A DNA stretch of 64,000 nt, taken from Bifidobacterium dentium JCM 1195 = DSM 20436 (GTDB lineage: Bacteria > Actinomycetota > Actinomycetes > Actinomycetales > Bifidobacteriaceae). The stretch covers positions 1,488,001-1,552,000 of the forward strand of contig NZ_AP012326.1 of the NCBI RefSeq assembly GCF_001042595.1, written 5' to 3'. The position numbers and the translations under genes were made by a program. Of the stretch, positions 1 to 64,000 are shown piece by piece. Positions within the stretch are counted from its first letter, which is position 1. Each line of letters begins with the position of its first letter. The notes under the pieces were generated by a model. It was given only the letters and a program-made list of their open reading frames with translations, was not told the origin of the DNA and did no database searches.

Positions 1-764
1 ACGAGTTCGGCGTTCGGCAGGGCTTGCGCCACGGAAATCGCCATGTCTCCGGTGCCTGGCGCCAAGTCGAGCAGCAGCACGTCGGGCTCCCCCCACCACA
101 CGTCCGACAGGAATTGTTCCAGTGAACGCTGCAAGCGTGGGCCACGCCAGAGAATCGCACGGTCGGCTCCGGCGAACATGCCGATGGAGATCATCTTCAC
201 GCCCCAGGCGGTCACCGGCATAAGCATGCCGTTGAGGTTGGTGGGTTGCGTGTGCACGCCGAACAATCGCGGCAGCGAGAAGCCGTAGATGTCGGCGTCG
301 ATGGCCGCGGTGTCGTAGCCCAATGCGGCAAAGGTCGCGGCAAGGTTGGCGGTGACCGACGATTTGCCGACGCCTCCTTTGCCCGATGCGATAGCGAAGA
401 TACGGGTCTTGATGCCTGGCTTGTTGAACGGGTTCTGTTTGCGTTCCGCCTTGAGACCAGCCACCAGTTGGGTGAGCTTGTCATGGCTCATGGAACCGAC
501 CTCGATATGAGGCTGCAACGTGGCATCCGGATATGAGGCCACTGCACCATTGATCTGATTCGTGATGGTCTGCGAAAGCGGACAACCTTCCACGGTGAGT
601 TCGACGGCGACGGTCACGTCGTATGTGTTGTCCTCCCCTGTGACCGGCGTCGCGTCGATGGAAGCGATCATGCCCAAGTCGGTTACGGAACGACCCAATT
701 CCGGGTCGATCACCTTGCTGAGACGTTCGTAGATTTGCGCTTCGATCATGCGCTCGTCTGTCAT
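1..764 (-). CDS. mrp: Mrp/ApbC family P-loop ATPase (iron-sulfur carrier), 3' end cut by window
   Basis: Probable Fe-S cluster carrier ATPase of the Mrp/NBP35 family, acting in the cytoplasm to load clusters onto apo-proteins. The 254 visible codons start with a MIP18/DUF59-like domain (about residues 1-90, with the EGCP motif at Cys61). A deviant Walker A, SGKGGVGKSS, follows near residues 128-137, and the later LLDLAPGTGD segment is typical of the family. The C-terminus lies beyond base 1. The ATG at 764 has a strong AGGAGG ribosome binding site. It lies 85 bases downstream of ligA on the same strand and is probably cotranscribed with it. The family assignment is firm; the client proteins are unknown. 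Confidence 0.93.
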   Translation of the reverse strand, partial: MTDERMIEAQIYERLSKVIDPELGRSVTDLGMIASIDATPVTGEDNTYDVTVAVELTVEGCPLSQTITNQINGAVASYPDATLQPHIEVGSMSHDKLTQLVAGLKAERKQNPFNKPGIKTRIFAIASGKGGVGKSSVTANLAATFAALGYDTAAIDADIYGFSLPRLFGVHTQPTNLNGMLMPVTAWGVKMISIGMFAGADRAILWRGPRLQRSLEQFLSDVWWGEPDVLLLDLAPGTGDMAISVAQALPNAEL

Positions 765-849
765 GGTTCCTCCTTGTTGCCGCGTACCAGCCTAGCGGTC
801 ATGCATGCGGCATGCCAGAGCCTCGTAGGTTTTGCTCACGAGAACTGCA

Positions 850-3558
<2,709 letters not shown>

Positions 3559-6500
3559 CTAATTGTTGAGCGAACGCAGGAACTGCATCTGTACCACGTC
3601 GGCACCGTCGCGCTCGGCGTCATCCATGCGCGAGGCAGCCACGGACAGCGTGCGCGCAGGTACGAACATACCCTCATCCACGCATACGCGCGCCGCCCTG
3701 CGTACCAGCGAGGCGACCTCGGTTTTCGGCCATACCGGCAGACCGGCCTGTTCCAACACCTGCATGGCTTCCGGCACGGTGGTCGGCACGGGAATGCATT
3801 GCGATTGCGCTCGTGCGATCAGTTCCCGCAGTTCGCCTTCCAACGAGCCGATGCGGCCCGAGGCGATGTCATCGCTCACAATATAGGCTGCCGCCGCGAT
3901 GTCGAAACGATCGCACATCCATTCGGCATAGGCCAGCCGATAGTAGGCGAATGAGGCGTCGTCACGGTCCAAGGCCACATGCAAGGCGTTGAGGCAAGCC
4001 GCACGGGCCGGATCCCAATCCTCTTCGCGAGCCAGCTGGACGGCGAGTTTCAGATGCGACAACGGATAGGCGGGTGCGTACCGCACCATGGCGTTCAGAT
4101 GAGGCAGTGCGGCCTTCGCGCCCTTGATCTGGGCAAGTATGTCGGCCAGTTCCATGTGGGCGTAGAACAGATTGTCGGGAATCAGCACGGTGCGCTCACC
4201 CTCGGTGGCGAACATGCGGTTGTAGATCACCCGTTCCGCATAGGAGTTGAAGTAGCGAGGCACGCCCGGATTGGACTCGAACAGCTGGTCCATGCGACGC
4301 AATGCCGCTTCGATCATCTCTACGGCCTGATCGATCTGGCCGCTGAACAGCAGATCACGGGCCTTCATGCGTTCGGCGTCAAGATCGTCGGCCAAAGTGA
4401 ACGAGAAGTCCGGCGTATCATTGCCGTCGATCAGCGCACTGGTCACCTGTGTGGCGAGTCCCGTCAGTTCCGGGTCGCCTATGGCGTTGATGATGTCCAT
4501 CGCACGCTGTGCCTTGGCCACGGAGGGCATGCCATCGTCGGCGGCCAACTGGTGGAACTCCCCCACGGCGCGCTGCAGCAGATCGACGCGTTGGATCGAC
4601 AGTCCGGATACGTCCCCGCAACCAAACAGTTCGGCGCTTTCCCTGCCGAATCTTTTGTCGGAAAGCTCCGGCTCTTCCTGCGATCCGGTCGGGGAGAATC
4701 GACTGTCGCGCAGGTCGAACGTGGCATCGACCGGTTTCAGCGCGCCCATGCCGTCCACATCCATTTCCGCATCGAACATGCGATACGTGGGCACGGGGTT
4801 GGCCAATCCGTCCGTATGCAGACGTTTCAGGAATTCTTCACGTGTGAAGGTGACCGTCACCAGATTGCGCACGGTCGGGTTCTTACGCAGCTGGCTCATC
4901 GGATCGTCATCATCGCCGTTGCCGTCGATATCCGCATCCGTGAAGGCGATCATGCCTGCGTCGCCGATGTCGCCCGTACCTTGCACATCATCCTCGCTGT
5001 CGGATTGCGGCATGCTGAAGGTCATGTCATCGAAGTCGATGTCCTTCATCAGGTCTTCGAACTGGTCATCGAGCGCCGCATCATGGTCATCGGAGGAAGA
5101 AGTCGAATCCGCGGAGGTTTCGGAAGGGCGTGTGGGAGCCGTCATGGCCGGATCCCCGTGGAAGTCGCCGTCCTTCGGAGCCGCCTTGGAACGCGATGGG
5201 CCCATTTCACCGGTACGGATGCGTTCGAAGGCGCTCAATGCTTCGCTCATCAGCTCGCTGATGGCGGAGTCCTGCTCGGCGACGGCTTCTTCCAGACCGA
5301 TGGAGTCGATGTGCATCGATACACGTCGCACATGCGGATCGGCACCGAAGCTCAATGCCGCCATGAGCAGACCGATGCGCAGATTGTAGTCGGCGCTCAT
5401 GCGGGCGCGCTCCGCATCCCCCAGTTTCACCCATGCATGATGTTCCGGGTCGTATCGGGTGGAAGGCATCATGGACACTCCGGCCGAAGTGAAGCCGATT
5501 GCCACGTTGCCGTCTTCGAGGCTGCAACGGAATTCCACGTCGAAACGGTATGGCAGGCGCAGGCTTCGCAGCAGACGCGCCATGGCTTGGCGATACACCC
5601 ATTCCGAGCCGCCTTCGGTGAGACATGCTTCGCTCGGCGATTCATCCTTGGTGTCTTCGGCAATGTGTCGTCGGGTCTCGTCGGCGATGTCGACGAGTCT
5701 GGCGACGGCCTGGATGCCGCTATCCTGATGTGAATCGAGGATGGCCCCGAATTCATCGTCGGGTTTCAAAGCGATCAATGCTGGATTCTCCAGCAATGCC
5801 AGATCGATCTGCGCGGCTTCGGCACGAGTGACCGTGTCTTCCGTGGGCAGGCATCCGATGCGCGCATTGCGTTCCAGCCAGGAGCTTACGGCGGCAAAAC
5901 GGTTGAGATTGCCTTCGATGTTGAGCGCACGCAGGGCGGCACCGAACGGCAGGGTGGAATCCCATGCGAAGAAATAGCAGTTCGAATAGCTGGACGTATA
6001 CAGGTGCAACGGTTCGGCACCATGTACCGCCTCCAGCATCTGGTTCTGCTCAAGCGCACCGGCCTCACGCATCAGATCGGCGAAATAGTCCTCCAGGCCG
6101 GAAGCGCGCATGCCATGTGAACGGGCGCTCATCGTATCGCGTATGGAACGTCGAATGGCCCCCATCGGGGCTTCGCGGTTGAGGCGGCGGAAGATGTTGC
6201 CCGAGCCGAAACCGATCAGCAGGCCATTCATCTGCGGCAGCATGTATGCGGCGAAGAATGCGATGGTCAGCGCATCGCGGAACTCCAGATCGTAACGCAT
6301 CGCCTCCGGCAGTTTGGCACGTAGTTGTTCCAACGTGTACCGATTGCCGACCTTCAGCCATGAGGCGAGCCACATCATGCGCCCTCCTTCGGCTCGACCG
6401 ACCACACCGCCCTGCGAGGCCTTCACCATTTTCGGCGGATTGGACGGCGCATGGCCGAAACGCATGCCGTCGGGCAGGGTCAGCTCCTCCTCTTTGACGA

Positions 6501-6957
6501 AGACGAACCGGGGCTCCATGCCCTGAACGTCCATGGACGGATCGGTTCCTGCGAATACACGCGCCTTGCTGTCGGCCAGAGCGATCTGCGCGAAATGGTC
6601 CTTATCGGTGAACAGGCCGATGGAGAACGCCTGTCCCTTGGTCTGAGGCAGCTGAGCCCAGCCCAGCCTCAATCGTCCGGGAACGCCTTCAAAACCGTCG
6701 AACACGCGCCTTTTGGTCAGAGGCCCCAATCGAACGGCATTGCGGGTCAGCTCGCCGACCACATCCTGCGGGGCGTTCAGGGCCGCGCCGAACGGATTGC
6801 CGAAGGTGGTATCGGACGCGCCGGCGTCAACGTGATCGCCCCGCAAACGTCCCAAGGTTTTGTGCACCCCGCGCATAAGGCGATCCAGCATATCCCGGTT
6901 CGCGCCCGGCTCATCCGCTGAAGGCGATGATGATGTGAGGTGAGACATGGTAGCCAT
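3559..6957 (-). CDS. Large acidic TPR-like protein of unknown function
   Basis: I cannot assign a function to this protein of about 1132 aa. The N-terminal half looks globular and mixed alpha/beta. A central stretch (roughly residues 600-720) is low-complexity and very rich in Asp, Glu and Ser. The C-terminal 350 residues are helical, with spaced Ala/Leu/Tyr patterns that suggest TPR-type repeats and hence a scaffold role. No signal peptide or membrane segment is visible. The frame extends to 7029, but that would overlap the divergent gene. I prefer ATG 6957 (MATMSH); 6978 and 6948 are alternatives and none has a clear ribosome binding site. It sits directly upstream of ligA on the same strand, so cotranscription is likely. 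Confidence 0.75.
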   Translation of the reverse strand: MATMSHLTSSSPSADEPGANRDMLDRLMRGVHKTLGRLRGDHVDAGASDTTFGNPFGAALNAPQDVVGELTRNAVRLGPLTKRRVFDGFEGVPGRLRLGWAQLPQTKGQAFSIGLFTDKDHFAQIALADSKARVFAGTDPSMDVQGMEPRFVFVKEEELTLPDGMRFGHAPSNPPKMVKASQGGVVGRAEGGRMMWLASWLKVGNRYTLEQLRAKLPEAMRYDLEFRDALTIAFFAAYMLPQMNGLLIGFGSGNIFRRLNREAPMGAIRRSIRDTMSARSHGMRASGLEDYFADLMREAGALEQNQMLEAVHGAEPLHLYTSSYSNCYFFAWDSTLPFGAALRALNIEGNLNRFAAVSSWLERNARIGCLPTEDTVTRAEAAQIDLALLENPALIALKPDDEFGAILDSHQDSGIQAVARLVDIADETRRHIAEDTKDESPSEACLTEGGSEWVYRQAMARLLRSLRLPYRFDVEFRCSLEDGNVAIGFTSAGVSMMPSTRYDPEHHAWVKLGDAERARMSADYNLRIGLLMAALSFGADPHVRRVSMHIDSIGLEEAVAEQDSAISELMSEALSAFERIRTGEMGPSRSKAAPKDGDFHGDPAMTAPTRPSETSADSTSSSDDHDAALDDQFEDLMKDIDFDDMTFSMPQSDSEDDVQGTGDIGDAGMIAFTDADIDGNGDDDDPMSQLRKNPTVRNLVTVTFTREEFLKRLHTDGLANPVPTYRMFDAEMDVDGMGALKPVDATFDLRDSRFSPTGSQEEPELSDKRFGRESAELFGCGDVSGLSIQRVDLLQRAVGEFHQLAADDGMPSVAKAQRAMDIINAIGDPELTGLATQVTSALIDGNDTPDFSFTLADDLDAERMKARDLLFSGQIDQAVEMIEAALRRMDQLFESNPGVPRYFNSYAERVIYNRMFATEGERTVLIPDNLFYAHMELADILAQIKGAKAALPHLNAMVRYAPAYPLSHLKLAVQLAREEDWDPARAACLNALHVALDRDDASFAYYRLAYAEWMCDRFDIAAAAYIVSDDIASGRIGSLEGELRELIARAQSQCIPVPTTVPEAMQVLEQAGLPVWPKTEVASLVRRAARVCVDEGMFVPARTLSVAASRMDDAERDGADVVQMQFLRSLNN

Positions 6958-6998
6958 TCTTTCAATCCAACCCGACATGCAGCCATTAGAATAATGAC

Positions 6999-9203
6999 GT
7001 GATCTCTTCGAAGCAGCGTATTCAGACACGTCACCGCATGTGCGCAGCCATTCTATCCGCTCTTGCCATCATGGTGCTGATTGAGTGCGTGTTGTGCAAC
7101 CTGCCGTTCTGGAGAACGCTTGCCGCCAGCGGTGATTCCGCCGCCGCAAGCAACACGTTGGGGCCGGGTCTGGAACGCACCGCCGACGGCATGCTCACCG
7201 TCACCGACCCCACGCAGGCCTATCTGCAAGTGGTCGCCGACGGTACGTCAGCCTACATACGCATCGATCCCGTATCGGGACGGACGATCGACAAAGCGCG
7301 CCAGGATGCCGAAAACAAGGGCACCGAACCACCGCTCACCACCATTCGGGTACGGCCGGACGCCGATCGGGTCGCCTGCACGATTCGCTCCGTGTCACTG
7401 TCCCTGCCCCGCTCGCTGTATGTGAAGGCGGAGGCCGGCAGAACGGTGCGCGTGCAGATTCTGGAACCGAAGGGTTCACGGATTCCGATTCAAGCCGTAC
7501 GCGCCAATGTGCGCGTGCCTTTCGAAATCAGTCCGCTTCGTATCGGCCTTATGGTCATCGTGTTCGCCTTGCTGCTGCTATGGAGACCGAATTCGCGTCT
7601 GTGGAAGGTGCCGCTTGATACGTCCGCCGTTCGCCAGCGCACGGCCTTCGCCCTGCTCATGGCCATTCCCGCCATCATCACCATCTGGAACGTCGTATGG
7701 CAGATTCGTTCCGCCGTCCCCCTGCAGTTCCATGCCGACGGCATGTACACCTACGATTTCGACCAGTACGACCATATGGCGCAGGCGCTGCGCAACGGCC
7801 ACACCTGGCTTGACCTGGAAGTGCCGGACGAGCTCCGCGACGCTGACAATCCGTACAGCGCCGAAACCCGGCAGCGTCTTCTTGACGACGGTGTCAGTCC
7901 GATCTATTGGGATTACGCCTACTATCAGGGTCATTGGTACTCCTATTTCGGCGTGCTTCCGGCAATCATGCTGTTCCTGCCGTTTCGTGCGATCACATCG
8001 CTATGGGTCGAGGGCGGGCTCATGTTGCCTTCCAGCGCGGCGGTGCTTCTGCTCATGTTCGGTTTTCTGGTGTTTGCCTGCCTGCTTACGGTGCGGCTGA
8101 TCGAACGCATCCGCCCCGGTTCCTCCCTCGCGGCGGCCAGTCTGCTGTGCGTGTTCATGTTGTTGGCATCCAACAGCGTCTATCTGTGGTATCGCACGAA
8201 TTTCTATTCGGTGCCGATCGCCGCCTCCCTGTTCCTGAGCACACTGGGGTTGTGGCTATGGTTGGGAGCCGCGAAGCCATTGCCTTCCGCATCCCATGAC
8301 GACATGCCTGCGGTGGAGGATCCGCCGGCGTTGTCACTGCCGCACTTGGCGGCCGGCTCGGTATGCATCGCCGCGAACCTCGGCTGTCGGCCCACGTTCA
8401 CGGTGGTGGCACTGCTGGCGTTCGCGATTTTCCGGCCGCAGATTCATGCCATCATCCGTCAATGCAAAGTGCGGCGTGACGGTGGATCCGTCAGCCACGG
8501 TACGGGCGTATTGCGGCTGCTACGCGCACCATTCGCCGTGCTGGTTCCCGCACTGGTCGTGGTCGTTCCACTGCTTGCCTACAATGTGGCACGATTCGGA
8601 TCCGTCCTTGATTTCGGCAGCAGCTATCAGATGACCGTCACCGATATGACGAATTACCATCAGCCATTTGCCAACTTTCTGCTTACCTGCGGATATTATC
8701 TGTTTCTGCCGTTACGATTCACCGATCAGTTCCCGTTCCTAGCGGTCTCTCCGACGCCTTTGCCGTCGTGGGGCTTCACCGAGGCGATGCCCGGTGGCTT
8801 GTTCACAACGGTGCCGCTTGCCATCACCGCACTCGCGCAGCCATTCCTGCGGCGTCGCATGCACCGATCTGGCCGAGCGAATATGTGGGGTATGCTGACG
8901 GCATGTTTGATTCTGGGACTGCTGACCATAGCGCTTGACTCGCGCCTCGGAGGTCTCGGATGGCGATACATCGCCGATTTCGGCTGGTTGTTCGCGTTGG
9001 CCGCCCTGCCGGCATGGCTGTTCGCGCTCGATTGTTCCCGTCCACGACTGAGATGGCTGATGCGCGCGGGTGTTCTCGCGCTGCTGATGTTCTCGATTAC
9101 GATCACCGTGCTGTCGCTGTTCATGCCAGGGCGCGAGGATGAGTTGATTCGCGCCAATTCGGTATTGTTCCTTGAAGTACAGTCATGGTTCGCACTGCCC
9201 TGA
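6999..9203 (+). CDS. Polytopic membrane protein, glycosyltransferase-like
   Basis: A 734-aa integral membrane protein. One N-terminal hydrophobic segment (about residues 14-40) is followed by an extracytoplasmic region of about 140 residues. From residue 180 on there are about ten further membrane segments. A soluble loop around residues 245-310 is rich in Asp, Tyr and Trp (FDQYDHMA, SPIYWDYAYYQGHWYSYFG). This layout resembles lipid-linked-sugar glycosyltransferases of the GT-C type, but I see no decisive catalytic signature, so the class is inference. The start is GTG 6999, with TAGAAT seven bases before it, so the message may be leaderless. The ASST gene follows 143 bases downstream on the same strand. 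Confidence 0.7.
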   Translation: MISSKQRIQTRHRMCAAILSALAIMVLIECVLCNLPFWRTLAASGDSAAASNTLGPGLERTADGMLTVTDPTQAYLQVVADGTSAYIRIDPVSGRTIDKARQDAENKGTEPPLTTIRVRPDADRVACTIRSVSLSLPRSLYVKAEAGRTVRVQILEPKGSRIPIQAVRANVRVPFEISPLRIGLMVIVFALLLLWRPNSRLWKVPLDTSAVRQRTAFALLMAIPAIITIWNVVWQIRSAVPLQFHADGMYTYDFDQYDHMAQALRNGHTWLDLEVPDELRDADNPYSAETRQRLLDDGVSPIYWDYAYYQGHWYSYFGVLPAIMLFLPFRAITSLWVEGGLMLPSSAAVLLLMFGFLVFACLLTVRLIERIRPGSSLAAASLLCVFMLLASNSVYLWYRTNFYSVPIAASLFLSTLGLWLWLGAAKPLPSASHDDMPAVEDPPALSLPHLAAGSVCIAANLGCRPTFTVVALLAFAIFRPQIHAIIRQCKVRRDGGSVSHGTGVLRLLRAPFAVLVPALVVVVPLLAYNVARFGSVLDFGSSYQMTVTDMTNYHQPFANFLLTCGYYLFLPLRFTDQFPFLAVSPTPLPSWGFTEAMPGGLFTTVPLAITALAQPFLRRRMHRSGRANMWGMLTACLILGLLTIALDSRLGGLGWRYIADFGWLFALAALPAWLFALDCSRPRLRWLMRAGVLALLMFSITITVLSLFMPGREDELIRANSVLFLEVQSWFALP

Positions 9204-9346
9204 TTCGTTGCGCATATGCCATTTACAGCGAATATTCAGCCTATTCTCATGATTCAACGAGCGAATTTACCTGTTGTCTTTGAGGTACGGCGATAATAGT
9301 GGCGGATATCCCCCTTTCGCCTTGAGATGAATATCGTCGGAGTCAT

Positions 9347-11014
9347 ATGTTTATGAAAAAGCTCGCCATATTGCCGAACCACCCTCGGGCCAGACGCTGG
9401 TCCGCCGCACTCATCGCCTCCGCCATCGCGCTGGGCGCATGCCTGTTGAGCTACGACAATGTAGAGGCGCAGATACGTCAAAACCGTATCGAACGGCTCA
9501 ACGCCCGAATAGAAAACGTATACACCGCCGACTATCAGGACATGGCCGACGACAATCTCAAGGCCGAGAAAAGCCAGGCCGCGGCCACGGAAGACGACAT
9601 CTTCGTCAAAGAGAACCCTTACGGCACCAACACCACGTCGCTGTACGTGTATTTCACCACCGATGACGCCGTCTCCGTCAGCTATACCGTGCACGCGGAC
9701 GGATATGCCGACTTCACACGCACCGCATATCAGGAATCGCAATACCAGCGCACGCACGAATTCCAACTGCTGGGACTCATACCCGGCAAGACCAACACCA
9801 TCACCCTCACACTGACCAACGCAGACGGCGACGCACGCACGCATACGATCACCCATAGGGGCGCCTCACTGCTCGGCAACGAGGAAGTGCAGCTCGAATC
9901 GACCAAGACCGCGGAAACCGGGGAGAATCTCGGTGATGGCCTGTATGCGATTCTCGGCAACGACAGCGACGAGCAGGACTTCATGTTCTACTACGACACG
10001 AACGGCGTGCTGCGCGGCGAGATCCCCGTGCTCTACTACCGTTCGCACCGTCTGCTGTTCGATGACGACGGACTCATGTGGTTCTCCGCCTCCACCAAGC
10101 ACATGGTCGGCATGAACCGGCTCGGCAAGCTGGAGAAAATCTACAATCTGGGATCCGACTACATCCTGCACCACGACTACGCCCTGGACGATGATGGCAA
10201 CATCGTGATGCTCGCCACCGAGCTGAACCGCAGCGACAACGCCGTACAGGATCAGGTCATCAAACTCGACACCACCACCGGCGAAGTGACCGGCCTGCTC
10301 GATTTCGGCGAGATGTTCGCCGACTACAAGGCCTCCTCCACGCATGCGGGCACCGACGAATCGGATTCCAACGCGAAGAACCGCTGGGACTGGCTGCACT
10401 GCAATACCATCCAACTGCTGGAAGACGGCTCCGCCCTGTTCTCCGCACGAGAGACGTCGACCATCATCAAAGTGAACGACTTGGAATCGAAACCGACGCT
10501 CGCCTACATGATCGGCGAAGCATCCGTGTGGGCCGGTACCGACGAAGCCGACTCGTTCCTCACCAAATCCGGCTCGTTCCCCGACACCGGCGGACAGCAT
10601 TCGATCACCTACGTAACCGATGATTCACTGTCGGACGGCCAGTACTATCTGTACATGTTCAACAACAACTTCGGCACCGCCCTGACCCGACCCGAGTTCG
10701 ACTGGTCCGTGATCGACGGCATTTCGACGGAGTTCTCCTCCGACACGGCGCGCTCGCAGTACCGCAAGTATCTGGTCGATGAGAACGCCGGCACGTACAG
10801 TGAAGTGTCGTCGTTTGACGTGCCCTATTCGCCGTACGTCTCCTCCGCGCAGGAGCTCGACAACGGCAACATCCTCATCGATTCGGGCATGAAGGGCCTG
10901 TTCGGGCAATACTCGTCCGATGGTACGCTGCTGTCCGAGTTCAGGATGACGCTCAACACCAGCTATATCTACCGCGTCTACTCCTACGATTTCCAAGGTT
11001 TCTATTTCGCCTGA
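9347..11014 (+). CDS. Arylsulfate sulfotransferase (ASST family), membrane-anchored
   Basis: PAPS-independent sulfotransferase that moves a sulfuryl group from one aryl sulfate to a phenol acceptor via a sulfo-histidine, outside the cytoplasm. The 555-aa protein has an N-terminal hydrophobic segment (about residues 20-38) ending in LGAC, a possible lipobox at Cys37. An N-terminal beta domain and a beta-propeller follow. The ASST active-site set is present in order: HHDY (His276), DWLHCN (His351), SAREAS-like Arg368, and GGQH (His418), which corresponds to the catalytic His in E. coli ASST. ATG 9347 has GGAG upstream. No DsbA/DsbB-type partner genes are nearby, unlike in enterobacteria. The physiological substrate is unknown. 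Confidence 0.85.
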   Translation: MFMKKLAILPNHPRARRWSAALIASAIALGACLLSYDNVEAQIRQNRIERLNARIENVYTADYQDMADDNLKAEKSQAAATEDDIFVKENPYGTNTTSLYVYFTTDDAVSVSYTVHADGYADFTRTAYQESQYQRTHEFQLLGLIPGKTNTITLTLTNADGDARTHTITHRGASLLGNEEVQLESTKTAETGENLGDGLYAILGNDSDEQDFMFYYDTNGVLRGEIPVLYYRSHRLLFDDDGLMWFSASTKHMVGMNRLGKLEKIYNLGSDYILHHDYALDDDGNIVMLATELNRSDNAVQDQVIKLDTTTGEVTGLLDFGEMFADYKASSTHAGTDESDSNAKNRWDWLHCNTIQLLEDGSALFSARETSTIIKVNDLESKPTLAYMIGEASVWAGTDEADSFLTKSGSFPDTGGQHSITYVTDDSLSDGQYYLYMFNNNFGTALTRPEFDWSVIDGISTEFSSDTARSQYRKYLVDENAGTYSEVSSFDVPYSPYVSSAQELDNGNILIDSGMKGLFGQYSSDGTLLSEFRMTLNTSYIYRVYSYDFQGFYFA

Positions 11015-11060
11015 CCACACCCACCGACGACTCACGCCGATTGAGGATGGTCACTATACA

Positions 11061-11912
11061 ATGATTCCCATGGGATTCTTCGATACGCTCTTCACCGCCA
11101 AACACGACACCCCCATCTCGACCGTGACCTTCACGCTCGACAACGCCGCACATACCTATGAGGACGGCAATATCGGCCTGGATGCCACAACGCTGACCAT
11201 CACGCCCTCCGATAGGCGGGTGGCGGTGATCGGCCTGAATGGTTCCGGCAAGACCACGTTGCTGAAACTGCTTGACGGGGCATTGCCAGCCACCGCAGGC
11301 TCGGTCCGGATCACGGCCGACGGCACGGATTACGATCCATCCGTAAAGCGTGACCTGAAGCGTGTCGAGGATTGTATCGGACGCGTACGCCGCGAGGAGA
11401 TTCCGAACGGCTATTACCAGGCCTCCTCGATACGCGAGGCGATCGACCAGCCGTTGAAAAAACATAAGGTTCCGGAAAGCGAACGTCAGGCGATCATCGG
11501 CAATCTGTTCGCTCATTTCGACCTGGCATCGGTCGCGAAGGAACCCGCTTCCGCCTTGGATGGCGAGAAACGGCATCTGCTGGCGATCGCTTCCGCGCTG
11601 AGCTTCTCCCCTGCCGCAATCGTAGCCGATGAACCGACCAAGGGATTGGATGAGGTCGCTTCGGCCAACGTGGCCAAGGCGCTGTTCAGCTATGACAGGC
11701 AGGTGATCTTCGCCACGCACGACACGGCACTCATCACCCGCCCCGAATATGCCATCGACCGTACGCTCGTGGTCGACGAGCACAACGTGGTCTTCGATGG
11801 CACGCCCCATGACGCCGTCGCCTTCTACACCGACCTCATCCGAGCCAAGTATGAGGCATCCAGATTCCCTCAATCTGCCGACGCTGACGGCCGCTCAGCG
11901 TCGGCAGATTGA
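11061..11912 (+). CDS. Stand-alone ABC transporter ATPase (ECF-type)
   Basis: A 283-aa nucleotide-binding subunit resembling energy-coupling factor ATPases. Walker A is GLNGSGKTT (about residues 58-66) and Walker B is IVADEP followed by TKGLDE. The switch His lies in FATHD. The usual LSGGQ signature is replaced by ALDGEK, so the signature is degenerate. No permease or substrate-binding gene is adjacent, so its partner must be encoded elsewhere. It starts 47 bases after the ASST stop. ATG 11061 has a distant GAGGAT; ATG 11070 is an alternative. Its last codons form one arm of a perfect 19-bp hairpin. Confidence 0.8.
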   Translation: MIPMGFFDTLFTAKHDTPISTVTFTLDNAAHTYEDGNIGLDATTLTITPSDRRVAVIGLNGSGKTTLLKLLDGALPATAGSVRITADGTDYDPSVKRDLKRVEDCIGRVRREEIPNGYYQASSIREAIDQPLKKHKVPESERQAIIGNLFAHFDLASVAKEPASALDGEKRHLLAIASALSFSPAAIVADEPTKGLDEVASANVAKALFSYDRQVIFATHDTALITRPEYAIDRTLVVDEHNVVFDGTPHDAVAFYTDLIRAKYEASRFPQSADADGRSASAD

Positions 11913-11913
11913 G
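11869..11913. terminator. Perfect 19-bp hairpin spanning the ABC gene stop codon
   Basis: Bases 11869-11887 are exactly complementary to 11895-11913, with a 7-base loop CGGCCGC. The structure covers the last codons and stop of the ABC ATPase gene, and the convergent aminotransferase gene ends six bases away at 11919. It probably acts as a two-way terminator, although neither side carries a strong T tract. Confidence 0.75.
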
Positions 11914-11918
11914 AAGGA

Positions 11919-13085
11919 CTAGCCGATCAGTTCGTTGACGGTGTCAAGCACGATTTGAACGTTACGCCGAAAATCCTCCGGCTCCGGCAGCAGGGAAATC
12001 GCCAGATAGCCGTTTGACGTCATGTCGAAGAAGTAACCGGGCTGTCCGGAAACGCCATGCCGCTCGATCATGGCAAGCACCAGCTCGTTTTCGTCAAGCA
12101 CGCTTGGCACGCGCAGAAGCACATTCCAGCCGCCTTCCGCCCGCAGCACGCTGACCAGACCATTCGGGTCCGTCTTCAGCATGGCGTGCAATGTCTGGAG
12201 ATTGCTGCGCACACGCGCCCGTACACGTGTGGTTTGCTCCGGTGCGGCCTGAAGCATCGACGGAATCCGTTGGGCGATGATCTCACTCATCGGCAGATAG
12301 TCGTCGGCGATCACGTCCAGCCTGCGTTTGGCCTCGGCCACGTCCTCGACGGGTCCGGAGACCTGGATCCAACCGACTTTGGCGTGCGGTGCGGCGAGCA
12401 TCTTCGAAAACCCGTCCAGCGCGAACGTAAGCACGCCATGCTCACCCGCCAATCGTGCGTTGCCTTCGAACGGTTCGAGATCGTAATCATAGAACACTTC
12501 GTCGGCGATGATGGCCACCCCATGCTCACGGCACAGTTGCACTATCGCCTCGCGTTCCGGCGTCTTGACATACGAGCCGGTGGGATTGTTGGGGTTGATG
12601 AGTATCAGCGCACGGATACGTCCACCATGTTCACCTTCCAATGCCTCGCGGAGCTCGGCGACATCAATGTACCAGGAGCCGTCGAATCGTTGCTGGTATT
12701 CAATCGTATCGACGCATTCGAGACGTGCGATGGATTCGATGAGCGGATAGCCCGGCTTCGGCGCGAGCACGGCATCGCCGGCATCGCATAGCAGCTTGAT
12801 CAGCCAGGAATACGCTTCCGACGTAGAGCTCAGGATATAGAGGTCATCCGCTTCGCAGCGTCCGTTCCCCCGCCCGTTAAGGAACGTCGCCAATGCCTCG
12901 CGCGCATACCGTTGTCCTTTCGGTTCGGCGGAATAGACCTCCGGCACCGATGCCGGGGCAAGACCATGTCGGGTCGGATTGGAATCGTTCAGTTTGCCGA
13001 GGGTCACGCCTTGGCGTTTGGCCGCGGCCTCCTCCACCGCGATCGGATTGGGCTCACTGATATCGACTCGAGAAGAAAAACGCAT
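11919..13085 (-). CDS. Class I/II PLP-dependent aminotransferase
   Basis: A fold-type I aminotransferase of 388 aa, acting in the cytoplasm. Visible hallmarks are the NPNNPTG motif near residues 168-174, ADEVFYDY with the pyridine-binding Asp, and the SKM motif carrying the PLP lysine in DGFSKM. The N-terminal region (KLNDSNPTRHGL) resembles enzymes of the aspartate/alanine/valine-pyruvate group. The amino donor cannot be read from the sequence. It converges with the upstream ABC ATPase gene and is separated from ppgK by a terminator, so it seems to be transcribed alone. Confidence 0.9.
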   Translation of the reverse strand: MRFSSRVDISEPNPIAVEEAAAKRQGVTLGKLNDSNPTRHGLAPASVPEVYSAEPKGQRYAREALATFLNGRGNGRCEADDLYILSSTSEAYSWLIKLLCDAGDAVLAPKPGYPLIESIARLECVDTIEYQQRFDGSWYIDVAELREALEGEHGGRIRALILINPNNPTGSYVKTPEREAIVQLCREHGVAIIADEVFYDYDLEPFEGNARLAGEHGVLTFALDGFSKMLAAPHAKVGWIQVSGPVEDVAEAKRRLDVIADDYLPMSEIIAQRIPSMLQAAPEQTTRVRARVRSNLQTLHAMLKTDPNGLVSVLRAEGGWNVLLRVPSVLDENELVLAMIERHGVSGQPGYFFDMTSNGYLAISLLPEPEDFRRNVQIVLDTVNELIG

Positions 13086-13115
13086 GACTCCACCCTACTC
13101 CCCGGACGTACGGAA

Positions 13116-13143
13116 AAGGCCGCCTGACGAATCAGACGGCCTT
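13116..13143 (-). terminator. Rho-independent terminator of ppgK
   Basis: Two 12-base arms (13116-13127 and 13132-13143, one mismatch) enclose a 4-base loop. Read on the minus strand the hairpin ends in GGCCTTTT, a typical intrinsic terminator just after the glucokinase stop. Confidence 0.85.
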
Positions 13144-13163
13144 GAACGATCGATGCTACGGAA

Positions 13164-13931
13164 TCACTTCATCTTGGTGCTTGCATAGTACGCAGCGCCG
13201 ATGATGCCGGCCTCGTTGTGCAGCTTGGCCGCGACGATCGGGGTCTTGATGTCGATGTACGGCAGGAACTTCTCGGACACGCGGGACACACCGCCGCCGA
13301 CGACGAACAGCTGCGGATCCAGATAGAACTCCATGAGGGAGTAGTACTTGGTCAGACGCTTGGCCCACTTCTTGTAGCCCATGTCGAGCTTCTCACGGAC
13401 GGATGAGGCGGCGTACTTCTCGGCATCGCCCTTGCCCTTGAGCAGTTCCAGATGGCCGAGCTCCGTGTTCGGGATGAGTTCACCGTTGAAAATCAGGGCG
13501 GTGCCGATGCCGGTACCCAAAGTGGTGGCCACGACCAGGCCGTTCTGCCCCTTGGCGGCGCCGAACTGCTGTTCGGCAAGGCCCGCGGCGTCGGCGTCGT
13601 TCACCACGGTGACCGGACGACCGCATGCCTCGGAGAATACCTCGGTGACGTCCACGCCAACCCAAGACTGATCCAGATTGGCCATGTAGCCGAGCTTCTC
13701 TCCCACATGAATCGGAGCCGGGAAAGCGATGCCGACCGGAGCGGTCTCCGGAACCTCAAAATGCTCGAGCTGCTGGCGAACGATTTCACCGACGGCCTTC
13801 GGAGTGGACACCTCCGGAGTAAGAATCTTCAGACGAGGCTCAGCAAATTCGCCCTTCTCCAGGTTAACCGGGGCGGCCTTAATGCCGGAGCCGCCGATGT
13901 CAACGCCGAAGGCTTGTGCAGTCTCAATCAT
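13164..13931 (-). CDS. ppgK: Polyphosphate glucokinase (ROK family)
   Basis: Phosphorylates glucose to glucose 6-phosphate using polyphosphate and/or ATP, feeding the bifid shunt. The 255-aa protein carries the ROK-type phosphate motif VDIGGSGIK near the N-terminus, the VVNDADAAGLAE segment with the catalytic Asp, and the TLGTGIG motif. Length and sequence match actinobacterial PpgK rather than zinc-finger ROK glucokinases. The frame is open further upstream, but ATG 13931 (MIETAQAFG) has the ribosome binding site AGAGAGG at correct spacing and matches family N-termini. It is transcribed away from the FMN riboswitch unit. Confidence 0.92.
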   Translation of the reverse strand: MIETAQAFGVDIGGSGIKAAPVNLEKGEFAEPRLKILTPEVSTPKAVGEIVRQQLEHFEVPETAPVGIAFPAPIHVGEKLGYMANLDQSWVGVDVTEVFSEACGRPVTVVNDADAAGLAEQQFGAAKGQNGLVVATTLGTGIGTALIFNGELIPNTELGHLELLKGKGDAEKYAASSVREKLDMGYKKWAKRLTKYYSLMEFYLDPQLFVVGGGVSRVSEKFLPYIDIKTPIVAAKLHNEAGIIGAAYYASTKMK

Positions 13932-14175
13932 CTCTGACCTCTCTATGCAGGTAATGGTGGGTGTAATCGAACCGGTATCCGCCATAGTAACTCGTGCCAT
14001 ACCCACTACACGCGCGGAACGCACAAATAGTGAATACGATTGCATGATTTGCCATACTTAACCGACTCAACATTCCGCTCCCCCGAGATGGATAACGATT
14101 GCGCCCCCGACCGGCCGCCTGAAACCGTAACCGGACCTCACCTATATCCATACCGGCGCGTATATATGGTTCCAC

Positions 14176-14320
14176 AAGTTTCAGGGAAGGTGAAAACCCT
14201 TACTGGCGGTAACGGTGAAACCGATGACCATAACGGCCCACCACCGAAGCCCGCGACCCGCGAATGCGGCTGATCCGGTGAGAATCCGGGGCCAACGGTC
14301 AAAGTCCGGATGGAAGAAAC
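14176..14320 (+). promoter_or_regulatory. FMN riboswitch (RFN element)
   Basis: The conserved RFN blocks occur in order: AGGGAAGGTGAAAACCC, ACTGGCGGTAA, GAAGCCCGCGA, CTGATCCGGTGAGA, CCGGGGCC, ACGGTCAAAGTCCGGATGGAAG. P1 can form between GTTTC (14176-14180) and GAAAC (14316-14320). The ribosome binding site GGAG of ribU begins at 14321, directly after P1. FMN binding is therefore expected to lower expression of the riboflavin transporter, probably at translation. Confidence 0.95.
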
Positions 14321-14330
14321 GGAGCTCACC

Positions 14331-14933
14331 ATGAGTGTATCTTCGCATAGCGCGCAGCAGTCCAACAACCAGTCCCGACCGGACAACGAGCATTCCACGG
14401 GAGTGGCCGATTCCGGTCGCTGGTCCACCAAACGCATCGCCATGTACGCGTTGTTCGTGGCATTGGCCATGGCCGTCAGTCTCATAGAATTCCCGATCAT
14501 CCCGGGCGTGCAGTGGCTCAAGTACGATCCGTCGGGCATCGTCTGCCTCGTGGCGGGCTTCGCATTCGGCCCTTCGGCGGCCGTGATCGTGAGCGTACTC
14601 GGCTTCGTCCCTCATCTGTTTACCAATCCGTGGGGTACGCTGATGGCGGTGCTCGTGGCGTTGGCGCTATCGGTGCCGGCCTCGCTCATCTACCGCAGGA
14701 ACAAGACCCGCAAAGGCGCGTTGCTCGGCATCGTCGTCGGCGCGATCATCGCGCTCGCGGCGGCGATCGTAGGTAACATCATCGTCACGCCGTTCTATGC
14801 GCACATGACCACCGCGCAGGTCGTGGCACTGATCATTCCGGCACTCCTGCCGTTCAACGCATTGAAGTTCACGATCCACGGCGTAGTCACTTTCCTGGTC
14901 TACAAGCCGATCTCCAACCTGCTGAACCATTGA
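14331..14933 (+). CDS. ribU: Riboflavin ECF transporter S component RibU
   Basis: The membrane substrate-binding subunit for riboflavin uptake. It is 200 aa, with a polar N-terminal tail of about 35 residues and about six membrane segments starting at residue 38 (IAMYALFVALAMAVS). The motif PGVQWLKYDPSGI after the first segment is typical of RibU. The ATG at 14331 has GGAG seven bases upstream. An earlier in-frame ATG at 14310 lies inside the riboswitch and is rejected. The stop overlaps the next start (TGATG), so it is translationally coupled to the ECF energising protein. The FMN riboswitch upstream fixes the substrate. Confidence 0.93.
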   Translation: MSVSSHSAQQSNNQSRPDNEHSTGVADSGRWSTKRIAMYALFVALAMAVSLIEFPIIPGVQWLKYDPSGIVCLVAGFAFGPSAAVIVSVLGFVPHLFTNPWGTLMAVLVALALSVPASLIYRRNKTRKGALLGIVVGAIIALAAAIVGNIIVTPFYAHMTTAQVVALIIPALLPFNALKFTIHGVVTFLVYKPISNLLNH

Positions 14934-17236
14934 TGTCGAACACTCCCGTCATCGAGCTGCATGACGTTCGCTTCAGCTATGACCACGGCGCCACCTGGGC
15001 GTTGGATGGCATCGACCTGACCATCCTGCAAGGCGAACGCATCTGTCTGACCGGCGCGAACGGTTCCGGCAAATCCACGTTGTCCCGTGTGATCGCCGGG
15101 CTGGTCGCGCCCGATTCGGGAACCGTCACGCTGCTCGGCAATGTCGCCTTCGATGATTCCGGCACCCATGCCGACGCATACCGCACGGCCCGTCATGGCA
15201 TCGGCGCCGTCTTCCAGCATCCGGAAGATCAGATCGTCACCACGATCACCGAGGATGATGTCGCCTTCGGTCCGGAGAATCTTGCAATCGCACATGATGA
15301 TATCGGGACCAGGATCACCGCTTCTCTGAAAGCCGTCGGCATGCAGAACTACCGCAAGGCCGATCCGACCAGGCTGAGTGGCGGCCAACAACAACGCGTC
15401 GCGATTGCAGGCATGCTCGCCATGGATTCGCAAGTGCTGGTATTGGACGAGCCGACCGCCATGCTCGACCCGCAGGCACGCGCCGACATCATGCGGGTGC
15501 TCGACGATCTGCAGGAACGCGGCACCACCATCATCCTGGTCACGCATCACATGGACGAGCTCGTGCACGCCGATCGTGTGGTCCGGCTGGAGCGGGGACG
15601 CGTGACGGACACCGGTTCCAAGGGAAACCGTCCTACACCCCCGTCGCATTCGACCGACACTCGCCGACGGATTGGGAATCCGGCCGAAAGCGCTTCGTCG
15701 CAATCCGCTCCCATCATCAAGGTACGTGATCTCGCCTATCGTTATCCGAACGCCGACTCATCCGTCTTCGAGCATCTTTCGCTGACCATCAACCGGGGCG
15801 AGACGATAGCGCTTATGGGGCGCAACGGTGCAGGCAAAACCACCTTGGCCCGCATGCTTTGCGCATTGGAGACCCCACAATCTGGCTCCATCATCATCGA
15901 CGGCATCACCGTTGCGCAAGCCGTCGGCTCCGGCGCATCGAAGCCGCTCAACCGCAAAGCCCGCGAAAAGCTCCGTGCCACCGTTGGCTTCGTCATGCAG
16001 CATCCGGAACGGCAGCTATTCGCCGAAACCGTCGCCGATGACATCGCCTACGGCCCACGCAATCAGCACCTGACCGAGGCACAGGTTCAGGAGCGGGTCG
16101 AGCAGTCCCTGCGGCTCTTGCATATCGAACATCTGAAGGATCGCTCCCCGTTCGATCTGTCCGGAGGCCAGCAGCGTCTCGTGGCCATCGCCGGTGTGAT
16201 CGCCCGCAATCCACGCATACTCATCATGGACGAGCCAACCGCCGGACTCGACGAACAGGCGACCGTACGCGTGCACGAACTCATCCGCACGTTGCACGAC
16301 GATGGCGTGACCACGCTCATCATCTCGCATTCGCAAGCGGAGGTCGACGCCATCGCCGATCGCACCATCACGCTTGAACCACAAGCGTCATCGACGACGC
16401 GGTCTGATGACGGCGAGCAGGATCCGTCCGCGGCCGCACCCATGAAATCGGGGCGGAGCGACGGCCGCAAGCCGTCCTTCATCGACGGTCTCGACCCACG
16501 TGTGAAGATGATATCCGCACTCGCACTGATGTTCTCCGCCTTCGCCATCAACTCCGGCCGGCAGTTGCTACTGTCCGCAATCTTCACCGGCATGATTATC
16601 GGCGCCGCCCGACTCAATCCATGGCGATTGCTCAGATCCGTGCACATGTTCCTGATGTTGTTTGCATGCTGTGGCCTGCTCAATGTCTTCTTCGTACGTT
16701 CCGGTACGACTGTGGCTCAGCTGGGACCGATCCCGATCACCGACGACGGCATCACCATCGCGCTGTTGTACGCCTGCCGGTTCGCCGTAGTCATCGTGCT
16801 GGGAGCGACATTCCTGAACACGACCACACCGACGGCAATGACCGACGCCTTCGAATCGTTACTGTCGCCTTGGAAGCGTTTCGGTATGCATACGCAGGAG
16901 ACTGCGCTCGTCATGAGCCTGGCTCTACGCTTCCTGCCGACGCTCGGCACCGAGGCGAAATCCATTGTCGACGCTCAGGCGGCGCGTGGCGGCGTCATAG
17001 AGACCGGTTCGCCCGCACAACGCATCAAGGCGATGACGGCCATCATCATACCGGTGTTCGCGGGCACGATCCGGCACGCCGACAATCTGAGTCTCGCTCT
17101 TGATGCACGCTGCTATGAGGAAGGCGTGGAACGCACTCACTGGCGCGTCATGCGCGTCACCGCACGTGACATCGCTGCGGCCGCCGCAGTCATCGCCTAT
17201 CTTGCGGCGTTGATCGCCTTGCCGGCGTTATGCTAG
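14933..17236 (+). CDS. Fused ECF transporter energising module (EcfA-EcfA-EcfT)
   Basis: A single 767-aa chain combining two ABC ATPases with the ECF transmembrane component. ATPase 1 has Walker A GANGSGKST (about 41-49), LSGGQ (148-152) and Walker B VLVLDEP. ATPase 2 has GRNGAGKTT (about 296-304), LSGGQ (about 409-413) and LIMDEP. After a charged linker (about 485-515), the EcfT domain has about five membrane segments, a first Ala-Arg-Gly coupling motif (QAARGG) and a second that reads DARCYEEG. These subunits are usually encoded by separate genes. ATG 14933 overlaps the ribU stop. It probably powers RibU and possibly other S components. Confidence 0.92.
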   Translation: MSNTPVIELHDVRFSYDHGATWALDGIDLTILQGERICLTGANGSGKSTLSRVIAGLVAPDSGTVTLLGNVAFDDSGTHADAYRTARHGIGAVFQHPEDQIVTTITEDDVAFGPENLAIAHDDIGTRITASLKAVGMQNYRKADPTRLSGGQQQRVAIAGMLAMDSQVLVLDEPTAMLDPQARADIMRVLDDLQERGTTIILVTHHMDELVHADRVVRLERGRVTDTGSKGNRPTPPSHSTDTRRRIGNPAESASSQSAPIIKVRDLAYRYPNADSSVFEHLSLTINRGETIALMGRNGAGKTTLARMLCALETPQSGSIIIDGITVAQAVGSGASKPLNRKAREKLRATVGFVMQHPERQLFAETVADDIAYGPRNQHLTEAQVQERVEQSLRLLHIEHLKDRSPFDLSGGQQRLVAIAGVIARNPRILIMDEPTAGLDEQATVRVHELIRTLHDDGVTTLIISHSQAEVDAIADRTITLEPQASSTTRSDDGEQDPSAAAPMKSGRSDGRKPSFIDGLDPRVKMISALALMFSAFAINSGRQLLLSAIFTGMIIGAARLNPWRLLRSVHMFLMLFACCGLLNVFFVRSGTTVAQLGPIPITDDGITIALLYACRFAVVIVLGATFLNTTTPTAMTDAFESLLSPWKRFGMHTQETALVMSLALRFLPTLGTEAKSIVDAQAARGGVIETGSPAQRIKAMTAIIIPVFAGTIRHADNLSLALDARCYEEGVERTHWRVMRVTARDIAAAAAVIAYLAALIALPALC

Positions 17237-17278
17237 TGATTGTTCCGTCTGCGGTATCGCGACGATTAAGGAGCAGCG

Positions 17279-18637
17279 ATGACGATGAAGTCAGGAATAT
17301 CGAAGATTATCGAGCCGTTCGCCCTGGCTCACGTACGTCTGATTGTTGGAGATGCCAAGGGAACCGTATTGCCCGATATGACGGTTCTGGTCGGTGCGCA
17401 TGGCCGGATCGAACGGGTCTCGCCAAGCTTCGACACCCCCGTTCCGGACGAATACCATTATCTTGACGGTACCGGAAAATATGCGATGCCAGGCCTGATT
17501 AACGCGCATACGCACCTGTTCTCGCAAGGACGCCCGTTGAATCCGAAGATGGCCACGCCGAAAGGCCAGCGCATCATCGCGGCCATGGTGCATTCGCCGT
17601 TCGGCAGACCATATGTCAACGCCATGGCGAAGGCGAGCATACGTACGCTGCTGGAGTCGGGCGTCACTACGATCCGTACGCTGGGCGATATCGGTTATGA
17701 GTCCGTGACGTTGCGCGATGAGATCGCCGCAAACGAAATGGTAGGCCCTCGTGTTCTGGCATCGGGACCGTTGCTGGCGATTCCCGACGGCCATGGCGCT
17801 CCCCTGATCGCGTTGGAAAGCGAAACCCCGCAAGAGGCACGTCTGCATACGCGCATGAACATCGAACATGGCGTCAATGCCATCAAGATCGCCGCAACCG
17901 GTGGCGTCACCGACTCCCAGGTGCTCGGAGAGGCCGGTTCCCCTCAGATGACCATCGAACAGATGCGCGCCATCTGCGACGAGGCCCACAACGCAGGCAT
18001 CATCGTCGCCGCGCATGCGCAAGGCGCGGAGGGGGTTCGCAGAGCGTTGCAGGCTGGCGTGGATACCATCGAACATGGCAGCCGCCTTGATGATGAGCTG
18101 ATCGAACTGTTCACGCACAATCCGAATGCGTTGCGCGGCCATTCCGCACTGGTGCCGACGATTTCCGCAGGATTCCCGCTGTGCGCATTCGGCCGCGACG
18201 TAACCGGCATCACCGAGATTCAGGCCGAGAATTCGAAACTCGTGGTCGACGGCATGATCGCCGGCGCCCGGGCCGCACATGACGCGGGCATTCCGGTCGG
18301 CGTCGGCACCGACACCGCCATGACTTTCGTAACGCAATACAATACGTGGCGCGAACTGGCGCTACTGGTGAAATTCGCCGGATTCACACCGGCCGAGGCC
18401 ATCCATGCGGCCACCGCCGTGAATGCACGGATTCTCAACGTGTGCGCATCAACCGGTTCATTGGAGGATGGCAAGGTCGCCGACATGGTGGTGCTGGATG
18501 CCAATCCGCTGGAGTCTCTCGCCGCACTTGCCCGTCCGGCGCTGGTGATCGCCGCCGGTCATCCCGTATGGCATCCGCATGCCAAGCGGTTCGATGACAT
18601 CGACCGCCTGCTTGATGAGGCGATGGAACGTACATGA
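17279..18637 (+). CDS. Metal-dependent amidohydrolase, prolidase/imidazolonepropionase-like
   Basis: A cytoplasmic hydrolase of 452 aa from the amidohydrolase superfamily. The binuclear metal set is complete: HTH (His77, His79), Lys203 in KIAATGG, which is usually carboxylated, His246 in AAHAQG, His266 in EHGS, and Asp345 in GTDTAM. This arrangement matches Xaa-Pro dipeptidase-like or aryl-peptidase amidohydrolases. The true substrate is not deducible. ATG 17279 has AAGGAG at good spacing. It starts 42 bases after the ECF fusion gene and may be read through from it. Confidence 0.88.
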   Translation: MTMKSGISKIIEPFALAHVRLIVGDAKGTVLPDMTVLVGAHGRIERVSPSFDTPVPDEYHYLDGTGKYAMPGLINAHTHLFSQGRPLNPKMATPKGQRIIAAMVHSPFGRPYVNAMAKASIRTLLESGVTTIRTLGDIGYESVTLRDEIAANEMVGPRVLASGPLLAIPDGHGAPLIALESETPQEARLHTRMNIEHGVNAIKIAATGGVTDSQVLGEAGSPQMTIEQMRAICDEAHNAGIIVAAHAQGAEGVRRALQAGVDTIEHGSRLDDELIELFTHNPNALRGHSALVPTISAGFPLCAFGRDVTGITEIQAENSKLVVDGMIAGARAAHDAGIPVGVGTDTAMTFVTQYNTWRELALLVKFAGFTPAEAIHAATAVNARILNVCASTGSLEDGKVADMVVLDANPLESLAALARPALVIAAGHPVWHPHAKRFDDIDRLLDEAMERT

Positions 18638-18743
18638 TATGCAGGGTTTTACCGACCTCACGCTATGGTAGAGCGAGCGTTATCGAAAGACTTTGATGCC
18701 GCGGACAGCACGCGGAAAGTTACCCAGAGAAAGCGAAACATAT

Positions 18744-19049
18744 ATGGCACTTACCAAAAAGCAGATCAAGCAGTTGCGAGGCATGGCCAACAAGCTCAAC
18801 CCGATCGTTCAGGTCGGCAAGAATGATTTGAGCGAGAACGCCATCAAGCAGGCGGATGACATCATCGAACGACGCGAGCTCATCAAGGGCTCCGTGCTCG
18901 ACGGTTCCGGTCTGACCGCAAAGGAGGCCGGCGAAGGCTTGGCCGAGCAGCTCGATGCGGAGCTTGTGCAGGTGATCGGCAACCGGTTCGTGATCTACCG
19001 CCGTTCCCAACGCGATGACGTGGAGCATATCCGGCTCGTTCGCGAGTAA
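18744..19049 (+). CDS. yhbY: YhbY/CRS1 (CRM) domain RNA-binding protein
   Basis: A 101-aa single CRM-domain protein. Family members bind RNA and associate with the pre-50S ribosomal subunit. The sequence shows the expected LTKKQIKQLRGMANKLNPIVQVGK opening in shortened form, the central SENAIKQADDII helix, and the terminal IGNRFVIYRRS strand with the conserved Gly-Asn. The start is ATG 18744 (MALTKK); upstream in-frame codons show no conservation-like pattern. A strong bidirectional hairpin follows. Confidence 0.93.
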   Translation: MALTKKQIKQLRGMANKLNPIVQVGKNDLSENAIKQADDIIERRELIKGSVLDGSGLTAKEAGEGLAEQLDAELVQVIGNRFVIYRRSQRDDVEHIRLVRE

Positions 19050-19097
19050 GCGACTTCCCCTGATGGAGATCCGCGGGAAGGAAACTCCTGAGAAGAC

Positions 19098-19139
19098 AAA
19101 GGTGGGTTGGCATCCGGGAATGGATGCCAACCCACCTTT
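19098..19139. terminator. Bidirectional terminator between yhbY and tenA
   Basis: An 18-bp perfect stem (19098-19115 with 19122-19139) encloses a 6-base loop. It lies between two convergent genes and begins and ends in AAA/TTT, so it can stop transcription from either side. Confidence 0.9.
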
Positions 19140-19189
19140 GCAATGAAAACAAACAATCGAAAGTCAGCGGGCTCTGCACCGCAGCGGCG

Positions 19190-19951
19190 TCAGCGCCCCC
19201 GATCCCATTCGGGCTTCCACGTGTACTGCATGTCGTAGGCGCTGGACCAGAACATGTACTCGTTTTCGACACCGGTTACGAAAATGTCGATTAGTTCCCG
19301 TTTGCGTTTTTCGGACAGTCCTTCGGCCAACCGTTCGATATGTTCGATCAACCATGCGGAGCCTTCCCAGAACTCCTCGGTCTTATACATGTCGACCCAG
19401 CTCTTGTAAGGGTTGGCGTCTAGCGTGTCCGCGAATTCACGGGCGAGACGCTGGCCATAGTCGGCATATACCCACGCACACGGCAGCACGGCCACAAGAA
19501 TGTCGACCAATTCCTTGCCATAGGCGATGGAAAGAATGTTCGACGTGTATGCGCGTGCGAATGCGGATTGCCGCACGCCGGCCATCTCCTCCTCACTCAC
19601 GCCGTAGCCGGCCATATACTTGCGATGCACGTTGGTCTCCACGTTGAAGATCGCGCTTTGCACGCCGACCATGAACTGCATGACCTCGGTATCGTCGGTC
19701 TTGGTCAGGGCCAACGCGTGCACCTTGGCGTAATCGGAGAGATAGCGGTAATCCTGCAGCAAATAGAAGGCGAACTTCTCACGTTGCAGCGTACCCTCGC
19801 CAAGCTCACGCAGGAATGGCTGACGGTAGCCTTGCTCCCATACCAGATCGGCCGCCTCGCGCATGCGCTGCGCGAATGGGGGAAGATTGTCGAGCCGAAC
19901 ACCGCGTGCCGGATCATATGGTTTGTTGATTGCAGACATCATATCGCTCAA
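19190..19951 (-). CDS. tenA: TenA family aminopyrimidine aminohydrolase (thiaminase II)
   Basis: Salvages thiamine breakdown products by hydrolysing aminopyrimidines to HMP. The 253-aa protein has the TenA all-helical pattern, the catalytic Cys in LPCAWVYADYG and the catalytic Glu in ENEYMFWSSAY near the C-terminus. The TPP riboswitch upstream confirms the thiamine link. The ribosome binding site GGGAGG lies 7 bases from TTG 19951 and 16 or more bases from the ATGs at 19942 and 19939, so the TTG start is preferred. It is transcribed as its own unit between two larger minus-strand genes. Confidence 0.92.
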   Translation of the reverse strand: MSDMMSAINKPYDPARGVRLDNLPPFAQRMREAADLVWEQGYRQPFLRELGEGTLQREKFAFYLLQDYRYLSDYAKVHALALTKTDDTEVMQFMVGVQSAIFNVETNVHRKYMAGYGVSEEEMAGVRQSAFARAYTSNILSIAYGKELVDILVAVLPCAWVYADYGQRLAREFADTLDANPYKSWVDMYKTEEFWEGSAWLIEHIERLAEGLSEKRKRELIDIFVTGVENEYMFWSSAYDMQYTWKPEWDRGR

Positions 19952-19957
19952 AGATAT

Positions 19958-20046
19958 GCCTCCCTACGCTGGTATTAACCATCAGGTTCAAAGGGTCAGG
20001 CCTTACGCCTATCTCAACCCGGTTGTACGGGTTCCCCTGCATTACG
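19958..20046 (-). promoter_or_regulatory. TPP riboswitch (thi-box)
   Basis: On the minus strand the conserved elements are GGGGAACCCG, GGTTGAGATAGG (the CUGAGA block, one base changed), CCTTTGAACCTGAT, GGTTAATACCAGCGTAGGGA. The closing AGGGA merges with the GGGAGG ribosome binding site of tenA, so TPP binding should block translation initiation. Confidence 0.93.
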
Positions 20047-20126
20047 CCGTTCATTATGGCAATACCGGCAGACACCCCATCTCGCTCCCGTGACGTGCCG
20101 CCGAACGCGGAACGTCGCCTCCTATG

Positions 20127-23100
20127 TCAGCTCAGCAGATCAAGCAGATCGTCCTTGGTGAGCGAGCCGACGCCGCCCGAAGCGCCACCGTCGGTGAATT
20201 GCCGTGCCAGCCGGCTCTTGTCCCGCTGTAACTTCAGCATGCGCTCCTCAATGGTGTCTTTCGCCACAATCCGGTACACGTTCACGTCCTGTGTCTGCCC
20301 GATGCGGTGTGCGCGGTCAGTGGCTTGGTTCTGTGCAGCCTCATTCCACCAAGGATCGGCATGAATCACCACGGATGCACCGACCAAGTTCAGGCCGGTA
20401 TTGCCGGCTTTGAGCGAGATCAGGAACACGGGCGCATCATCGCCATTGAACTCATCCACCAGCTCCACGCGCTTCCTCTTCGGCGTCTCACCGGTAATCG
20501 CATGGAACGCAACGCCGTGTTCGGCGAGTCGCACGCCAATCAGGTCAAGGAACGACGTGAACTGCGAGAAGATGAGCACCTTCTTGCCCTCATCCATGCA
20601 GTTGGCCACCAAATCGTCGATGGCTTCAAGCTTGGCCGAGCCGTTTTTCGCGTCCGCATACACCAGCCGAGGATCGCAGCAAAGCTCGCGCAGCAACGTG
20701 AATTCCGCAAGAATGCGAATCCTGCTCGTGTTGAAATCGGCATCCCGTGTTTTGGTGAGTGCGGCGCGTAGCCGCTGTTCGTGCGCCGCATACAGTTTGC
20801 GTTGCTCCCCCGCCAGCTTCACGGTCACGACGTTCTCGAACTTGTCGGGCAGATCGGTAAGCACGTCCTTTTTCAACCGTCGTTTGATGAACAGGCCGAC
20901 CAACGCCCGCAACTTGTCAGCCATGACGGACTGTTCCGGACCGGGCGCCAGAATCGGCTGCTCGTACCGTTCGCGGAATCGCGTATAAGTGCCCAGCAGC
21001 CCCGGCATAAGAAAATCGAAGATGCTCCACAGTTCGCTCAGACGGTTCTCGATTGGCGTGCCGGTCAATGCGAAGCGATGCGCGGCGTTCACCTGCTTGA
21101 CCACTTTCGCCACCTTGGTGGCGTGGTTCTTGATGTATTGCGCCTCGTCGAGCACCATGCATGCGAACCTGCAGCCGGCGTATTCGTCGATATCGCGACG
21201 CAACAGATCGTAGGATGTGATGAGTATGTCCGGACCGTCCTCGCTTTCGGAGGATGCCTCGGAAACGGAGGATGACGAGGACTCCGATTTCGCCATTGCC
21301 CGTAGCCGCCGCAGCACGTTGCGGCGTTCCGTCTTGGTGCCGGCCACGACCTCCACGGTAAGATCGGCAGTGAATTTCTCGCATTCCGCGGCCCAGTTGT
21401 AGACGAGCGATGCCGGGCAGACGATGAGCGTCGGGCCATTCCCCTTACGTGCCTCGACAAGGGCAAGCAGTTGCACGGATTTGCCCAGGCCCATCTCATC
21501 GGCGAGAATGCCACCGAATCCCTTGTCCCATAATGTGGAAAGCCAGCGGAATCCCTCCGCCTGATATGGCCGCAGCACGTTGCGCAACGCTTGCGGTACC
21601 TCATAGCGACTCGGATCGATGATCTTCACATCGTTGACATACGAGGTGAAGGATGCGTTTTTGCGTTCATCCGGCACCTGTGCGTCCAGTAGAAACGCCT
21701 GATAGCCCGGAATGGCGATGGTTCCGCCGTCAAGTTGCGTTCCGGTCAGGTCAAGATCCGAGGCAATACGATCGAGTTCACCCAAATCGGCATCCCGCAG
21801 ATCCACGAAGGTGCCGTCGTGCAGCCGATGGTAGCGACGTCTGCGCCGATAACTGTCAAGCAGTGCACCGACCTCGTTCATCGGTACTTCGTCGGCGATC
21901 GGCGAAATCTCGACAAGGTTCGATTCGACCGACAACCCGACCTTGACGCTCGGCTTCGACGGAGACATCAAGCCGTCGAAGGCGGCAGTGGAGAACACCT
22001 GACCCATCGATTTGAGAATCTCCACACCTTCGGTGATCAGCAGCAGAATGGCGTCTTCATCCTCTTCCCTGACACGCGCCGGATCGGTGGCGCTCCATGT
22101 CGGAAACAGCTGACGCGCCACTTGCACAGCGAGCGTCTCACATTCCTGATCGCGCTTGACCAGCGAAGCCTTGGATGTGGAGTCGGGGTTGACGACGCCA
22201 CGCAACTCCTTGGCTGCGGGGACCAGCTGAAATACGAAGTCCCCATATCGTGCCACGACTTCACAGGTCATTCCGTACAGGTCACGGTCCAGATAATATT
22301 CAATCCGGCATTCCGCACCGATCGCATAGGCGACTTCCTGCGGCACATGCAAGCCGATGCCGGCGTCGGCGAGCGCGGGAAGTATGGTGCGTGCGAACAT
22401 GGGCCAGTCCTCTTCGGCGATGAATACGCCGTCCGGATCGCCTACGCATAGTGAGGAGAGCTGGCCGAATGCCGGTTCCATTGCGGCGGAGCAACGGTAG
22501 AGTGCGGTATCTGCGTAGCCATTGGTCTGGGCGCAGATCATATAACGGCTGTGTTGGCCCGTTACCGTGCCCATGATCACCTTGTCGGCGATGATGCGTA
22601 TGCCGCGATCTTCACCGTGACGTTCGTACGATACGTTGAAGCCGAACGCCGGATTTCCTTCGATGATGTTGAGTTCGCCGGCATGGCTCAGTCCGGAGGC
22701 GACCATGATGGACGTGGGCTTGTGTTGCGCCGGCCCTGCGATGTCGTCAGTCTCCATGGCATGCGTGTTCTCCGATGCCTCTCCGTTTGGGAGGGGTAAT
22801 GGCAATGCGTCGTGCAGGTCGAGCAGGTCACAGACCTCCCAATCGGTGAGGAGCAGGTCTCTTTGCACGGTTACGGCATCACCGTAGGAGTATCGGTTTT
22901 GCATCTGTGAGATGGCACGTGTAGCGAGTACTCGGTTGAGCAATGTCAGGACGCTTTGCGAGAACCGGTCGAGCATATCCGGCGTATGGGTGAAGGCCAG
23001 CTTACGCCCATATGATTCATAGGCTCCCGTTCGCATGTTGGATACGAATCTCGAGATGTTTCTCAGAACGTACGAGGTGTTGTCGTGGCCGATGCGCAGG

Positions 23101-23978
23101 CTCAGCGACCAGGTCGTTCCTTCGGTGAGCGTGATCGTCGGTTCAAGATGCACGCTGCCCGGCAGCACGATGGCCGGGCCGTCGTTGTGGGAACCGCCCG
23201 CTTTGCCATGGTGGTCGGGCGCCAGCCATCCTTGTTCTTCGCCCAATCGCTGTTTCGCATTGGCGATGCGTTTAAGCAGGTCGAGCTGGGAGTCCTTGTT
23301 CGACGTATGTCGTTCGGCATCGATTCGCCTCATGTAGTCGGCGATGTATCGTGGGGTGGCATTGCCCGGCTGGTAGCCGTGGAAACGTTCCGGGGTTTGC
23401 ACGAACAGCATGATCATTGCGGCGAGGTGCTTGCACATGCCGGTATAGCGGGATCCGGTTCCAGCGGAACGTCCGTCGGCGCTTCGACGGGATCTCCGGC
23501 CGAAGCCGTGTGGGCTTTGGTAGGCGTCGGCATCATCGTTGCCGTCGTCCACGTGACCGAATGCGGGTTCCCTGCCGAAATCGTCGTAATCGGCATCCTC
23601 GTAATCGTAGATTTCGTCGTCATCGGAGAAACTACGATAGCCGAAGCTGTCGCGGTATCCTCTGTCGTGAGCGGAATCGGCGCCTGCGAAGGCAGGGCAG
23701 CTGCAGTAGCGTGCGAGCAGCAGCTGGTCGCCCATATCGACGGTGGCTTGCACCGTGTAGTTGCTGGAAGGCGAAGTGGTGCCGCGTACGGAGGCGCTCA
23801 GTGTGATACGGTCCGCTTCAGGATCGTTCAGACAGTACAGATCCCGCATCTTGGCGCGCCATTGGTTGGTGATGCCGCGGGCACGCTGAAGCACCGCCGT
23901 GTTGCATTCGCTATGCAGTTCGTCGGAAAGCCACGTGAGTTCGCCTGGCACTTTTCGCCTTTCGCCTCGCTCTGCCAT
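20127..23978 (-). CDS. SNF2/SWI2-family helicase with N-terminal split SWIM zinc finger
   Basis: A 1283-aa ATP-dependent DNA translocase of the SNF2/RapA type. The helicase core lies in the last 480 residues: ADEMGLGKS (Walker A), VLDEAQYIKN (box II), LTGTPIEN (box III), then LIFSQFTSFLDLIG, AGNTGLNLVGA and DRAHRIGQ in the second lobe. The N-terminus has a SWIM-type CxC (Cys92, Cys94) and CxH (Cys182, His184), separated by about 87 residues rich in Asp, Tyr, Ser and Arg. A SNF2-associated region precedes the motor. ATG 23978 begins 22 bases after pepC. A role in transcription recycling or repair is inference. Confidence 0.92.
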   Translation of the reverse strand: MAERGERRKVPGELTWLSDELHSECNTAVLQRARGITNQWRAKMRDLYCLNDPEADRITLSASVRGTTSPSSNYTVQATVDMGDQLLLARYCSCPAFAGADSAHDRGYRDSFGYRSFSDDDEIYDYEDADYDDFGREPAFGHVDDGNDDADAYQSPHGFGRRSRRSADGRSAGTGSRYTGMCKHLAAMIMLFVQTPERFHGYQPGNATPRYIADYMRRIDAERHTSNKDSQLDLLKRIANAKQRLGEEQGWLAPDHHGKAGGSHNDGPAIVLPGSVHLEPTITLTEGTTWSLSLRIGHDNTSYVLRNISRFVSNMRTGAYESYGRKLAFTHTPDMLDRFSQSVLTLLNRVLATRAISQMQNRYSYGDAVTVQRDLLLTDWEVCDLLDLHDALPLPLPNGEASENTHAMETDDIAGPAQHKPTSIMVASGLSHAGELNIIEGNPAFGFNVSYERHGEDRGIRIIADKVIMGTVTGQHSRYMICAQTNGYADTALYRCSAAMEPAFGQLSSLCVGDPDGVFIAEEDWPMFARTILPALADAGIGLHVPQEVAYAIGAECRIEYYLDRDLYGMTCEVVARYGDFVFQLVPAAKELRGVVNPDSTSKASLVKRDQECETLAVQVARQLFPTWSATDPARVREEDEDAILLLITEGVEILKSMGQVFSTAAFDGLMSPSKPSVKVGLSVESNLVEISPIADEVPMNEVGALLDSYRRRRRYHRLHDGTFVDLRDADLGELDRIASDLDLTGTQLDGGTIAIPGYQAFLLDAQVPDERKNASFTSYVNDVKIIDPSRYEVPQALRNVLRPYQAEGFRWLSTLWDKGFGGILADEMGLGKSVQLLALVEARKGNGPTLIVCPASLVYNWAAECEKFTADLTVEVVAGTKTERRNVLRRLRAMAKSESSSSSVSEASSESEDGPDILITSYDLLRRDIDEYAGCRFACMVLDEAQYIKNHATKVAKVVKQVNAAHRFALTGTPIENRLSELWSIFDFLMPGLLGTYTRFRERYEQPILAPGPEQSVMADKLRALVGLFIKRRLKKDVLTDLPDKFENVVTVKLAGEQRKLYAAHEQRLRAALTKTRDADFNTSRIRILAEFTLLRELCCDPRLVYADAKNGSAKLEAIDDLVANCMDEGKKVLIFSQFTSFLDLIGVRLAEHGVAFHAITGETPKRKRVELVDEFNGDDAPVFLISLKAGNTGLNLVGASVVIHADPWWNEAAQNQATDRAHRIGQTQDVNVYRIVAKDTIEERMLKLQRDKSRLARQFTDGGASGGVGSLTKDDLLDLLS

Positions 23979-24000
23979 TATGTTGTCGACGGTGCCGCCG

Positions 24001-25437
24001 TTATCTGGAGCGCTTGGTCAGCGGCTCCCATGGGTCAAGTTCCACCGGCTCCGCGGTAAGCAGCGAACGGGTGGCTTCATCGAGGTATTCCTTGCGGATG
24101 ATGATCTCAGTCACATAGCGGTCGAACCATGCGTCGGACGCCACGTAGTATCCGTCGTCGCCGTTGTCTTTGCCCCAGCTGTTTTCGACCTTCCAACGGT
24201 TCGGTCTGCCGTCGCCGTCAAGGTTCACGCCGGTGAAGGTCATGGCGTGGTTGCTCGGAGAATCGCCGTATTCAAGGCCTTGCGCCTTATCGAAGGTGAA
24301 TTCGGTGCCGAACAGTTGGTCCACGCGCACACTGTCGCGGTCGAAGTATCCCGCGGAACGCAGGGAGAACTGCGTGCAGTCGCAGGCGAACCAGATCGGA
24401 TGCCCGGCGCTGATCTGATCGATGGCCGCCTTCTTGAACGCGTCGAGCGGCACGTTGATGAATTCCATGTCACCCGCCTCAGCGACGTTCGCGGTGAAAC
24501 GGATGCGGTAGCGCGTATTGAATGAGCGGGATTCCATCGGAACGTTGCATAGGGTGACCAGGTCGTTCACGTCGAGCGGCACGTACTTCCTATAGAATTC
24601 GATCGGAGTGATGCCGAATTCGCGAATCTGCCTGCGCTCGTCCTTGCCGGATTTCGGTTTGTCAGCCTTCTTGTCGGAACCTATCCCGTCGGAACCGGCG
24701 TCCTTCTTATCGTCGTCACTGGTGCGCACCAGAAAATCGAATGTCTCCGGCGGCTCGCCCAACGCAATCGCGCACATGCGGTATACGGTCGACATGTCCT
24801 CGTTTTTCAGCGTACGAAGCTCGTCGATCGGCGTACCGGCCGCATGCCTATCACGCAGATCGGCCGCGAACTCACGTAGTTTGGAGTTGAGATACTGTTT
24901 GAAGGCGTCGGAATCCTTGGAATTCGCGGACTCCGGGTATGCGTTCTTCGGAACGAGCCCGTACTTGTTCACCAAGGCGGCGAACATTTGCCACCAGCCG
25001 CCATCATCGGCCGGACCATCGTTGATCTCCTGAAAGATACGGCTATCGGTCGGCTCATCGAGTGTGGCGAGCACGTTTTCCAGATACGTGTTGGATTTCT
25101 CCATCGCATCCCAGAAGAACAGGTATGTTTCCGAGAATTCGAAGTCGTCGAGGTTCCACGTATGCATGAGCTCGTAGCGCAGCGTGTTGAGCGAGGCGAA
25201 CATCCAGCAACGGCCGGAACGACGCTGGTTGGTGATTGACCCCTGTTTCAGCTCGATGGAAAAGTCACGCGGCAGCGAGCGCTGTCCCTTGTAGTCGGTG
25301 GCCGCTTCGAGTACGCCGGCGGAGACGGCCGCATTGGCGGCCACGAGGTTGGCCCGATCGGAGTTGAAGTCTTTGGCGTACCGTTTGAGCAGTTGTCTGT
25401 CGATTGCCTTTTCGTTGGTGTCATTGGATTCGATCAT
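24001..25437 (-). CDS. pepC: Aminopeptidase C (bleomycin hydrolase family, C1B)
   Basis: Cytoplasmic cysteine aminopeptidase that trims peptides. The papain-like triad is present: Cys in RRSGRCWMFASLN, His in SNHAMTFTGV and Asn in KVENSWGKDNG. The protein is about 478 aa from ATG 25437, somewhat longer than the usual 440-450. The excess is a Lys/Asp/Gly/Ser-rich insertion of about 30 residues before the QIREFGITP segment. The frame extends to 25563, but the extra N-terminus is unlike the family. No clear ribosome binding site precedes ATG 25437. It is followed closely by the SNF2 gene. Confidence 0.93.
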   Translation of the reverse strand: MIESNDTNEKAIDRQLLKRYAKDFNSDRANLVAANAAVSAGVLEAATDYKGQRSLPRDFSIELKQGSITNQRRSGRCWMFASLNTLRYELMHTWNLDDFEFSETYLFFWDAMEKSNTYLENVLATLDEPTDSRIFQEINDGPADDGGWWQMFAALVNKYGLVPKNAYPESANSKDSDAFKQYLNSKLREFAADLRDRHAAGTPIDELRTLKNEDMSTVYRMCAIALGEPPETFDFLVRTSDDDKKDAGSDGIGSDKKADKPKSGKDERRQIREFGITPIEFYRKYVPLDVNDLVTLCNVPMESRSFNTRYRIRFTANVAEAGDMEFINVPLDAFKKAAIDQISAGHPIWFACDCTQFSLRSAGYFDRDSVRVDQLFGTEFTFDKAQGLEYGDSPSNHAMTFTGVNLDGDGRPNRWKVENSWGKDNGDDGYYVASDAWFDRYVTEIIIRKEYLDEATRSLLTAEPVELDPWEPLTKRSR

Positions 25438-25599
25438 GCCGTTGATTGTCGTCGTATGCCCCGACTTGCGGCGGGCGGCGGCCACATGAATGTGACCTTC
25501 GCACCTGTAGTCGTCGGAGGAGCTCAGGATTCTCCGCTGGTAGGCAGTCGCGGAACGTGCCACGGAATTTCAGGTCATGCCAGACTGCGGGGTCTGCGG

Positions 25600-26364
25600 T
25601 CATCGATTTTCGCTTTCGATTCGTTCGATGGCGCATTCCAGATCGCGCAATCTGCAGCGTAGCTCTGATTCCACGTCGACGCCATTGCGCTGGGCGTCAC
25701 GCAGTATCGCGATGATCCGGTCGGCGTACTGGTGGTCGTGGCCGGTATCGGACGGCTGCGACTCGACGGTGTATGCCTGTTCGAGTTGGGTCCGGTTCGC
25801 TGATTTGGCGACGCGTGAAACGACTTTGGCGGCTCTTGGCAGTGCGCCTTGGGCGTGTGAGATACCTTCGAGCACCGACTTGCGTTGCTTCTCCTTCTGT
25901 TTCATCCTCTCCCATAATTGCAGCGTCTCTTCAGCGGACTTCGGAGCATCCGATTCCGTTGCAACCGCATCATCGGGCATGAATACGTGCGGATGGCGGG
26001 TGATGAGCTTGTCGACCAAGCGGTCGCATACCTCATCGATGCCGAATGGATCGGTCTCGTCATGCGCGCACACCTGTGCCTGGAACACGGATTGCAGGAG
26101 CATATCGCCCAGTTCCTCGCGCATGTTCTCGCGGTCGTCGGTTTCGACCGCGTCGATGTACTCATAGGTTTCCTCGAGCAGAGGTTTGAGCAGGGATCGG
26201 TTCGTCTGCGAACCGTCCCACGGGCAGCCGCCCGGCTCGTGCAGTATTCGCACCACGGCCTTGACACGATCCAAGGCGGAGACCGCTTCGATTACCGGAT
26301 TCAGCTTTGAGCAATACTCGAATCCTTCGGGAAGTTCGTACGCGTCACATGCAGCTTGAGTCAT
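25600..26364 (-). CDS. mazG: MazG nucleoside triphosphate pyrophosphohydrolase
   Basis: Hydrolyses (d)NTPs to NMP and PPi, as a house-cleaning or stringent-response modulating enzyme. The MazG signature is complete: CPWDGSQT, LLEETYEYIDA and REELGDMLLQ, supplying the Mg-binding Glu/Asp set. The single MazG domain occupies the first 140 residues. The remaining 110 residues are charged and helical, ending with a Glu/Arg-rich coiled stretch. The start is uncertain: ATG 26364 is chosen, with an upstream ATG at 26436 possible; neither has a good ribosome binding site. The HNH nuclease gene diverges from it. Confidence 0.88.
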   Translation of the reverse strand: MTQAACDAYELPEGFEYCSKLNPVIEAVSALDRVKAVVRILHEPGGCPWDGSQTNRSLLKPLLEETYEYIDAVETDDRENMREELGDMLLQSVFQAQVCAHDETDPFGIDEVCDRLVDKLITRHPHVFMPDDAVATESDAPKSAEETLQLWERMKQKEKQRKSVLEGISHAQGALPRAAKVVSRVAKSANRTQLEQAYTVESQPSDTGHDHQYADRIIAILRDAQRNGVDVESELRCRLRDLECAIERIESENR

Positions 26365-26489
26365 AACGCCGATTCTTGCCGCACGTCCCGACCGAATCAT
26401 CACTGCCGCCGCTTTCATGCCGATGCGTGCCTTCATGCGGAATCAGTCTACGATGACTTCAGGGAACATGAGATGAGAAAGAGGAACCC

Positions 26490-27488
26490 GTGCGTTACCA
26501 CAATGCAGTAATACGTCGTCTGATTGCCGTGAGCATGGCTTGTCTGCTGTCGATCGGCTTCGCCGCAGGCTATCATGCCGACTACTCCATGGCCGCAGAG
26601 GCTACCGATGATACCGGCGCCGGCGAGCTCGCCACCGATGTACTTGACACACTTACCGTCAAGGGTCGTGCGCCGAAGACCGGGTACAAGCGGGCACAGT
26701 TCGGTGAAGCCTGGAAGGATGTCGACCATAACGGATGCGATACACGCAATGACATTCTTAACCGTGATTTGACGAAAGTAAAGCATAAATCGCATACGCA
26801 GGATTGCGTGGTCAAATCCGGCAAGCTGCAGGACCCGTATACCGGTAAGGAAATCAAGTTTAAGAAAGGCGCGAAAACCTCTACCGCCGTGCAAATCGAC
26901 CATGTGGTTTCCTTAAGCAACGCCTGGCAGAAGGGCGCACAGAAGCTTAGTAAGAGCAAGCGAACCGAACTCGCCAACGACCCGTATAATCTGCTAGCTG
27001 TAGACGGATCCGCCAATCAGAAAAAATCCGATGGTGATGCGGCTACGTGGCTGCCCTCCAACACAAGCTTCCGCTGCGAGTACGTGGCACGCCAGATCGG
27101 CGTGAAGCATAAGTATTCATTGTGGGTCACTCAGGCGGAGAAGGAAGCGATGAATAAGGTGCTGGGCTCCTGTCCGACGCAGGCCGTTCCCGACTATACC
27201 GGCACGAACACCGGCGAACAGCCTCAGACCGCAACCGCCGAACCGACTCAGGAACCTTCCTCCGAGCCTACTCAAACCGAGCAGCCCTCCACCGAGCAGA
27301 CGGAGCAGTCTCAGACGCAAACCGAACAACCCGCTCCGGCTCCTCAAGTACAGCAAAACGACAGTTCCGATGTCTACTACCAGAATTGCTCCGCCGCGCG
27401 TGCCGCCGGGGCGGCACCGATCTATCAAGGTCAGCCGGGCTATCGTTCCGCATTGGACCGTGACCATGATGGGGTTGCCTGCGAATAG
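26490..27488 (+). CDS. Secreted HNH-type nuclease (DUF1524) with C-terminal Excalibur domain
   Basis: A predicted extracellular nuclease of 332 aa. A signal peptide (about residues 1-36, ending near SMAAEA) precedes a DUF1524/GmrSD-type HNH core with VDHNGCDTRNDI, VQIDHVVSLSNAW (metal-binding Asp-His), NLLAVDGSANQKKSDGDAATW and FRCEYVARQIGVK. A Pro/Thr/Gln/Glu-rich linker (about 222-287) leads to an Excalibur calcium-binding motif (YYQNCSAARAAG, LDRDHDGVACE). The start is GTG 26490 with AAAGAGGA upstream. This domain combination is typical of secreted actinobacterial nucleases that scavenge or destroy external DNA. Confidence 0.9.
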   Translation: MRYHNAVIRRLIAVSMACLLSIGFAAGYHADYSMAAEATDDTGAGELATDVLDTLTVKGRAPKTGYKRAQFGEAWKDVDHNGCDTRNDILNRDLTKVKHKSHTQDCVVKSGKLQDPYTGKEIKFKKGAKTSTAVQIDHVVSLSNAWQKGAQKLSKSKRTELANDPYNLLAVDGSANQKKSDGDAATWLPSNTSFRCEYVARQIGVKHKYSLWVTQAEKEAMNKVLGSCPTQAVPDYTGTNTGEQPQTATAEPTQEPSSEPTQTEQPSTEQTEQSQTQTEQPAPAPQVQQNDSSDVYYQNCSAARAAGAAPIYQGQPGYRSALDRDHDGVACE

Positions 27489-27508
27489 CGAACAACCGAT
27501 TCACTCGT

Positions 27509-27550
27509 AAGTGATGCCGGACGGAAGTTGGACTCCGTCCGGCATCACTT
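27509..27550. terminator. Bidirectional terminator between nuclease and channel genes
   Basis: A 17-bp perfect stem (27509-27525 with 27534-27550) has an 8-base loop. It lies between convergent genes, two bases from the channel stop, and has AA/TT at its ends. Confidence 0.9.
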
Positions 27551-27551
27551 G

Positions 27552-28298
27552 TTATCGCCTGTCATCTGCTGTTGGGGATTCGCGCAGTTTCGCGATATCG
27601 TCACGCAGTCGGTTGACGGCGTCGGTCAGTTCGGCGACGTTGCTGCTCAGCCGCGTGGTTTCCGATTCCGTCTCATTGGCACGCTTATCGGCTTCATCGC
27701 TCACCCGGTCGACGATCCATGACGCGAGCGTTGCGGTGATGACGCTGATCAGGGCGATGCCGGCGATCATAAGACCCACGGCGATGCACTTGCCTTGCCA
27801 TGTCACCGGAGACATGTCGCCATAGCCGACCGTCGTGGTGGTGACGAACGCCCACCATATGGCCTTGCCGAAATCGGTGATGGTAGTGCCCGGAGCATTA
27901 CGTTCCACATCCAATTCCGCAAGCGAACCGACGTAGATCAGCAATACCACGCTGGAACATACGTAGAGTGTGATGCGACCACGTACCGCCATGCCGCTGG
28001 TGCGATTGAGCACATTCAACACAGCCACCAGTCGCAGCAGTCTCAGCGGTCTGAAAATCGGCAGCATGATCGAGACGAGCAACAGCAGGTTGTTCTTGAA
28101 CCAGGTCTTCCTATCGTGCGCCAGCGAAATCGAAACGACGTAGTCGACGATGAACACGATCCAGATGACGTTGATCGTGGTTTCGCACAGGGAGACATGC
28201 GTCCGTGCCAGCACCTCCCATGAATACGCGAGCAGGAACACCAATGCCAGTACGGTCAGCGGCCATTCGGTCATTCGTTGCCATTTGTTCAACGTCAC
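27552..28298 (-). CDS. Voltage-gated-like potassium channel subunit
   Basis: A 248-aa ion channel with a six-segment layout. Segments begin at about residue 10. An S4-like helix RPLRLLRLVAVL has three spaced arginines. The pore loop carries the K+ selectivity filter TTVGYGD near residue 160, followed by the inner helix. The C-terminal 50 residues form a heptad-like coiled coil (LSSNVAELTDAVNRLRDDIAKL) that probably tetramerises. The start is GTG 28298, with TTG 28292 an alternative better spaced from GGGAG. Confidence 0.92.
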   Translation of the reverse strand: MTLNKWQRMTEWPLTVLALVFLLAYSWEVLARTHVSLCETTINVIWIVFIVDYVVSISLAHDRKTWFKNNLLLLVSIMLPIFRPLRLLRLVAVLNVLNRTSGMAVRGRITLYVCSSVVLLIYVGSLAELDVERNAPGTTITDFGKAIWWAFVTTTTVGYGDMSPVTWQGKCIAVGLMIAGIALISVITATLASWIVDRVSDEADKRANETESETTRLSSNVAELTDAVNRLRDDIAKLRESPTADDRR

Positions 28299-28381
28299 AG
28301 CTCCCGCCTTTCCTCCCTAATGCCATCATACGGGCATTCTTTCGGCGTCGAGCCCGGCCTGAGCCTTACGCATGGCTGGCA

Positions 28382-29767
28382 TCATTCATCGACGAGGGCG
28401 ATCTTCCGGCTTTCGGCCTTTCGGCCACGCAACTCAGGCAGAAGAATCACAGCCAATACGACGGCAAGGACCGCAGTGAGCAGGTCGGCGAAGGCCTGCG
28501 CGGCAATGACCCCATGATATCCGGCGAGTCCGCTGCCTGCGAACAAGGTGATGGCGAGCATCACGCCCTGACGGCTGACGGACAGTAGCAGTGCGCCCAG
28601 AGCCTTGCCCGCGGATTGGAACGTACAGGTGGTCACGAGCACCACCGACACGCATACGGTGCTCAGCAGCTGCACACGTAGCATGCCGGTGCCGAGATCG
28701 ACGATGCCGGTGTCGGTGCTGAAGAATCCCATCAACGGGCGAGCGCAGGCGATCAGCACCGCGGTCATGACCAATGCGAGCATGCCGAGGAACGAGTATG
28801 CGAATTTCAGCAATGCCTTCAACCGACTCATGTTTCCGGCACCATAGTTATAGCCGATGAGCGGCTGGCCGCCGAAGGCGAACGCCACGAGAATCATCAC
28901 GGCGATCATCACGATCTTCAATGCGATGCCCATGGCCGCCACCGCATCGTTGCCGTATGGCAGCAGGAAGAGGTTGACCATGACAATGCCAAGGCTTTGC
29001 ATGAGATTGGTAACGGATGCCGGAATGCCGATGGCGAAGATGCCGCTTGCCTCCTGCCTGCTGATATCGAGATGTCCGCTTCGGAACATGAGCCGTGGAT
29101 CGATGGATAGGTTGCGGCTGCGTTTGAGCAGGAACCACACGAAGTAGAGGTCGGTGCAGATGTTGGCGATGACGGTCGCGCCTGCGGAACCGGCCGCGCC
29201 CCAGCCGAACACGTGGATGAACAGCGGGTTCAGGCAGATGTTGATGGCGGTTCCGGCGATCGAACCGACCGCGGAGGGGCCTGCGAAGCCTTCGGTGCGC
29301 AGTAGATTGCTTGGCGTCATCGACACGATGATGAACGGCGATCCGAGAATGATCAGCGAATAGAACTGCGAGGCATACCGCCATGTGGAATCGTCGGCCC
29401 CAAGCATCGTGAGGATCGGATCGTGGAACGTCAGGCCCAATATGATGACGATGATGCCGGTGAGCACGGCTCCCCAAAAGCAGAACACGCTCAGTCGCCG
29501 GCCGTCATCGAAACGACCTTTGCCGTAGAGGCGCGAGATTACGGAGCTTCCGCCGAGTCCGAAGATGTCGCCAAGCGCAATCATCACGGTGAATACCGGT
29601 GTCGCGATGGACACGCCGGCCACCATGTCGGTGTTGCCGGTGTGCGCGATGAAGTAGGTGTCCACGGTGTTGTAGACGAGGGTGACCATCATGCTCAGCA
29701 CGACGGGTATGGCCAAGGTCATGTATGCGCGCGGAATCGGCGCCTTCTCAAACAGTTCGTTATCCAT
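28382..29767 (-). CDS. MATE family efflux transporter
   Basis: A 12-helix Na+- or H+-coupled exporter of the MATE family, 461 aa. The first helix region has the family pattern IPVVLSMMVTLVYNTVDTYFIA, followed by GLGGSSVISRLYGKG, which matches the MATE signature after helix 2. The second half repeats the fold (PASVTNLMQSLG, QPLIGYNYGAG). The frame is open up to a TTG at 29809; ATG 29767 (MDNELFEKAP) fits family N-termini better. Substrate unknown. No regulator is adjacent. Confidence 0.92.
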   Translation of the reverse strand: MDNELFEKAPIPRAYMTLAIPVVLSMMVTLVYNTVDTYFIAHTGNTDMVAGVSIATPVFTVMIALGDIFGLGGSSVISRLYGKGRFDDGRRLSVFCFWGAVLTGIIVIILGLTFHDPILTMLGADDSTWRYASQFYSLIILGSPFIIVSMTPSNLLRTEGFAGPSAVGSIAGTAINICLNPLFIHVFGWGAAGSAGATVIANICTDLYFVWFLLKRSRNLSIDPRLMFRSGHLDISRQEASGIFAIGIPASVTNLMQSLGIVMVNLFLLPYGNDAVAAMGIALKIVMIAVMILVAFAFGGQPLIGYNYGAGNMSRLKALLKFAYSFLGMLALVMTAVLIACARPLMGFFSTDTGIVDLGTGMLRVQLLSTVCVSVVLVTTCTFQSAGKALGALLLSVSRQGVMLAITLFAGSGLAGYHGVIAAQAFADLLTAVLAVVLAVILLPELRGRKAESRKIALVDE

Positions 29768-29947
29768 ATCAGGTGTAGAGGGTACAACCCTAAGCGGGAC
29801 ATTCGTCAATCGACGAGACGAAATCGTCCACGGAGCGAGTCAGGGATACATCAGGGAATTCCTCAATCCGCGGCGACATGGGTTATCAGGATTGTCCGTA
29901 TGGATCTTTTGGGTAATATTCTATGGCTGATTTCCAGCGGCGAATCC

Positions 29948-30940
29948 TCAGCCTTTCAAAGGCATGCGATTGTCGAGCGACTGACCGTTGGCGTAGCAGC
30001 GCACGTTGCCCAATGCGATGGCGATGATGCGCCGTTCCGTCACTTCCAGATGGTTGCCGCCCGCCACATGCGGGGTGATGAGACAGCGCGGTTCATGCCA
30101 CAATGGCGAGTCGGCCGGCAACGGTTCAGGTTCGGTCACGTCGAGGCCGGCACCCCGTAGCTCGTTGCCCGTGAGCGCCGCTGCAAGGGCTTCGGAATCG
30201 ATGGCATCGCCTCGGCCCGCGTTCAGTACCAGCGCTTCGGGTTTGAGCAGTGCCAGTCGATCGGCATTCAGCAGATGGTGCGTGGCCGGTGTGGACGGCA
30301 CGCTCATGGCGACGACGTCGGCGTATGGCAATGCCTGTTCGAGTGATTCGAAGCCTATCGTGTGGTCGATGCCTTCCGCTTCGACGGATGGGTTACGTCG
30401 TACGCCGATGGTTTCCATGCCGACGCTCTTGCACAGTCTGGCGAAGTGCGAGCCGATGTCGCCGGTGCCGATCACCAATGCGGTCATGCCCGATGGGCTT
30501 AATGCACGGCCCGCGTCAGTCCAGTCTGCGTTGGCTTGATTGCCGGCATAGACGTGTAGGTTCTTCATGAGCGCCCACATCATGGCGAACATGTGCTCGG
30601 ATACGCTCTGCCCGTATGCGCCGGAAGCGTTGGTGAGCATGGATCCGGGTTGCAGTACGTCGGGCCGCTGGTATTTGTCGACGCCGGCGCTCCAGGTTTG
30701 CAGCCATTCGAGTCTGGGGCATTGCGAGCATTCCTCCGGCGGTACGTTTCCGATGATCGCAGTCACCGATGCACGGAATTCCTTCGGGATGCGGGCGCTC
30801 CAGTTCATACTCCCCCGCTGCGTCGAGTCGCCTACGAATTCCTGCGGCACTCCCCTGGCCGCACGCGTGAATTGCGCCTTCTCCGACTCCGTCAACGGCA
30901 GACAGTTGACGATGAGCTTGTGATTGTTCTCAATTCCCAT
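29948..30940 (-). CDS. D-isomer-specific 2-hydroxyacid dehydrogenase
   Basis: A 330-aa NAD(P)-dependent oxidoreductase for 2-keto acid/2-hydroxy acid interconversion. The Rossmann motif is VIGTGDIGSHFA. The substrate-binding Arg is in NAGRGDAID, a Glu in DVTEPEPL, and the catalytic His in ITPHVAGG. It resembles GhrA/GhrB or phosphoglycerate dehydrogenase-like enzymes of unassigned substrate. ATG 30940 is preferred; the longer frame to 31084 adds an atypical N-terminus. Its neighbours do not indicate a pathway. Confidence 0.9.
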   Translation of the reverse strand: MGIENNHKLIVNCLPLTESEKAQFTRAARGVPQEFVGDSTQRGSMNWSARIPKEFRASVTAIIGNVPPEECSQCPRLEWLQTWSAGVDKYQRPDVLQPGSMLTNASGAYGQSVSEHMFAMMWALMKNLHVYAGNQANADWTDAGRALSPSGMTALVIGTGDIGSHFARLCKSVGMETIGVRRNPSVEAEGIDHTIGFESLEQALPYADVVAMSVPSTPATHHLLNADRLALLKPEALVLNAGRGDAIDSEALAAALTGNELRGAGLDVTEPEPLPADSPLWHEPRCLITPHVAGGNHLEVTERRIIAIALGNVRCYANGQSLDNRMPLKG

Positions 30941-31073
30941 GGTCCTAACCCTAGAGTGAGCACCAGATAACTGTCTCAAATGCAGTCTCATTTTTCGGTC
31001 TTGTGCAGCTCTCTGACGACTGTGGTTCGCAGCCAGAGAAATTGTCTCGATCCCATCATTCGGGACATCTAGC

Positions 31074-31457
31074 ATGGGTTGCATGGCGCAGTCGCATGTT
31101 CTTCAGATCAAACGCATATATGATTCCGCGCAGCCGACCGACGGTTACCGTGTTCTGGTGGATCGGGTGTGGCCGCGCGGCGTTTCCAAGGAGCGTGCGG
31201 ATCTTGACCGTTGGGCTAAAACGGAGGTGACGCCCACCACGGACCTGCGCAAGTGGTTCGCTCATGACCCCGCTAAATTCGACGAGTTCAAGGCACGGTA
31301 CATCGAGCAGCTTGACGGGCGCGATGAGGCCGCCGAATTCGTGTCGGACGTGCGCGACCATCTGCGAACAGGAAACGTCACCCTGCTCTATGCCGCCAAG
31401 GATCCCGCTTGCAACCACGCCGTCATCCTACGTGACTGGATCGCCGAGCATCTGTGA
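31074..31457 (+). CDS. DUF488 family protein
   Basis: A 127-aa cytoplasmic DUF488 protein. The family hallmark YRVLVDRVWPRGVSKE is present, as is the later LRKWFAHDPAKFDEF region and the strand VTLLYAAKDP. The biochemical role of the family is not established. ATG 31074 has GGGA eight bases upstream, and ATG 31083 is the alternative start. It lies alone between divergent and convergent neighbours. Confidence 0.88.
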   Translation: MGCMAQSHVLQIKRIYDSAQPTDGYRVLVDRVWPRGVSKERADLDRWAKTEVTPTTDLRKWFAHDPAKFDEFKARYIEQLDGRDEAAEFVSDVRDHLRTGNVTLLYAAKDPACNHAVILRDWIAEHL

Positions 31458-31480
31458 CCCACCGTTGCCGGTGAACGGTG

Positions 31481-31960
31481 TCAGACTCCCAGTTCGTCCG
31501 TATCGAAGATGATGGTCACGGGACCGTCGTTAGTCAAGTTCACGCGCATGTGGGCTCCGAAACGGCCTTCTTTCACCGCAAGGCCTTCGGCCCGCAGTGT
31601 TTCGTTGAACTGCCGCCACACCTTGTCGGCATGGTCCGGCGACCCTGCCTTCACGAAGCTTGGGCGATTGCCTTTGCGCACGTCCGCATACAACGTGAAT
31701 TGCGAGATGGAAAGGATCGAGCCGTTCACATCGTGAATGGAACGGTTCATTTTGCCGTTGTCGTCTTCGAACACACGCAGATTCGAGATCTTGTGCGCCA
31801 GCCACGCGATCTGCTTGGCGCCGTCCGAATCCTCTGCGCCGACAAGCAGCACATATCCGACGCCGATCCGCTGTGGTTCGAAGGTGGGATCCCGTTCGCC
31901 GGTGAGTTCATCAATCACATCCACGGACCCGTCGCTGACTTTCTGAAGCACAATACGCAT
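31481..31960 (-). CDS. dtd: D-aminoacyl-tRNA deacylase Dtd
   Basis: Removes D-amino acids (and glycine from mischarged tRNA-Ala) from tRNA. The 159-aa protein has both active-site signatures: SQFTLYA (residues 86-92) and the cross-subunit Gly-cisPro motif NDGPVT (144-149). The start is ATG 31960 with ribosome binding site AAGAGG. It is a useful reference for the diverged paralogue at 37888-38355, with which it shares the ILSI, FNE-LR, EGR-GA-MR and DGP positions. Confidence 0.95.
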   Translation of the reverse strand: MRIVLQKVSDGSVDVIDELTGERDPTFEPQRIGVGYVLLVGAEDSDGAKQIAWLAHKISNLRVFEDDNGKMNRSIHDVNGSILSISQFTLYADVRKGNRPSFVKAGSPDHADKVWRQFNETLRAEGLAVKEGRFGAHMRVNLTNDGPVTIIFDTDELGV

Positions 31961-32172
31961 GCCTCTTTCACACCTCATTCCTCGTCGTGGTAACGGATGC
32001 ACCGCTCATTGTTCGGTTTTGCCCAGTGGCATCGTATTATTCCATCCTGTCACCCCATCCGTACAGCACATACCGGAATGGAGGTTTTGAACCGGAACGT
32101 CGTTATCCCCGGCCTCCGGCATTGGCGGTTATTGAATTTCAACCCGTTCTTTTCTTCGATGGATACCGGCTT

Positions 32173-32766
32173 TCATAGTCCCTCCTCACCATGCTGCATG
32201 CATCGCTGAATCACCCCTATGACGTATTCAATAGAATCGGCGCAATCATGCCTGAGCCACTCCGAGACGATCGCCATCAACCCTTGAATATAAAACGCCA
32301 TGATGTAGCGTCTGTCCTGGTTCGGCACATGGTAACGGTCAAGGATCGGCGTGAACACATGGAAGAACATCCGATCGTAGTTTTTATCCAACCCCAGCGC
32401 CGCCGCGTTGTTCATGGCCGCGCGGAACAGTCTCTTGTTTTTCTTGATATAGCTCAGGTACGGCGTCAGATATTCCGGCGTGACGAGATACAGCTCGTCC
32501 ACCGGACAGGTGCGCAGTTTCGTGGCAAAGGCTTCCACATCCCTGTTCATATGAATGAGGAAATGGTCGTTCATATATCCGACGCTCTCCGACAGCAGAT
32601 CCGTCATCGACTCATAATGCAGATAGAATGTGGAACGGTTGACGCCAGCCACCTCACAGACCTCCTTGACCGTGATATAGGCGAGGTCCTTCCGTTCGAG
32701 AAGCTTCAGAAGCGCCTCGTCCATCCTGTCGGCCGTTGCGAAATACTTGCTTTCCGATTTGTTCAA
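32173..32766 (-). CDS. TetR/AcrR family transcriptional regulator
   Basis: A 197-aa one-component repressor. The N-terminal HTH (about residues 30-52, ITVKEVCEVAGVNRSTFYLHYES) is canonical. The helical C-terminal ligand domain resembles the type common in gut Firmicutes. It is probably cotranscribed with the small membrane protein gene that ends 74 bases upstream, and may regulate it. The ligand is unknown. Confidence 0.9.
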   Translation of the reverse strand: MNKSESKYFATADRMDEALLKLLERKDLAYITVKEVCEVAGVNRSTFYLHYESMTDLLSESVGYMNDHFLIHMNRDVEAFATKLRTCPVDELYLVTPEYLTPYLSYIKKNKRLFRAAMNNAAALGLDKNYDRMFFHVFTPILDRYHVPNQDRRYIMAFYIQGLMAIVSEWLRHDCADSIEYVIGVIQRCMQHGEEGL

Positions 32767-32840
32767 ATGCGTTCCGTCTTCTTTCTTGGGATCCTGCCAT
32801 GCAGCAGCCTTCGAAAAATCGCCCTTGCCCGTTTCATGTA

Positions 32841-33194
32841 TTACTTCTCGCTTATTTCTTTCGCCAGTTCCATGATTTCAAAGGCATATTTCTGCTTACC
32901 TTGTGCCAGCAGCTTCTTGTAGATGGGATAATTGACGCCCATCCCCAACAGTCCGATGATGCCGACGATTACGCCGAGGACGAAGGCAACGGTTGTGCCG
33001 CCGCCGATGACATTCATGGAAAGGCACATTCCCACACCGGCCACCAATGCGGATATTATGCCAAATGTGTAGGTGAAAACCGTGGCTGGGAGCTTCGCCC
33101 TGTTGTCCAGCTTGCGGAGTGCGACCACCTTGGACGTGTCCTTCGGCGCGTATTCGTTGGCGAGTTGTTCCGCGTAAATCTTATCGGTGTCCAT
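32841..33194 (-). CDS. Small membrane protein with two or three hydrophobic segments
   Basis: A 117-aa protein of unknown function. The polar N-terminus (about 35 residues) is followed by two or three hydrophobic segments (about 37-60 and 64-90) rich in Gly, Val and Ile, then an amphipathic charged tail (LLAQGKQKYAFEIMELAKEI). Related proteins beside TetR regulators in Firmicutes are sometimes labelled dihydropteridine reductase without clear support. I see no catalytic motif. It lies just upstream of the TetR gene. Confidence 0.7.
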   Translation of the reverse strand: MDTDKIYAEQLANEYAPKDTSKVVALRKLDNRAKLPATVFTYTFGIISALVAGVGMCLSMNVIGGGTTVAFVLGVIVGIIGLLGMGVNYPIYKKLLAQGKQKYAFEIMELAKEISEK

Positions 33195-33305
33195 GGCTTT
33201 CCGTCTCTTTCGTTTGATGGTCTTAATGTGACGGTTTCATGATATCCGTGAAGATCAGCGAGCCGAACGACACCGACAGTGCTTTGTGTTGATTTCAGAA
33301 ATGTA

Positions 33306-33395
33306 GCCGGCACAGGCCACGGCCGGATGACGGTGCGGGCATGGGGATCCGCCCCTTGAAGATTCGGGAACGTTCCGTATGCTCCGCACCGTCAT
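33306..33395. other. Long-range inverted repeat downstream of ucpA
   Basis: Arms 33327-33338 and 33384-33395 are perfectly complementary over 12 bases, and GCAT/ATGC extends the pairing inward past a one-base bulge. The enclosed 45 bases contain a GGGG/CCCC mini-hairpin and the palindrome GGAACGTTCC. A second GC-rich hairpin (CCGGC/GCCGG) lies at about 33307-33325. It could be a compound terminator or a structured RNA. Confidence 0.5.
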
Positions 33396-33406
33396 TATGC
33401 GGCGAT

Positions 33407-34213
33407 TCAGTTGGTGCCGATGCTCATGGTCTCCGGCAGTGTGCTACCGCCGTCGATGACCACTTGTGCGCCGGTGATGTAGCTGGCCTCGTCGGAGCCT
33501 AGGAAGGCGAACAGTTCGCCCACTTCGGTCGGCTTGGCCAGTCGTTTCATCGGCACGCCGACCGCAATGTCGTTGATGGCGGATTCCGGATTGTCCGGAT
33601 TGGATTCGACCGCCATCTTCTCCACCATCGGGGTGCGCGCATAGCCCAACTGCGAGCAGTTGACGCGGATGTTGCGGTCGGCGTATTCCACTGCCAGGCA
33701 TTTGGTCAGCCCCACGAGTGCGGCCTTGGTCATGGCGTAGGCCGCTTCACCGGCATCGGCCACGATGTCGCCCGTCACGGAAGAGGCGATCACGATCGCG
33801 CCGCCACCGTTCTCCAACATGTACGGCACTACCGCCTGGCAGGTGTTCCATACGCCTTTGATGTTCACGTCGATGTGGAAATCACGCATCTCGTCAGGCA
33901 TCTGCTCGAATGGCGCAAGCCGACATACGCCGGCATTGCAGCAGGCGATGTCGATCGGACCGAAAGCGTCCACCGTTGTTCTGGCGGCCGCGATCATCTG
34001 ATCCTTATCGGCCACATTGGCCATGACGGTCACGATGTCGGCATCCGGATACATCTCACGGATCTTGTCCGCAGTCCTGTCGACATCGGCCGACAGGTCG
34101 ACCATGCAGATCTTCGCACCGTACTTGGCGTACACTTGCGCGATTCCCTCGCCCAAGCCTGCCGCGGCTCCGGTGATGATGGCGACTTTGCCTTCGAGTT
34201 TCGGTTGAACCAT
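33407..34213 (-). CDS. ucpA: SDR family oxidoreductase, UcpA-like
   Basis: A 268-aa classical short-chain dehydrogenase. The cofactor motif is ITGAAAGLGEG and the catalytic set is Asn, Ser in SSVTGD, and Tyr/Lys in YAMTK. Segments such as NAGVCRL, MRDFHIDVNIKGVWN and VIDGGSTLPET closely match E. coli UcpA, whose substrate is not established. ATG 34213 has AAGGAG at ideal spacing. It is downstream of the permease gene by 90 bases and probably in the same transcript as the permease and alcohol dehydrogenase. Confidence 0.88.
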   Translation of the reverse strand: MVQPKLEGKVAIITGAAAGLGEGIAQVYAKYGAKICMVDLSADVDRTADKIREMYPDADIVTVMANVADKDQMIAAARTTVDAFGPIDIACCNAGVCRLAPFEQMPDEMRDFHIDVNIKGVWNTCQAVVPYMLENGGGAIVIASSVTGDIVADAGEAAYAMTKAALVGLTKCLAVEYADRNIRVNCSQLGYARTPMVEKMAVESNPDNPESAINDIAVGVPMKRLAKPTEVGELFAFLGSDEASYITGAQVVIDGGSTLPETMSIGTN

Positions 34214-34303
34214 GATTACTCCTTTGTTTGCTTGGTTCGGTTTCACGACGGATTGTTCTTCAGTTGCCTTTTGGCCGTTACGGCCGTGATGCGCAGAGCC
34301 GGT

Positions 34304-35746
34304 TCAGAACTCGACCTCGCCGTCCAACGTTTCGATGACGACCTTGGAATTCCTCCACCGGACCAGCACCATCCACAGCCAGATGGCCACGCCGATGCCA
34401 AGATATACGGCGAAGGAAATCCACGATCCTACGCCCTGTCCGAGTGTGCAGAAGAACGCGATGCACACCATGATCACCATGGCGAGCACACGGAACAGGT
34501 CACCGCCTGGCACCACGTTCCTGTTGTTCGCATACCATTCGGGATGCCTATGGTGAATACGCACGGCCGAGATCATCGTCAGCGCATAGGCGCAGGCGCA
34601 GCCGAACGACATGAGGTTAAAGAAGTCGTTCATGAAGCTGCCCGCATTCTGCAGGAGAATGAAGGTCAGGCTGATGGCTAGCAGGAAGATGTTTGGCAGA
34701 ATCGGCTGCTGATGCTTGTTGACCTTGGTGAACACTTCCGGCAGAAAGTTTTTCTTGCCCATCGAATAGAGCATGCGTACGGTGGACATCCAGAATCCCA
34801 GAATCGAAGCGGTCATCCCCAGCAGGATGGAAATACAGCCGTACACGATCGGCCAGAATTTCCATCCCAGCAGATTCTGCATGGCGGTGATGGTCATGAA
34901 ACCGTTCGCGTCATCGCCGGCAAGCAGATCCTTGACCGGTGCGAGACCGGCCACGCAGAAGAAAAAGATCGTGTAGATCGCACCGCAGGTGAGCACGGAT
35001 CCGCAGATGGCCTTCTTCGTGTTATTGATGGGGAAGTCACCCTCTTCCACCATCTGAGGCACGGTTTCGAAACCGAAATAGGGCGTGATGAGCAATGCCA
35101 TGCCGATGATCCACGCCGGAATGCCAAGCGTCGAAGCCTTCGAACTGAACGAGAACATGTCCGCCAGATTGGCGATGCTCCAATGACCGGAAGTCAGGAT
35201 CAGCGCTGCGGTGATAAGCGTGGTGGCAATATTGGCGAACAGGCAGAACGCCTGTGCTTTGACCAGGAACTGCACGTCCTGCAGACTCATGATGAAGATG
35301 AGCAACAGGAACACGACGCCGATGATCACGGTGGTCTGGAAATTCAGATTCAGGTTGAAGAGTTTGCTGATGAACGTCGCCACGGCCATGACCACGGCCG
35401 GCGGCACGGAAATCCAAGCCGCCATGATAAGCCAGGATGCCAGAAAGCCGACATGCTTGTTAAAGCCGACCGTATTGTAGATGAGCTCGCCGCCCGCCGT
35501 TTTGAACAACGGTGAGATTTCACTGTAGACGAGTGCCGTCGGAAGAATCGCAACCGTCATCAGCGCGAAGGCGAGGAACGTTCCCGCCCCGCAATAGCTG
35601 AAAAATACGGAATCCCAATAGCTTACGTAGGTGAAAATCGAGCCGGTCGCCACCGTGTAGACGAAGATGAGTTTCAGACTTTTCTGCAGGCCGTTGCCTT
35701 CTGCGGATGGAGGTCTCTCCTTTTGTTTCATGCGATTGTCCGCCAT
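34304..35746 (-). CDS. APC superfamily amino acid/amine permease
   Basis: A 480-aa integral membrane transporter with about 12 helices. The first segments (FVYTVATGSIFTYVSYWDSVFFSYCGAG) and the helix containing YFGFETVPQMVEEG are typical of the amino acid-polyamine-organocation superfamily, where helix 1 and 6 breaks bind substrate. ATG 35746 has AAAGGAG. It sits between an alcohol dehydrogenase and an UcpA-like SDR, which suggests uptake of a compound oxidised by both, perhaps an amino alcohol or amine. That pathway is inference. Confidence 0.87.
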   Translation of the reverse strand: MADNRMKQKERPPSAEGNGLQKSLKLIFVYTVATGSIFTYVSYWDSVFFSYCGAGTFLAFALMTVAILPTALVYSEISPLFKTAGGELIYNTVGFNKHVGFLASWLIMAAWISVPPAVVMAVATFISKLFNLNLNFQTTVIIGVVFLLLIFIMSLQDVQFLVKAQAFCLFANIATTLITAALILTSGHWSIANLADMFSFSSKASTLGIPAWIIGMALLITPYFGFETVPQMVEEGDFPINNTKKAICGSVLTCGAIYTIFFFCVAGLAPVKDLLAGDDANGFMTITAMQNLLGWKFWPIVYGCISILLGMTASILGFWMSTVRMLYSMGKKNFLPEVFTKVNKHQQPILPNIFLLAISLTFILLQNAGSFMNDFFNLMSFGCACAYALTMISAVRIHHRHPEWYANNRNVVPGGDLFRVLAMVIMVCIAFFCTLGQGVGSWISFAVYLGIGVAIWLWMVLVRWRNSKVVIETLDGEVEF

Positions 35747-35869
35747 ACTTTCTCCTTTGAAAATATCAGCCGAAAAATATCCGGTGAAGACGGAACCATG
35801 CGGCATCATTGCCGGTTATCGTCCATCATCACTTAAGTAATGTTAGGGCTCTTTATGCATCGGGTCCAG

Positions 35870-35970
35870 TCGCCGACGGGCCGGCCAGCCCGTCTGCCCG
35901 GCTAGCCCGTCGAAGCAAGGAACCGACGAGCCGAAGCGTCAACCGGTTCCATCGGCGGGCAGACGGTGCT
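35870..35970. other. Structured spacer between adh and permease genes
   Basis: Complementary 11-base arms (CCGTCTGCCCG and CGGGCAGACGG on the minus strand) enclose about 53 bases. These contain a nested GGAACC/GGTTCC hairpin with an inner GACG/CGTC stem. A competing GACGGGC/GCCCGTC hairpin follows. It could attenuate transcription between the two genes or act as a terminator. Confidence 0.5.
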
Positions 35971-35971
35971 C

Positions 35972-36919
35972 TTACTCGTATCTGATGACGAGCCGGCCCT
36001 TCACATCGCCCGCTTCGAGCCGTTCGATAGCCTGCGGAACCTCGTCGAAGCTGATGCAGGTGGTGACGGGCGACAGTTTTCCGGTACGCATCAGCTCGTA
36101 AACGCCGCGAATATCGTCGGGAGTGCCTCCGTTTGAGCCACGCAGATCACACTGATTGACGATAAGCGACTTTGAATCGATGGTGGTCTCCAGCTTGCCC
36201 ATGCCGACGAGCACGACCACACCACCCAGTCCGATGACGTCCACCGCGTCCGCCGTAGTGGTGCCAAAGCCCGCGAAATCGATGATGACATCGAACTTTA
36301 CGTCGTTGAAGTCCTTGATGGATCTACGTACGTCCACCGCGCCGAGTTCCTTGGCAAGCGGCCAGATGTCCTCCTTGATTTCAGCCACATACACTTCCGC
36401 ACCAAGCAGATACGCCACTCTCGCGCCAATTTGGCCAAGCCCGCCAAGTCCGATGATGCCGACCTTGTCTCCCGCCTTGACGCCACCTCGGCGGACCACC
36501 GCCGCATAGGATGTCATGCCCGCATCGGTTGCGGCGGCGCCGTTCACAAAATCGACTTCATCCGGGATGCGCACCAATGCTTCGGTCCCTATGACGATTT
36601 TCGGCCCGAAACCGCCATCAAACGATGAGCCGGGGCATCCTGCCGACGTGGTCGGGCAGATTGCTACACGGTCACCGACCTTGAAGTCGGTGACACCGTC
36701 GCCGACCGCGCTGATGACACCGGCATCCTCATGGCCAAGCGTCACCGGCACCTGGCCGAGCATGGTCATCCAACCGGGATCAGTCAGAATGCCGACATCG
36801 GTATGGCAAATGCCAGCCGCCTTCACATCGATGACGACCTTGCCCGGCCCGGCACTCGGTTCCGGCAGTTCTTCCAATCTCAATGGTTCGTTCGTTCCAG
36901 TGAATCTCCAAGACTTCAT
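35972..36919 (-). CDS. Zinc-binding alcohol dehydrogenase (MDR family) lacking the structural zinc lobe
   Basis: A 315-aa medium-chain dehydrogenase. The catalytic-zinc ligands appear in AAGICHTDVG and LGHEDAG, and the Rossmann motif is GLGGLGQIGAR. The usual loop of four cysteines for structural zinc is missing; a short GCPGSSFDGG segment replaces it, which explains the reduced length. Substrate unknown. ATG 36919 has AAAGGAG. It begins the adh-permease-ucpA group, which is separated by structured spacers. Confidence 0.88.
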   Translation of the reverse strand: MKSWRFTGTNEPLRLEELPEPSAGPGKVVIDVKAAGICHTDVGILTDPGWMTMLGQVPVTLGHEDAGVISAVGDGVTDFKVGDRVAICPTTSAGCPGSSFDGGFGPKIVIGTEALVRIPDEVDFVNGAAATDAGMTSYAAVVRRGGVKAGDKVGIIGLGGLGQIGARVAYLLGAEVYVAEIKEDIWPLAKELGAVDVRRSIKDFNDVKFDVIIDFAGFGTTTADAVDVIGLGGVVVLVGMGKLETTIDSKSLIVNQCDLRGSNGGTPDDIRGVYELMRTGKLSPVTTCISFDEVPQAIERLEAGDVKGRLVIRYE

Positions 36920-37051
36920 ATTCGCTCCTTTGCATTGCCGACGCTATCGTGCGTCCGTGCATTCACGAACCGCCCCATTGCGATTCAGGTTCTACGCTAC
37001 TCGCCAACCCTCGGAAAACCAAAGAGAACACAGTCATGTCACTCCCCTGGC

Positions 37052-37303
37052 TCATGTCAGCGGCTCAGCCATCCCGCTACAGAATGCGCGTAAGCGCCTC
37101 GCGCCTGAAAATCCGTTGATGCGTAGGACCACGTGGCGCTGCGGCTCGGGAGCGCCCTGCTGCTTTCCCACTGCCACTTGAATCATGGGGAACAGATCCG
37201 GCACGTATTGCGCCTCGTCGACAATGAGACGTTCCGAACGATTCCGGATGAATCCTATTCCGTGCCGAAACACGGCCTTGCGTGCGTCTTCTTGTAGCGG
37301 CCT
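37052..37303 (-). pseudogene. Remnant of AAA ATPase (AAA_14/DUF4143 type)
   Basis: The translated piece contains RLIVDEAQYVPDLFPMIQVAV, cut here to its core IVDEAQYVPDLFP, which is the Walker B region of AAA_14/DUF4143 ATPases. No P-loop upstream or C-terminal half downstream is present, and the frame drifts into unrelated sequence after about 40 residues. It abuts the metallopeptidase gene. This is a decayed fragment; the rest of 36920-37303 shows no other gene. Confidence 0.65.
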
Positions 37304-37672
37304 CTAATAGCCATGCGCGTGCAGGTAGGCGTCGTCGAAGCCGAAGTAGTGGCCGATCTCGTGCAGCACGGTCTTGCGGATCTGCTCGACCATTTGCGCA
37401 CGGGTGGCGCATACCCGCTCGTGCGGGCCCTTGAAAATAGTGATCACGTCCGGCATCACACCGCTGTAGGCCGCGGTTCGCCGCGTGATGGCGATTCCTT
37501 CGTACAGTCCCAGCAGTTCGCCGCCCGCGTCGCACATCGTGCCCAACTCCCGCTCGTTCGGCTCCTGCGCCATGGCGATCCCCACATTCTCCAGCACCTG
37601 CTTGAACCTGTCGGGAATACCCGCGAGCGCGTCTTCGATGGCCCGCTCGAACTCGTCGTCGCTCATCTTCAT
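37304..37672 (-). CDS. Metallopeptidase family protein (zincin-like)
   Basis: A 122-aa minimal zincin. The HExxH motif is in TVLHEIGHYFGFDD near the C-terminus, with a conserved downstream Asp. The N-terminal half (DEFERAIEDALAGIPDRF) and ITIFKGPHERV are typical of this actinobacterial family, whose substrate is unknown. ATG 37672 (MKMSDDEFE) matches family starts; the frame continues upstream to 37888 without a convincing start and would overlap the divergent gene. Confidence 0.88.
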   Translation of the reverse strand: MKMSDDEFERAIEDALAGIPDRFKQVLENVGIAMAQEPNERELGTMCDAGGELLGLYEGIAITRRTAAYSGVMPDVITIFKGPHERVCATRAQMVEQIRKTVLHEIGHYFGFDDAYLHAHGY

Positions 37673-37887
37673 GTCGCCGACTTTAGCAGCTGTCTTACAG
37701 GCTTGCACCTCTCTTTGCGTCCGATTTTCTCCAGTCACTGGAGGAATCCCCTCCCCGACGAGAGCGCGGCAGCAAGGCAGCACCATGAATCCCCATCGTC
37801 CGGCCCGCCCCGCAACCCGCAATCCCGCGACCACAATTCGCTGATCACAGTCCGTGTAAAGCACTGCCGACAACCTATACTGGAACA

Positions 37888-38355
37888 ATGAGAATTTCCG
37901 TGCAACGCGTGAATGAAGCGAGCATCGCCGTTTTGAACGACCTCGGTACGCTCGATCCGACGTTCGACGTGCAGCAAATCGGTCTTGGCCTACTGTTGAC
38001 CGTCGAAATCGAACCCGACGATGACGAACCCACGATTGACATGATGGCGAACCGCGTCCTCACACTGCGTTGCTTCGACGGACCGCAAGGTTCGCTTCCT
38101 CAATCCGTGCAGGAAATCCGAGGAGAAATCCTATCCATTCCACAACCGCTCACCTCTTTGCACAGCCCCGCCACGGGACGTCCCCAACTCGTTGCCGAAG
38201 ATACCGACAACGAGCATGCCAATCTCACATGGATCCGCTTCAACGAAGCTCTCCGCTCGGGCAACGTTCCCGTATATGAAGGCCGATATGGCGCTCGCAT
38301 GCGCATTGGCTCCATCGTCGACGGTCCATTTCAGTTCACGCTCATTTCCGATTAG
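37888..38355 (+). CDS. Diverged Dtd-like protein lacking the deacylase signature
   Basis: A 155-aa paralogue of D-aminoacyl-tRNA deacylase. It aligns over its full length with the Dtd at 31481-31960: MRI-Q-V start, DPTF, GEILSI (residues 79-84), W-RFNEALR, YEGRYGARMRI and VDGP (144-147). The catalytic SQFTLYA block is replaced by PQPLTSL (85-91), and GPVT reads GPFQ. The fold is likely kept, but the classical deacylase chemistry is not expected. TATACT lies six bases before ATG 37888 with no ribosome binding site, suggesting a leaderless message. The deaminase gene follows after 37 bases and may be cotranscribed. Confidence 0.82.
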   Translation: MRISVQRVNEASIAVLNDLGTLDPTFDVQQIGLGLLLTVEIEPDDDEPTIDMMANRVLTLRCFDGPQGSLPQSVQEIRGEILSIPQPLTSLHSPATGRPQLVAEDTDNEHANLTWIRFNEALRSGNVPVYEGRYGARMRIGSIVDGPFQFTLISD

Positions 38356-38392
38356 CCGACGGACCTCCATCGCAACACACGAAAGGATTCGC

Positions 38393-39418
38393 ATGACTCA
38401 CATCAGCCCGGCCACCGAACAGGCACTGCGTAAGCTGCCGAAAGCGGAGCTTCATCTGCATATCGAAGGCACCCTCGAGCCGGAACTGGCCCTGAAACTG
38501 GCCGAACGTAACAACATCAACCTGCCGTTCGCTGATCTTGACGATCTCAAGACACACTATGAGTTCGAGAATCTTCAGTCGTTCCTAGACCTGTACTACC
38601 AACTCATGTCCGTGCTGCGCACCAGGCAGGATTTCACCGACCTCATGCTCGCCTATCTGGCACGGGCGAATGCCGATGGCGTTCGGCGGGCGGAGATTTT
38701 CTTCGATCCTCAGGTACACATGAATAATGGTCTCGATTTTGATGTGGTGCTCGATGGCCTGCTTGAGGGTCTTCGCATCGGTCATGAACGTTTCGGCATC
38801 GATGGCGGGCTCATCATGTGCATCATCCGGGATATGCCCGTCGATTCAGCCGAGGCGTTGCTTGATACCGCGGCTTCACGGGCCGGGGACCTGCTCGGTA
38901 TCGGTTTGGATTCCGCCGAAGTCGGATATCCGCCGGAACTGTTCAGTCATGTATATGAGCGTGCGGCGCGACTTGGCCTGCATCTCGTCGCGCACGCCGG
39001 CGAGGAGGGCCCGGCCGATTATGTCCGTCAGGCGTTGGACTCCCTGCATGTCGAACGCATCGATCATGGCGTTCGCACCGCCACCGATGGCGATTTGGTG
39101 GCACGAATTGCCCGTGATGGAATCGCGTTGACGGTGTGCCCGTTGTCAAACCATCGTCTGCAGGTGGTGCGGGACGTGGCCGATCTTCCGGTACGCCAAC
39201 TGTTCGACGCTGGTGTGAAGGTGACGCTCAATTCCGATGATCCCGCCTACTTCGGCGGATATATCGGCGACAATTACATCGCCATGGCACGGACCGGCAT
39301 GAGCTTGGATGAGTTGGCCACCATCGCGGAATACTCTCTGAAGTCCTCATTCGCAACCCCTGAGCAGAAAACCACTTACGCCAACGCTCTGGCCGACTGG
39401 AAGCGCATCCATCTTTAG
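38393..39418 (+). CDS. Adenosine/adenine deaminase
   Basis: A 341-aa zinc hydrolase that deaminates adenosine or adenine in purine salvage. Zinc and catalytic residues are visible in ELHLHIEGTL, VAHAGEEGP, RIDHGVR and NSDDPAYFGGY. Sequences such as SFLDLYYQLM and FFDPQVH are closer to the adenine deaminase (Aah1-like) subgroup than to mammalian-type adenosine deaminase, so adenine is the more likely substrate. ATG 38393 has AAGGA six bases upstream. It follows the Dtd-like gene. Confidence 0.9.
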   Translation: MTHISPATEQALRKLPKAELHLHIEGTLEPELALKLAERNNINLPFADLDDLKTHYEFENLQSFLDLYYQLMSVLRTRQDFTDLMLAYLARANADGVRRAEIFFDPQVHMNNGLDFDVVLDGLLEGLRIGHERFGIDGGLIMCIIRDMPVDSAEALLDTAASRAGDLLGIGLDSAEVGYPPELFSHVYERAARLGLHLVAHAGEEGPADYVRQALDSLHVERIDHGVRTATDGDLVARIARDGIALTVCPLSNHRLQVVRDVADLPVRQLFDAGVKVTLNSDDPAYFGGYIGDNYIAMARTGMSLDELATIAEYSLKSSFATPEQKTTYANALADWKRIHL

Positions 39419-39566
39419 CTCTTGAGCCGAAGTCCAGAAGACCATCATCTGGCTTCGCACGCACAAAGGCCGGATTCGCGCACATGTCGGCCGGCGGTTT
39501 CGATGATCATGAAAAGGCAAGTCAGCAACGTACAGTTGCACGTATCCAAGTAAGAGAGGAGTGATT

Positions 39567-40034
39567 ATGCCATTTTCCGTGACGCATCAGGACATCACCG
39601 GCATGCATGTGGATGCCATTGTCAACGCGGCGAATACGGACCTCATGATGGGTGGAGGGGTATGCGGCGCGATTTTCCGCGCGGCGGGAGCGAACCGCAT
39701 GCAGACCGCATGCAATCGCCTCTCCCCCATCCGTACCGGTGAGGCGGTGATCACGCCGGGATTCGATCTGCCGGCCAAGTACGTCATCCACACAGCCGGA
39801 CCGGTTTGGCATGGCGGTGACCATGATGAGGAGCAGCTGTTGCGCGCCTGCTACCGCAATTGCCTAGCGATCGCCTCCGTGCACGGCTGCAAAAGCATCG
39901 CGTTCCCGCTGATTTCCGCCGGCATCTATGGCTATCCGAAAACCGAGGCCCAGGATGTGGCCGAAGATGAGATTCAGATTTGGCTGGCCGACACCGGCAT
40001 GGACCTGGACGTTTGGCTCGTTCTGTGGCCATAG
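39567..40034 (+). CDS. Macrodomain protein (ADP-ribose binding/hydrolysing), short C-terminus
   Basis: A macrodomain of 155 aa, expected to bind ADP-ribose or deacetylate O-acetyl-ADP-ribose. It shows DAIVNAANTDLMMGGGVCGAIFRAAG, VITPGFDLPAKYVIHTAGPVW and FPLISAGIYGYPK, which are the ligand loops of the family. The chain stops within the last strand (LDVWLVLWP), so the usual final helix is missing. ATG 39567 fits AGAGAGGAG with 5-base spacing; GTG 39561 is too close to that site. It is monocistronic. Confidence 0.85.
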   Translation: MPFSVTHQDITGMHVDAIVNAANTDLMMGGGVCGAIFRAAGANRMQTACNRLSPIRTGEAVITPGFDLPAKYVIHTAGPVWHGGDHDEEQLLRACYRNCLAIASVHGCKSIAFPLISAGIYGYPKTEAQDVAEDEIQIWLADTGMDLDVWLVLWP

Positions 40035-40144
40035 TCTTACAACGACCGTAACCCACCAGGCTGAACGTATGTGCGTCACATTTGACCAATACTCCAGTCG
40101 GATTCGCCTCACTTAACAGAAGCCACGAGTCACGACGGAAAGAT

Positions 40145-40906
40145 TCAGGCCGAAACCCCCAGCAGAAAATCCAGGCACCGCCGCCTATAATCGGCGGCCT
40201 CATCGTATACGCCGTGACCATGGCTGCCATCGTAAATGTAGCTTTCGCAGCCAAGCGCCTCGGCGATCTGCTTCGACCCTTCCGCGGTCACGACACGGTC
40301 GCCCTCCGCACCGATCACCAAGACCGGGCACTGGATGGAGGAAAGCTCTCCGTAGCAGTCGAAGGTTTTGCAGGCTTCGGCCAGAATAATGAAGCGCCGA
40401 TATTCCTCATCGCTGATACCCAGATTGGAGGAGATCAACGTTTCCCGATAGGCCTTCAGGGTGGACTCGGAATACACGTTGTCCGCGAAACTCTCGAGAA
40501 GCCCCAGCTCATCCTTCGCCCTGGCCAGCCGTATCCATTCGTCTATGACATGATTGAACGTGCCGTTGGGTTTTGCCAGCGTCGAGCCGAGAATCAGCCT
40601 GTTCACCATTTGCGGGTGATCGATGGCGAGATACATGGCGATCATGCCGCCTTGGGATGCGCCGAACACGTCGGCGTTCTTAATATTCAGCTCCCGCATC
40701 GCCGCCGCGGTGTCTTCCGCCATGTTTCTGACCGTGTAACCCTCGTGTATGTTCTCGGCCCTGTCGAAAACATACACGGTGTATTCCTCGCAGAAATCCT
40801 TGTACGCCTCCGCAATCGCGTCGGCCAAGCCCATCACGCTGTGCACCGACAGTCCTGGCAGTATCACGAAGTTCTTGGTTCCGCTGCCGAATACGATGTG
40901 CTTCAT
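40145..40906 (-). CDS. Alpha/beta hydrolase
   Basis: A 253-aa alpha/beta-fold hydrolase. The nucleophile elbow is GASQGG. The acid is in VIGAEGDRVV and the His in DGSHGHGVYDE. A cap region lies at about residues 120-180. Sequence style is close to gut Firmicutes esterase-like enzymes. ATG 40906 (MKHIVFGSG) has GGGAGG at good spacing; the longer frame to 41071 is rejected on that basis. Substrate unknown. Confidence 0.87.
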   Translation of the reverse strand: MKHIVFGSGTKNFVILPGLSVHSVMGLADAIAEAYKDFCEEYTVYVFDRAENIHEGYTVRNMAEDTAAAMRELNIKNADVFGASQGGMIAMYLAIDHPQMVNRLILGSTLAKPNGTFNHVIDEWIRLARAKDELGLLESFADNVYSESTLKAYRETLISSNLGISDEEYRRFIILAEACKTFDCYGELSSIQCPVLVIGAEGDRVVTAEGSKQIAEALGCESYIYDGSHGHGVYDEAADYRRRCLDFLLGVSA

Positions 40907-41041
40907 CTTCCGCACCTCCCGATGGAACTGTTCCATATTAGCCACACGGCCATACGCGTTATTGAAAGAAGCCGACCAAATGACACGGTGAGACAAGATG
41001 AACAGTGTCAGAAACTTGACAATGGAAATCGCGACACAGAT

Positions 41042-41110
41042 ACTATTTACAAGTAAAACACCAGCAAGCAAAGGATGAAGCAGTGTGCTTCATCCTTTGC
41101 TATTTACAAG
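41042..41110. repeat. Direct repeat CTATTTACAAG flanking a 16-bp hairpin
   Basis: CTATTTACAAG occurs at about 41043-41053 and 41100-41110, with a related ACTATTTACC further right. Between the copies lies a perfect 16-bp hairpin (41067-41082 with 41086-41101, loop GTG), which can terminate the acetyltransferase transcript on the minus strand. The repeat copies may mark an insertion junction. Confidence 0.55.
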
Positions 41111-41143
41111 CATAATCACATGATTATGAACTATTTACCTTTT

Positions 41144-41755
41144 CTATAGATCCTGCGGTATCTTTTTATTCTTGAAATAATACTCTTTATCACGCTCATC
41201 TACTTCCCGTAATATCTTGCACGGATTACCAACCGCCACAACGCAAGACGGCAAATCCTTTGTCACTATGCTTCCGGCACCGATCACAACGTTATCACCA
41301 ATCGTAATACCAGGGAGTATAATCACCCCTGCACCAATCCAGCAGTTTTTTCCGATGCGAACAGGCGCATTATACTGATACCCTTTCTTCCGCAACTCCG
41401 GAAGAATCGGATGTCCTGCGGTAGCAACGGTGACATTCGGGCCGAACATTGTGTAATCCCCCACATAAATGTGCGTATCATCTACACAAGTCAAGTTAAA
41501 GTTCGCATAAATGTTTTTCCCGAAATGCACATGGCCTCCGCCAAAATTAGAATGAAAAGGCGGTTCAACGTAACAGCCTTCACCGATTTCCGCAAACATC
41601 TCTTTCATTAGAGTCTGCCTCTTTTTGAATTCGGTTGGCCGGGTCTGATTGAACTCATAAAGACGGTCAAGGCATTTTGTCTGCCATTCCATAATCTCGT
41701 GATCACCGGGAAGATACAATTCTCCCGTGTGCATTCTTTCTTTCATCGCACTCAT
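41144..41755 (-). CDS. Maltose/galactoside O-acetyltransferase family protein
   Basis: A 203-aa left-handed beta-helix acetyltransferase of the LacA/Maa type that moves acetyl from acetyl-CoA to a sugar hydroxyl. It shows the N-terminal Mac domain, the catalytic His in ATAGHPI, and hexapeptide repeats such as IGKNCWIGAGVIILPGITIGDNVVIGAGS in shortened form, IGAGVIILPG. ATG 41755 has AAAGGAGG at six bases. The gene is markedly richer in A and T than its surroundings and looks acquired from a Firmicute. Confidence 0.92.
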   Translation of the reverse strand: MSAMKERMHTGELYLPGDHEIMEWQTKCLDRLYEFNQTRPTEFKKRQTLMKEMFAEIGEGCYVEPPFHSNFGGGHVHFGKNIYANFNLTCVDDTHIYVGDYTMFGPNVTVATAGHPILPELRKKGYQYNAPVRIGKNCWIGAGVIILPGITIGDNVVIGAGSIVTKDLPSCVVAVGNPCKILREVDERDKEYYFKNKKIPQDL

Positions 41756-41917
41756 TTGCATCCTCCTTTATAAACCCATCAATATCTTTCGCAACCTTTC
41801 ACTACCTCCATAGGGAAAGCAATAGGACCCGAATAAAACCACTATCTTCGAACTCCCTATATTTTCGGAAAGGATCACAGTGCGCTTTTCCGTTTCACCT
41901 TCATATCTGAACTTCTG

Positions 41918-42298
41918 CTATTCCGTAATTTCTATAGCATTGCCGTTAGCATCGTATATGCTGCTTTCGTAACATCCGTCTCCGGTGGTCCTCGGATAAC
42001 TTTTGACTACGTAGCCGTCTTTTTCGAGCCTGGCGGTCAATCTATCGACCTCATCTTTTGAACCAACCTGAAAAGCAATATGCGCATATCCGAGTTGCGG
42101 GTCACCATTCGGCTCCGAAATAACCGGTATATTCATGAGCTCCAGTCTTGTCGAGTCATCAAAAGACAGGAAGTAAGATGAAAAACCAGTATTCGGATTT
42201 ACATAAAGCTCGTTTCGCCTTCCTTGAAAATAGGTCTCAAAGAAGCGAGCGCTTTCTTCCAAGTCTTTTACATAGATCGCTACATGTCCTATATTCAT
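41918..42298 (-). CDS. VOC (glyoxalase/bleomycin resistance) family protein
   Basis: A 126-aa vicinal-oxygen-chelate protein with paired beta-alpha-beta modules. Metal-binding positions are His5 in NIGHVAIYV, a Glu in TRLELM, His in LGYAHIAF and Glu in NAIEITE, so all four ligands are present. This fits lactoylglutathione lyase-like enzymes or antibiotic-binding proteins. ATG 42298 has AGGAAGG upstream. It diverges from the AraC regulator in the AT-rich block. Confidence 0.88.
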   Translation of the reverse strand: MNIGHVAIYVKDLEESARFFETYFQGRRNELYVNPNTGFSSYFLSFDDSTRLELMNIPVISEPNGDPQLGYAHIAFQVGSKDEVDRLTARLEKDGYVVKSYPRTTGDGCYESSIYDANGNAIEITE

Positions 42299-42415
42299 TT
42301 CGTCATACCTTCCTAGACAGAAACAATTTCATTCTATACAATTAGATTGTTAAATCCGTTTAATAGCTATCATTATTATGTTTGATTCAATAACAATCCT
42401 GCGAGGTTGCCAATT

Positions 42416-43309
42416 ATGTTGTCTTTAGAGATGAGAGACGATCGCTCCGAAAAGGTGCGTTATGACTATACGGACTATCCCATTTACATTCGGAGAGCTT
42501 TGCTTTCCTCTTATCCCGGCTATGCCGCACCCACCCATTGGCATGATGATATTGAATTTATTGCCGTCTTATCTGGAGAAATGCAATACAATGTCAACGG
42601 TGAAATCGTTACTCTGGCTGAGAACGAAGGAATATTCGTAAATGCAAGACAAATGCATTTCGGCTTCTCACCAGGGAAAAAAGAGTGCGATTTTATTTGC
42701 ATTCTTATTCATCCACTTATATTATGTGCAACTTATGCCTATGAACGCGATTTTGTACTACCAGTCATAAATAACAAGAATGCCTCTTATATTAAATTAA
42801 ACTCTGACACTCCGTGGCATAGAACAATATTTAAAAACATTAGAATGATGTATTCTACAAGGAATGAAAAATCTGCTGTATTAAAAATACAGAATCTATT
42901 TTTAAATACATGGATACAACTTTACGAAAATATCCCCTCTGAAAGTCAACACAAAAATCAAAATGCCGATCTCTCCATTCTAAGAAATATGATAGGCTTT
43001 ATACAACAAAATTACACAAACAAAATTACCCTTGCCGATATAGCCGCTTCAGGAGCAGTAGGACAGAGTAAATGTTGTAAACTGTTCGCAAAATACATCA
43101 AGCAAACACCCAATATATATTTAACACGATATCGACTCGATAAAAGTACAGTTCTTCTTAGCAATACAGATAGAACTGTAACGGAGATCGCTACAGCCGT
43201 CGGGTTTAACGGGAGCAGCTATTATGCAGAGGCATTTCGCAAATGGTACGGGAAAAGTCCCACCGAGTACAGAGCCACCTCAAACATACAACGACCGCGT
43301 TCGAGGTAG
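42416..43309 (+). CDS. AraC family transcriptional regulator
   Basis: A 297-aa regulator with an N-terminal cupin (THWHDDIEFIAVLSGE, near residue 40) and a C-terminal double HTH of about 95 residues (ITLADIAASGAVGQSKCCKLFAKY, then VTEIATAVGFNGSSYYAEAFRKWYGKSPTEYR). Base composition is clearly AT-rich. ATG 42416 is used; the divergent VOC gene 117 bases away is its likely target. The inducer is unknown. Confidence 0.92.
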   Translation: MLSLEMRDDRSEKVRYDYTDYPIYIRRALLSSYPGYAAPTHWHDDIEFIAVLSGEMQYNVNGEIVTLAENEGIFVNARQMHFGFSPGKKECDFICILIHPLILCATYAYERDFVLPVINNKNASYIKLNSDTPWHRTIFKNIRMMYSTRNEKSAVLKIQNLFLNTWIQLYENIPSESQHKNQNADLSILRNMIGFIQQNYTNKITLADIAASGAVGQSKCCKLFAKYIKQTPNIYLTRYRLDKSTVLLSNTDRTVTEIATAVGFNGSSYYAEAFRKWYGKSPTEYRATSNIQRPRSR

Positions 43310-43631
43310 TTCAGGGCTATCGCCTTACCTATACGGGACTAACCCAACAGAAAGTCCATGCGCCGCTACCCGCATCGAATGAAAGAAACAATAAACCTCG
43401 TGAATCGTAACCCTAGTAAATGAAGCAACCCTCAACGCAACTTTCGGCGGGCACACATCATCATTCCCATCGGCAGCGATCGCGTGGCCGAATCCCGAAC
43501 CCTTGATTCAATGCATGGTTACGATTCTGATGCCTTCCCTTTGGCGGTTCCCTGTATCTCCATTCGGCTGATATACGCCGTACGATAGGCTTCATTGCAC
43601 GCTATCCGTAAGCCCTGTGCATAAACACAAA
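43310..43631. other. Gene-free stretch
   Basis: No complete gene is seen. An 11-base inverted repeat, GAATCGTAACC (43402-43412) and GGTTACGATTC (43517-43527), is separated by 104 bases. On the minus strand, about 30 codons directly downstream of the DUF2075 gene read like the end of a broken gene, but too little remains to name it. Confidence 0.4.
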
Positions 43632-45788
43632 TTATTCCCCAATGGCTTTCTTGAGCACAGCCTGTAGTTCGGGATCGACCGCGAACAAATACAGTCCGTG
43701 CACGCCACGCTTAAGCAACACATTAAGCTCATTGCGCAGATTCTTTTGAGAATAATCCTCTTTCTCACGCAGGTTGGTTGCGTTGGCGTTGCAACTCTTG
43801 GACTTGTCGAAGACGATCTGACCGTCCCGGTATGCGACAGACGGACCGATAATCACGCCAACATAGTTCAAATCAAAACCCTGTATGGAAAATGTGGAGC
43901 CGACTTCATTAATAGTATGCGAAGCTTCAGCCCATACTTGATCGGATGAAAGGCTCTTTTCCTTTCCTTGCGGCTTGATTTGATAGTTCCATGGATGGCA
44001 GAAGTAATTAGGGTCATCATCCGAGGTCTTTTCATTGTATCCGCGATTGGCCTTTAACCCAGGACCCATGTGCCATTGCCCTTCGGCATCGCAAAACATC
44101 TCGACATTCCACAGACCATCCGGACTGTCCGGATTCTCACGAACGCCGGTGTAAGACCAATCATACGTAGCGACCACCCTAGATAGACCATGCCCATCAA
44201 CTCCACCCGCCTTAAGCTTGGCTTTCTCCTTGATTGCCTTGAATAACTCAACCGGGGAATCGAATACCTTGACTATATAGGGCTCGCGAATGTACTTGCC
44301 GGTTTTCGGATCCTTCTCACCGAGGTCTTTCTTCCACTTACCTATACGAACCCCGCCTGCGAAATCGTCTACCCATTGGATGGTCGATTCATCCGCCGCA
44401 ATCCGAAACTGTTGACTTAGCCGAATATGGCTAAGCAAATACTCCCCTCCCCACCTATCAAGTCGTTCGAAAGGCTCCATCTCAGCATCACGTGACGACC
44501 AGGTCTTATCCAACTCGTGATGGGGGAACAAGGCCTGTAGATCTTCATCCTTCCACTGCTGCGCATTCTGCAGAATCTGATTGGGATCAAATACCGCAAC
44601 TACGACCCTTGACCTGCGCAGCAAATCATGGAGCATGTTCCTTCCGGAATAACCCTGATTTCCTTGAGTCAGCAGAAGATGGGCCTCGTCAACAAGAACA
44701 ATGTCCGCCTTGCCCTGCGGTCTGTCCGGAATGCCACGACCGTTCGGCTTCTTTACACTGAATTTGTTGATGAACTGGCTTGGCTTGAGCACCACTTCAT
44801 CCGACTTCTTTTGCAATCCAAGTTTGGTTGCGATTTGGTTATAGACATGCACCTGCTGCTCATGGTTGACGAGAATATACGCCTTTCTTCGATCGACTAC
44901 ATTGAACGAAGAACCACGGTTCTCCATGAGCAGATCTTCATCGTCCTCATCATCAAGATGCCCATTGACGCCGAGCTCCGTCGATATGCGGTAGAACAGG
45001 TGGCTCAGTAACACTGTCTTGCCGGTACCTGCCGCACCCTGCACAAAAATCAAACGAGATGGAGAGGAGTCGGGGAAATCTGAAAGCACATCGGCAATCG
45101 CATTCATGATCGCAGTTTCCGCATTCATCTGGTCATCACTGAGCTGATGGAATGGCGAAGCTTTGAATAATGCGGAATCACGAATAATCTGTTCCGACGG
45201 GAATAACGTGGAATCCTGTTGATGCAGACCCAACCAGATATCGGAGAAAATCCGATCAAACTCATCTTGCGTATAGTAGTCGCCTTGGGCATTCGTTCTG
45301 CGATTGTTGAGATTTTTCACCGCGTCCGAGCCAAGCAGATAATGCATCAGCTTATTCTCTATATCCAATGTCAGAGACTTGTTGAAATGCTCATTCCCAA
45401 TAACATATTGCCACACGGATCTTGGATCCTGTTCCAGTTTCTTCTGGAATTCCTTCCAATCATCGCGCGAATTTGGATCTGAACGCAGGTGTTGAAAAGT
45501 ACGGTTTTTTATATTATTCGTTTCTCCAACGTAGACCGTGTACTCGGGAACATTCCTATACTGGCTCTGCTTCTCCGAATGGACGACGTATACCGTAGGA
45601 TAGTTGAAAATGTAGCGCAAAGCACTTTTCTCCACAACTGACGCATATGCCCCATCAGTGGGATTGACCACGCTTTCCCACGCCGTCTCCTCATTACCGA
45701 TATCGGCATATGGCAAATGAACGATAATCGGTTCCGGAAGTCTATCTGCTGTCATACAGCCATTATCGCCCTCTTTCTTGTCTTCCAC
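43632..45788 (-). CDS. GIY-YIG nuclease fused to DUF2075 helicase-like ATPase
   Basis: A 718-aa two-module protein. The N-terminal GIY-YIG domain (about residues 62-160) has VYVV...YTVYVGET as its core motif, the catalytic Arg96 in NNIKNR and Glu144 in LDIENKL. The DUF2075 module follows: Walker A GAAGTGKT (251-258), Walker B VLVDEAHLLL, FDPNQILQ, and the late GSTFSIQGFDLNYVGVIIGP typical of UvrD-like DUF2075 motors. All key residues are intact. GTG 45788 is used; ATG 45755 is possible. It diverges from a MazG-like gene only 27 bases away, with a shared control region. A defence role is inference. Confidence 0.85.
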   Translation of the reverse strand: MEDKKEGDNGCMTADRLPEPIIVHLPYADIGNEETAWESVVNPTDGAYASVVEKSALRYIFNYPTVYVVHSEKQSQYRNVPEYTVYVGETNNIKNRTFQHLRSDPNSRDDWKEFQKKLEQDPRSVWQYVIGNEHFNKSLTLDIENKLMHYLLGSDAVKNLNNRRTNAQGDYYTQDEFDRIFSDIWLGLHQQDSTLFPSEQIIRDSALFKASPFHQLSDDQMNAETAIMNAIADVLSDFPDSSPSRLIFVQGAAGTGKTVLLSHLFYRISTELGVNGHLDDEDDEDLLMENRGSSFNVVDRRKAYILVNHEQQVHVYNQIATKLGLQKKSDEVVLKPSQFINKFSVKKPNGRGIPDRPQGKADIVLVDEAHLLLTQGNQGYSGRNMLHDLLRRSRVVVAVFDPNQILQNAQQWKDEDLQALFPHHELDKTWSSRDAEMEPFERLDRWGGEYLLSHIRLSQQFRIAADESTIQWVDDFAGGVRIGKWKKDLGEKDPKTGKYIREPYIVKVFDSPVELFKAIKEKAKLKAGGVDGHGLSRVVATYDWSYTGVRENPDSPDGLWNVEMFCDAEGQWHMGPGLKANRGYNEKTSDDDPNYFCHPWNYQIKPQGKEKSLSSDQVWAEASHTINEVGSTFSIQGFDLNYVGVIIGPSVAYRDGQIVFDKSKSCNANATNLREKEDYSQKNLRNELNVLLKRGVHGLYLFAVDPELQAVLKKAIGE

Positions 45789-45815
45789 GGTATTGCACCC
45801 ATTAAACTCGAAATC

Positions 45816-46139
45816 ATGATTTCCAATTCAACCATCAATCTAATCCGTGATTTCGTCTCCGCCCGTGACTGGGATCAGTTCCATACGCCGGGCAATCTCG
45901 CCAAATCAGTCAGCATTGAAGCGGCCGAGCTTCTGGAGTGCTTTCAGTGGAGCGATGAGCCACGCAATGACGATTTGGAACATGTTCATGAGGAGATCGC
46001 TGATGTGCTCATCTACAGCATCATGTTGTCCAACAAACTTGGGTTCGACCTTGATGAAATCATACTTGACAAACTCAGCAAAAACGCTCGGAAATACCCA
46101 GTCGAAATCTCACGAGGCAACAGCAAAAAAGCCAGTTGA
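45816..46139 (+). CDS. MazG-like nucleotide pyrophosphohydrolase (small all-alpha NTPase)
   Basis: A 107-aa single-domain pyrophosphatase related to dCTPase/RS21-C6 enzymes, expected to convert dNTPs to dNMP and PPi. The signature is complete: RDWDQFHTPGNLAKS, EAAELLECFQW and EEIADVLIYSIML, giving the ExxE and ExxD magnesium sites. It is distinct from the housekeeping mazG at 25.6 kb. The start is ATG 45816; there is no clear ribosome binding site. It is divergent from the GIY-YIG/DUF2075 gene. Confidence 0.9.
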   Translation: MISNSTINLIRDFVSARDWDQFHTPGNLAKSVSIEAAELLECFQWSDEPRNDDLEHVHEEIADVLIYSIMLSNKLGFDLDEIILDKLSKNARKYPVEISRGNSKKAS

Positions 46140-46281
46140 CGACTGTAATACTCCATACAGCATGCGTATGTTTGGCACTATCTTTTTCCCTTCTAGGAGG
46201 GGGCAGGCGAATGGCTACTCTCCCGTCTGGAAATTCCCATTGCCATGAAGGACCAGTTTGGTCTTGCTCGTCACGTTTCCA

Positions 46282-46740
46282 TCAGCCGTTTCCCGTCCGC
46301 CTGAAGCGACCGTCATAAAGCTGCCGAATGAAAATATCAAAACGAACACGTTCCGGGATTTTATGCGCATCAACCGCAATATATGGTTGCCCATCAAACA
46401 CGAAGCTGAACGCGTCGACTTCCTTGCCTACGGAAGGCAGGCAAAAAACACGAATACCGTGCGACTCAGCCAAGCTAACCATGTTGGGAAGAGGGTTCTC
46501 CCCATAACTCCAATCGCCGCGCAACGCCAAAGCCGAAGCTTCAGGAGGCATCTGCGCCATTTGCTCCATTGGGAGATCGCTGTTCGGAAGACGGAAATGG
46601 CTTTCAATCCAATGAAATAGCAGTGAGGCGCTCCTCCCATGCCCTATGGCGGATTTGCGTTGCCGTGCGGTTGATTTACGCAACGAGCGGAACCAAACCT
46701 GCTGTTTCGCGTATGCAACGAATACGAGTGGAATCAAGTA
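46282..46740 (-). pseudogene. Remnant of XRE/ImmA-IrrE family metallopeptidase gene
   Basis: About 150 codons match the middle of HTH-XRE/ImmA proteins: FRSLRKSTARQRKSA, then LALRGDWSYGENPLPNMVSLAESHGIRVFCLP in shortened form GIRVFCLP, VDAFSFVFDGQPYIAVD and ERVRFDI. The sequence then departs just before the expected AHELGH zinc motif, and no HTH precedes it. The gene has lost both ends and should be inactive. Confidence 0.75.
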
Positions 46741-47069
46741 GAAAACAAGACCCATCATCTTGCGGAAATGGCGACAGCCACATCTCCGCTCTCGTTACGC
46801 TCATCATTATTTTCAGCCTCCGCGGAAAGCTGATTGAAATCAAGCGTCATCTGATCGGTCTGAGCATTGTGTCTTTGCTATTCAAGAGCAGTCACTGGTC
46901 CAAGGCGTCTAAGTCCAACCTCCTTTGACGAGAACCCCGTTGCGCTGTTGCCCGAGGTAAACGCCAAGATGAGACCATCATTACGGTACGCTCACGGAGA
47001 CATACGATTATCAACATCCCTGTTGGCCTTCCGCTGTTTGGTATGGGTGAGACCTAGATAACTTTCTCT
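46741..47069. other. Gene-free stretch next to the ImmA remnant
   Basis: No full gene is visible. On the minus strand a 31-codon frame (MTLDFNQLSAEAENNDE start, ending near 46763) looks non-random and may be a small protein or the tail of a lost gene. A GGAGG motif at about 46918 has no matching start. Confidence 0.35.
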
Positions 47070-47933
47070 TTAGCTCTCCGTCTTCACTTTCCATATTCTC
47101 GACCATGTATCTGAAATCTCTATTCTTCTACTCTTTCTGAATACATAGAAGGCATTGGCGAAATACAAAACCGCGTATGCCAGCAAAATAACAGCGTCAG
47201 AAAAACTGGTGCTTTGCGACAGAATGGCGTCTCCACTCTGCGCTTCCGCACCAAGGAAATAGATGGTGTCTGTGATTGCATGCAGGAACATGGTGATCCA
47301 GATATCGCCTGTTCTCAGGTAGATAGCGGCGAACAAGAAGCCTACACCCGTCGCATAAATGACTTGGAACAATGTGGCGACGGGATTCGCTCCGGATAAA
47401 ATATTAAAACCATGCCACAGTCCAAAAAGAAGACTGGTAAATACAACAACCGGTATAACCAGTCGTTCGCGTTCCTTGCTTCTCATGACAAGGGAAATCG
47501 GAATGACTCGGAGCATGATCTCTTCGCAGATTCCGGGCTGCATTCCCATCAGTAGTGCCACGCCGGGATTTCCATAGCTTTCATGTTCCAGTATCTCTGA
47601 AATCAAATTGAATGCACCTATTGCCAGCACACTCCACCCGAGAAGAACAAACTCGCCAAATCTTCTTGCATTGAAGAAACCCCGCAAATCTTTTCTGAAT
47701 ATGAGCCAATACAACAACAGAATGACTATGTGGGACACCATCGTAATCACTGTGGAAATTAGTCCCATATTTCCCATATATGCGCGATCCACTGAGCCAT
47801 AAACAACCATGGCTGCGACTCCACCAGCGATAGCTTCAATGAACGTTTCGACTATTCCCGCCAATGCCATGGCAGCAGCCGCTACAACCAACGCATGCGC
47901 AACAGGATGCGTTTCAGACCAATTGCATTGCAT
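47070..47933 (-). CDS. CPBP family intramembrane metalloprotease
   Basis: A 287-aa membrane protein with about eight segments. The Abi/CAAX motifs are present: EExxxR in CEEIMLRVIP, the His-containing LWHGFNIL and FLHAITD. These form the intramembrane metal site. Members process prenylated or peptide substrates and often give bacteriocin self-immunity. ATG 47933 has GAGAAG close by; GTG 47945 is an alternative. No bacteriocin gene is visible nearby. Confidence 0.88.
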   Translation of the reverse strand: MQCNWSETHPVAHALVVAAAAMALAGIVETFIEAIAGGVAAMVVYGSVDRAYMGNMGLISTVITMVSHIVILLLYWLIFRKDLRGFFNARRFGEFVLLGWSVLAIGAFNLISEILEHESYGNPGVALLMGMQPGICEEIMLRVIPISLVMRSKERERLVIPVVVFTSLLFGLWHGFNILSGANPVATLFQVIYATGVGFLFAAIYLRTGDIWITMFLHAITDTIYFLGAEAQSGDAILSQSTSFSDAVILLAYAVLYFANAFYVFRKSRRIEISDTWSRIWKVKTES

Positions 47934-48401
47934 TTCTCTTCTCACAGGTCACATCTCGCCTAAATTATTCTTCTGACCGCACTCATTTCGGCATTATTTT
48001 TGCCTAAAGTCATGTTGGCAATTCCATTTTCTTCTGCCACATCACTTAACTCCCGAAGTACTTTTTTGCATTTACACTGCTTCTATTCGATATCACATGA
48101 AATGTATGAACTGCACGCGTGCGAATATCTTATACCCCCTAATATTATCTTTGAAGCTGATCTTTGCACCGTTCAACACGCAAGGAAGTCTTGAAATCCT
48201 GATATGTTCCAAGACCTCCCTGATTCAGATTCGTGTATGAACGACAGTCGATCGGTCAACGGCCGCCCTCACCTGTAGCATGACTTCAGATGGCCGGCTA
48301 CGCTGGATGCTGTAGGATAAATAAGGGGTTCCTGGGGGAATTTTGCCGGAAGCAACGTACGAGGAGCTTCCTGCCACGAAAAGAAGAAATGAGAGCGAAG
48401 C
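47934..48401. other. Gene-free AT-rich stretch of about 470 bases
   Basis: No complete gene or RNA gene is recognised. On the minus strand about 38 codons (CKCKKVLRELSDVAEENG) ending near 47976 look protein-like but lack a start. A GTCTTG/CAAGAC hairpin with flanking GGA/TCC lies at about 48182-48220. Confidence 0.4.
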
Positions 48402-48944
48402 ATGACACTTGAAACTGACAGACTCATTCTACGCCGATGGGAAGAAAGCGATGCGGAGGACCTATATACATACGCCAGCGATCCCGATGTGGGACCGATC
48501 GCCGGATGGCCCGCACATCAGTGTCTAGACGAGAGCCGGGACGTGATCAGGAATGTTCTTAACGGCAAAGAGGCTTATGCCGTCTGTCTGAAAGAAGACG
48601 GCAAAGCCATCGGCGCAATCGAGCTGAAGCTGAATGGCCATACCGATATGACCGACCAGGATGATGAATGCGAGATGGGCTACTGGCTTGGGAAACCCTT
48701 CTGGGGACGGGGCATCATGCCGGAAGCCGTGAAGGAAATGCTCCGCCATGCCTTCGAGGACTGCGGCATGCGCAAAGTGTGGATCAGCTACTACGAAGGC
48801 AACATCAAATCCAAGCGCGTCCAGGAAAAATGCGGATTCAAGTACCAGTGGAAAACGCAGGATGTGGATGTTCCGCTGATGCACGAAAAAAGGACAGGCA
48901 ATGTGAGCCTGATGACGAGGGAAGATTGGCTTTCAGGAAAGTAA
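48402..48944 (+). CDS. GNAT family N-acetyltransferase (RimJ/RimL type)
   Basis: A 180-aa acetyltransferase. ETDRLILRRWEESDAEDLY opens the domain; the acetyl-CoA loop is YWLGKPFWGRGIMPEA with R-G at its core, followed by VWISYYEGNIKSKRVQEKCGFKY, typical of RimJ/RimL enzymes. The substrate could be a ribosomal protein, an antibiotic or another amine. ATG 48402 has only weak GAG upstream. A strong terminator follows. Confidence 0.9.
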   Translation: MTLETDRLILRRWEESDAEDLYTYASDPDVGPIAGWPAHQCLDESRDVIRNVLNGKEAYAVCLKEDGKAIGAIELKLNGHTDMTDQDDECEMGYWLGKPFWGRGIMPEAVKEMLRHAFEDCGMRKVWISYYEGNIKSKRVQEKCGFKYQWKTQDVDVPLMHEKRTGNVSLMTREDWLSGK

Positions 48945-48948
48945 ATCG

Positions 48949-48984
48949 GTATGGTGCCCTCGAACGCATCCGAGGGCACCATAC
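48949..48984. terminator. Bidirectional terminator after GNAT gene
   Basis: A 14-bp perfect stem (48949-48962 with 48971-48984) encloses an 8-base loop. It lies between the GNAT gene and the convergent dehydrogenase remnant. Confidence 0.85.
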
Positions 48985-49003
48985 GTTTCTGATTACCGGA
49001 CTC

Positions 49004-49333
49004 CTATGCCTCTTCGCGGGCGTCTTCGACAAGCTGGCGAATCAGGTTCTCGTCACGTTGGCGAATGACCGCCTGCCCGGTCTCGCCGGTCCACTCGTAG
49101 AAGCCCCGACCGGTTTTGGCCCCCAGATCGCCAGCCTGCACCTTGGCTTCCAGCAACGGGCTCGGCTCGGTGCCGTTGTCCATGTCTTTGAGCAGATAGG
49201 TGCTGACGTTGTAGAACGTATCCAATCCGCCCAGGTCGGCGCTGGCGACCGGTCCGACCAGATTCCAGCGGCGGCCGAGACTGTATTTCACCACGGTATC
49301 GATGGTTTCCGCGTCGGCGATGCCTTCGTTCAT
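49004..49333 (-). pseudogene. C-terminal remnant of 3-hydroxyacyl-CoA dehydrogenase
   Basis: About 109 codons match only the C-terminal domain of 3-hydroxybutyryl-CoA dehydrogenases: EGIADAETIDTVVKYSLGRRW in part, GPVASADLGGLDTF and GAKTGRGFYEW. The NAD-binding Rossmann half is absent upstream, where unrelated sequence follows. Truncated and probably non-functional. Confidence 0.8.
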
Positions 49334-49680
49334 ATACGGACATCATCGTCCGCCAACGTCTTGTAGCCTAAGCCGCGAATCTGAACGTTTCATAAGAGCC
49401 CGCCTTCGTAAAGGAAGAACGTCTTCGGCATCCCATCCGCATCCACGTGGCGTTCAGCCCGTCTGAGAGCGATCTGCAGGCACGAAATCACGTATCGATT
49501 CGTTCCATTCGCGTCAAGGCCTTGTTCCGGTACACTAAATCCTCGCGAACCGTGAAGCCAAGCCTCTCCCGGAAGGCATTTGCGAATGGTTCGTATGGCC
49601 CGCGAATCATCAGGTCTTCGTACGGGTCCGGATGAGTATGCTGAAGTCAAGTCCGCCAGAGATACCGCGAGAGAGGCATT
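49334..49680 (-). pseudogene. Possible second gene remnant, unidentified
   Basis: Two minus-strand frames read like one broken coding sequence: one with YEDLMIRGPYEPFANAFRE and LGFTVREDLVYRN, and a shifted one with LRRAERHVDADGMPK ending at 49390. I cannot name the family. It looks like further decay next to the dehydrogenase remnant. Confidence 0.35.
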
Positions 49681-50430
49681 ATGGGAACGGTTGCAAGACA
49701 AGTGGTGTTTGGTGTGTGCATGGTGTTGGCTTTCGCATGCGTCTGCTATGCATGGGCTGTATTCAAAACGCATTCCGGCACCAACTTCTGGATGGTCTGG
49801 GTCGTGTTCGCGGTGTTGTTCGAAGCGCTCGGGGGCGGTTTCCTGTTCCACTGGTGGGACGCGATGCCCCGTCTGATCCGTGACATTCTCGTGGCACTCA
49901 TCTGCATCGCGGTGGTGGCGTTCGGAACGGTCGAAGGCTGCATAGTCAGCAAAATGGGTGCGCAGGGCAAACCCGGTCTGGATTATGTGATCGTACTCGG
50001 TGCGCAAGTGCATAGAGCCAGGCCGAGCCGCGTACTGAAATTCCGACTTGACAAGGCAATCGAATATCTGAACGACAATCCGAAGACCATCTGCATTGTT
50101 TCCGGCGGGCAGGGATCGAACGAGCCGTTCCCGGAAGCCCAGGGCATGGCCGACTATCTCAAGACGAACGGCATTGCCGAATCCCGTATCGTGGAGGAAT
50201 CCAAGTCGAAGACCACCGAAGAGAACATCATCAACAGCAAAAAGCTGATTGCCGACGAAAACGCTTCAGTGGGCATCATCACCAACGACTTCCACGTATT
50301 CCGGGCACTGCAGATTGCACGGAAGAACGGTCTTGACGATGCGCAAGGCATTGCCGCCGGTTCTCCGCCGGACATGCTCGTCAACAACATGGTCCGCGAG
50401 TTCTTCGCTGAAATCAAATTCCTGCTGTAG
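49681..50430 (+). CDS. YdcF/SanA/ElyC (DUF218) family protein
   Basis: A 249-aa protein with three N-terminal membrane segments (about residues 6-28, 36-58, 65-86) and a C-terminal DUF218 domain. The domain shows YVIVLGAQVHR, CIVSGGQGSNE, SRIVEESKSKTTEENI and ITNDFHVFRA, all typical of this family, which is linked to cell envelope functions. ATG 49681 has AGAGAGG at five bases. Exact role unknown. Confidence 0.9.
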   Translation: MGTVARQVVFGVCMVLAFACVCYAWAVFKTHSGTNFWMVWVVFAVLFEALGGGFLFHWWDAMPRLIRDILVALICIAVVAFGTVEGCIVSKMGAQGKPGLDYVIVLGAQVHRARPSRVLKFRLDKAIEYLNDNPKTICIVSGGQGSNEPFPEAQGMADYLKTNGIAESRIVEESKSKTTEENIINSKKLIADENASVGIITNDFHVFRALQIARKNGLDDAQGIAAGSPPDMLVNNMVREFFAEIKFLL

Positions 50431-50498
50431 CACGCTGAATTAAGGCCTTGCTCAGAGGCGGGTCAGCCGGATGCCGGAAAAAGCGTGACGGCGCGTCA

Positions 50499-51452
50499 TC
50501 AGTAGTCGATGCCGTTCACCATGGCCTGTTCCAGCCAATGTTCCGCCACGATCGGAATGCCGTAATCGCGGGCCTTGCGCGCTTTGGTCGATTCGGAATA
50601 GGGGTCGGCGGCGACCACGAGCCTCACCTGTTTGGTGACGGATGGCCTGACTTCAAGCCCCATGCTCTCCAGCTCGGTCTCCCAGTCGGATCGCCGCTGA
50701 CGCATCGATCCGGTGAGCACGATTTTGTCGCCTACGTGCAGACGAAAATCCTTCGGCAACGGTGGATTGAAACCGGTCGCATCGTCGGCACCGATTGCCG
50801 ATGCGCCGCCGATCATGCATTGCAGATTGTTTTCGACGTGACTGCGGCGGGGCAGCCATTCCCGTCGTTCGAAGGACGTGAGTTCCGGCCAGTGCTCCCC
50901 TGCCTCTTCGGCGGCATCCAGTCGGCGTCGCCAGCCACTCCATTCCGGATCGGCGTCCATAAGTCTGCCAAGCAACAACGCCGTGGCGTGCGCGTCACTC
51001 AAGGCACTGTGCGCGTCCTCGTTGTCGATGCCGAATTCACGGCAACAATCGGCAAGACTGCCGACACCGATCAAGGATCGCGACAGTTTCATGGTGCACA
51101 GCATGGTATGCGAGTTCACAGGAATATCGGTACCCAACCGCCGATATTCCGACAATAGGAATTTCGAGTCGAACGCCACATTATGTGCCACGAATACACG
51201 CCCCGCAAGCAGGTCACGTAGTTCGCGCGCGATGCCTTCGAATTCCGGCGCATGAATGAGTTCGACGGCGCTGATGTGGTGAATCCACTGCGCGCCAATG
51301 TCACGGTGCACGCGAATCAGCGTCTCATGCTCGTCTTCAAGCATGCCGTCCGGTGCCACGTGCACCAGGCCTATTTCTATGGCTCTATCGCCGCGTGCCG
51401 GATTCAGTCCGGTGGTTTCGAAGTCAACGACCGCATATCCTTTGGAATTCAC
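50499..51452 (-). CDS. DnaQ-like 3'-5' exonuclease with C-terminal BRCT domain
   Basis: A 317-aa DEDDh exonuclease. ExoI is VDFETTG, ExoII HNVAFDSKFL, ExoIII HSALSDAHAT with the catalytic His. After a linker, a BRCT domain occupies the last 80 residues (DKIVLTGSM to EHWLEQAM). It resembles DNA polymerase III epsilon-like proteins. The frame continues to ATG 51485, but that codon lies inside the tig terminator; GTG 51452, seven bases after TATACT, suggests a leaderless message. Confidence 0.88.
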   Translation of the reverse strand: MNSKGYAVVDFETTGLNPARGDRAIEIGLVHVAPDGMLEDEHETLIRVHRDIGAQWIHHISAVELIHAPEFEGIARELRDLLAGRVFVAHNVAFDSKFLLSEYRRLGTDIPVNSHTMLCTMKLSRSLIGVGSLADCCREFGIDNEDAHSALSDAHATALLLGRLMDADPEWSGWRRRLDAAEEAGEHWPELTSFERREWLPRRSHVENNLQCMIGGASAIGADDATGFNPPLPKDFRLHVGDKIVLTGSMRQRRSDWETELESMGLEVRPSVTKQVRLVVAADPYSESTKARKARDYGIPIVAEHWLEQAMVNGIDY

Positions 51453-51469
51453 GTACGTAAGTATAGGAA

Positions 51470-51501
51470 AAAGGCTGGAACCCATTCGGATTCCAGCCTT
51501 T
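51470..51501 (-). terminator. Rho-independent terminator of tig
   Basis: Arms 51470-51480 and 51491-51501 pair perfectly over 11 bases with a 10-base loop. On the minus strand the hairpin is followed by a run of T (CCTTTTTCC). Confidence 0.92.
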
Positions 51502-51528
51502 CATAATGCTTGATTCAGTGAGTCAGAC

Positions 51529-52899
51529 TCACTCGGCATCCTTGTCGGCGGCGAGTTCGTCGGCCACGGCGGCGGCAGCGGAAGCGGCCTCGACGCTTTC
51601 GGCCTCTTCGTCCTCAGCTGCTTCGCCGAGGAAGGCGCTCAGGTCGAGGGTTTCACCGTCGGACTTGAAGGTCACGGCGCGCATGCCGGCAAGCAGGCCC
51701 TTGGAACGGCCGACTTCCTGCACGGCGGAGCCGAGCTGGCCATTACGCATGATGGCCTGGATGAAAGCGTTCGGATCCATACCGTACTGCTGGGCGATGG
51801 AGGCGAGGAAGTTGAACACGTCGGCCTGGGAGACCTTGACGTCCATCTTCTCAGCGAGCACGTCGAGCACCATCTGGTCGCGCAGTTCCTTCTCGACGGT
51901 CTCTTCGGCTTCGGCCTTCTGCTCCTTGGTGGCCTTGTCCGGGTCGGCGGTCACGTTCTTGAGCTGCTGCTCGACCATTTCGGCCTTGACGCCCTTCGGC
52001 ACCGGAATCTCCAGGCCCTCTTCGAGCTTGGCGATGAAGGCATCGCGGGCGGCGGTGGCCTGACGGCCTTCGGCATCCTGGGAGGCGGCCTTCTTGAGGT
52101 CTTCCTTCAGCTCGTCAAGGGTGTCGAACTCGGAGGCTTCGGATGCGAAGTCGTCGTCGAGTTCCGGGAGCTCCTCGGTCTTGACGGAGTTGACCTTGAC
52201 CTTGATCTGAGCCTTTTCGCCTTCGTGCTCGCCTGCTTCGAGGGTGCCTTCGAAGGTGGTCTCCTCGCCGGCGGACAGGCCTTCGAGAGCCTCGTCCAGA
52301 CCGTCGAGCATGGTGCCGGAGCCGAGCTCGTAGCTCACGCCCTCCTGGGAATCGACGGATTCGCCGTCGATTTCGGCGTTCAGGTCGATGTTGGCATAGT
52401 CACCCTTGGCGGCCGGGCGGTCCACACCCACGAGGGTGCCGAAGCGCTGACGCAGGGCTTCCAGACGGTTGTTGATGTCTTCATCGGTGATTTCGGCCTT
52501 CTCGACCTCGATCTCCATGCCGTCCACTTCCGGCAGCTCGATGTCCGGGCGACGCTCGACGGTGGCCACGAACTTCAGCTTGGTCTCATCCTTGGCGGAT
52601 TCCGGAACTTCCTGAACGTCGATCTCCGGCTGGGCCATCGGGTGGATCTTCTTGGTTTCGAGAGCCTTGGAATACAGCTCCGGCACGCCATTGTTCACGG
52701 CTTCGCCAGCGACGGCACCAAAGCCGATGCGCTGATCGATGATCTTGCCGGGCACGTGACCCTTACGGAAGCCAGGCACGTTGACCTGCTTGGCGATTTC
52801 CTTGCGAGCCTCGTCGAGATACGGGTTGAACTCCTCCGGATCGACGGTGACGGTGAGCTTCACCTTGGTCGGCTCAAGATTCCTGACGCTGATTTTCAC
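51529..52899 (-). CDS. tig: Trigger factor, ribosome-associated chaperone
   Basis: A 456-aa peptidyl-prolyl isomerase chaperone at the ribosome exit tunnel. The ribosome-binding signature PGFRKGHVPGKII (about residues 43-55) is intact. The FKBP domain (about 150-240) and the helical C-terminal arms follow. The last 40 residues are an Ala/Glu/Asp-rich acidic tail. The start is GTG 52899 with CAGGAG upstream. It is transcribed after rnd and ends in a strong terminator. Confidence 0.97.
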   Translation of the reverse strand: MKISVRNLEPTKVKLTVTVDPEEFNPYLDEARKEIAKQVNVPGFRKGHVPGKIIDQRIGFGAVAGEAVNNGVPELYSKALETKKIHPMAQPEIDVQEVPESAKDETKLKFVATVERRPDIELPEVDGMEIEVEKAEITDEDINNRLEALRQRFGTLVGVDRPAAKGDYANIDLNAEIDGESVDSQEGVSYELGSGTMLDGLDEALEGLSAGEETTFEGTLEAGEHEGEKAQIKVKVNSVKTEELPELDDDFASEASEFDTLDELKEDLKKAASQDAEGRQATAARDAFIAKLEEGLEIPVPKGVKAEMVEQQLKNVTADPDKATKEQKAEAEETVEKELRDQMVLDVLAEKMDVKVSQADVFNFLASIAQQYGMDPNAFIQAIMRNGQLGSAVQEVGRSKGLLAGMRAVTFKSDGETLDLSAFLGEAAEDEEAESVEAASAAAAVADELAADKDAE

Positions 52900-52952
52900 G
52901 CTTGCGCTCCTGAAAAATACGGTTCTTCAACAGTTCTGCCGTTAGGCAACCT

Positions 52953-54254
52953 CTACATGATAGCGCGACTTACGGACTCTGCGATAAGCGACACCTGCCA
53001 ATCGCGCGCGCCCTGCTCCTTAAGGAATCCGGCAACGTCGCGCTTTTGTGGTTCGTCCGTCCAGCATAGATTGCGCAAGTACTGCGGTTTGATGATAATC
53101 TCCGCAGGCGTACGCGTATCGACCGCGATCTGCTGCACCACTTTGCGTGCCTTCTCCAGCGTGCGCAATCGCTCCGGATAACGATCTTTCCAATACCGTA
53201 TCGATCGCGGTGCGTGCGTCTGCGATTCGTCGTTGTTCGGTTGCGAGCTCGGCATGGTCGGCCATTCGCTTCTCGGCATGTCGAGCGCCTGCTGGATGAC
53301 CGACTTCCAAAGACTCGGCTTCACCTTACGCTGGATGGGGGCATACCGTTCGAACATCTTCTCCTGCGCGGCGTCGGACTGAATGCGCACACGTTCGTTG
53401 ATGGAACGGATGGCACGGAACTGCGCCGCATTATGAGGCTTACGTTTCGCCGCCTCAATGATTGAGAAATCGGACAGCAACAGAGCCGGAGCGATATCGA
53501 AACGCCGGGCCAATTCGTCGCGTTTCTCCCATAGGGCCTTCGCCACGGCAAGCGCCTGCCGGTCCTTGGCGATTTCCGTGATGCGGGAGATGCGCAGCCA
53601 CGGTACCGGATGTTCCTTGCGCGGCCCCATCCCCTCGTGCAGCGCGTATGCGAACTCCTCTTCGGCCCAATCCCTTTTGCCCTGCCTCTTCAATTCTGTT
53701 CGCATGCGCTGTTCGAGCTCGATCAGCAATTCCACATCCAAGGCGGCGTAATTGCGCCAGTCGCGTGGCAACGGCCGGTACGACCAGTCGGCTGCGGAAT
53801 GTTCCTTCGCCAATGTCAATCCCAGAAAATGTTCGGTAACTGCCGCCAAGCCAAAACGGTGCATGCCAAGCAGACGCGCCGCGATCTCCGTGTCGAACAG
53901 ATGATGCGGCTCCATGCCGAGGTCCGCGAATCCTGGAAGGTCCTGCAGGGAATCATGCAGAATCCACGTGGCGTCGCCTACGGCGCGATTGAAATCGTTC
54001 CAGTCGGCCCCCGCTTGCGCCAATGCCTGCGGATCGAGCAGGCCGATGCCTGCACCGGTACGCTTGAACTGCACCAACCAATCCTCATGCCCGTAACGGT
54101 ATCCGGAGGCACGTTCCGCGTCGGCGGCCAAAGAGCCTGTTCCGGCCGCCAGAAGATCGCAGTAATCGCGGAAGGCCGGCAACGTATCAATCACATCGGG
54201 TACGCCCTCACGCGGCTCGGACTGCAGCCTCGGCTCGTCAATCAACGGGAACAC
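52953..54254 (-). CDS. rnd: Ribonuclease D (DEDD exonuclease with HRDC domains)
   Basis: A 433-aa 3'-5' exoribonuclease for tRNA and stable RNA maturation. ADAERASGYRYG carries the ExoI Asp/Glu, LFDTEIAARLLGM the ExoII region, and NYAALDVELLIEL the ExoIII Asp. Two HRDC-like helical regions follow (about residues 210-290 and 340-430). The start is probably GTG 54254 or TTG 54245 after GAGGAAGG. It follows the DUF3000 gene by ten bases, the standard actinobacterial pairing. Confidence 0.92.
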   Translation of the reverse strand: MFPLIDEPRLQSEPREGVPDVIDTLPAFRDYCDLLAAGTGSLAADAERASGYRYGHEDWLVQFKRTGAGIGLLDPQALAQAGADWNDFNRAVGDATWILHDSLQDLPGFADLGMEPHHLFDTEIAARLLGMHRFGLAAVTEHFLGLTLAKEHSAADWSYRPLPRDWRNYAALDVELLIELEQRMRTELKRQGKRDWAEEEFAYALHEGMGPRKEHPVPWLRISRITEIAKDRQALAVAKALWEKRDELARRFDIAPALLLSDFSIIEAAKRKPHNAAQFRAIRSINERVRIQSDAAQEKMFERYAPIQRKVKPSLWKSVIQQALDMPRSEWPTMPSSQPNNDESQTHAPRSIRYWKDRYPERLRTLEKARKVVQQIAVDTRTPAEIIIKPQYLRNLCWTDEPQKRDVAGFLKEQGARDWQVSLIAESVSRAIM

Positions 54255-54264
54255 CTTCCTCGGA

Positions 54265-54915
54265 TTACGTCATGGTTCGGAGGAACCAGGCCCACGATTC
54301 AACCTGAGCGCCGGCATCAAGACCCCCATCGGCATAGTCTAATGGAGTCCAAGACACACGAAGTTCGCAGCCCATGGACGGCACACCGCTCATCGATCCG
54401 AAGGTGGTGTTCCTGGTAACCGTGACGGTACCGGAAACATTCTCCGCACTGGCTTCGTCCAGATGTTCGAGCATGGAATCCCAATACATCGACGGCGTGA
54501 GGCAATCCTCCTGCTCATTAGGCAATGGCAAAGACGCAAACGCGACGCAACGCCAATGGGAATGCCAATCGTCAAGGCAATCGTGCGAATACAGCACCAT
54601 GATCCAGCCGTCCGCTGTCGCGCAACGGTTCCCGGTCATGGCGCAATCATTGCGGAAATAGGATTTTTCGTCGCGATACGAGCTGCTCTCCAATGCCACG
54701 CCGACGCCAAAATCGGCCATGGCGCAAGGTATCGGAATCTCACGATAGGCCACGCCGTTCACTCGCCGCATATTGCGCACGGAAAGAACGGCATTCCACA
54801 CGACATCGGGCACGCCGAGAGGTCTGTTCATCGGCATGTCGGCGGCATGGTTTTCCCTGTTGTCGGCACGCGCTGCAGTGGGCGTGCCCAAAGGGAAAGC
54901 ATAAATGTCCGCCAT
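54265..54915 (-). CDS. DUF3000 family protein
   Basis: A 216-aa actinobacterial protein of unknown function. It shows family positions such as YREIPIPCAMADFGVGVALE, WIMVLYSHDCLDDW, VTVTRNTTFGSM and LRVSWTPLDYADG. The N-terminal 25 residues are probably disordered. DUF3000 genes commonly sit directly upstream of ribonuclease D, as here, which supports the call. No catalytic motif is apparent. Confidence 0.85.
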   Translation of the reverse strand: MADIYAFPLGTPTAARADNRENHAADMPMNRPLGVPDVVWNAVLSVRNMRRVNGVAYREIPIPCAMADFGVGVALESSSYRDEKSYFRNDCAMTGNRCATADGWIMVLYSHDCLDDWHSHWRCVAFASLPLPNEQEDCLTPSMYWDSMLEHLDEASAENVSGTVTVTRNTTFGSMSGVPSMGCELRVSWTPLDYADGGLDAGAQVESWAWFLRTMT

Positions 54916-55056
54916 GATTCAAGGCTAAGGCAGACATCATGCGATTCATGGTATTTCGGGGTATTTCACTTCGCGTCGAATGTGAAGATTTGCAATCCCC
55001 ACCGTTCCGAGTCGGTTTCGCCGACGACTTCCGCCGGCGAAACCCCGGGCAAGACC

Positions 55057-55938
55057 TTAATATACGACGAATCCATGGGAGCGGAACTGGTCCATGACAC
55101 GCTGCTTCATGGCCGCCGACGGACCCTTCTGATCTTCCAACGGGTACGGGATGCGCAGCTCATGCCACTTCGGGCGGCCGAGCTGGTGGAATGGAAGCAC
55201 ATCGATATGCTCCACCGCATCGCCGAACGTTTCGCAGATCTTCGCCACGTTCTCGACGTTCTCCTCCGCGGAGGTGAGATCCGGCACAAGCACGAACCGT
55301 ATCCAGATCTTCTTGCCCGCCTTGGCGAGGCGCTGTCCGAAATCGATGGTGGGCTGCAGCACTCCCCCGGTCACGATACGGTAGGTTTCCTCATCACCGG
55401 ACTTCACGTCAAGCAGACACAGGTCGATATCATCGATCATTTCGTCCGTATAGTTTCTGTTGAGGAAGCCGGAAGTGTCGAGGCAGGTGTGCACGCCCAT
55501 CTCCTTGGACGCTCGGAACACGCGGGACACGAATGCCGGTTGCATCATCGACTCGCCTCCCGAGAAGGTGATGCCGCCACCGGTGGCCTTGAACAGGTCG
55601 GCATAGCGGTCGATCTTTTTGATCATCGCTTCCAGGTAGACGGGCTTGCCGTCGCGCATCTTCCAGGTGTCGGGATTCTGGCAGTACTGGCAACGTAGCG
55701 GACAGCCACTCATGAACACCGTCATGCGTGTACCTGGCCCGTCGACGGACGTGTTGATATCCCAGGAATGCACGAAACCGATGTCACCGCTTTTCAGCGC
55801 ATTGATGCGGTCCCGTCGATCCATGCCGATCGGCGATTCGAAGCCGGACAGGCCTCCCATCAGCGTCTGGCTGGCGTAGGCTTTCGAGCCTTTGAGCATG
55901 TGCCTGGTGGTGGTGCGGAACTGTGCGATCTCAGACAT
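55057..55938 (-). CDS. pflA: Pyruvate formate-lyase activating enzyme (radical SAM)
   Basis: A 293-aa radical SAM enzyme that installs the glycyl radical on PFL. The cluster motif CxxxCxxC is in SGCPLRCQYCQNPD. GGGITFSGGE and the later DTSGFLN segment bind SAM. ATG 55938 is preceded by AAAGGGA; an ATG at 55953 also exists. It follows pflB by 116 bases, which include a hairpin terminator. Confidence 0.96.
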   Translation of the reverse strand: MSEIAQFRTTTRHMLKGSKAYASQTLMGGLSGFESPIGMDRRDRINALKSGDIGFVHSWDINTSVDGPGTRMTVFMSGCPLRCQYCQNPDTWKMRDGKPVYLEAMIKKIDRYADLFKATGGGITFSGGESMMQPAFVSRVFRASKEMGVHTCLDTSGFLNRNYTDEMIDDIDLCLLDVKSGDEETYRIVTGGVLQPTIDFGQRLAKAGKKIWIRFVLVPDLTSAEENVENVAKICETFGDAVEHIDVLPFHQLGRPKWHELRIPYPLEDQKGPSAAMKQRVMDQFRSHGFVVY

Positions 55939-55987
55939 CGATGTCCCTTTCATTTATTCCGAAGTCCCCCTATCCGGGAAACAAAAT

Positions 55988-56022
55988 GCAAGGGGCGAAG
56001 CCTTTCAAGCACCGCCCCTTGC
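55988..56022 (-). terminator. Hairpin between pflB and pflA
   Basis: Ten-base perfect arms (55988-55997 with 56013-56022) enclose a 15-base loop. On the minus strand the stem is followed by ATTTTGTTT. It probably ends most pflB transcripts, lowering pflA expression relative to pflB. Confidence 0.75.
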
Positions 56023-56054
56023 CGTATTACCGCTTCACGCGGCGCTCATCCGTC

Positions 56055-58430
56055 CTAGTCGACGACGGCGCCCTGGTGGAACGTACGGGAGATCACGTCG
56101 AGCTGCTGCTCCTTGGTGAGCTTGACGAAGTTCACCGCGTAGCCGGAGACACGCACGGTCAGGTGCGGGTACTTCTCCGGGTGCTCGACGGCATCCTCGA
56201 GCTGCTCCTTGCGCAGCACGTTGATGTTGGCGTGGTACAGGCCGTGGCCGTTGCCGGCGTCAAGGATGCCTACGAGGTTGCCGATACGTTCGTCCTCGTC
56301 GCGGCCCAGACCATCAGGGGTGATGGTGTTGGTCAGCGAGATGCCGTCAAGAGCGTCGTTGTAGTCGATCTTGCCGACGGAGAACATGGACGGCAGCATG
56401 CCGTGGGAATCCATGCCGTTCTCCGGGTTGGCGCCCGGAGCGTACGGGGTGCCCTTCTTGTGACCGGACGGGAAGGCGCCGGTGGCCTTGCCGTACTCCA
56501 CGTTGGAGGTGATGGTCAGGATGGACTGGGTCGGGACGGCACCACGGTACACCGGCAGGCGCTTGACCTGGCCCATGACGGTGGAGACGACCCACTTGGC
56601 GATGTCGTCGGCGCGGTCATCGTCGTTGCCGTACAGCGGGAACTCGCCTTCGGTACGGTACCCGACGATCAGATCGTCATCGGCGCCTTCGACGTATTCG
56701 TCCTCGTGACCCGGGGTGGTCTTGGCATCCTTGTTGTAGATCGGGTAGACCTTGGCATACTTGCAGGCGGACAGGGAGTCGGCTGCAATCGACAGGCCGG
56801 ACATGCCGCAACCCAGGGTGCGGTACACCTCCTTGTCGTGCAGAGCCATCTCGATGGACTCGTATGCATACTTATCGTGCATGTAATGGATGATGTTCAG
56901 AGCCATCACATAGGTCTCGGACAGCCATTCCAGAGCCTTCTCGTAGTTGGCCTTGACCTTCTCGTAGTCCAGGGTGCCATCGGCTTCCGGAGCGATCGGT
57001 TCGATCACGCCCTTGTCGATGACCTGCATGCCGGTCATCTCGTCGCGGCCGCCGTTGATGGCGTACAGCAGTGCCTTGGCGGAGTTCACGCGAGCCGCGA
57101 AGAACTGCATCTGCTTGCCTACGCGCATCGGGGAGACGCAGCATGCGATTGCGGCGTCATCGCCCCAGTGGCCGCGGATTTCCTTATCGGACTCGTACTG
57201 GATTGCCGAGGTGTCGATGGAGATCTTGGCACAGAAGCGCTTGTAGGCTTCCGGCAGCTTCGGATCCCAGAAGATGGTGATGTTCGGCTCCGGGCCAGGT
57301 CCAAGGTGCTCAAGGGTCAGGGTGTTGAGCAGACGGAACGAGGTCTTGGTGACCAGGGTGCGGCCGTCGTCGCCGAAGCCCGCATCGGACCAGGTCGCCC
57401 AGTACGGATCGCCGGAGAAGATCGCATCATAGTCCTGGGTACGCAGGAAGCGCACGATACGCAGCTTCATGACCAGGTTGTCGATGATCTCCTGAGCGTC
57501 GACCTCGGTAATCTTGCCGGCCTTCAGATCGCGCTCGAAGTATACATCGAAGAAGGTGGATACGCGGCCGAACGACATTGCGGCGCCGTCCTGGCTCTTG
57601 ACGGAGGCGAGGTAACCCATGTAGGTCCACTGCACGGCCTCCTGGGCGGTCTGTGCCGGGCGGCTCAGGTCGAGGCCATACTCCTTGCCGAGGTTGATCA
57701 GCTGCTTCAGGGCCTTGATCTGTTCGTCGTGCTCTTCACGGAAGCGAATCCAGTGCTCGATCTCCGGCTCGGTGAAGTCGTTGCGATACGGCACGGAATC
57801 CTTGTCGCGCTGCTTGAACTTGATCAGGGTGTTCACGCCATACAGGGCCACGCGGCGGTAATCGCCGATGATACGGCCACGGCCGTAGGCATCCGGTAGA
57901 CCGGTGAGGATCTTGTTGTGACGAGCGACCTTGATCTGCTTGGTGTACACGCCGAAGACACCGTCATTATGAGTCTTGCGGTACTTGGTGAAGATCTTCT
58001 TGATCTCCGGATCCGGCTCCTTGCCGGCCTCACGAATGGCCTGCTCGACCATGCGCCAGCCGCCGTTCGGCATCATGGCGCGCTTGCACGGCACATCGGT
58101 CTGCACGCCGACAACCACATTGTCGACCTCCGGGGAGTCGATGTATCCGGCCGGGAAAGAATCAATGCCTGCCGGGGTATGGGTATCCACGTCATAGACA
58201 CGCTGCTTGCGCTCTACGGCCAGATAGTTATCGTCAAGATACTTCCACAGATGCTTGGTCTTGTCGGTGGCGTCGGCCAGGAAGGACTCGTCACCCTCAT
58301 ACGGCGTGTAGTTCTTCTGGATGAAGTCACGAACATCGATGTCCTTCTGCCAGTTGCCCTCGGTGAAGCCGTCCCAGGCCTTGGCCTCAAGCTCCTCCTG
58401 GGAGACCGCCGTTGCATCAACTGCTGCCAT
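56055..58430 (-). CDS. pflB: Formate C-acetyltransferase (pyruvate formate-lyase)
   Basis: A 791-aa glycyl radical enzyme converting pyruvate and CoA to acetyl-CoA and formate. The catalytic Cys pair lies in [12 protein letters not shown] and the glycyl radical motif is RVSGYAVNF near the C-terminus. ATG 58430 is set by AAGGAG at six bases. In bifidobacteria it adjusts the formate and acetate yield of the bifid shunt under low sugar supply. It lies upstream of pflA on the same strand. Confidence 0.98.
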
Positions 58431-58678
58431 TTCCACTCCTTCTGGGTGTAGGGTTGGCGACGCATCGTTACGTCGTCGCTAATTCAAAATTCTATCGGTC
58501 CTCACCTGAGAACTGGCTGATATTCAAGCCGAATAAAAGTGATTTATTTCACATATCCAAGGTGTTGCTCAATGCCAAGTGTTTCCAATGCCTCCCGCAA
58601 GTCGGACGGATGAAATCCACTCCATCCGCGCTCCAGAGGACCCGTTGCATGTTCCATGAACATCGCTTACTTGGAAAA

Positions 58679-59818
58679 TCACAGATTGCGGGCCAGCAGA
58701 CGGGCCACGTTTTCGGCGGTACGGGCCAGGTTGTCCGCCGCATGGTCGACGGCGTCGCGCATGGTGGAGACGCCTGGCATGATGCCGAAAATCGCGTCGA
58801 TGCCCAGGTCATACAACTGATCGATACCCTCCCCGATGCTGCCGGCCAGCGCCACCACCGTGCAATCCGGCGACGCCTGCTTGACCGCGCGGGCCACACC
58901 CATCGGCGTTTTGCCGTATTGCGTCTGAAAGTCGATGCCTCCTTCGCCGGTGAAGCAATAGTCCGCCCCTGCGGCCAGCCCCGCCAATCCGGTCGCCTCG
59001 ATCACCAGGTCAACGCCAGATCTCATGCTTGCTTCGGTGAAGGCCAGGAATCCCGCGCCAAGGCCACCGGCCGCACCCGCACCCGGCACGGTCTCCACCT
59101 CGCGACCCAGCTGCTTGCGGATCACCGCAGCATAATGGGCCAGCGCGTCGTCCAACCGCTCGACCATGTCGGGAGTCGCACCTTTCTGAGGGCCGAACAC
59201 GGCCGATGCACCGCGCACGCCGGTCAACGGATTGGTCACGTCCGAAGCCAGACGGATGCGCACGTCGGCAAGCCTTGGATCAAGACCGGAGACATCCACT
59301 TCAGAGAGTTCGGCCAGCGCCGCACCGCCAAACGGCAATGGCGCGCCGTTGTCGTCCAGCAGCCGTACGCCCAGTGCCTGTGCCATGCCCGCCCCACCAT
59401 CGTTCGTAGCCGAACCTCCCAGTCCCACGATGATGTCGCTTACGCCCTGCTCCAGCGCATCCTTGATCAGTTCACCAGTGCCGTAGGTGGTGGCGATCAA
59501 CGGATTGCGCGTGGTCTCGTCGATGTATTGGATGCCGCTTGCCGCGGCCATTTCGATGACCGCAGTGCGGCCGTCACCGAGAATGCCGTATTCCGCATTC
59601 GTCGGATGACCGAGAGGATCGGTGACCAATACGCGCATGATGCGCCCGCCGGTGGCATCCACCAGCGATTGAACGGTGCCTTCGCCGCCATCCGCCATGG
59701 GGATGCTGACGCATTCGGCTTCGGGCAGCACCCTGAGAATGCCGGATTCGATGGATTGCGCCGCTTCTCGCGCGGTAAGGGAGCCCTTGAATGAGTCCGG
59801 GGCGATGACGATTTTCAT
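58679..59818 (-). CDS. Glycerate kinase (GlxK/GarK type)
   Basis: A 379-aa glycerate 2-kinase. The start APDSFKGSL, the ADGGEGT motif near residue 43, GLGGSATNDGGAG and FTGEGGIDFQT are diagnostic. It makes 2-phosphoglycerate for lower glycolysis. ATG 59818 has AAAGGATT upstream. It follows the gntP-type permease by 49 bases on the same strand, so glycerate import and phosphorylation are coupled. Confidence 0.95.
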   Translation of the reverse strand: MKIVIAPDSFKGSLTAREAAQSIESGILRVLPEAECVSIPMADGGEGTVQSLVDATGGRIMRVLVTDPLGHPTNAEYGILGDGRTAVIEMAAASGIQYIDETTRNPLIATTYGTGELIKDALEQGVSDIIVGLGGSATNDGGAGMAQALGVRLLDDNGAPLPFGGAALAELSEVDVSGLDPRLADVRIRLASDVTNPLTGVRGASAVFGPQKGATPDMVERLDDALAHYAAVIRKQLGREVETVPGAGAAGGLGAGFLAFTEASMRSGVDLVIEATGLAGLAAGADYCFTGEGGIDFQTQYGKTPMGVARAVKQASPDCTVVALAGSIGEGIDQLYDLGIDAIFGIMPGVSTMRDAVDHAADNLARTAENVARLLARNL

Positions 59819-59867
59819 GGGAATCCTTTCGGGGAGGAATATGAATGATTAGGTTATCGGACAAGCG

Positions 59868-61181
59868 TTAGAACACGATGTTCAGTACCACGGCCACAAC
59901 CGTCATGGTCAGGCCGACCAAGGCTTCGAAGGGCAGCACGCCCAGTCTTTCGCCGATGGACATGTTCATTGATTTGGCGGAGACGTGGAAGTAGTTGCCG
60001 TGCGGCAACGCGTCAATCACCGTGGCACCGGCCTGCATGGTGACCGCGGCGGCCACCGGCGTAGTGCCGAAGGCGAGAATCGTCTCGCCGAAGGAGCTCG
60101 CGCCGAGAATCACACCGGTAGAGGTGGATGCGGTGGCGGCGGCCATCAGGATGCCGGCGATCGGTGCGAGCAGCGCGCCGGGCACACCGGCGGCGGTAAT
60201 CAGGCGCACGATCTGGTCGGGAAGGTCGGAGCTGGTGATAAGACCACCGAGAGCGCCAGCGCCGATCAGAATCATGACCACATCGATCATGCGTGCAATG
60301 CCGGCTTTGGTGTAATCGAGGATGCGCCGCCCCTGCCCCATGGCCAGCAGCCCCACGATGGCCGCAAACGGGAGAATGTACATCGCGTCGACCTGGAACA
60401 TGGTGAGCGCCTTGATGCCCAGCACCGAACCCAGCGGATTGATGAGCAGTAGCACGACGGCGATTGCGGGCGCGACCATGGCCCTGCCGATGGAGGGCAA
60501 TTCGCGAGAGGCCTTGCCACCGCTCTTCGCGCTTGCGTTCTCACCGCCGTTCAGATCGTCCATGGTAACGACCTGGCCACGATGCTGTACCAGCGTGGCC
60601 AGCAACACCGCCATGCCCAAGCCGAACAACGCCGGAATGAAGCTGGAGACCATCACTGCGGAAGGCTGGATGTCGAAGCCGGAAGCCGCAGCGATGGTGT
60701 TAGGATTCGGGGAGATGATGTTGCCGGCCTTGCCGCCACCGGAGAGCGCCACAAGCAGCGCCAATTTGGACACGTGCATCTTCGAGCCGACTTCAATGGC
60801 GATGGGCGCGACGATCAGCACCGCCACGGGAATGAACACACCCACGGCACAGATGACCATCGTGGCGAGCGCCAACGCGAAAATCGCAAGTTTCTCACCG
60901 AAGGTGACCACGATGGTTTGGGCGATGCGATTGGCCGCACCGGATTCCATCATCACCCCGGCCAACACGCCCGCGGCAAGTACACGCACCACCGTGCCCA
61001 TCACGCTTTGTGTTCCAGAGACTACGATGTCAACGGTCTGCGACAGTGTGGCACCGCCGATGACACATCCGACCACGGCACCGAGCATCAGCGCGTAGGT
61101 GGTGTTGAGCTTACGCAGAATCAGACCGATGGCGAGCGCCAAACCAAGCAGCGCCGCCCACCAATGCAATGAAATGTCCAC
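59868..61181 (-). CDS. GntP family permease (glycerate/gluconate)
   Basis: A 437-aa GntP-type H+ symporter with about 12 helices. SGGGKAGNIISPNPNTIAAA is shortened here to its family core NIISPNPNT. Its operon partner is glycerate kinase, so glycerate is the likeliest substrate. GTG 61181 has AAAGG at eight bases; the frame open to 61226 is rejected. An inverted repeat lies just upstream of the ribosome binding site. Confidence 0.92.
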   Translation of the reverse strand: MDISLHWWAALLGLALAIGLILRKLNTTYALMLGAVVGCVIGGATLSQTVDIVVSGTQSVMGTVVRVLAAGVLAGVMMESGAANRIAQTIVVTFGEKLAIFALALATMVICAVGVFIPVAVLIVAPIAIEVGSKMHVSKLALLVALSGGGKAGNIISPNPNTIAAASGFDIQPSAVMVSSFIPALFGLGMAVLLATLVQHRGQVVTMDDLNGGENASAKSGGKASRELPSIGRAMVAPAIAVVLLLINPLGSVLGIKALTMFQVDAMYILPFAAIVGLLAMGQGRRILDYTKAGIARMIDVVMILIGAGALGGLITSSDLPDQIVRLITAAGVPGALLAPIAGILMAAATASTSTGVILGASSFGETILAFGTTPVAAAVTMQAGATVIDALPHGNYFHVSAKSMNMSIGERLGVLPFEALVGLTMTVVAVVLNIVF

Positions 61182-61190
61182 TTTGACACC

Positions 61191-61212
61191 TTTCGTAACG
61201 ATGGATACGAAA
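61191..61212. promoter_or_regulatory. Inverted repeat, candidate CdaR operator
   Basis: TTTCGTA (61191-61197) and TACGAAA (61206-61212) form a perfect 7+7 inverted repeat with 8-base spacing. It overlaps the leader of gntP and lies in the intergenic region shared with the divergent regulator gene, the expected place for its binding site. Confidence 0.55.
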
Positions 61213-61322
61213 TCTTTTCGCTGCATTCATTATCCGTCGGGCACCCATGCAAAACCATGTGCCTTGCCCCAGGAACATTCCCCCTGTTCTACCGAAAGAA
61301 ATGGTACGTGTACTATTTTTGT

Positions 61323-62549
61323 ATGGAAATCGATCCGAATATCGCCACCGACATCGTGACGCATCTCAAGGATGCGCTGCGCCACGAAATCAACTTCTTC
61401 AATACCAGCGGCATCATCATCGCCAGCACCGACCCCACACGCATCGGTTCCGGGCATGACGGTGCGCGACTGGCCATCGCCAGCAAGCAAACCGTGTGCG
61501 TGGATGACGAGCATCGATTCGCCGGCGCCCGGAACGGCATCAACGTGCCGGTGCAGTTCGACGGCGAGCCGGTAGCGGTGATCGGCATTACCGGCGAGCG
61601 CGATGAGGTTGAACCTTTCGGCACCGTATTGCAGAAAATGACCGAGATACTGATCCGCGAGCATCTCGACCAGCTGGCCCGATTCAATCGACGGACCATG
61701 CGTGATTCGCTGATCACGGCATTGGCCTACGGCAGCGGGAATGTTGCGGACAACGAACGTCTCGCGGCCATGTTGGGCATCGATCTTGATCTGCCGTGCA
61801 TGATCGCATCGATACGCGGCGTTGACCCTCACGACCTGCTGACGTATCAGGAACGAATCGTCTCCGCATTGGATCGGCAGGTCGAGGGCCGTCCTGACGT
61901 ATTGGCCACGCTGACCCCACAGGAATGTCTGCTAGTTATCGTCGGTTCCGATGACGAGACCGCCGAATCCACCATCCGAGCCGCGGAATCGCTGATTTCG
62001 TCGTTCACCGGGCATGCCACGCATTGTGGTGTCGGCGGCAGGGCATCCACCATGCATGATTGTCGGCGTAGCTACGATCAGGCCGTGGCCGCGCTGCGCT
62101 GGGGCATCACGGCCCATGCTTCGCCACGGCCGGCATCCGATGAACGTGATAATGCCTCGCCCCGTACACGGATCGCATCAACGGAGCTTCAACATTGCGA
62201 TGACGAAAACACGAGTCTCTCGACTTTCACCCGATACGAGGACCTCGACTTGGGGCTCATAGTTCCCGTAATTCCTCCGGAACAGGCGCAGGCGCTAACG
62301 CGATTGGTGTTCGGTGGGCTGGACGATGGCGTGATCGACGCATACGAGATTACGTTCGATGCCTACACACGGCATAACGGCAGCATTAGCGCCGCCGCCA
62401 AGGAGCTGTTCCTCCACAAAAACACGATGCAGAACCATCTGAACCGCATCGCCGCCATCACCGGTTACAATCCGCGCAATCTCAACGATCACACCATTCT
62501 GGCGCTGGCATTTCTTCTGCGTAGGCACAACAGCCGTTGTCTACGCTGA
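61323..62549 (+). CDS. CdaR/sugar diacid recognition regulator
   Basis: A 408-aa transcription factor. The N-terminal diacid-recognition domain (about residues 1-135) is followed by a GGDEF-like middle and a C-terminal PucR-type HTH (SISAAAKELFLHKNTMQNHLNRI). Such proteins regulate glycerate, glucarate and related genes. The start ATG 61323 lacks a ribosome binding site but follows TACTAT by seven bases, so it may be leaderless. It diverges from gntP-glycerate kinase and probably controls them. Confidence 0.9.
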   Translation: MEIDPNIATDIVTHLKDALRHEINFFNTSGIIIASTDPTRIGSGHDGARLAIASKQTVCVDDEHRFAGARNGINVPVQFDGEPVAVIGITGERDEVEPFGTVLQKMTEILIREHLDQLARFNRRTMRDSLITALAYGSGNVADNERLAAMLGIDLDLPCMIASIRGVDPHDLLTYQERIVSALDRQVEGRPDVLATLTPQECLLVIVGSDDETAESTIRAAESLISSFTGHATHCGVGGRASTMHDCRRSYDQAVAALRWGITAHASPRPASDERDNASPRTRIASTELQHCDDENTSLSTFTRYEDLDLGLIVPVIPPEQAQALTRLVFGGLDDGVIDAYEITFDAYTRHNGSISAAAKELFLHKNTMQNHLNRIAAITGYNPRNLNDHTILALAFLLRRHNSRCLR

Positions 62550-62574
62550 ACGGGGCAGGACTGGACGAATCGGA

Positions 62575-62799
62575 TCAGACCGAATCGGGCCGGTCGTCAG
62601 TGGAATCCTTCGAATCCTCCGACCAGCGCTTCCATTCGCGGTCCTGTTCTTCCCATTTGAGATTGCGCTCCTGCACGATCTTCCATGCGTCAAGCGCGTC
62701 CTCACGGGTTTTGTACGGGCCCATGCGATGGCTGGCCGGAGAGACCATGCCCAGCTCAGGCTGCTCGGTCACCGTGTTAAAGTACCACTGCTTTTCCAT
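62575..62799 (-). CDS. Small actinobacterial protein, SPOR-like
   Basis: A 74-aa protein with WYFNTVTEQPELGM, SHRMGPYKTREDALDAW and a Glu/Lys/Arg/Trp-rich tail. This pattern is conserved in many Actinobacteria, where it is labelled SPOR-domain-like without proven function. ATG 62799 is seven bases from AAGGAG; ATG 62805 is too close to that site. It follows nadE on the same strand. Confidence 0.8.
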   Translation of the reverse strand: MEKQWYFNTVTEQPELGMVSPASHRMGPYKTREDALDAWKIVQERNLKWEEQDREWKRWSEDSKDSTDDRPDSV

Positions 62800-62827
62800 A
62801 TCCATACTCCTTGACTCGCTTTGCCGT

Positions 62828-64000
62828 CTACTCACGGAAGGCGTTGGTGATTGGCAACCGGCGATCGCGTCCGAATGCGAGTGCGGTGACCTTCGGCCCC
62901 AACGGATACTGGCGGCGCTTCCATTCGGCACGGTCCACCAAGCGCATCACCGTGTCGATGGTGGCTTCGTCGAAGCCATCGGCCAGCAGGTCGGCGCGAC
63001 CGTGCGCATGCTCGATGTACATGGCGAGCACCTGATCGAGCAACGCATATTCAGGAAGCGAATCGGAATCCTTCTGACCTGGGCGCAGTTCGGCGCTCGG
63101 CGCCTTCTCGATCGAATTGACGGGAATCATCACGCCGTCGGGCAACGGAACGCCAGCCGAACCGGATTCATTACCGACGACATGCAGCCCGCCGATACCC
63201 ATGCCTGCGGCGGCCGCCTTGTTACGCCAACGGGAAATCTCCCAGACGCGCGTCTTGAGCAGATCCTTGATCGGAGCATAGCCGCCGACCGCATCACCGT
63301 AGATCGTGGAATAGCCGCAGGCGAGTTCAGATTTGTTCCCGGTGGCCACCGCAAGCAGACCCTTGGAATTCGAATAGGCCATCACGATCACGCCACGGAT
63401 GCGGGCCTGCAGGTTTTCAGCCGCCACGCCTTCCAGATCAAGCTGCTTCTGATAGGCCACGAACAGCGGTTCGATGGGCTGGATGTCGTAATGCGCGCCG
63501 ATGTTGTTCGCCAGATCGGCCGCATCGTCCTTGGAACCATCGGATGAGTACATGCTCGGCATGGAAATGCCGTACACGTTGTTGCCACCGACCGCGTCGG
63601 CCGCCATGGCCGCCACCAGCGCGGAGTCGATGCCGCCGGACAGACCGAGGCACACACCCTTGAAATGGTTCTTGGCCATGTAGTCCTTCAATCCCAATAC
63701 GCACGCAGTGTACACCTCTTCGTCGGGATCGGGTTTGTCCGCGATGACGCCAACGCTCTGGCGTTCGGCGGTGGTATCGAGGTCGAAGAGCGCCAGGTCC
63801 TCCATGAACATAGGCGAGCGCTGTAGCAACGTGCCGTCGGCATCGACGGTGAAGCTGCCGCCATCGAACACGAGATCGTCCTGTCCTCCGACCTGGTTGA
63901 GGTAGATCATCGGCGCGTTTACCTCGGCCGCACGCCGCACCGCCAAGTCGAAGCGAGTGTCGGTTTTGCCCTCCTCATACGGCGAACCGTTCATGGTCAG
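62828..64000 (-). CDS. nadE: Glutamine-dependent NAD+ synthetase, 5' end cut by window
   Basis: Amidates nicotinate adenine dinucleotide to NAD+. The visible part, about 390 codons, contains the end of the nitrilase-type glutaminase domain (MIYLNQVGGQDDLVFDGGS) and the whole synthetase domain. The PP-loop is LGLSGGIDSAL, followed by MPSMYSS and ATGNKSELACGYSTIYGD. The protein begins beyond base 64000. No defect is visible. Confidence 0.95.
   Translation of the reverse strand: MTMNGSPYEEGKTDTRFDLAVRRAAEVNAPMIYLNQVGGQDDLVFDGGSFTVDADGTLLQRSPMFMEDLALFDLDTTAERQSVGVIADKPDPDEEVYTACVLGLKDYMAKNHFKGVCLGLSGGIDSALVAAMAADAVGGNNVYGISMPSMYSSDGSKDDAADLANNIGAHYDIQPIEPLFVAYQKQLDLEGVAAENLQARIRGVIVMAYSNSKGLLAVATGNKSELACGYSTIYGDAVGGYAPIKDLLKTRVWEISRWRNKAAAAGMGIGGLHVVGNESGSAGVPLPDGVMIPVNSIEKAPSAELRPGQKDSDSLPEYALLDQVLAMYIEHAHGRADLLADGFDEATIDTVMRLVDRAEWKRRQYPLGPKVTALAFGRDRRLPITNAFRE

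Follow-up and report, generated by a model that had tools for sequence, protein, structure and literature searches.

A D-type Dtd paralogue of bifidobacteria, kept by selection, with a fixed proline at the position of the oxyanion NH

Bifidobacterium dentium carries a second, motif-altered Dtd paralogue in addition to its canonical Dtd. The gene lies at 37888-38355 of the window, the whole 64,000-nucleotide stretch of DNA that was analysed, which belongs to a 2.64-Mb genome on a single contig. We refer to the kind of paralogue encoded there as D-type and to the other bifidobacterial kinds as C-type (the window's canonical copy and other signature-bearing proteins that are not B-type) and B-type. 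The D-type proteins form a single clade under purifying selection, have a predicted DTD fold, are paired with a C-type Dtd in all eight genomes that encode them and show fixed switches in the active site. The likeliest mechanism, to which we assign a probability of roughly 0.42, is that D holds the end of an aminoacyl-tRNA or an adenylate without carrying out ordinary hydrolysis. This figure applies jointly to the whole explanation, including the propositions that the D gene is genuine, that its product has the DTD fold and that it is kin to the signature-intact B subfamily.

The D-type gene and its place among bifidobacterial Dtd proteins

The features of the window that are relevant here are as follows.

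31481..31960, minus strand: canonical Dtd of the window, C type, with SQFTLYA and GPVT (open reading frame, domain models, tree)
37304..37675, minus strand: Zincin_1 metallopeptidase-like gene, the divergent upstream neighbour of D (domain match)
37888..38355, plus strand: D-type Dtd paralogue with the PF02580 fold, below the TIGR00256 cut-off (open reading frame, alignment, domain models, predicted fold)
38140..38160, plus strand: PQPLTSL, residues 85-91, replacing SQFTLYA; Pro87 corresponds to Phe89 of Plasmodium falciparum DTD (PfDTD) (sequence, PDB profile alignment)
38287..38301, plus strand: YGARM, residues 134-138, corresponding to PfDTD Phe137-Gly138 and Met141 (D alignment, PDB profile alignment)
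38323..38334, plus strand: GPFQ, residues 146-149, replacing GPVT; Gly-Pro is kept in the window gene, and its Gly is Ala in B. moukalabense (sequence)
38393..39418, plus strand: adenosine deaminase gene add, 341 aa (446.5 bits with NCBIfam NF006850, which has its cut-off at 419)

The D reading frame runs from an ATG to a TAG stop and encodes 155 aa. An earlier note on this DNA had described the protein as a second Dtd that aligns end to end with the canonical copy, and the alignment bears this out (57/156 identical, 37%, E 8e-34). The replacements that it reported, PQPLTSL for SQFTLYA and GPFQ for GPVT, were verified in the sequence, and the segments that it listed as retained (ILSI, FNE-LR, EGR-GA-MR and DGP) are indeed conserved. 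The D protein passes the Pfam model PF02580 with 87.1 bits (cut-off 25) and scores 70.0 bits with the NCBIfam equivalog TIGR00256, under its cut-off of 101.5; the canonical Dtd of the window reaches 164.4 bits. Five further D proteins scored 59.5-73.9 bits, so that all six tested fall short of the TIGR00256 cut-off, which is passed by all four B-like proteins tested. By codon usage the D gene scores poorly, at 0.143 per codon, which puts it near the 5th percentile of the genes called in the window, and a simple codon-scored gene caller did not select it. No promoter was detected in a scan of 37650-39700, and the one terminator-like site in this interval is no more than shuffled sequence yields.

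Dtd matches were found in 152/189 Bifidobacteriaceae genomes by protein search and likewise by Pfam search. The remaining 37 genomes are without a PF02580 match, and 20 of these are among the 161 genomes with at least 90% completeness and at most 5% contamination; natural loss of Dtd, perhaps with another system in its place, is possible in these genomes. The B-type, with intact motifs and 44-52% identity to the window D protein, is present in 42 genomes (43 sequences), and C-type is absent by search from 39 of them. One genome (G028; L022, L038) carries two B-type genes and no C match. The D-type is patchy, occurring in 8/189 genomes, every one of which also has C; these eight form one clade, and the co-occurrence does not represent eight independent cases.

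A tree of 94 sequences (43 B-type, eight D-type, 40 other matches and three outsiders) placed the D proteins on a single branch with support of 100/100 and a stem of 1.07 changes per site. D and B were grouped together at 99/93, and the best tree places D within B, although forcing B and D apart lowers the log-likelihood by 6.6 units and gives a tree that is not rejected (p-AU 0.287). The grouping with B disfavours an origin of D from the neighbouring C copy. Between two D-carrying genomes (G082 and G014; L010, L011, L078, L067), dS is 0.30 for D and 1.10 for C, which makes a later exchange of the D locus than of C probable.

For D-type proteins outside the bifidobacteria, we searched with a profile of 20 D sequences and read the best 120 of 1016 matches. 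The few PQP forms with names among these were from Bifidobacterium, and nameless metagenome sequences could not be placed. A crude motif reading of 138 fetched proteins gave SQFTL in 79, SQFPL in one, PQP(L/F/P)x in 53 and an odd fragment, PQHSP, in one; apart from four proteins that the script could not read, none of the 138 was intermediate between PQPL and either PQFTL or SQFTL. Plasmid records yielded seven distant matches (28-32% identity). In one 153-aa protein on four contigs (P0038), a B-type first part with SQFTLFA is followed by a D-type last part with DGPFQFTLQE, which reflects either recombination between B and D or a chimera made in metagenome assembly. No earlier report of a D paralogue was found in the literature searched, a scope that most subscription papers fall outside.

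Active-site changes and the predicted structure

For this comparison we set 24 full-length D sequences, eight taken from genomes and 16 selected from the database (near-identical in some cases), against 43 B-type and 40 C-type sequences. Numbering was transferred by profile alignment to PfDTD, where Pro85, Gln86, Pro87 and Leu88 of the window protein correspond to Ser87, Gln88, Phe89 and Thr90, Ala111 to Ala112, Tyr134 and Gly135 to Phe137 and Gly138, and Gly146 and Pro147 to Gly149 and Pro150. B and C have the same fixed residue at 88 positions; in D, 36 of these are unchanged, 10 have a different residue that is itself fixed and 42 are relaxed. Switches include S85P, F87P, T88L (23/24), L38T and G40E; on the same profile alignment L38T falls at Phe40 of PfDTD, beneath the cis-Pro, and G40E adjoins Ile43, an adenine contact. 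Conservation of PQPLTSL had been proposed as a check on the gene, and its PQP is fixed in 24/24 sequences. The change of Ser to Pro alone is common, since several C-type proteins and outsiders that are otherwise canonical read PQFTL.

Several residues of the site are kept in D, namely Gln86, Ala111, Gly135, Met138 and Pro147. Ala111 and Gly135 are present in 24/24 sequences, as is the Pro of Gly-Pro, the Gly of which is found in 23/24. In PfDTD, Phe137-Gly138 and Met141 provide adenosine stacking and the 2'-OH site, and the F137A and A112F mutations in the adenosine pocket abolish activity, according to the sections of the source consulted (PMC3845328). The D adenosine pocket, made of the equivalents of Phe137, Ala112 and Gly138, is retained with Tyr at residue 134 in the window protein and in 58% of D sequences and Phe in the others seen; the YGARM site is thus conserved as Tyr/Phe-Gly...Met. 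D also has a one-residue insertion near the Lys107 adenine contact. Among 13 pocket positions named in the literature, seven are invariant in a 20-sequence D alignment, compared to 29 of 142 other positions (Fisher p 0.012), a rough guide given that switched residues count as invariant and that the 13 were picked after viewing the alignment.

At the opposite end of the site, VDGPFQ of the window protein has lost the Asn and Thr of NXGP(V/F)T. The residues that follow Gly-Pro vary within D (FQ, LQ, LN, MN, MH and LL among others), and in B. moukalabense, the nearest species, Ala replaces the Gly, a residue reported as invariant across all DTD sequences in the part of the paper cited (PMC3845328). 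Because of this variation and the Gly to Ala change, the amino-acid end of the D site looks less constrained at the level of sequence. The D monomer was predicted to adopt the DTD fold. In the monomer models, canonical residues 88-91 are predicted as helical and D residues 89-92 as strand, with a confidence of 71-86 for D in 10-residue blocks over 81-110.

The earlier note had also called SQFTLYA a catalytic block that is altered in this protein. The active site is changed, but the SQFTL side chains are not catalytic, since the S87P, Q88A, F89A and T90A mutants of PfDTD remain active in the results consulted (PMC3845328). The relevance of Pro87 lies in the backbone. Proline has no main-chain NH. 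In the mechanism proposed for DTD, the tRNA 2'-OH is the catalyst and the main-chain N atoms of Phe89 (at 3.03 A) and Thr90 (at 4.05 A) make up the oxyanion hole, as described in the portion of the source used here (PMC3845328; eLife 2013). Pro87 would therefore take away the nearer oxyanion contact, and Phe89 to Pro should be the change that matters, as it is the main-chain NH at this position that forms the oxyanion hole.

Based on these comparisons, we propose that the D lineage may have lost the ordinary hydrolytic arrangement in genomes where another Dtd, C, covers proofreading. A D homodimer, which is probable, would still bind, in the pocket that it retains, the terminal adenosine of aminoacyl-tRNA or a different adenine nucleotide. 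With Pro in place of Phe89, the backbone NH that steadies the tetrahedral intermediate would be missing, and for this reason ester hydrolysis by D should be too slow to be useful. The role of D would then be to bind, compete for or sense aminoacyl-tRNA ends, and not to deacylate D-aminoacyl-tRNA. Several observations count against this proposal: Tyr at the Phe137 site in 58% of sequences, the loss of Gly in B. moukalabense, the insertion near the Lys107 contact, the modest model confidence over 81-110, the weak codon usage, the membership of all eight D genomes in one clade and the shortened B. adolescentis forms described below. Furthermore, RNA-based catalysis tolerates many changes, and a shifted backbone could supply another NH.

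This last point leads to the alternative that survives best, in which D is still a deacylase with a rebuilt site, acts on another substrate, an aminoacyl- or modified-aminoacyl-tRNA, and forms its oxyanion hole through the Leu88 NH or a shifted loop. We consider this unlikely, but a serious contender. Gln86 and much of the adenosine pocket are retained, the chemistry needs no side chain, as the active PfDTD mutants illustrate, and the D changes are fixed and constrained rather than random. Additionally, the account cited (PMC5802732) offers a precedent, the Animalia-specific tRNA deacylase (ATD), in which altered motifs accompany a new specificity. Against a rebuilt deacylase, the NH removed by Pro87 is the one nearest the carbonyl oxygen in PfDTD, while the other lies a further distance away at 4.05 A in the data available from that source (PMC3845328). 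The variable residues after Gly-Pro and the Ala of B. moukalabense suit a site that no longer selects amino-acid chirality.

Selection on the D-type and its genomic context

A test of dN/dS had been suggested for this gene, and we fitted pairwise codon models to eight overlapping pairs of D species, which share species among them. Omega for D was 0.04-0.19, and omega = 1 was rejected in 8/8 pairs (2dlnL 14-114). For C over the same pairs, omega was 0.00-0.09, with D higher in 8/8 pairs for omega and in 7/8 for dN. Among the 16 D and C fits, dS was 8-10 in two and 1.96-2.6 in four, and those six omegas are rough. Because of these rough fits and the shared species, the weight rests on the close D pairs, which gave omega of 0.19 at dS 0.53, 0.10 at dS 0.30 and 0.046 at dS 0.06. 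Between B. dentium and B. moukalabense, D omega was 0.17, within the range of 0.03-0.34 for 14 nearby genes. D is thus kept up like an ordinary gene, and its omega, higher than that of C, indicates a somewhat weaker constraint. These results exclude a neutral pseudogene in the sampled genomes. Together with the predicted DTD fold and the invariant PQP, they uphold the earlier suggestion of a fold kept under selection with an altered active site.

The idea that the homologues are decaying copies received partial support from some database proteins, which look degraded, and failed for the genome copies. A protein named as Dtd of B. adolescentis (P0040; 13 member sequences, 230 contigs) is 102 aa long, is missing its N-terminal third and is altered at the conserved Ser and Gly, sites that are otherwise fixed in D, and a full-length B. 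adolescentis form (P0010) has 252 member sequences and 43 contigs. Two further proteins (P0048, from Bifidobacterium sp., and P0049) look frameshifted in their protein records. At least one species therefore seems to carry degraded D alleles, and the shortened B. adolescentis forms suggest that the D gene can be dispensable. In contrast, the D genes of all eight genomes are open and full length with no internal stop. We consider it improbable that D is a slowly decaying redundant copy, recently functional and now with no important role. Such a copy would fit the degraded forms, the omega excess of D over C, the occurrence in only 8/189 genomes and the weak codon usage; it would not fit intact genome copies, omega far below 1 even in the close pairs, or new residues fixed across the whole clade, which neutral decay would not lead one to expect. 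Since the sequence is still preserved by selection and the feature expected to enhance the rate is lost, D probably does a different job from Dtd.

A further alternative holds that D is a regulatory partner of canonical Dtd, forming a C-D heterodimer with cross-subunit sites that mix the intact and the altered motif. DTD sites are built across the dimer interface in the structures covered by the cited text (PMC3845328), D is accompanied by C in 8/8 genomes, and the two genes lie 2.2-39.7 kb apart on one contig in 7/8 genomes, the window's included, despite differing genes beside D. However, C and D are only 37% identical, D groups with the B line, which is without C in 39/42 genomes, and the two genes of the window do not share an operon. 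We regard a partnership of this kind as slightly less probable still than decay.

The D gene had been said to start 37 bases upstream of the deaminase gene and to be coupled to it. In fact, D ends 37 bases before the add ATG at 38393, on the same strand (gap 38356-38392), and add adjoins D in only 2/8 D genomes. Synteny was examined together with an add search in 11 genomes, eight with D; among these eight, add is adjacent in two (the window genome and B. moukalabense, in the same order), intact elsewhere in two, in pieces or fragmentary in three and not found in one. The broken or fragmentary copies are those of G082 (L120/L123), G019 (L121) and G058 (L122), all D-carrying. A general dtd-add operon or coupling is rejected on this distribution. 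Elsewhere, D lies downstream of an alpha-amylase-type gene and a gene for a solute-binding protein, with a RelB-YafQ pair after it (a B. ruminantium record and G014) or has an ion-channel gene ahead of it on the same strand (four other D genomes), with neighbour Pfam names taken from one representative per arrangement; no neighbour common to all eight D loci was seen. A functional link of D with adenosine deaminase in purine salvage or adenosine sensing, for which the short gap, the order repeated in B. moukalabense and the largely retained adenosine pocket might speak, is very improbable because of this synteny, as other D genes stand behind an ion-channel or solute-binding-protein gene and add is broken, fragmentary or not found in 4/8 D genomes.

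Comparison with known systems and significance

By its predicted structure, D shares the fold of bacterial-type DTD (PF02580, TIGR00256; E. coli 1jke, P. falciparum 3knf/4nbi). It differs in having PQP(L/F)x in place of SQFTL, with Pro at the oxyanion NH, and xDGP(F/L/M)x in place of NXGP(V/F)T, as well as the G to E and L to T changes beside the pocket. ATD (5xaq) reads PQATL and TNGPYTH and has Gln for Arg7 in the part of the report cited (PMC5802732). D has PQPLx, is without TNGPYTH (IVDGPFQ in the window protein) and, unlike ATD, keeps Arg7 in the window protein and in 23/24 sequences; motifs and Arg7 together rule out membership of D in ATD. The N-terminal editing domain (NTD) of archaeal ThrRS (1y2q, 4rrj) has a DTD-like fold with an oxyanion hole of main-chain nitrogens, those of Ala82 and Phe81, as given in the sections consulted (PMC4491819). 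In sequence, Pro stands at the oxyanion position in none of PfDTD, NTD and ATD as these are presented in the cited portions (PMC3845328, PMC4491819, PMC5802732). The closest relatives of D, by tree as well as by sequence, are the B-type proteins, which keep SQFTL and NDGPVT with each residue at 100% in 43 sequences, whereas D does not; B is usually alone, whereas D was found with C in 8/8 genomes.

One group has suggested, in the part of their paper cited here, that a chemistry which does without side chains kept the DTD fold from rewiring its active site and from functional expansion (PMC4491819). A constrained clade with Pro exactly at the oxyanion NH offers a natural test of two things, the need for that NH and the ability of the fold to take on another job. 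The small size of the D proteins makes this test simple, as does the control that the same genome supplies in its canonical Dtd. Tentatively, and at somewhat less than even odds, we suggest that D represents a bacterial 'pseudo-DTD' lineage that was freed from proofreading by a second Dtd, lost the oxyanion NH through a fixed Pro, largely kept the adenosine pocket and became a binder or sensor or acquired new chemistry. If this is true, the RNA-binding half of an enzyme whose catalysis is done by RNA would serve purely to bind or sense aminoacyl-tRNA ends, or new chemistry would take place there.
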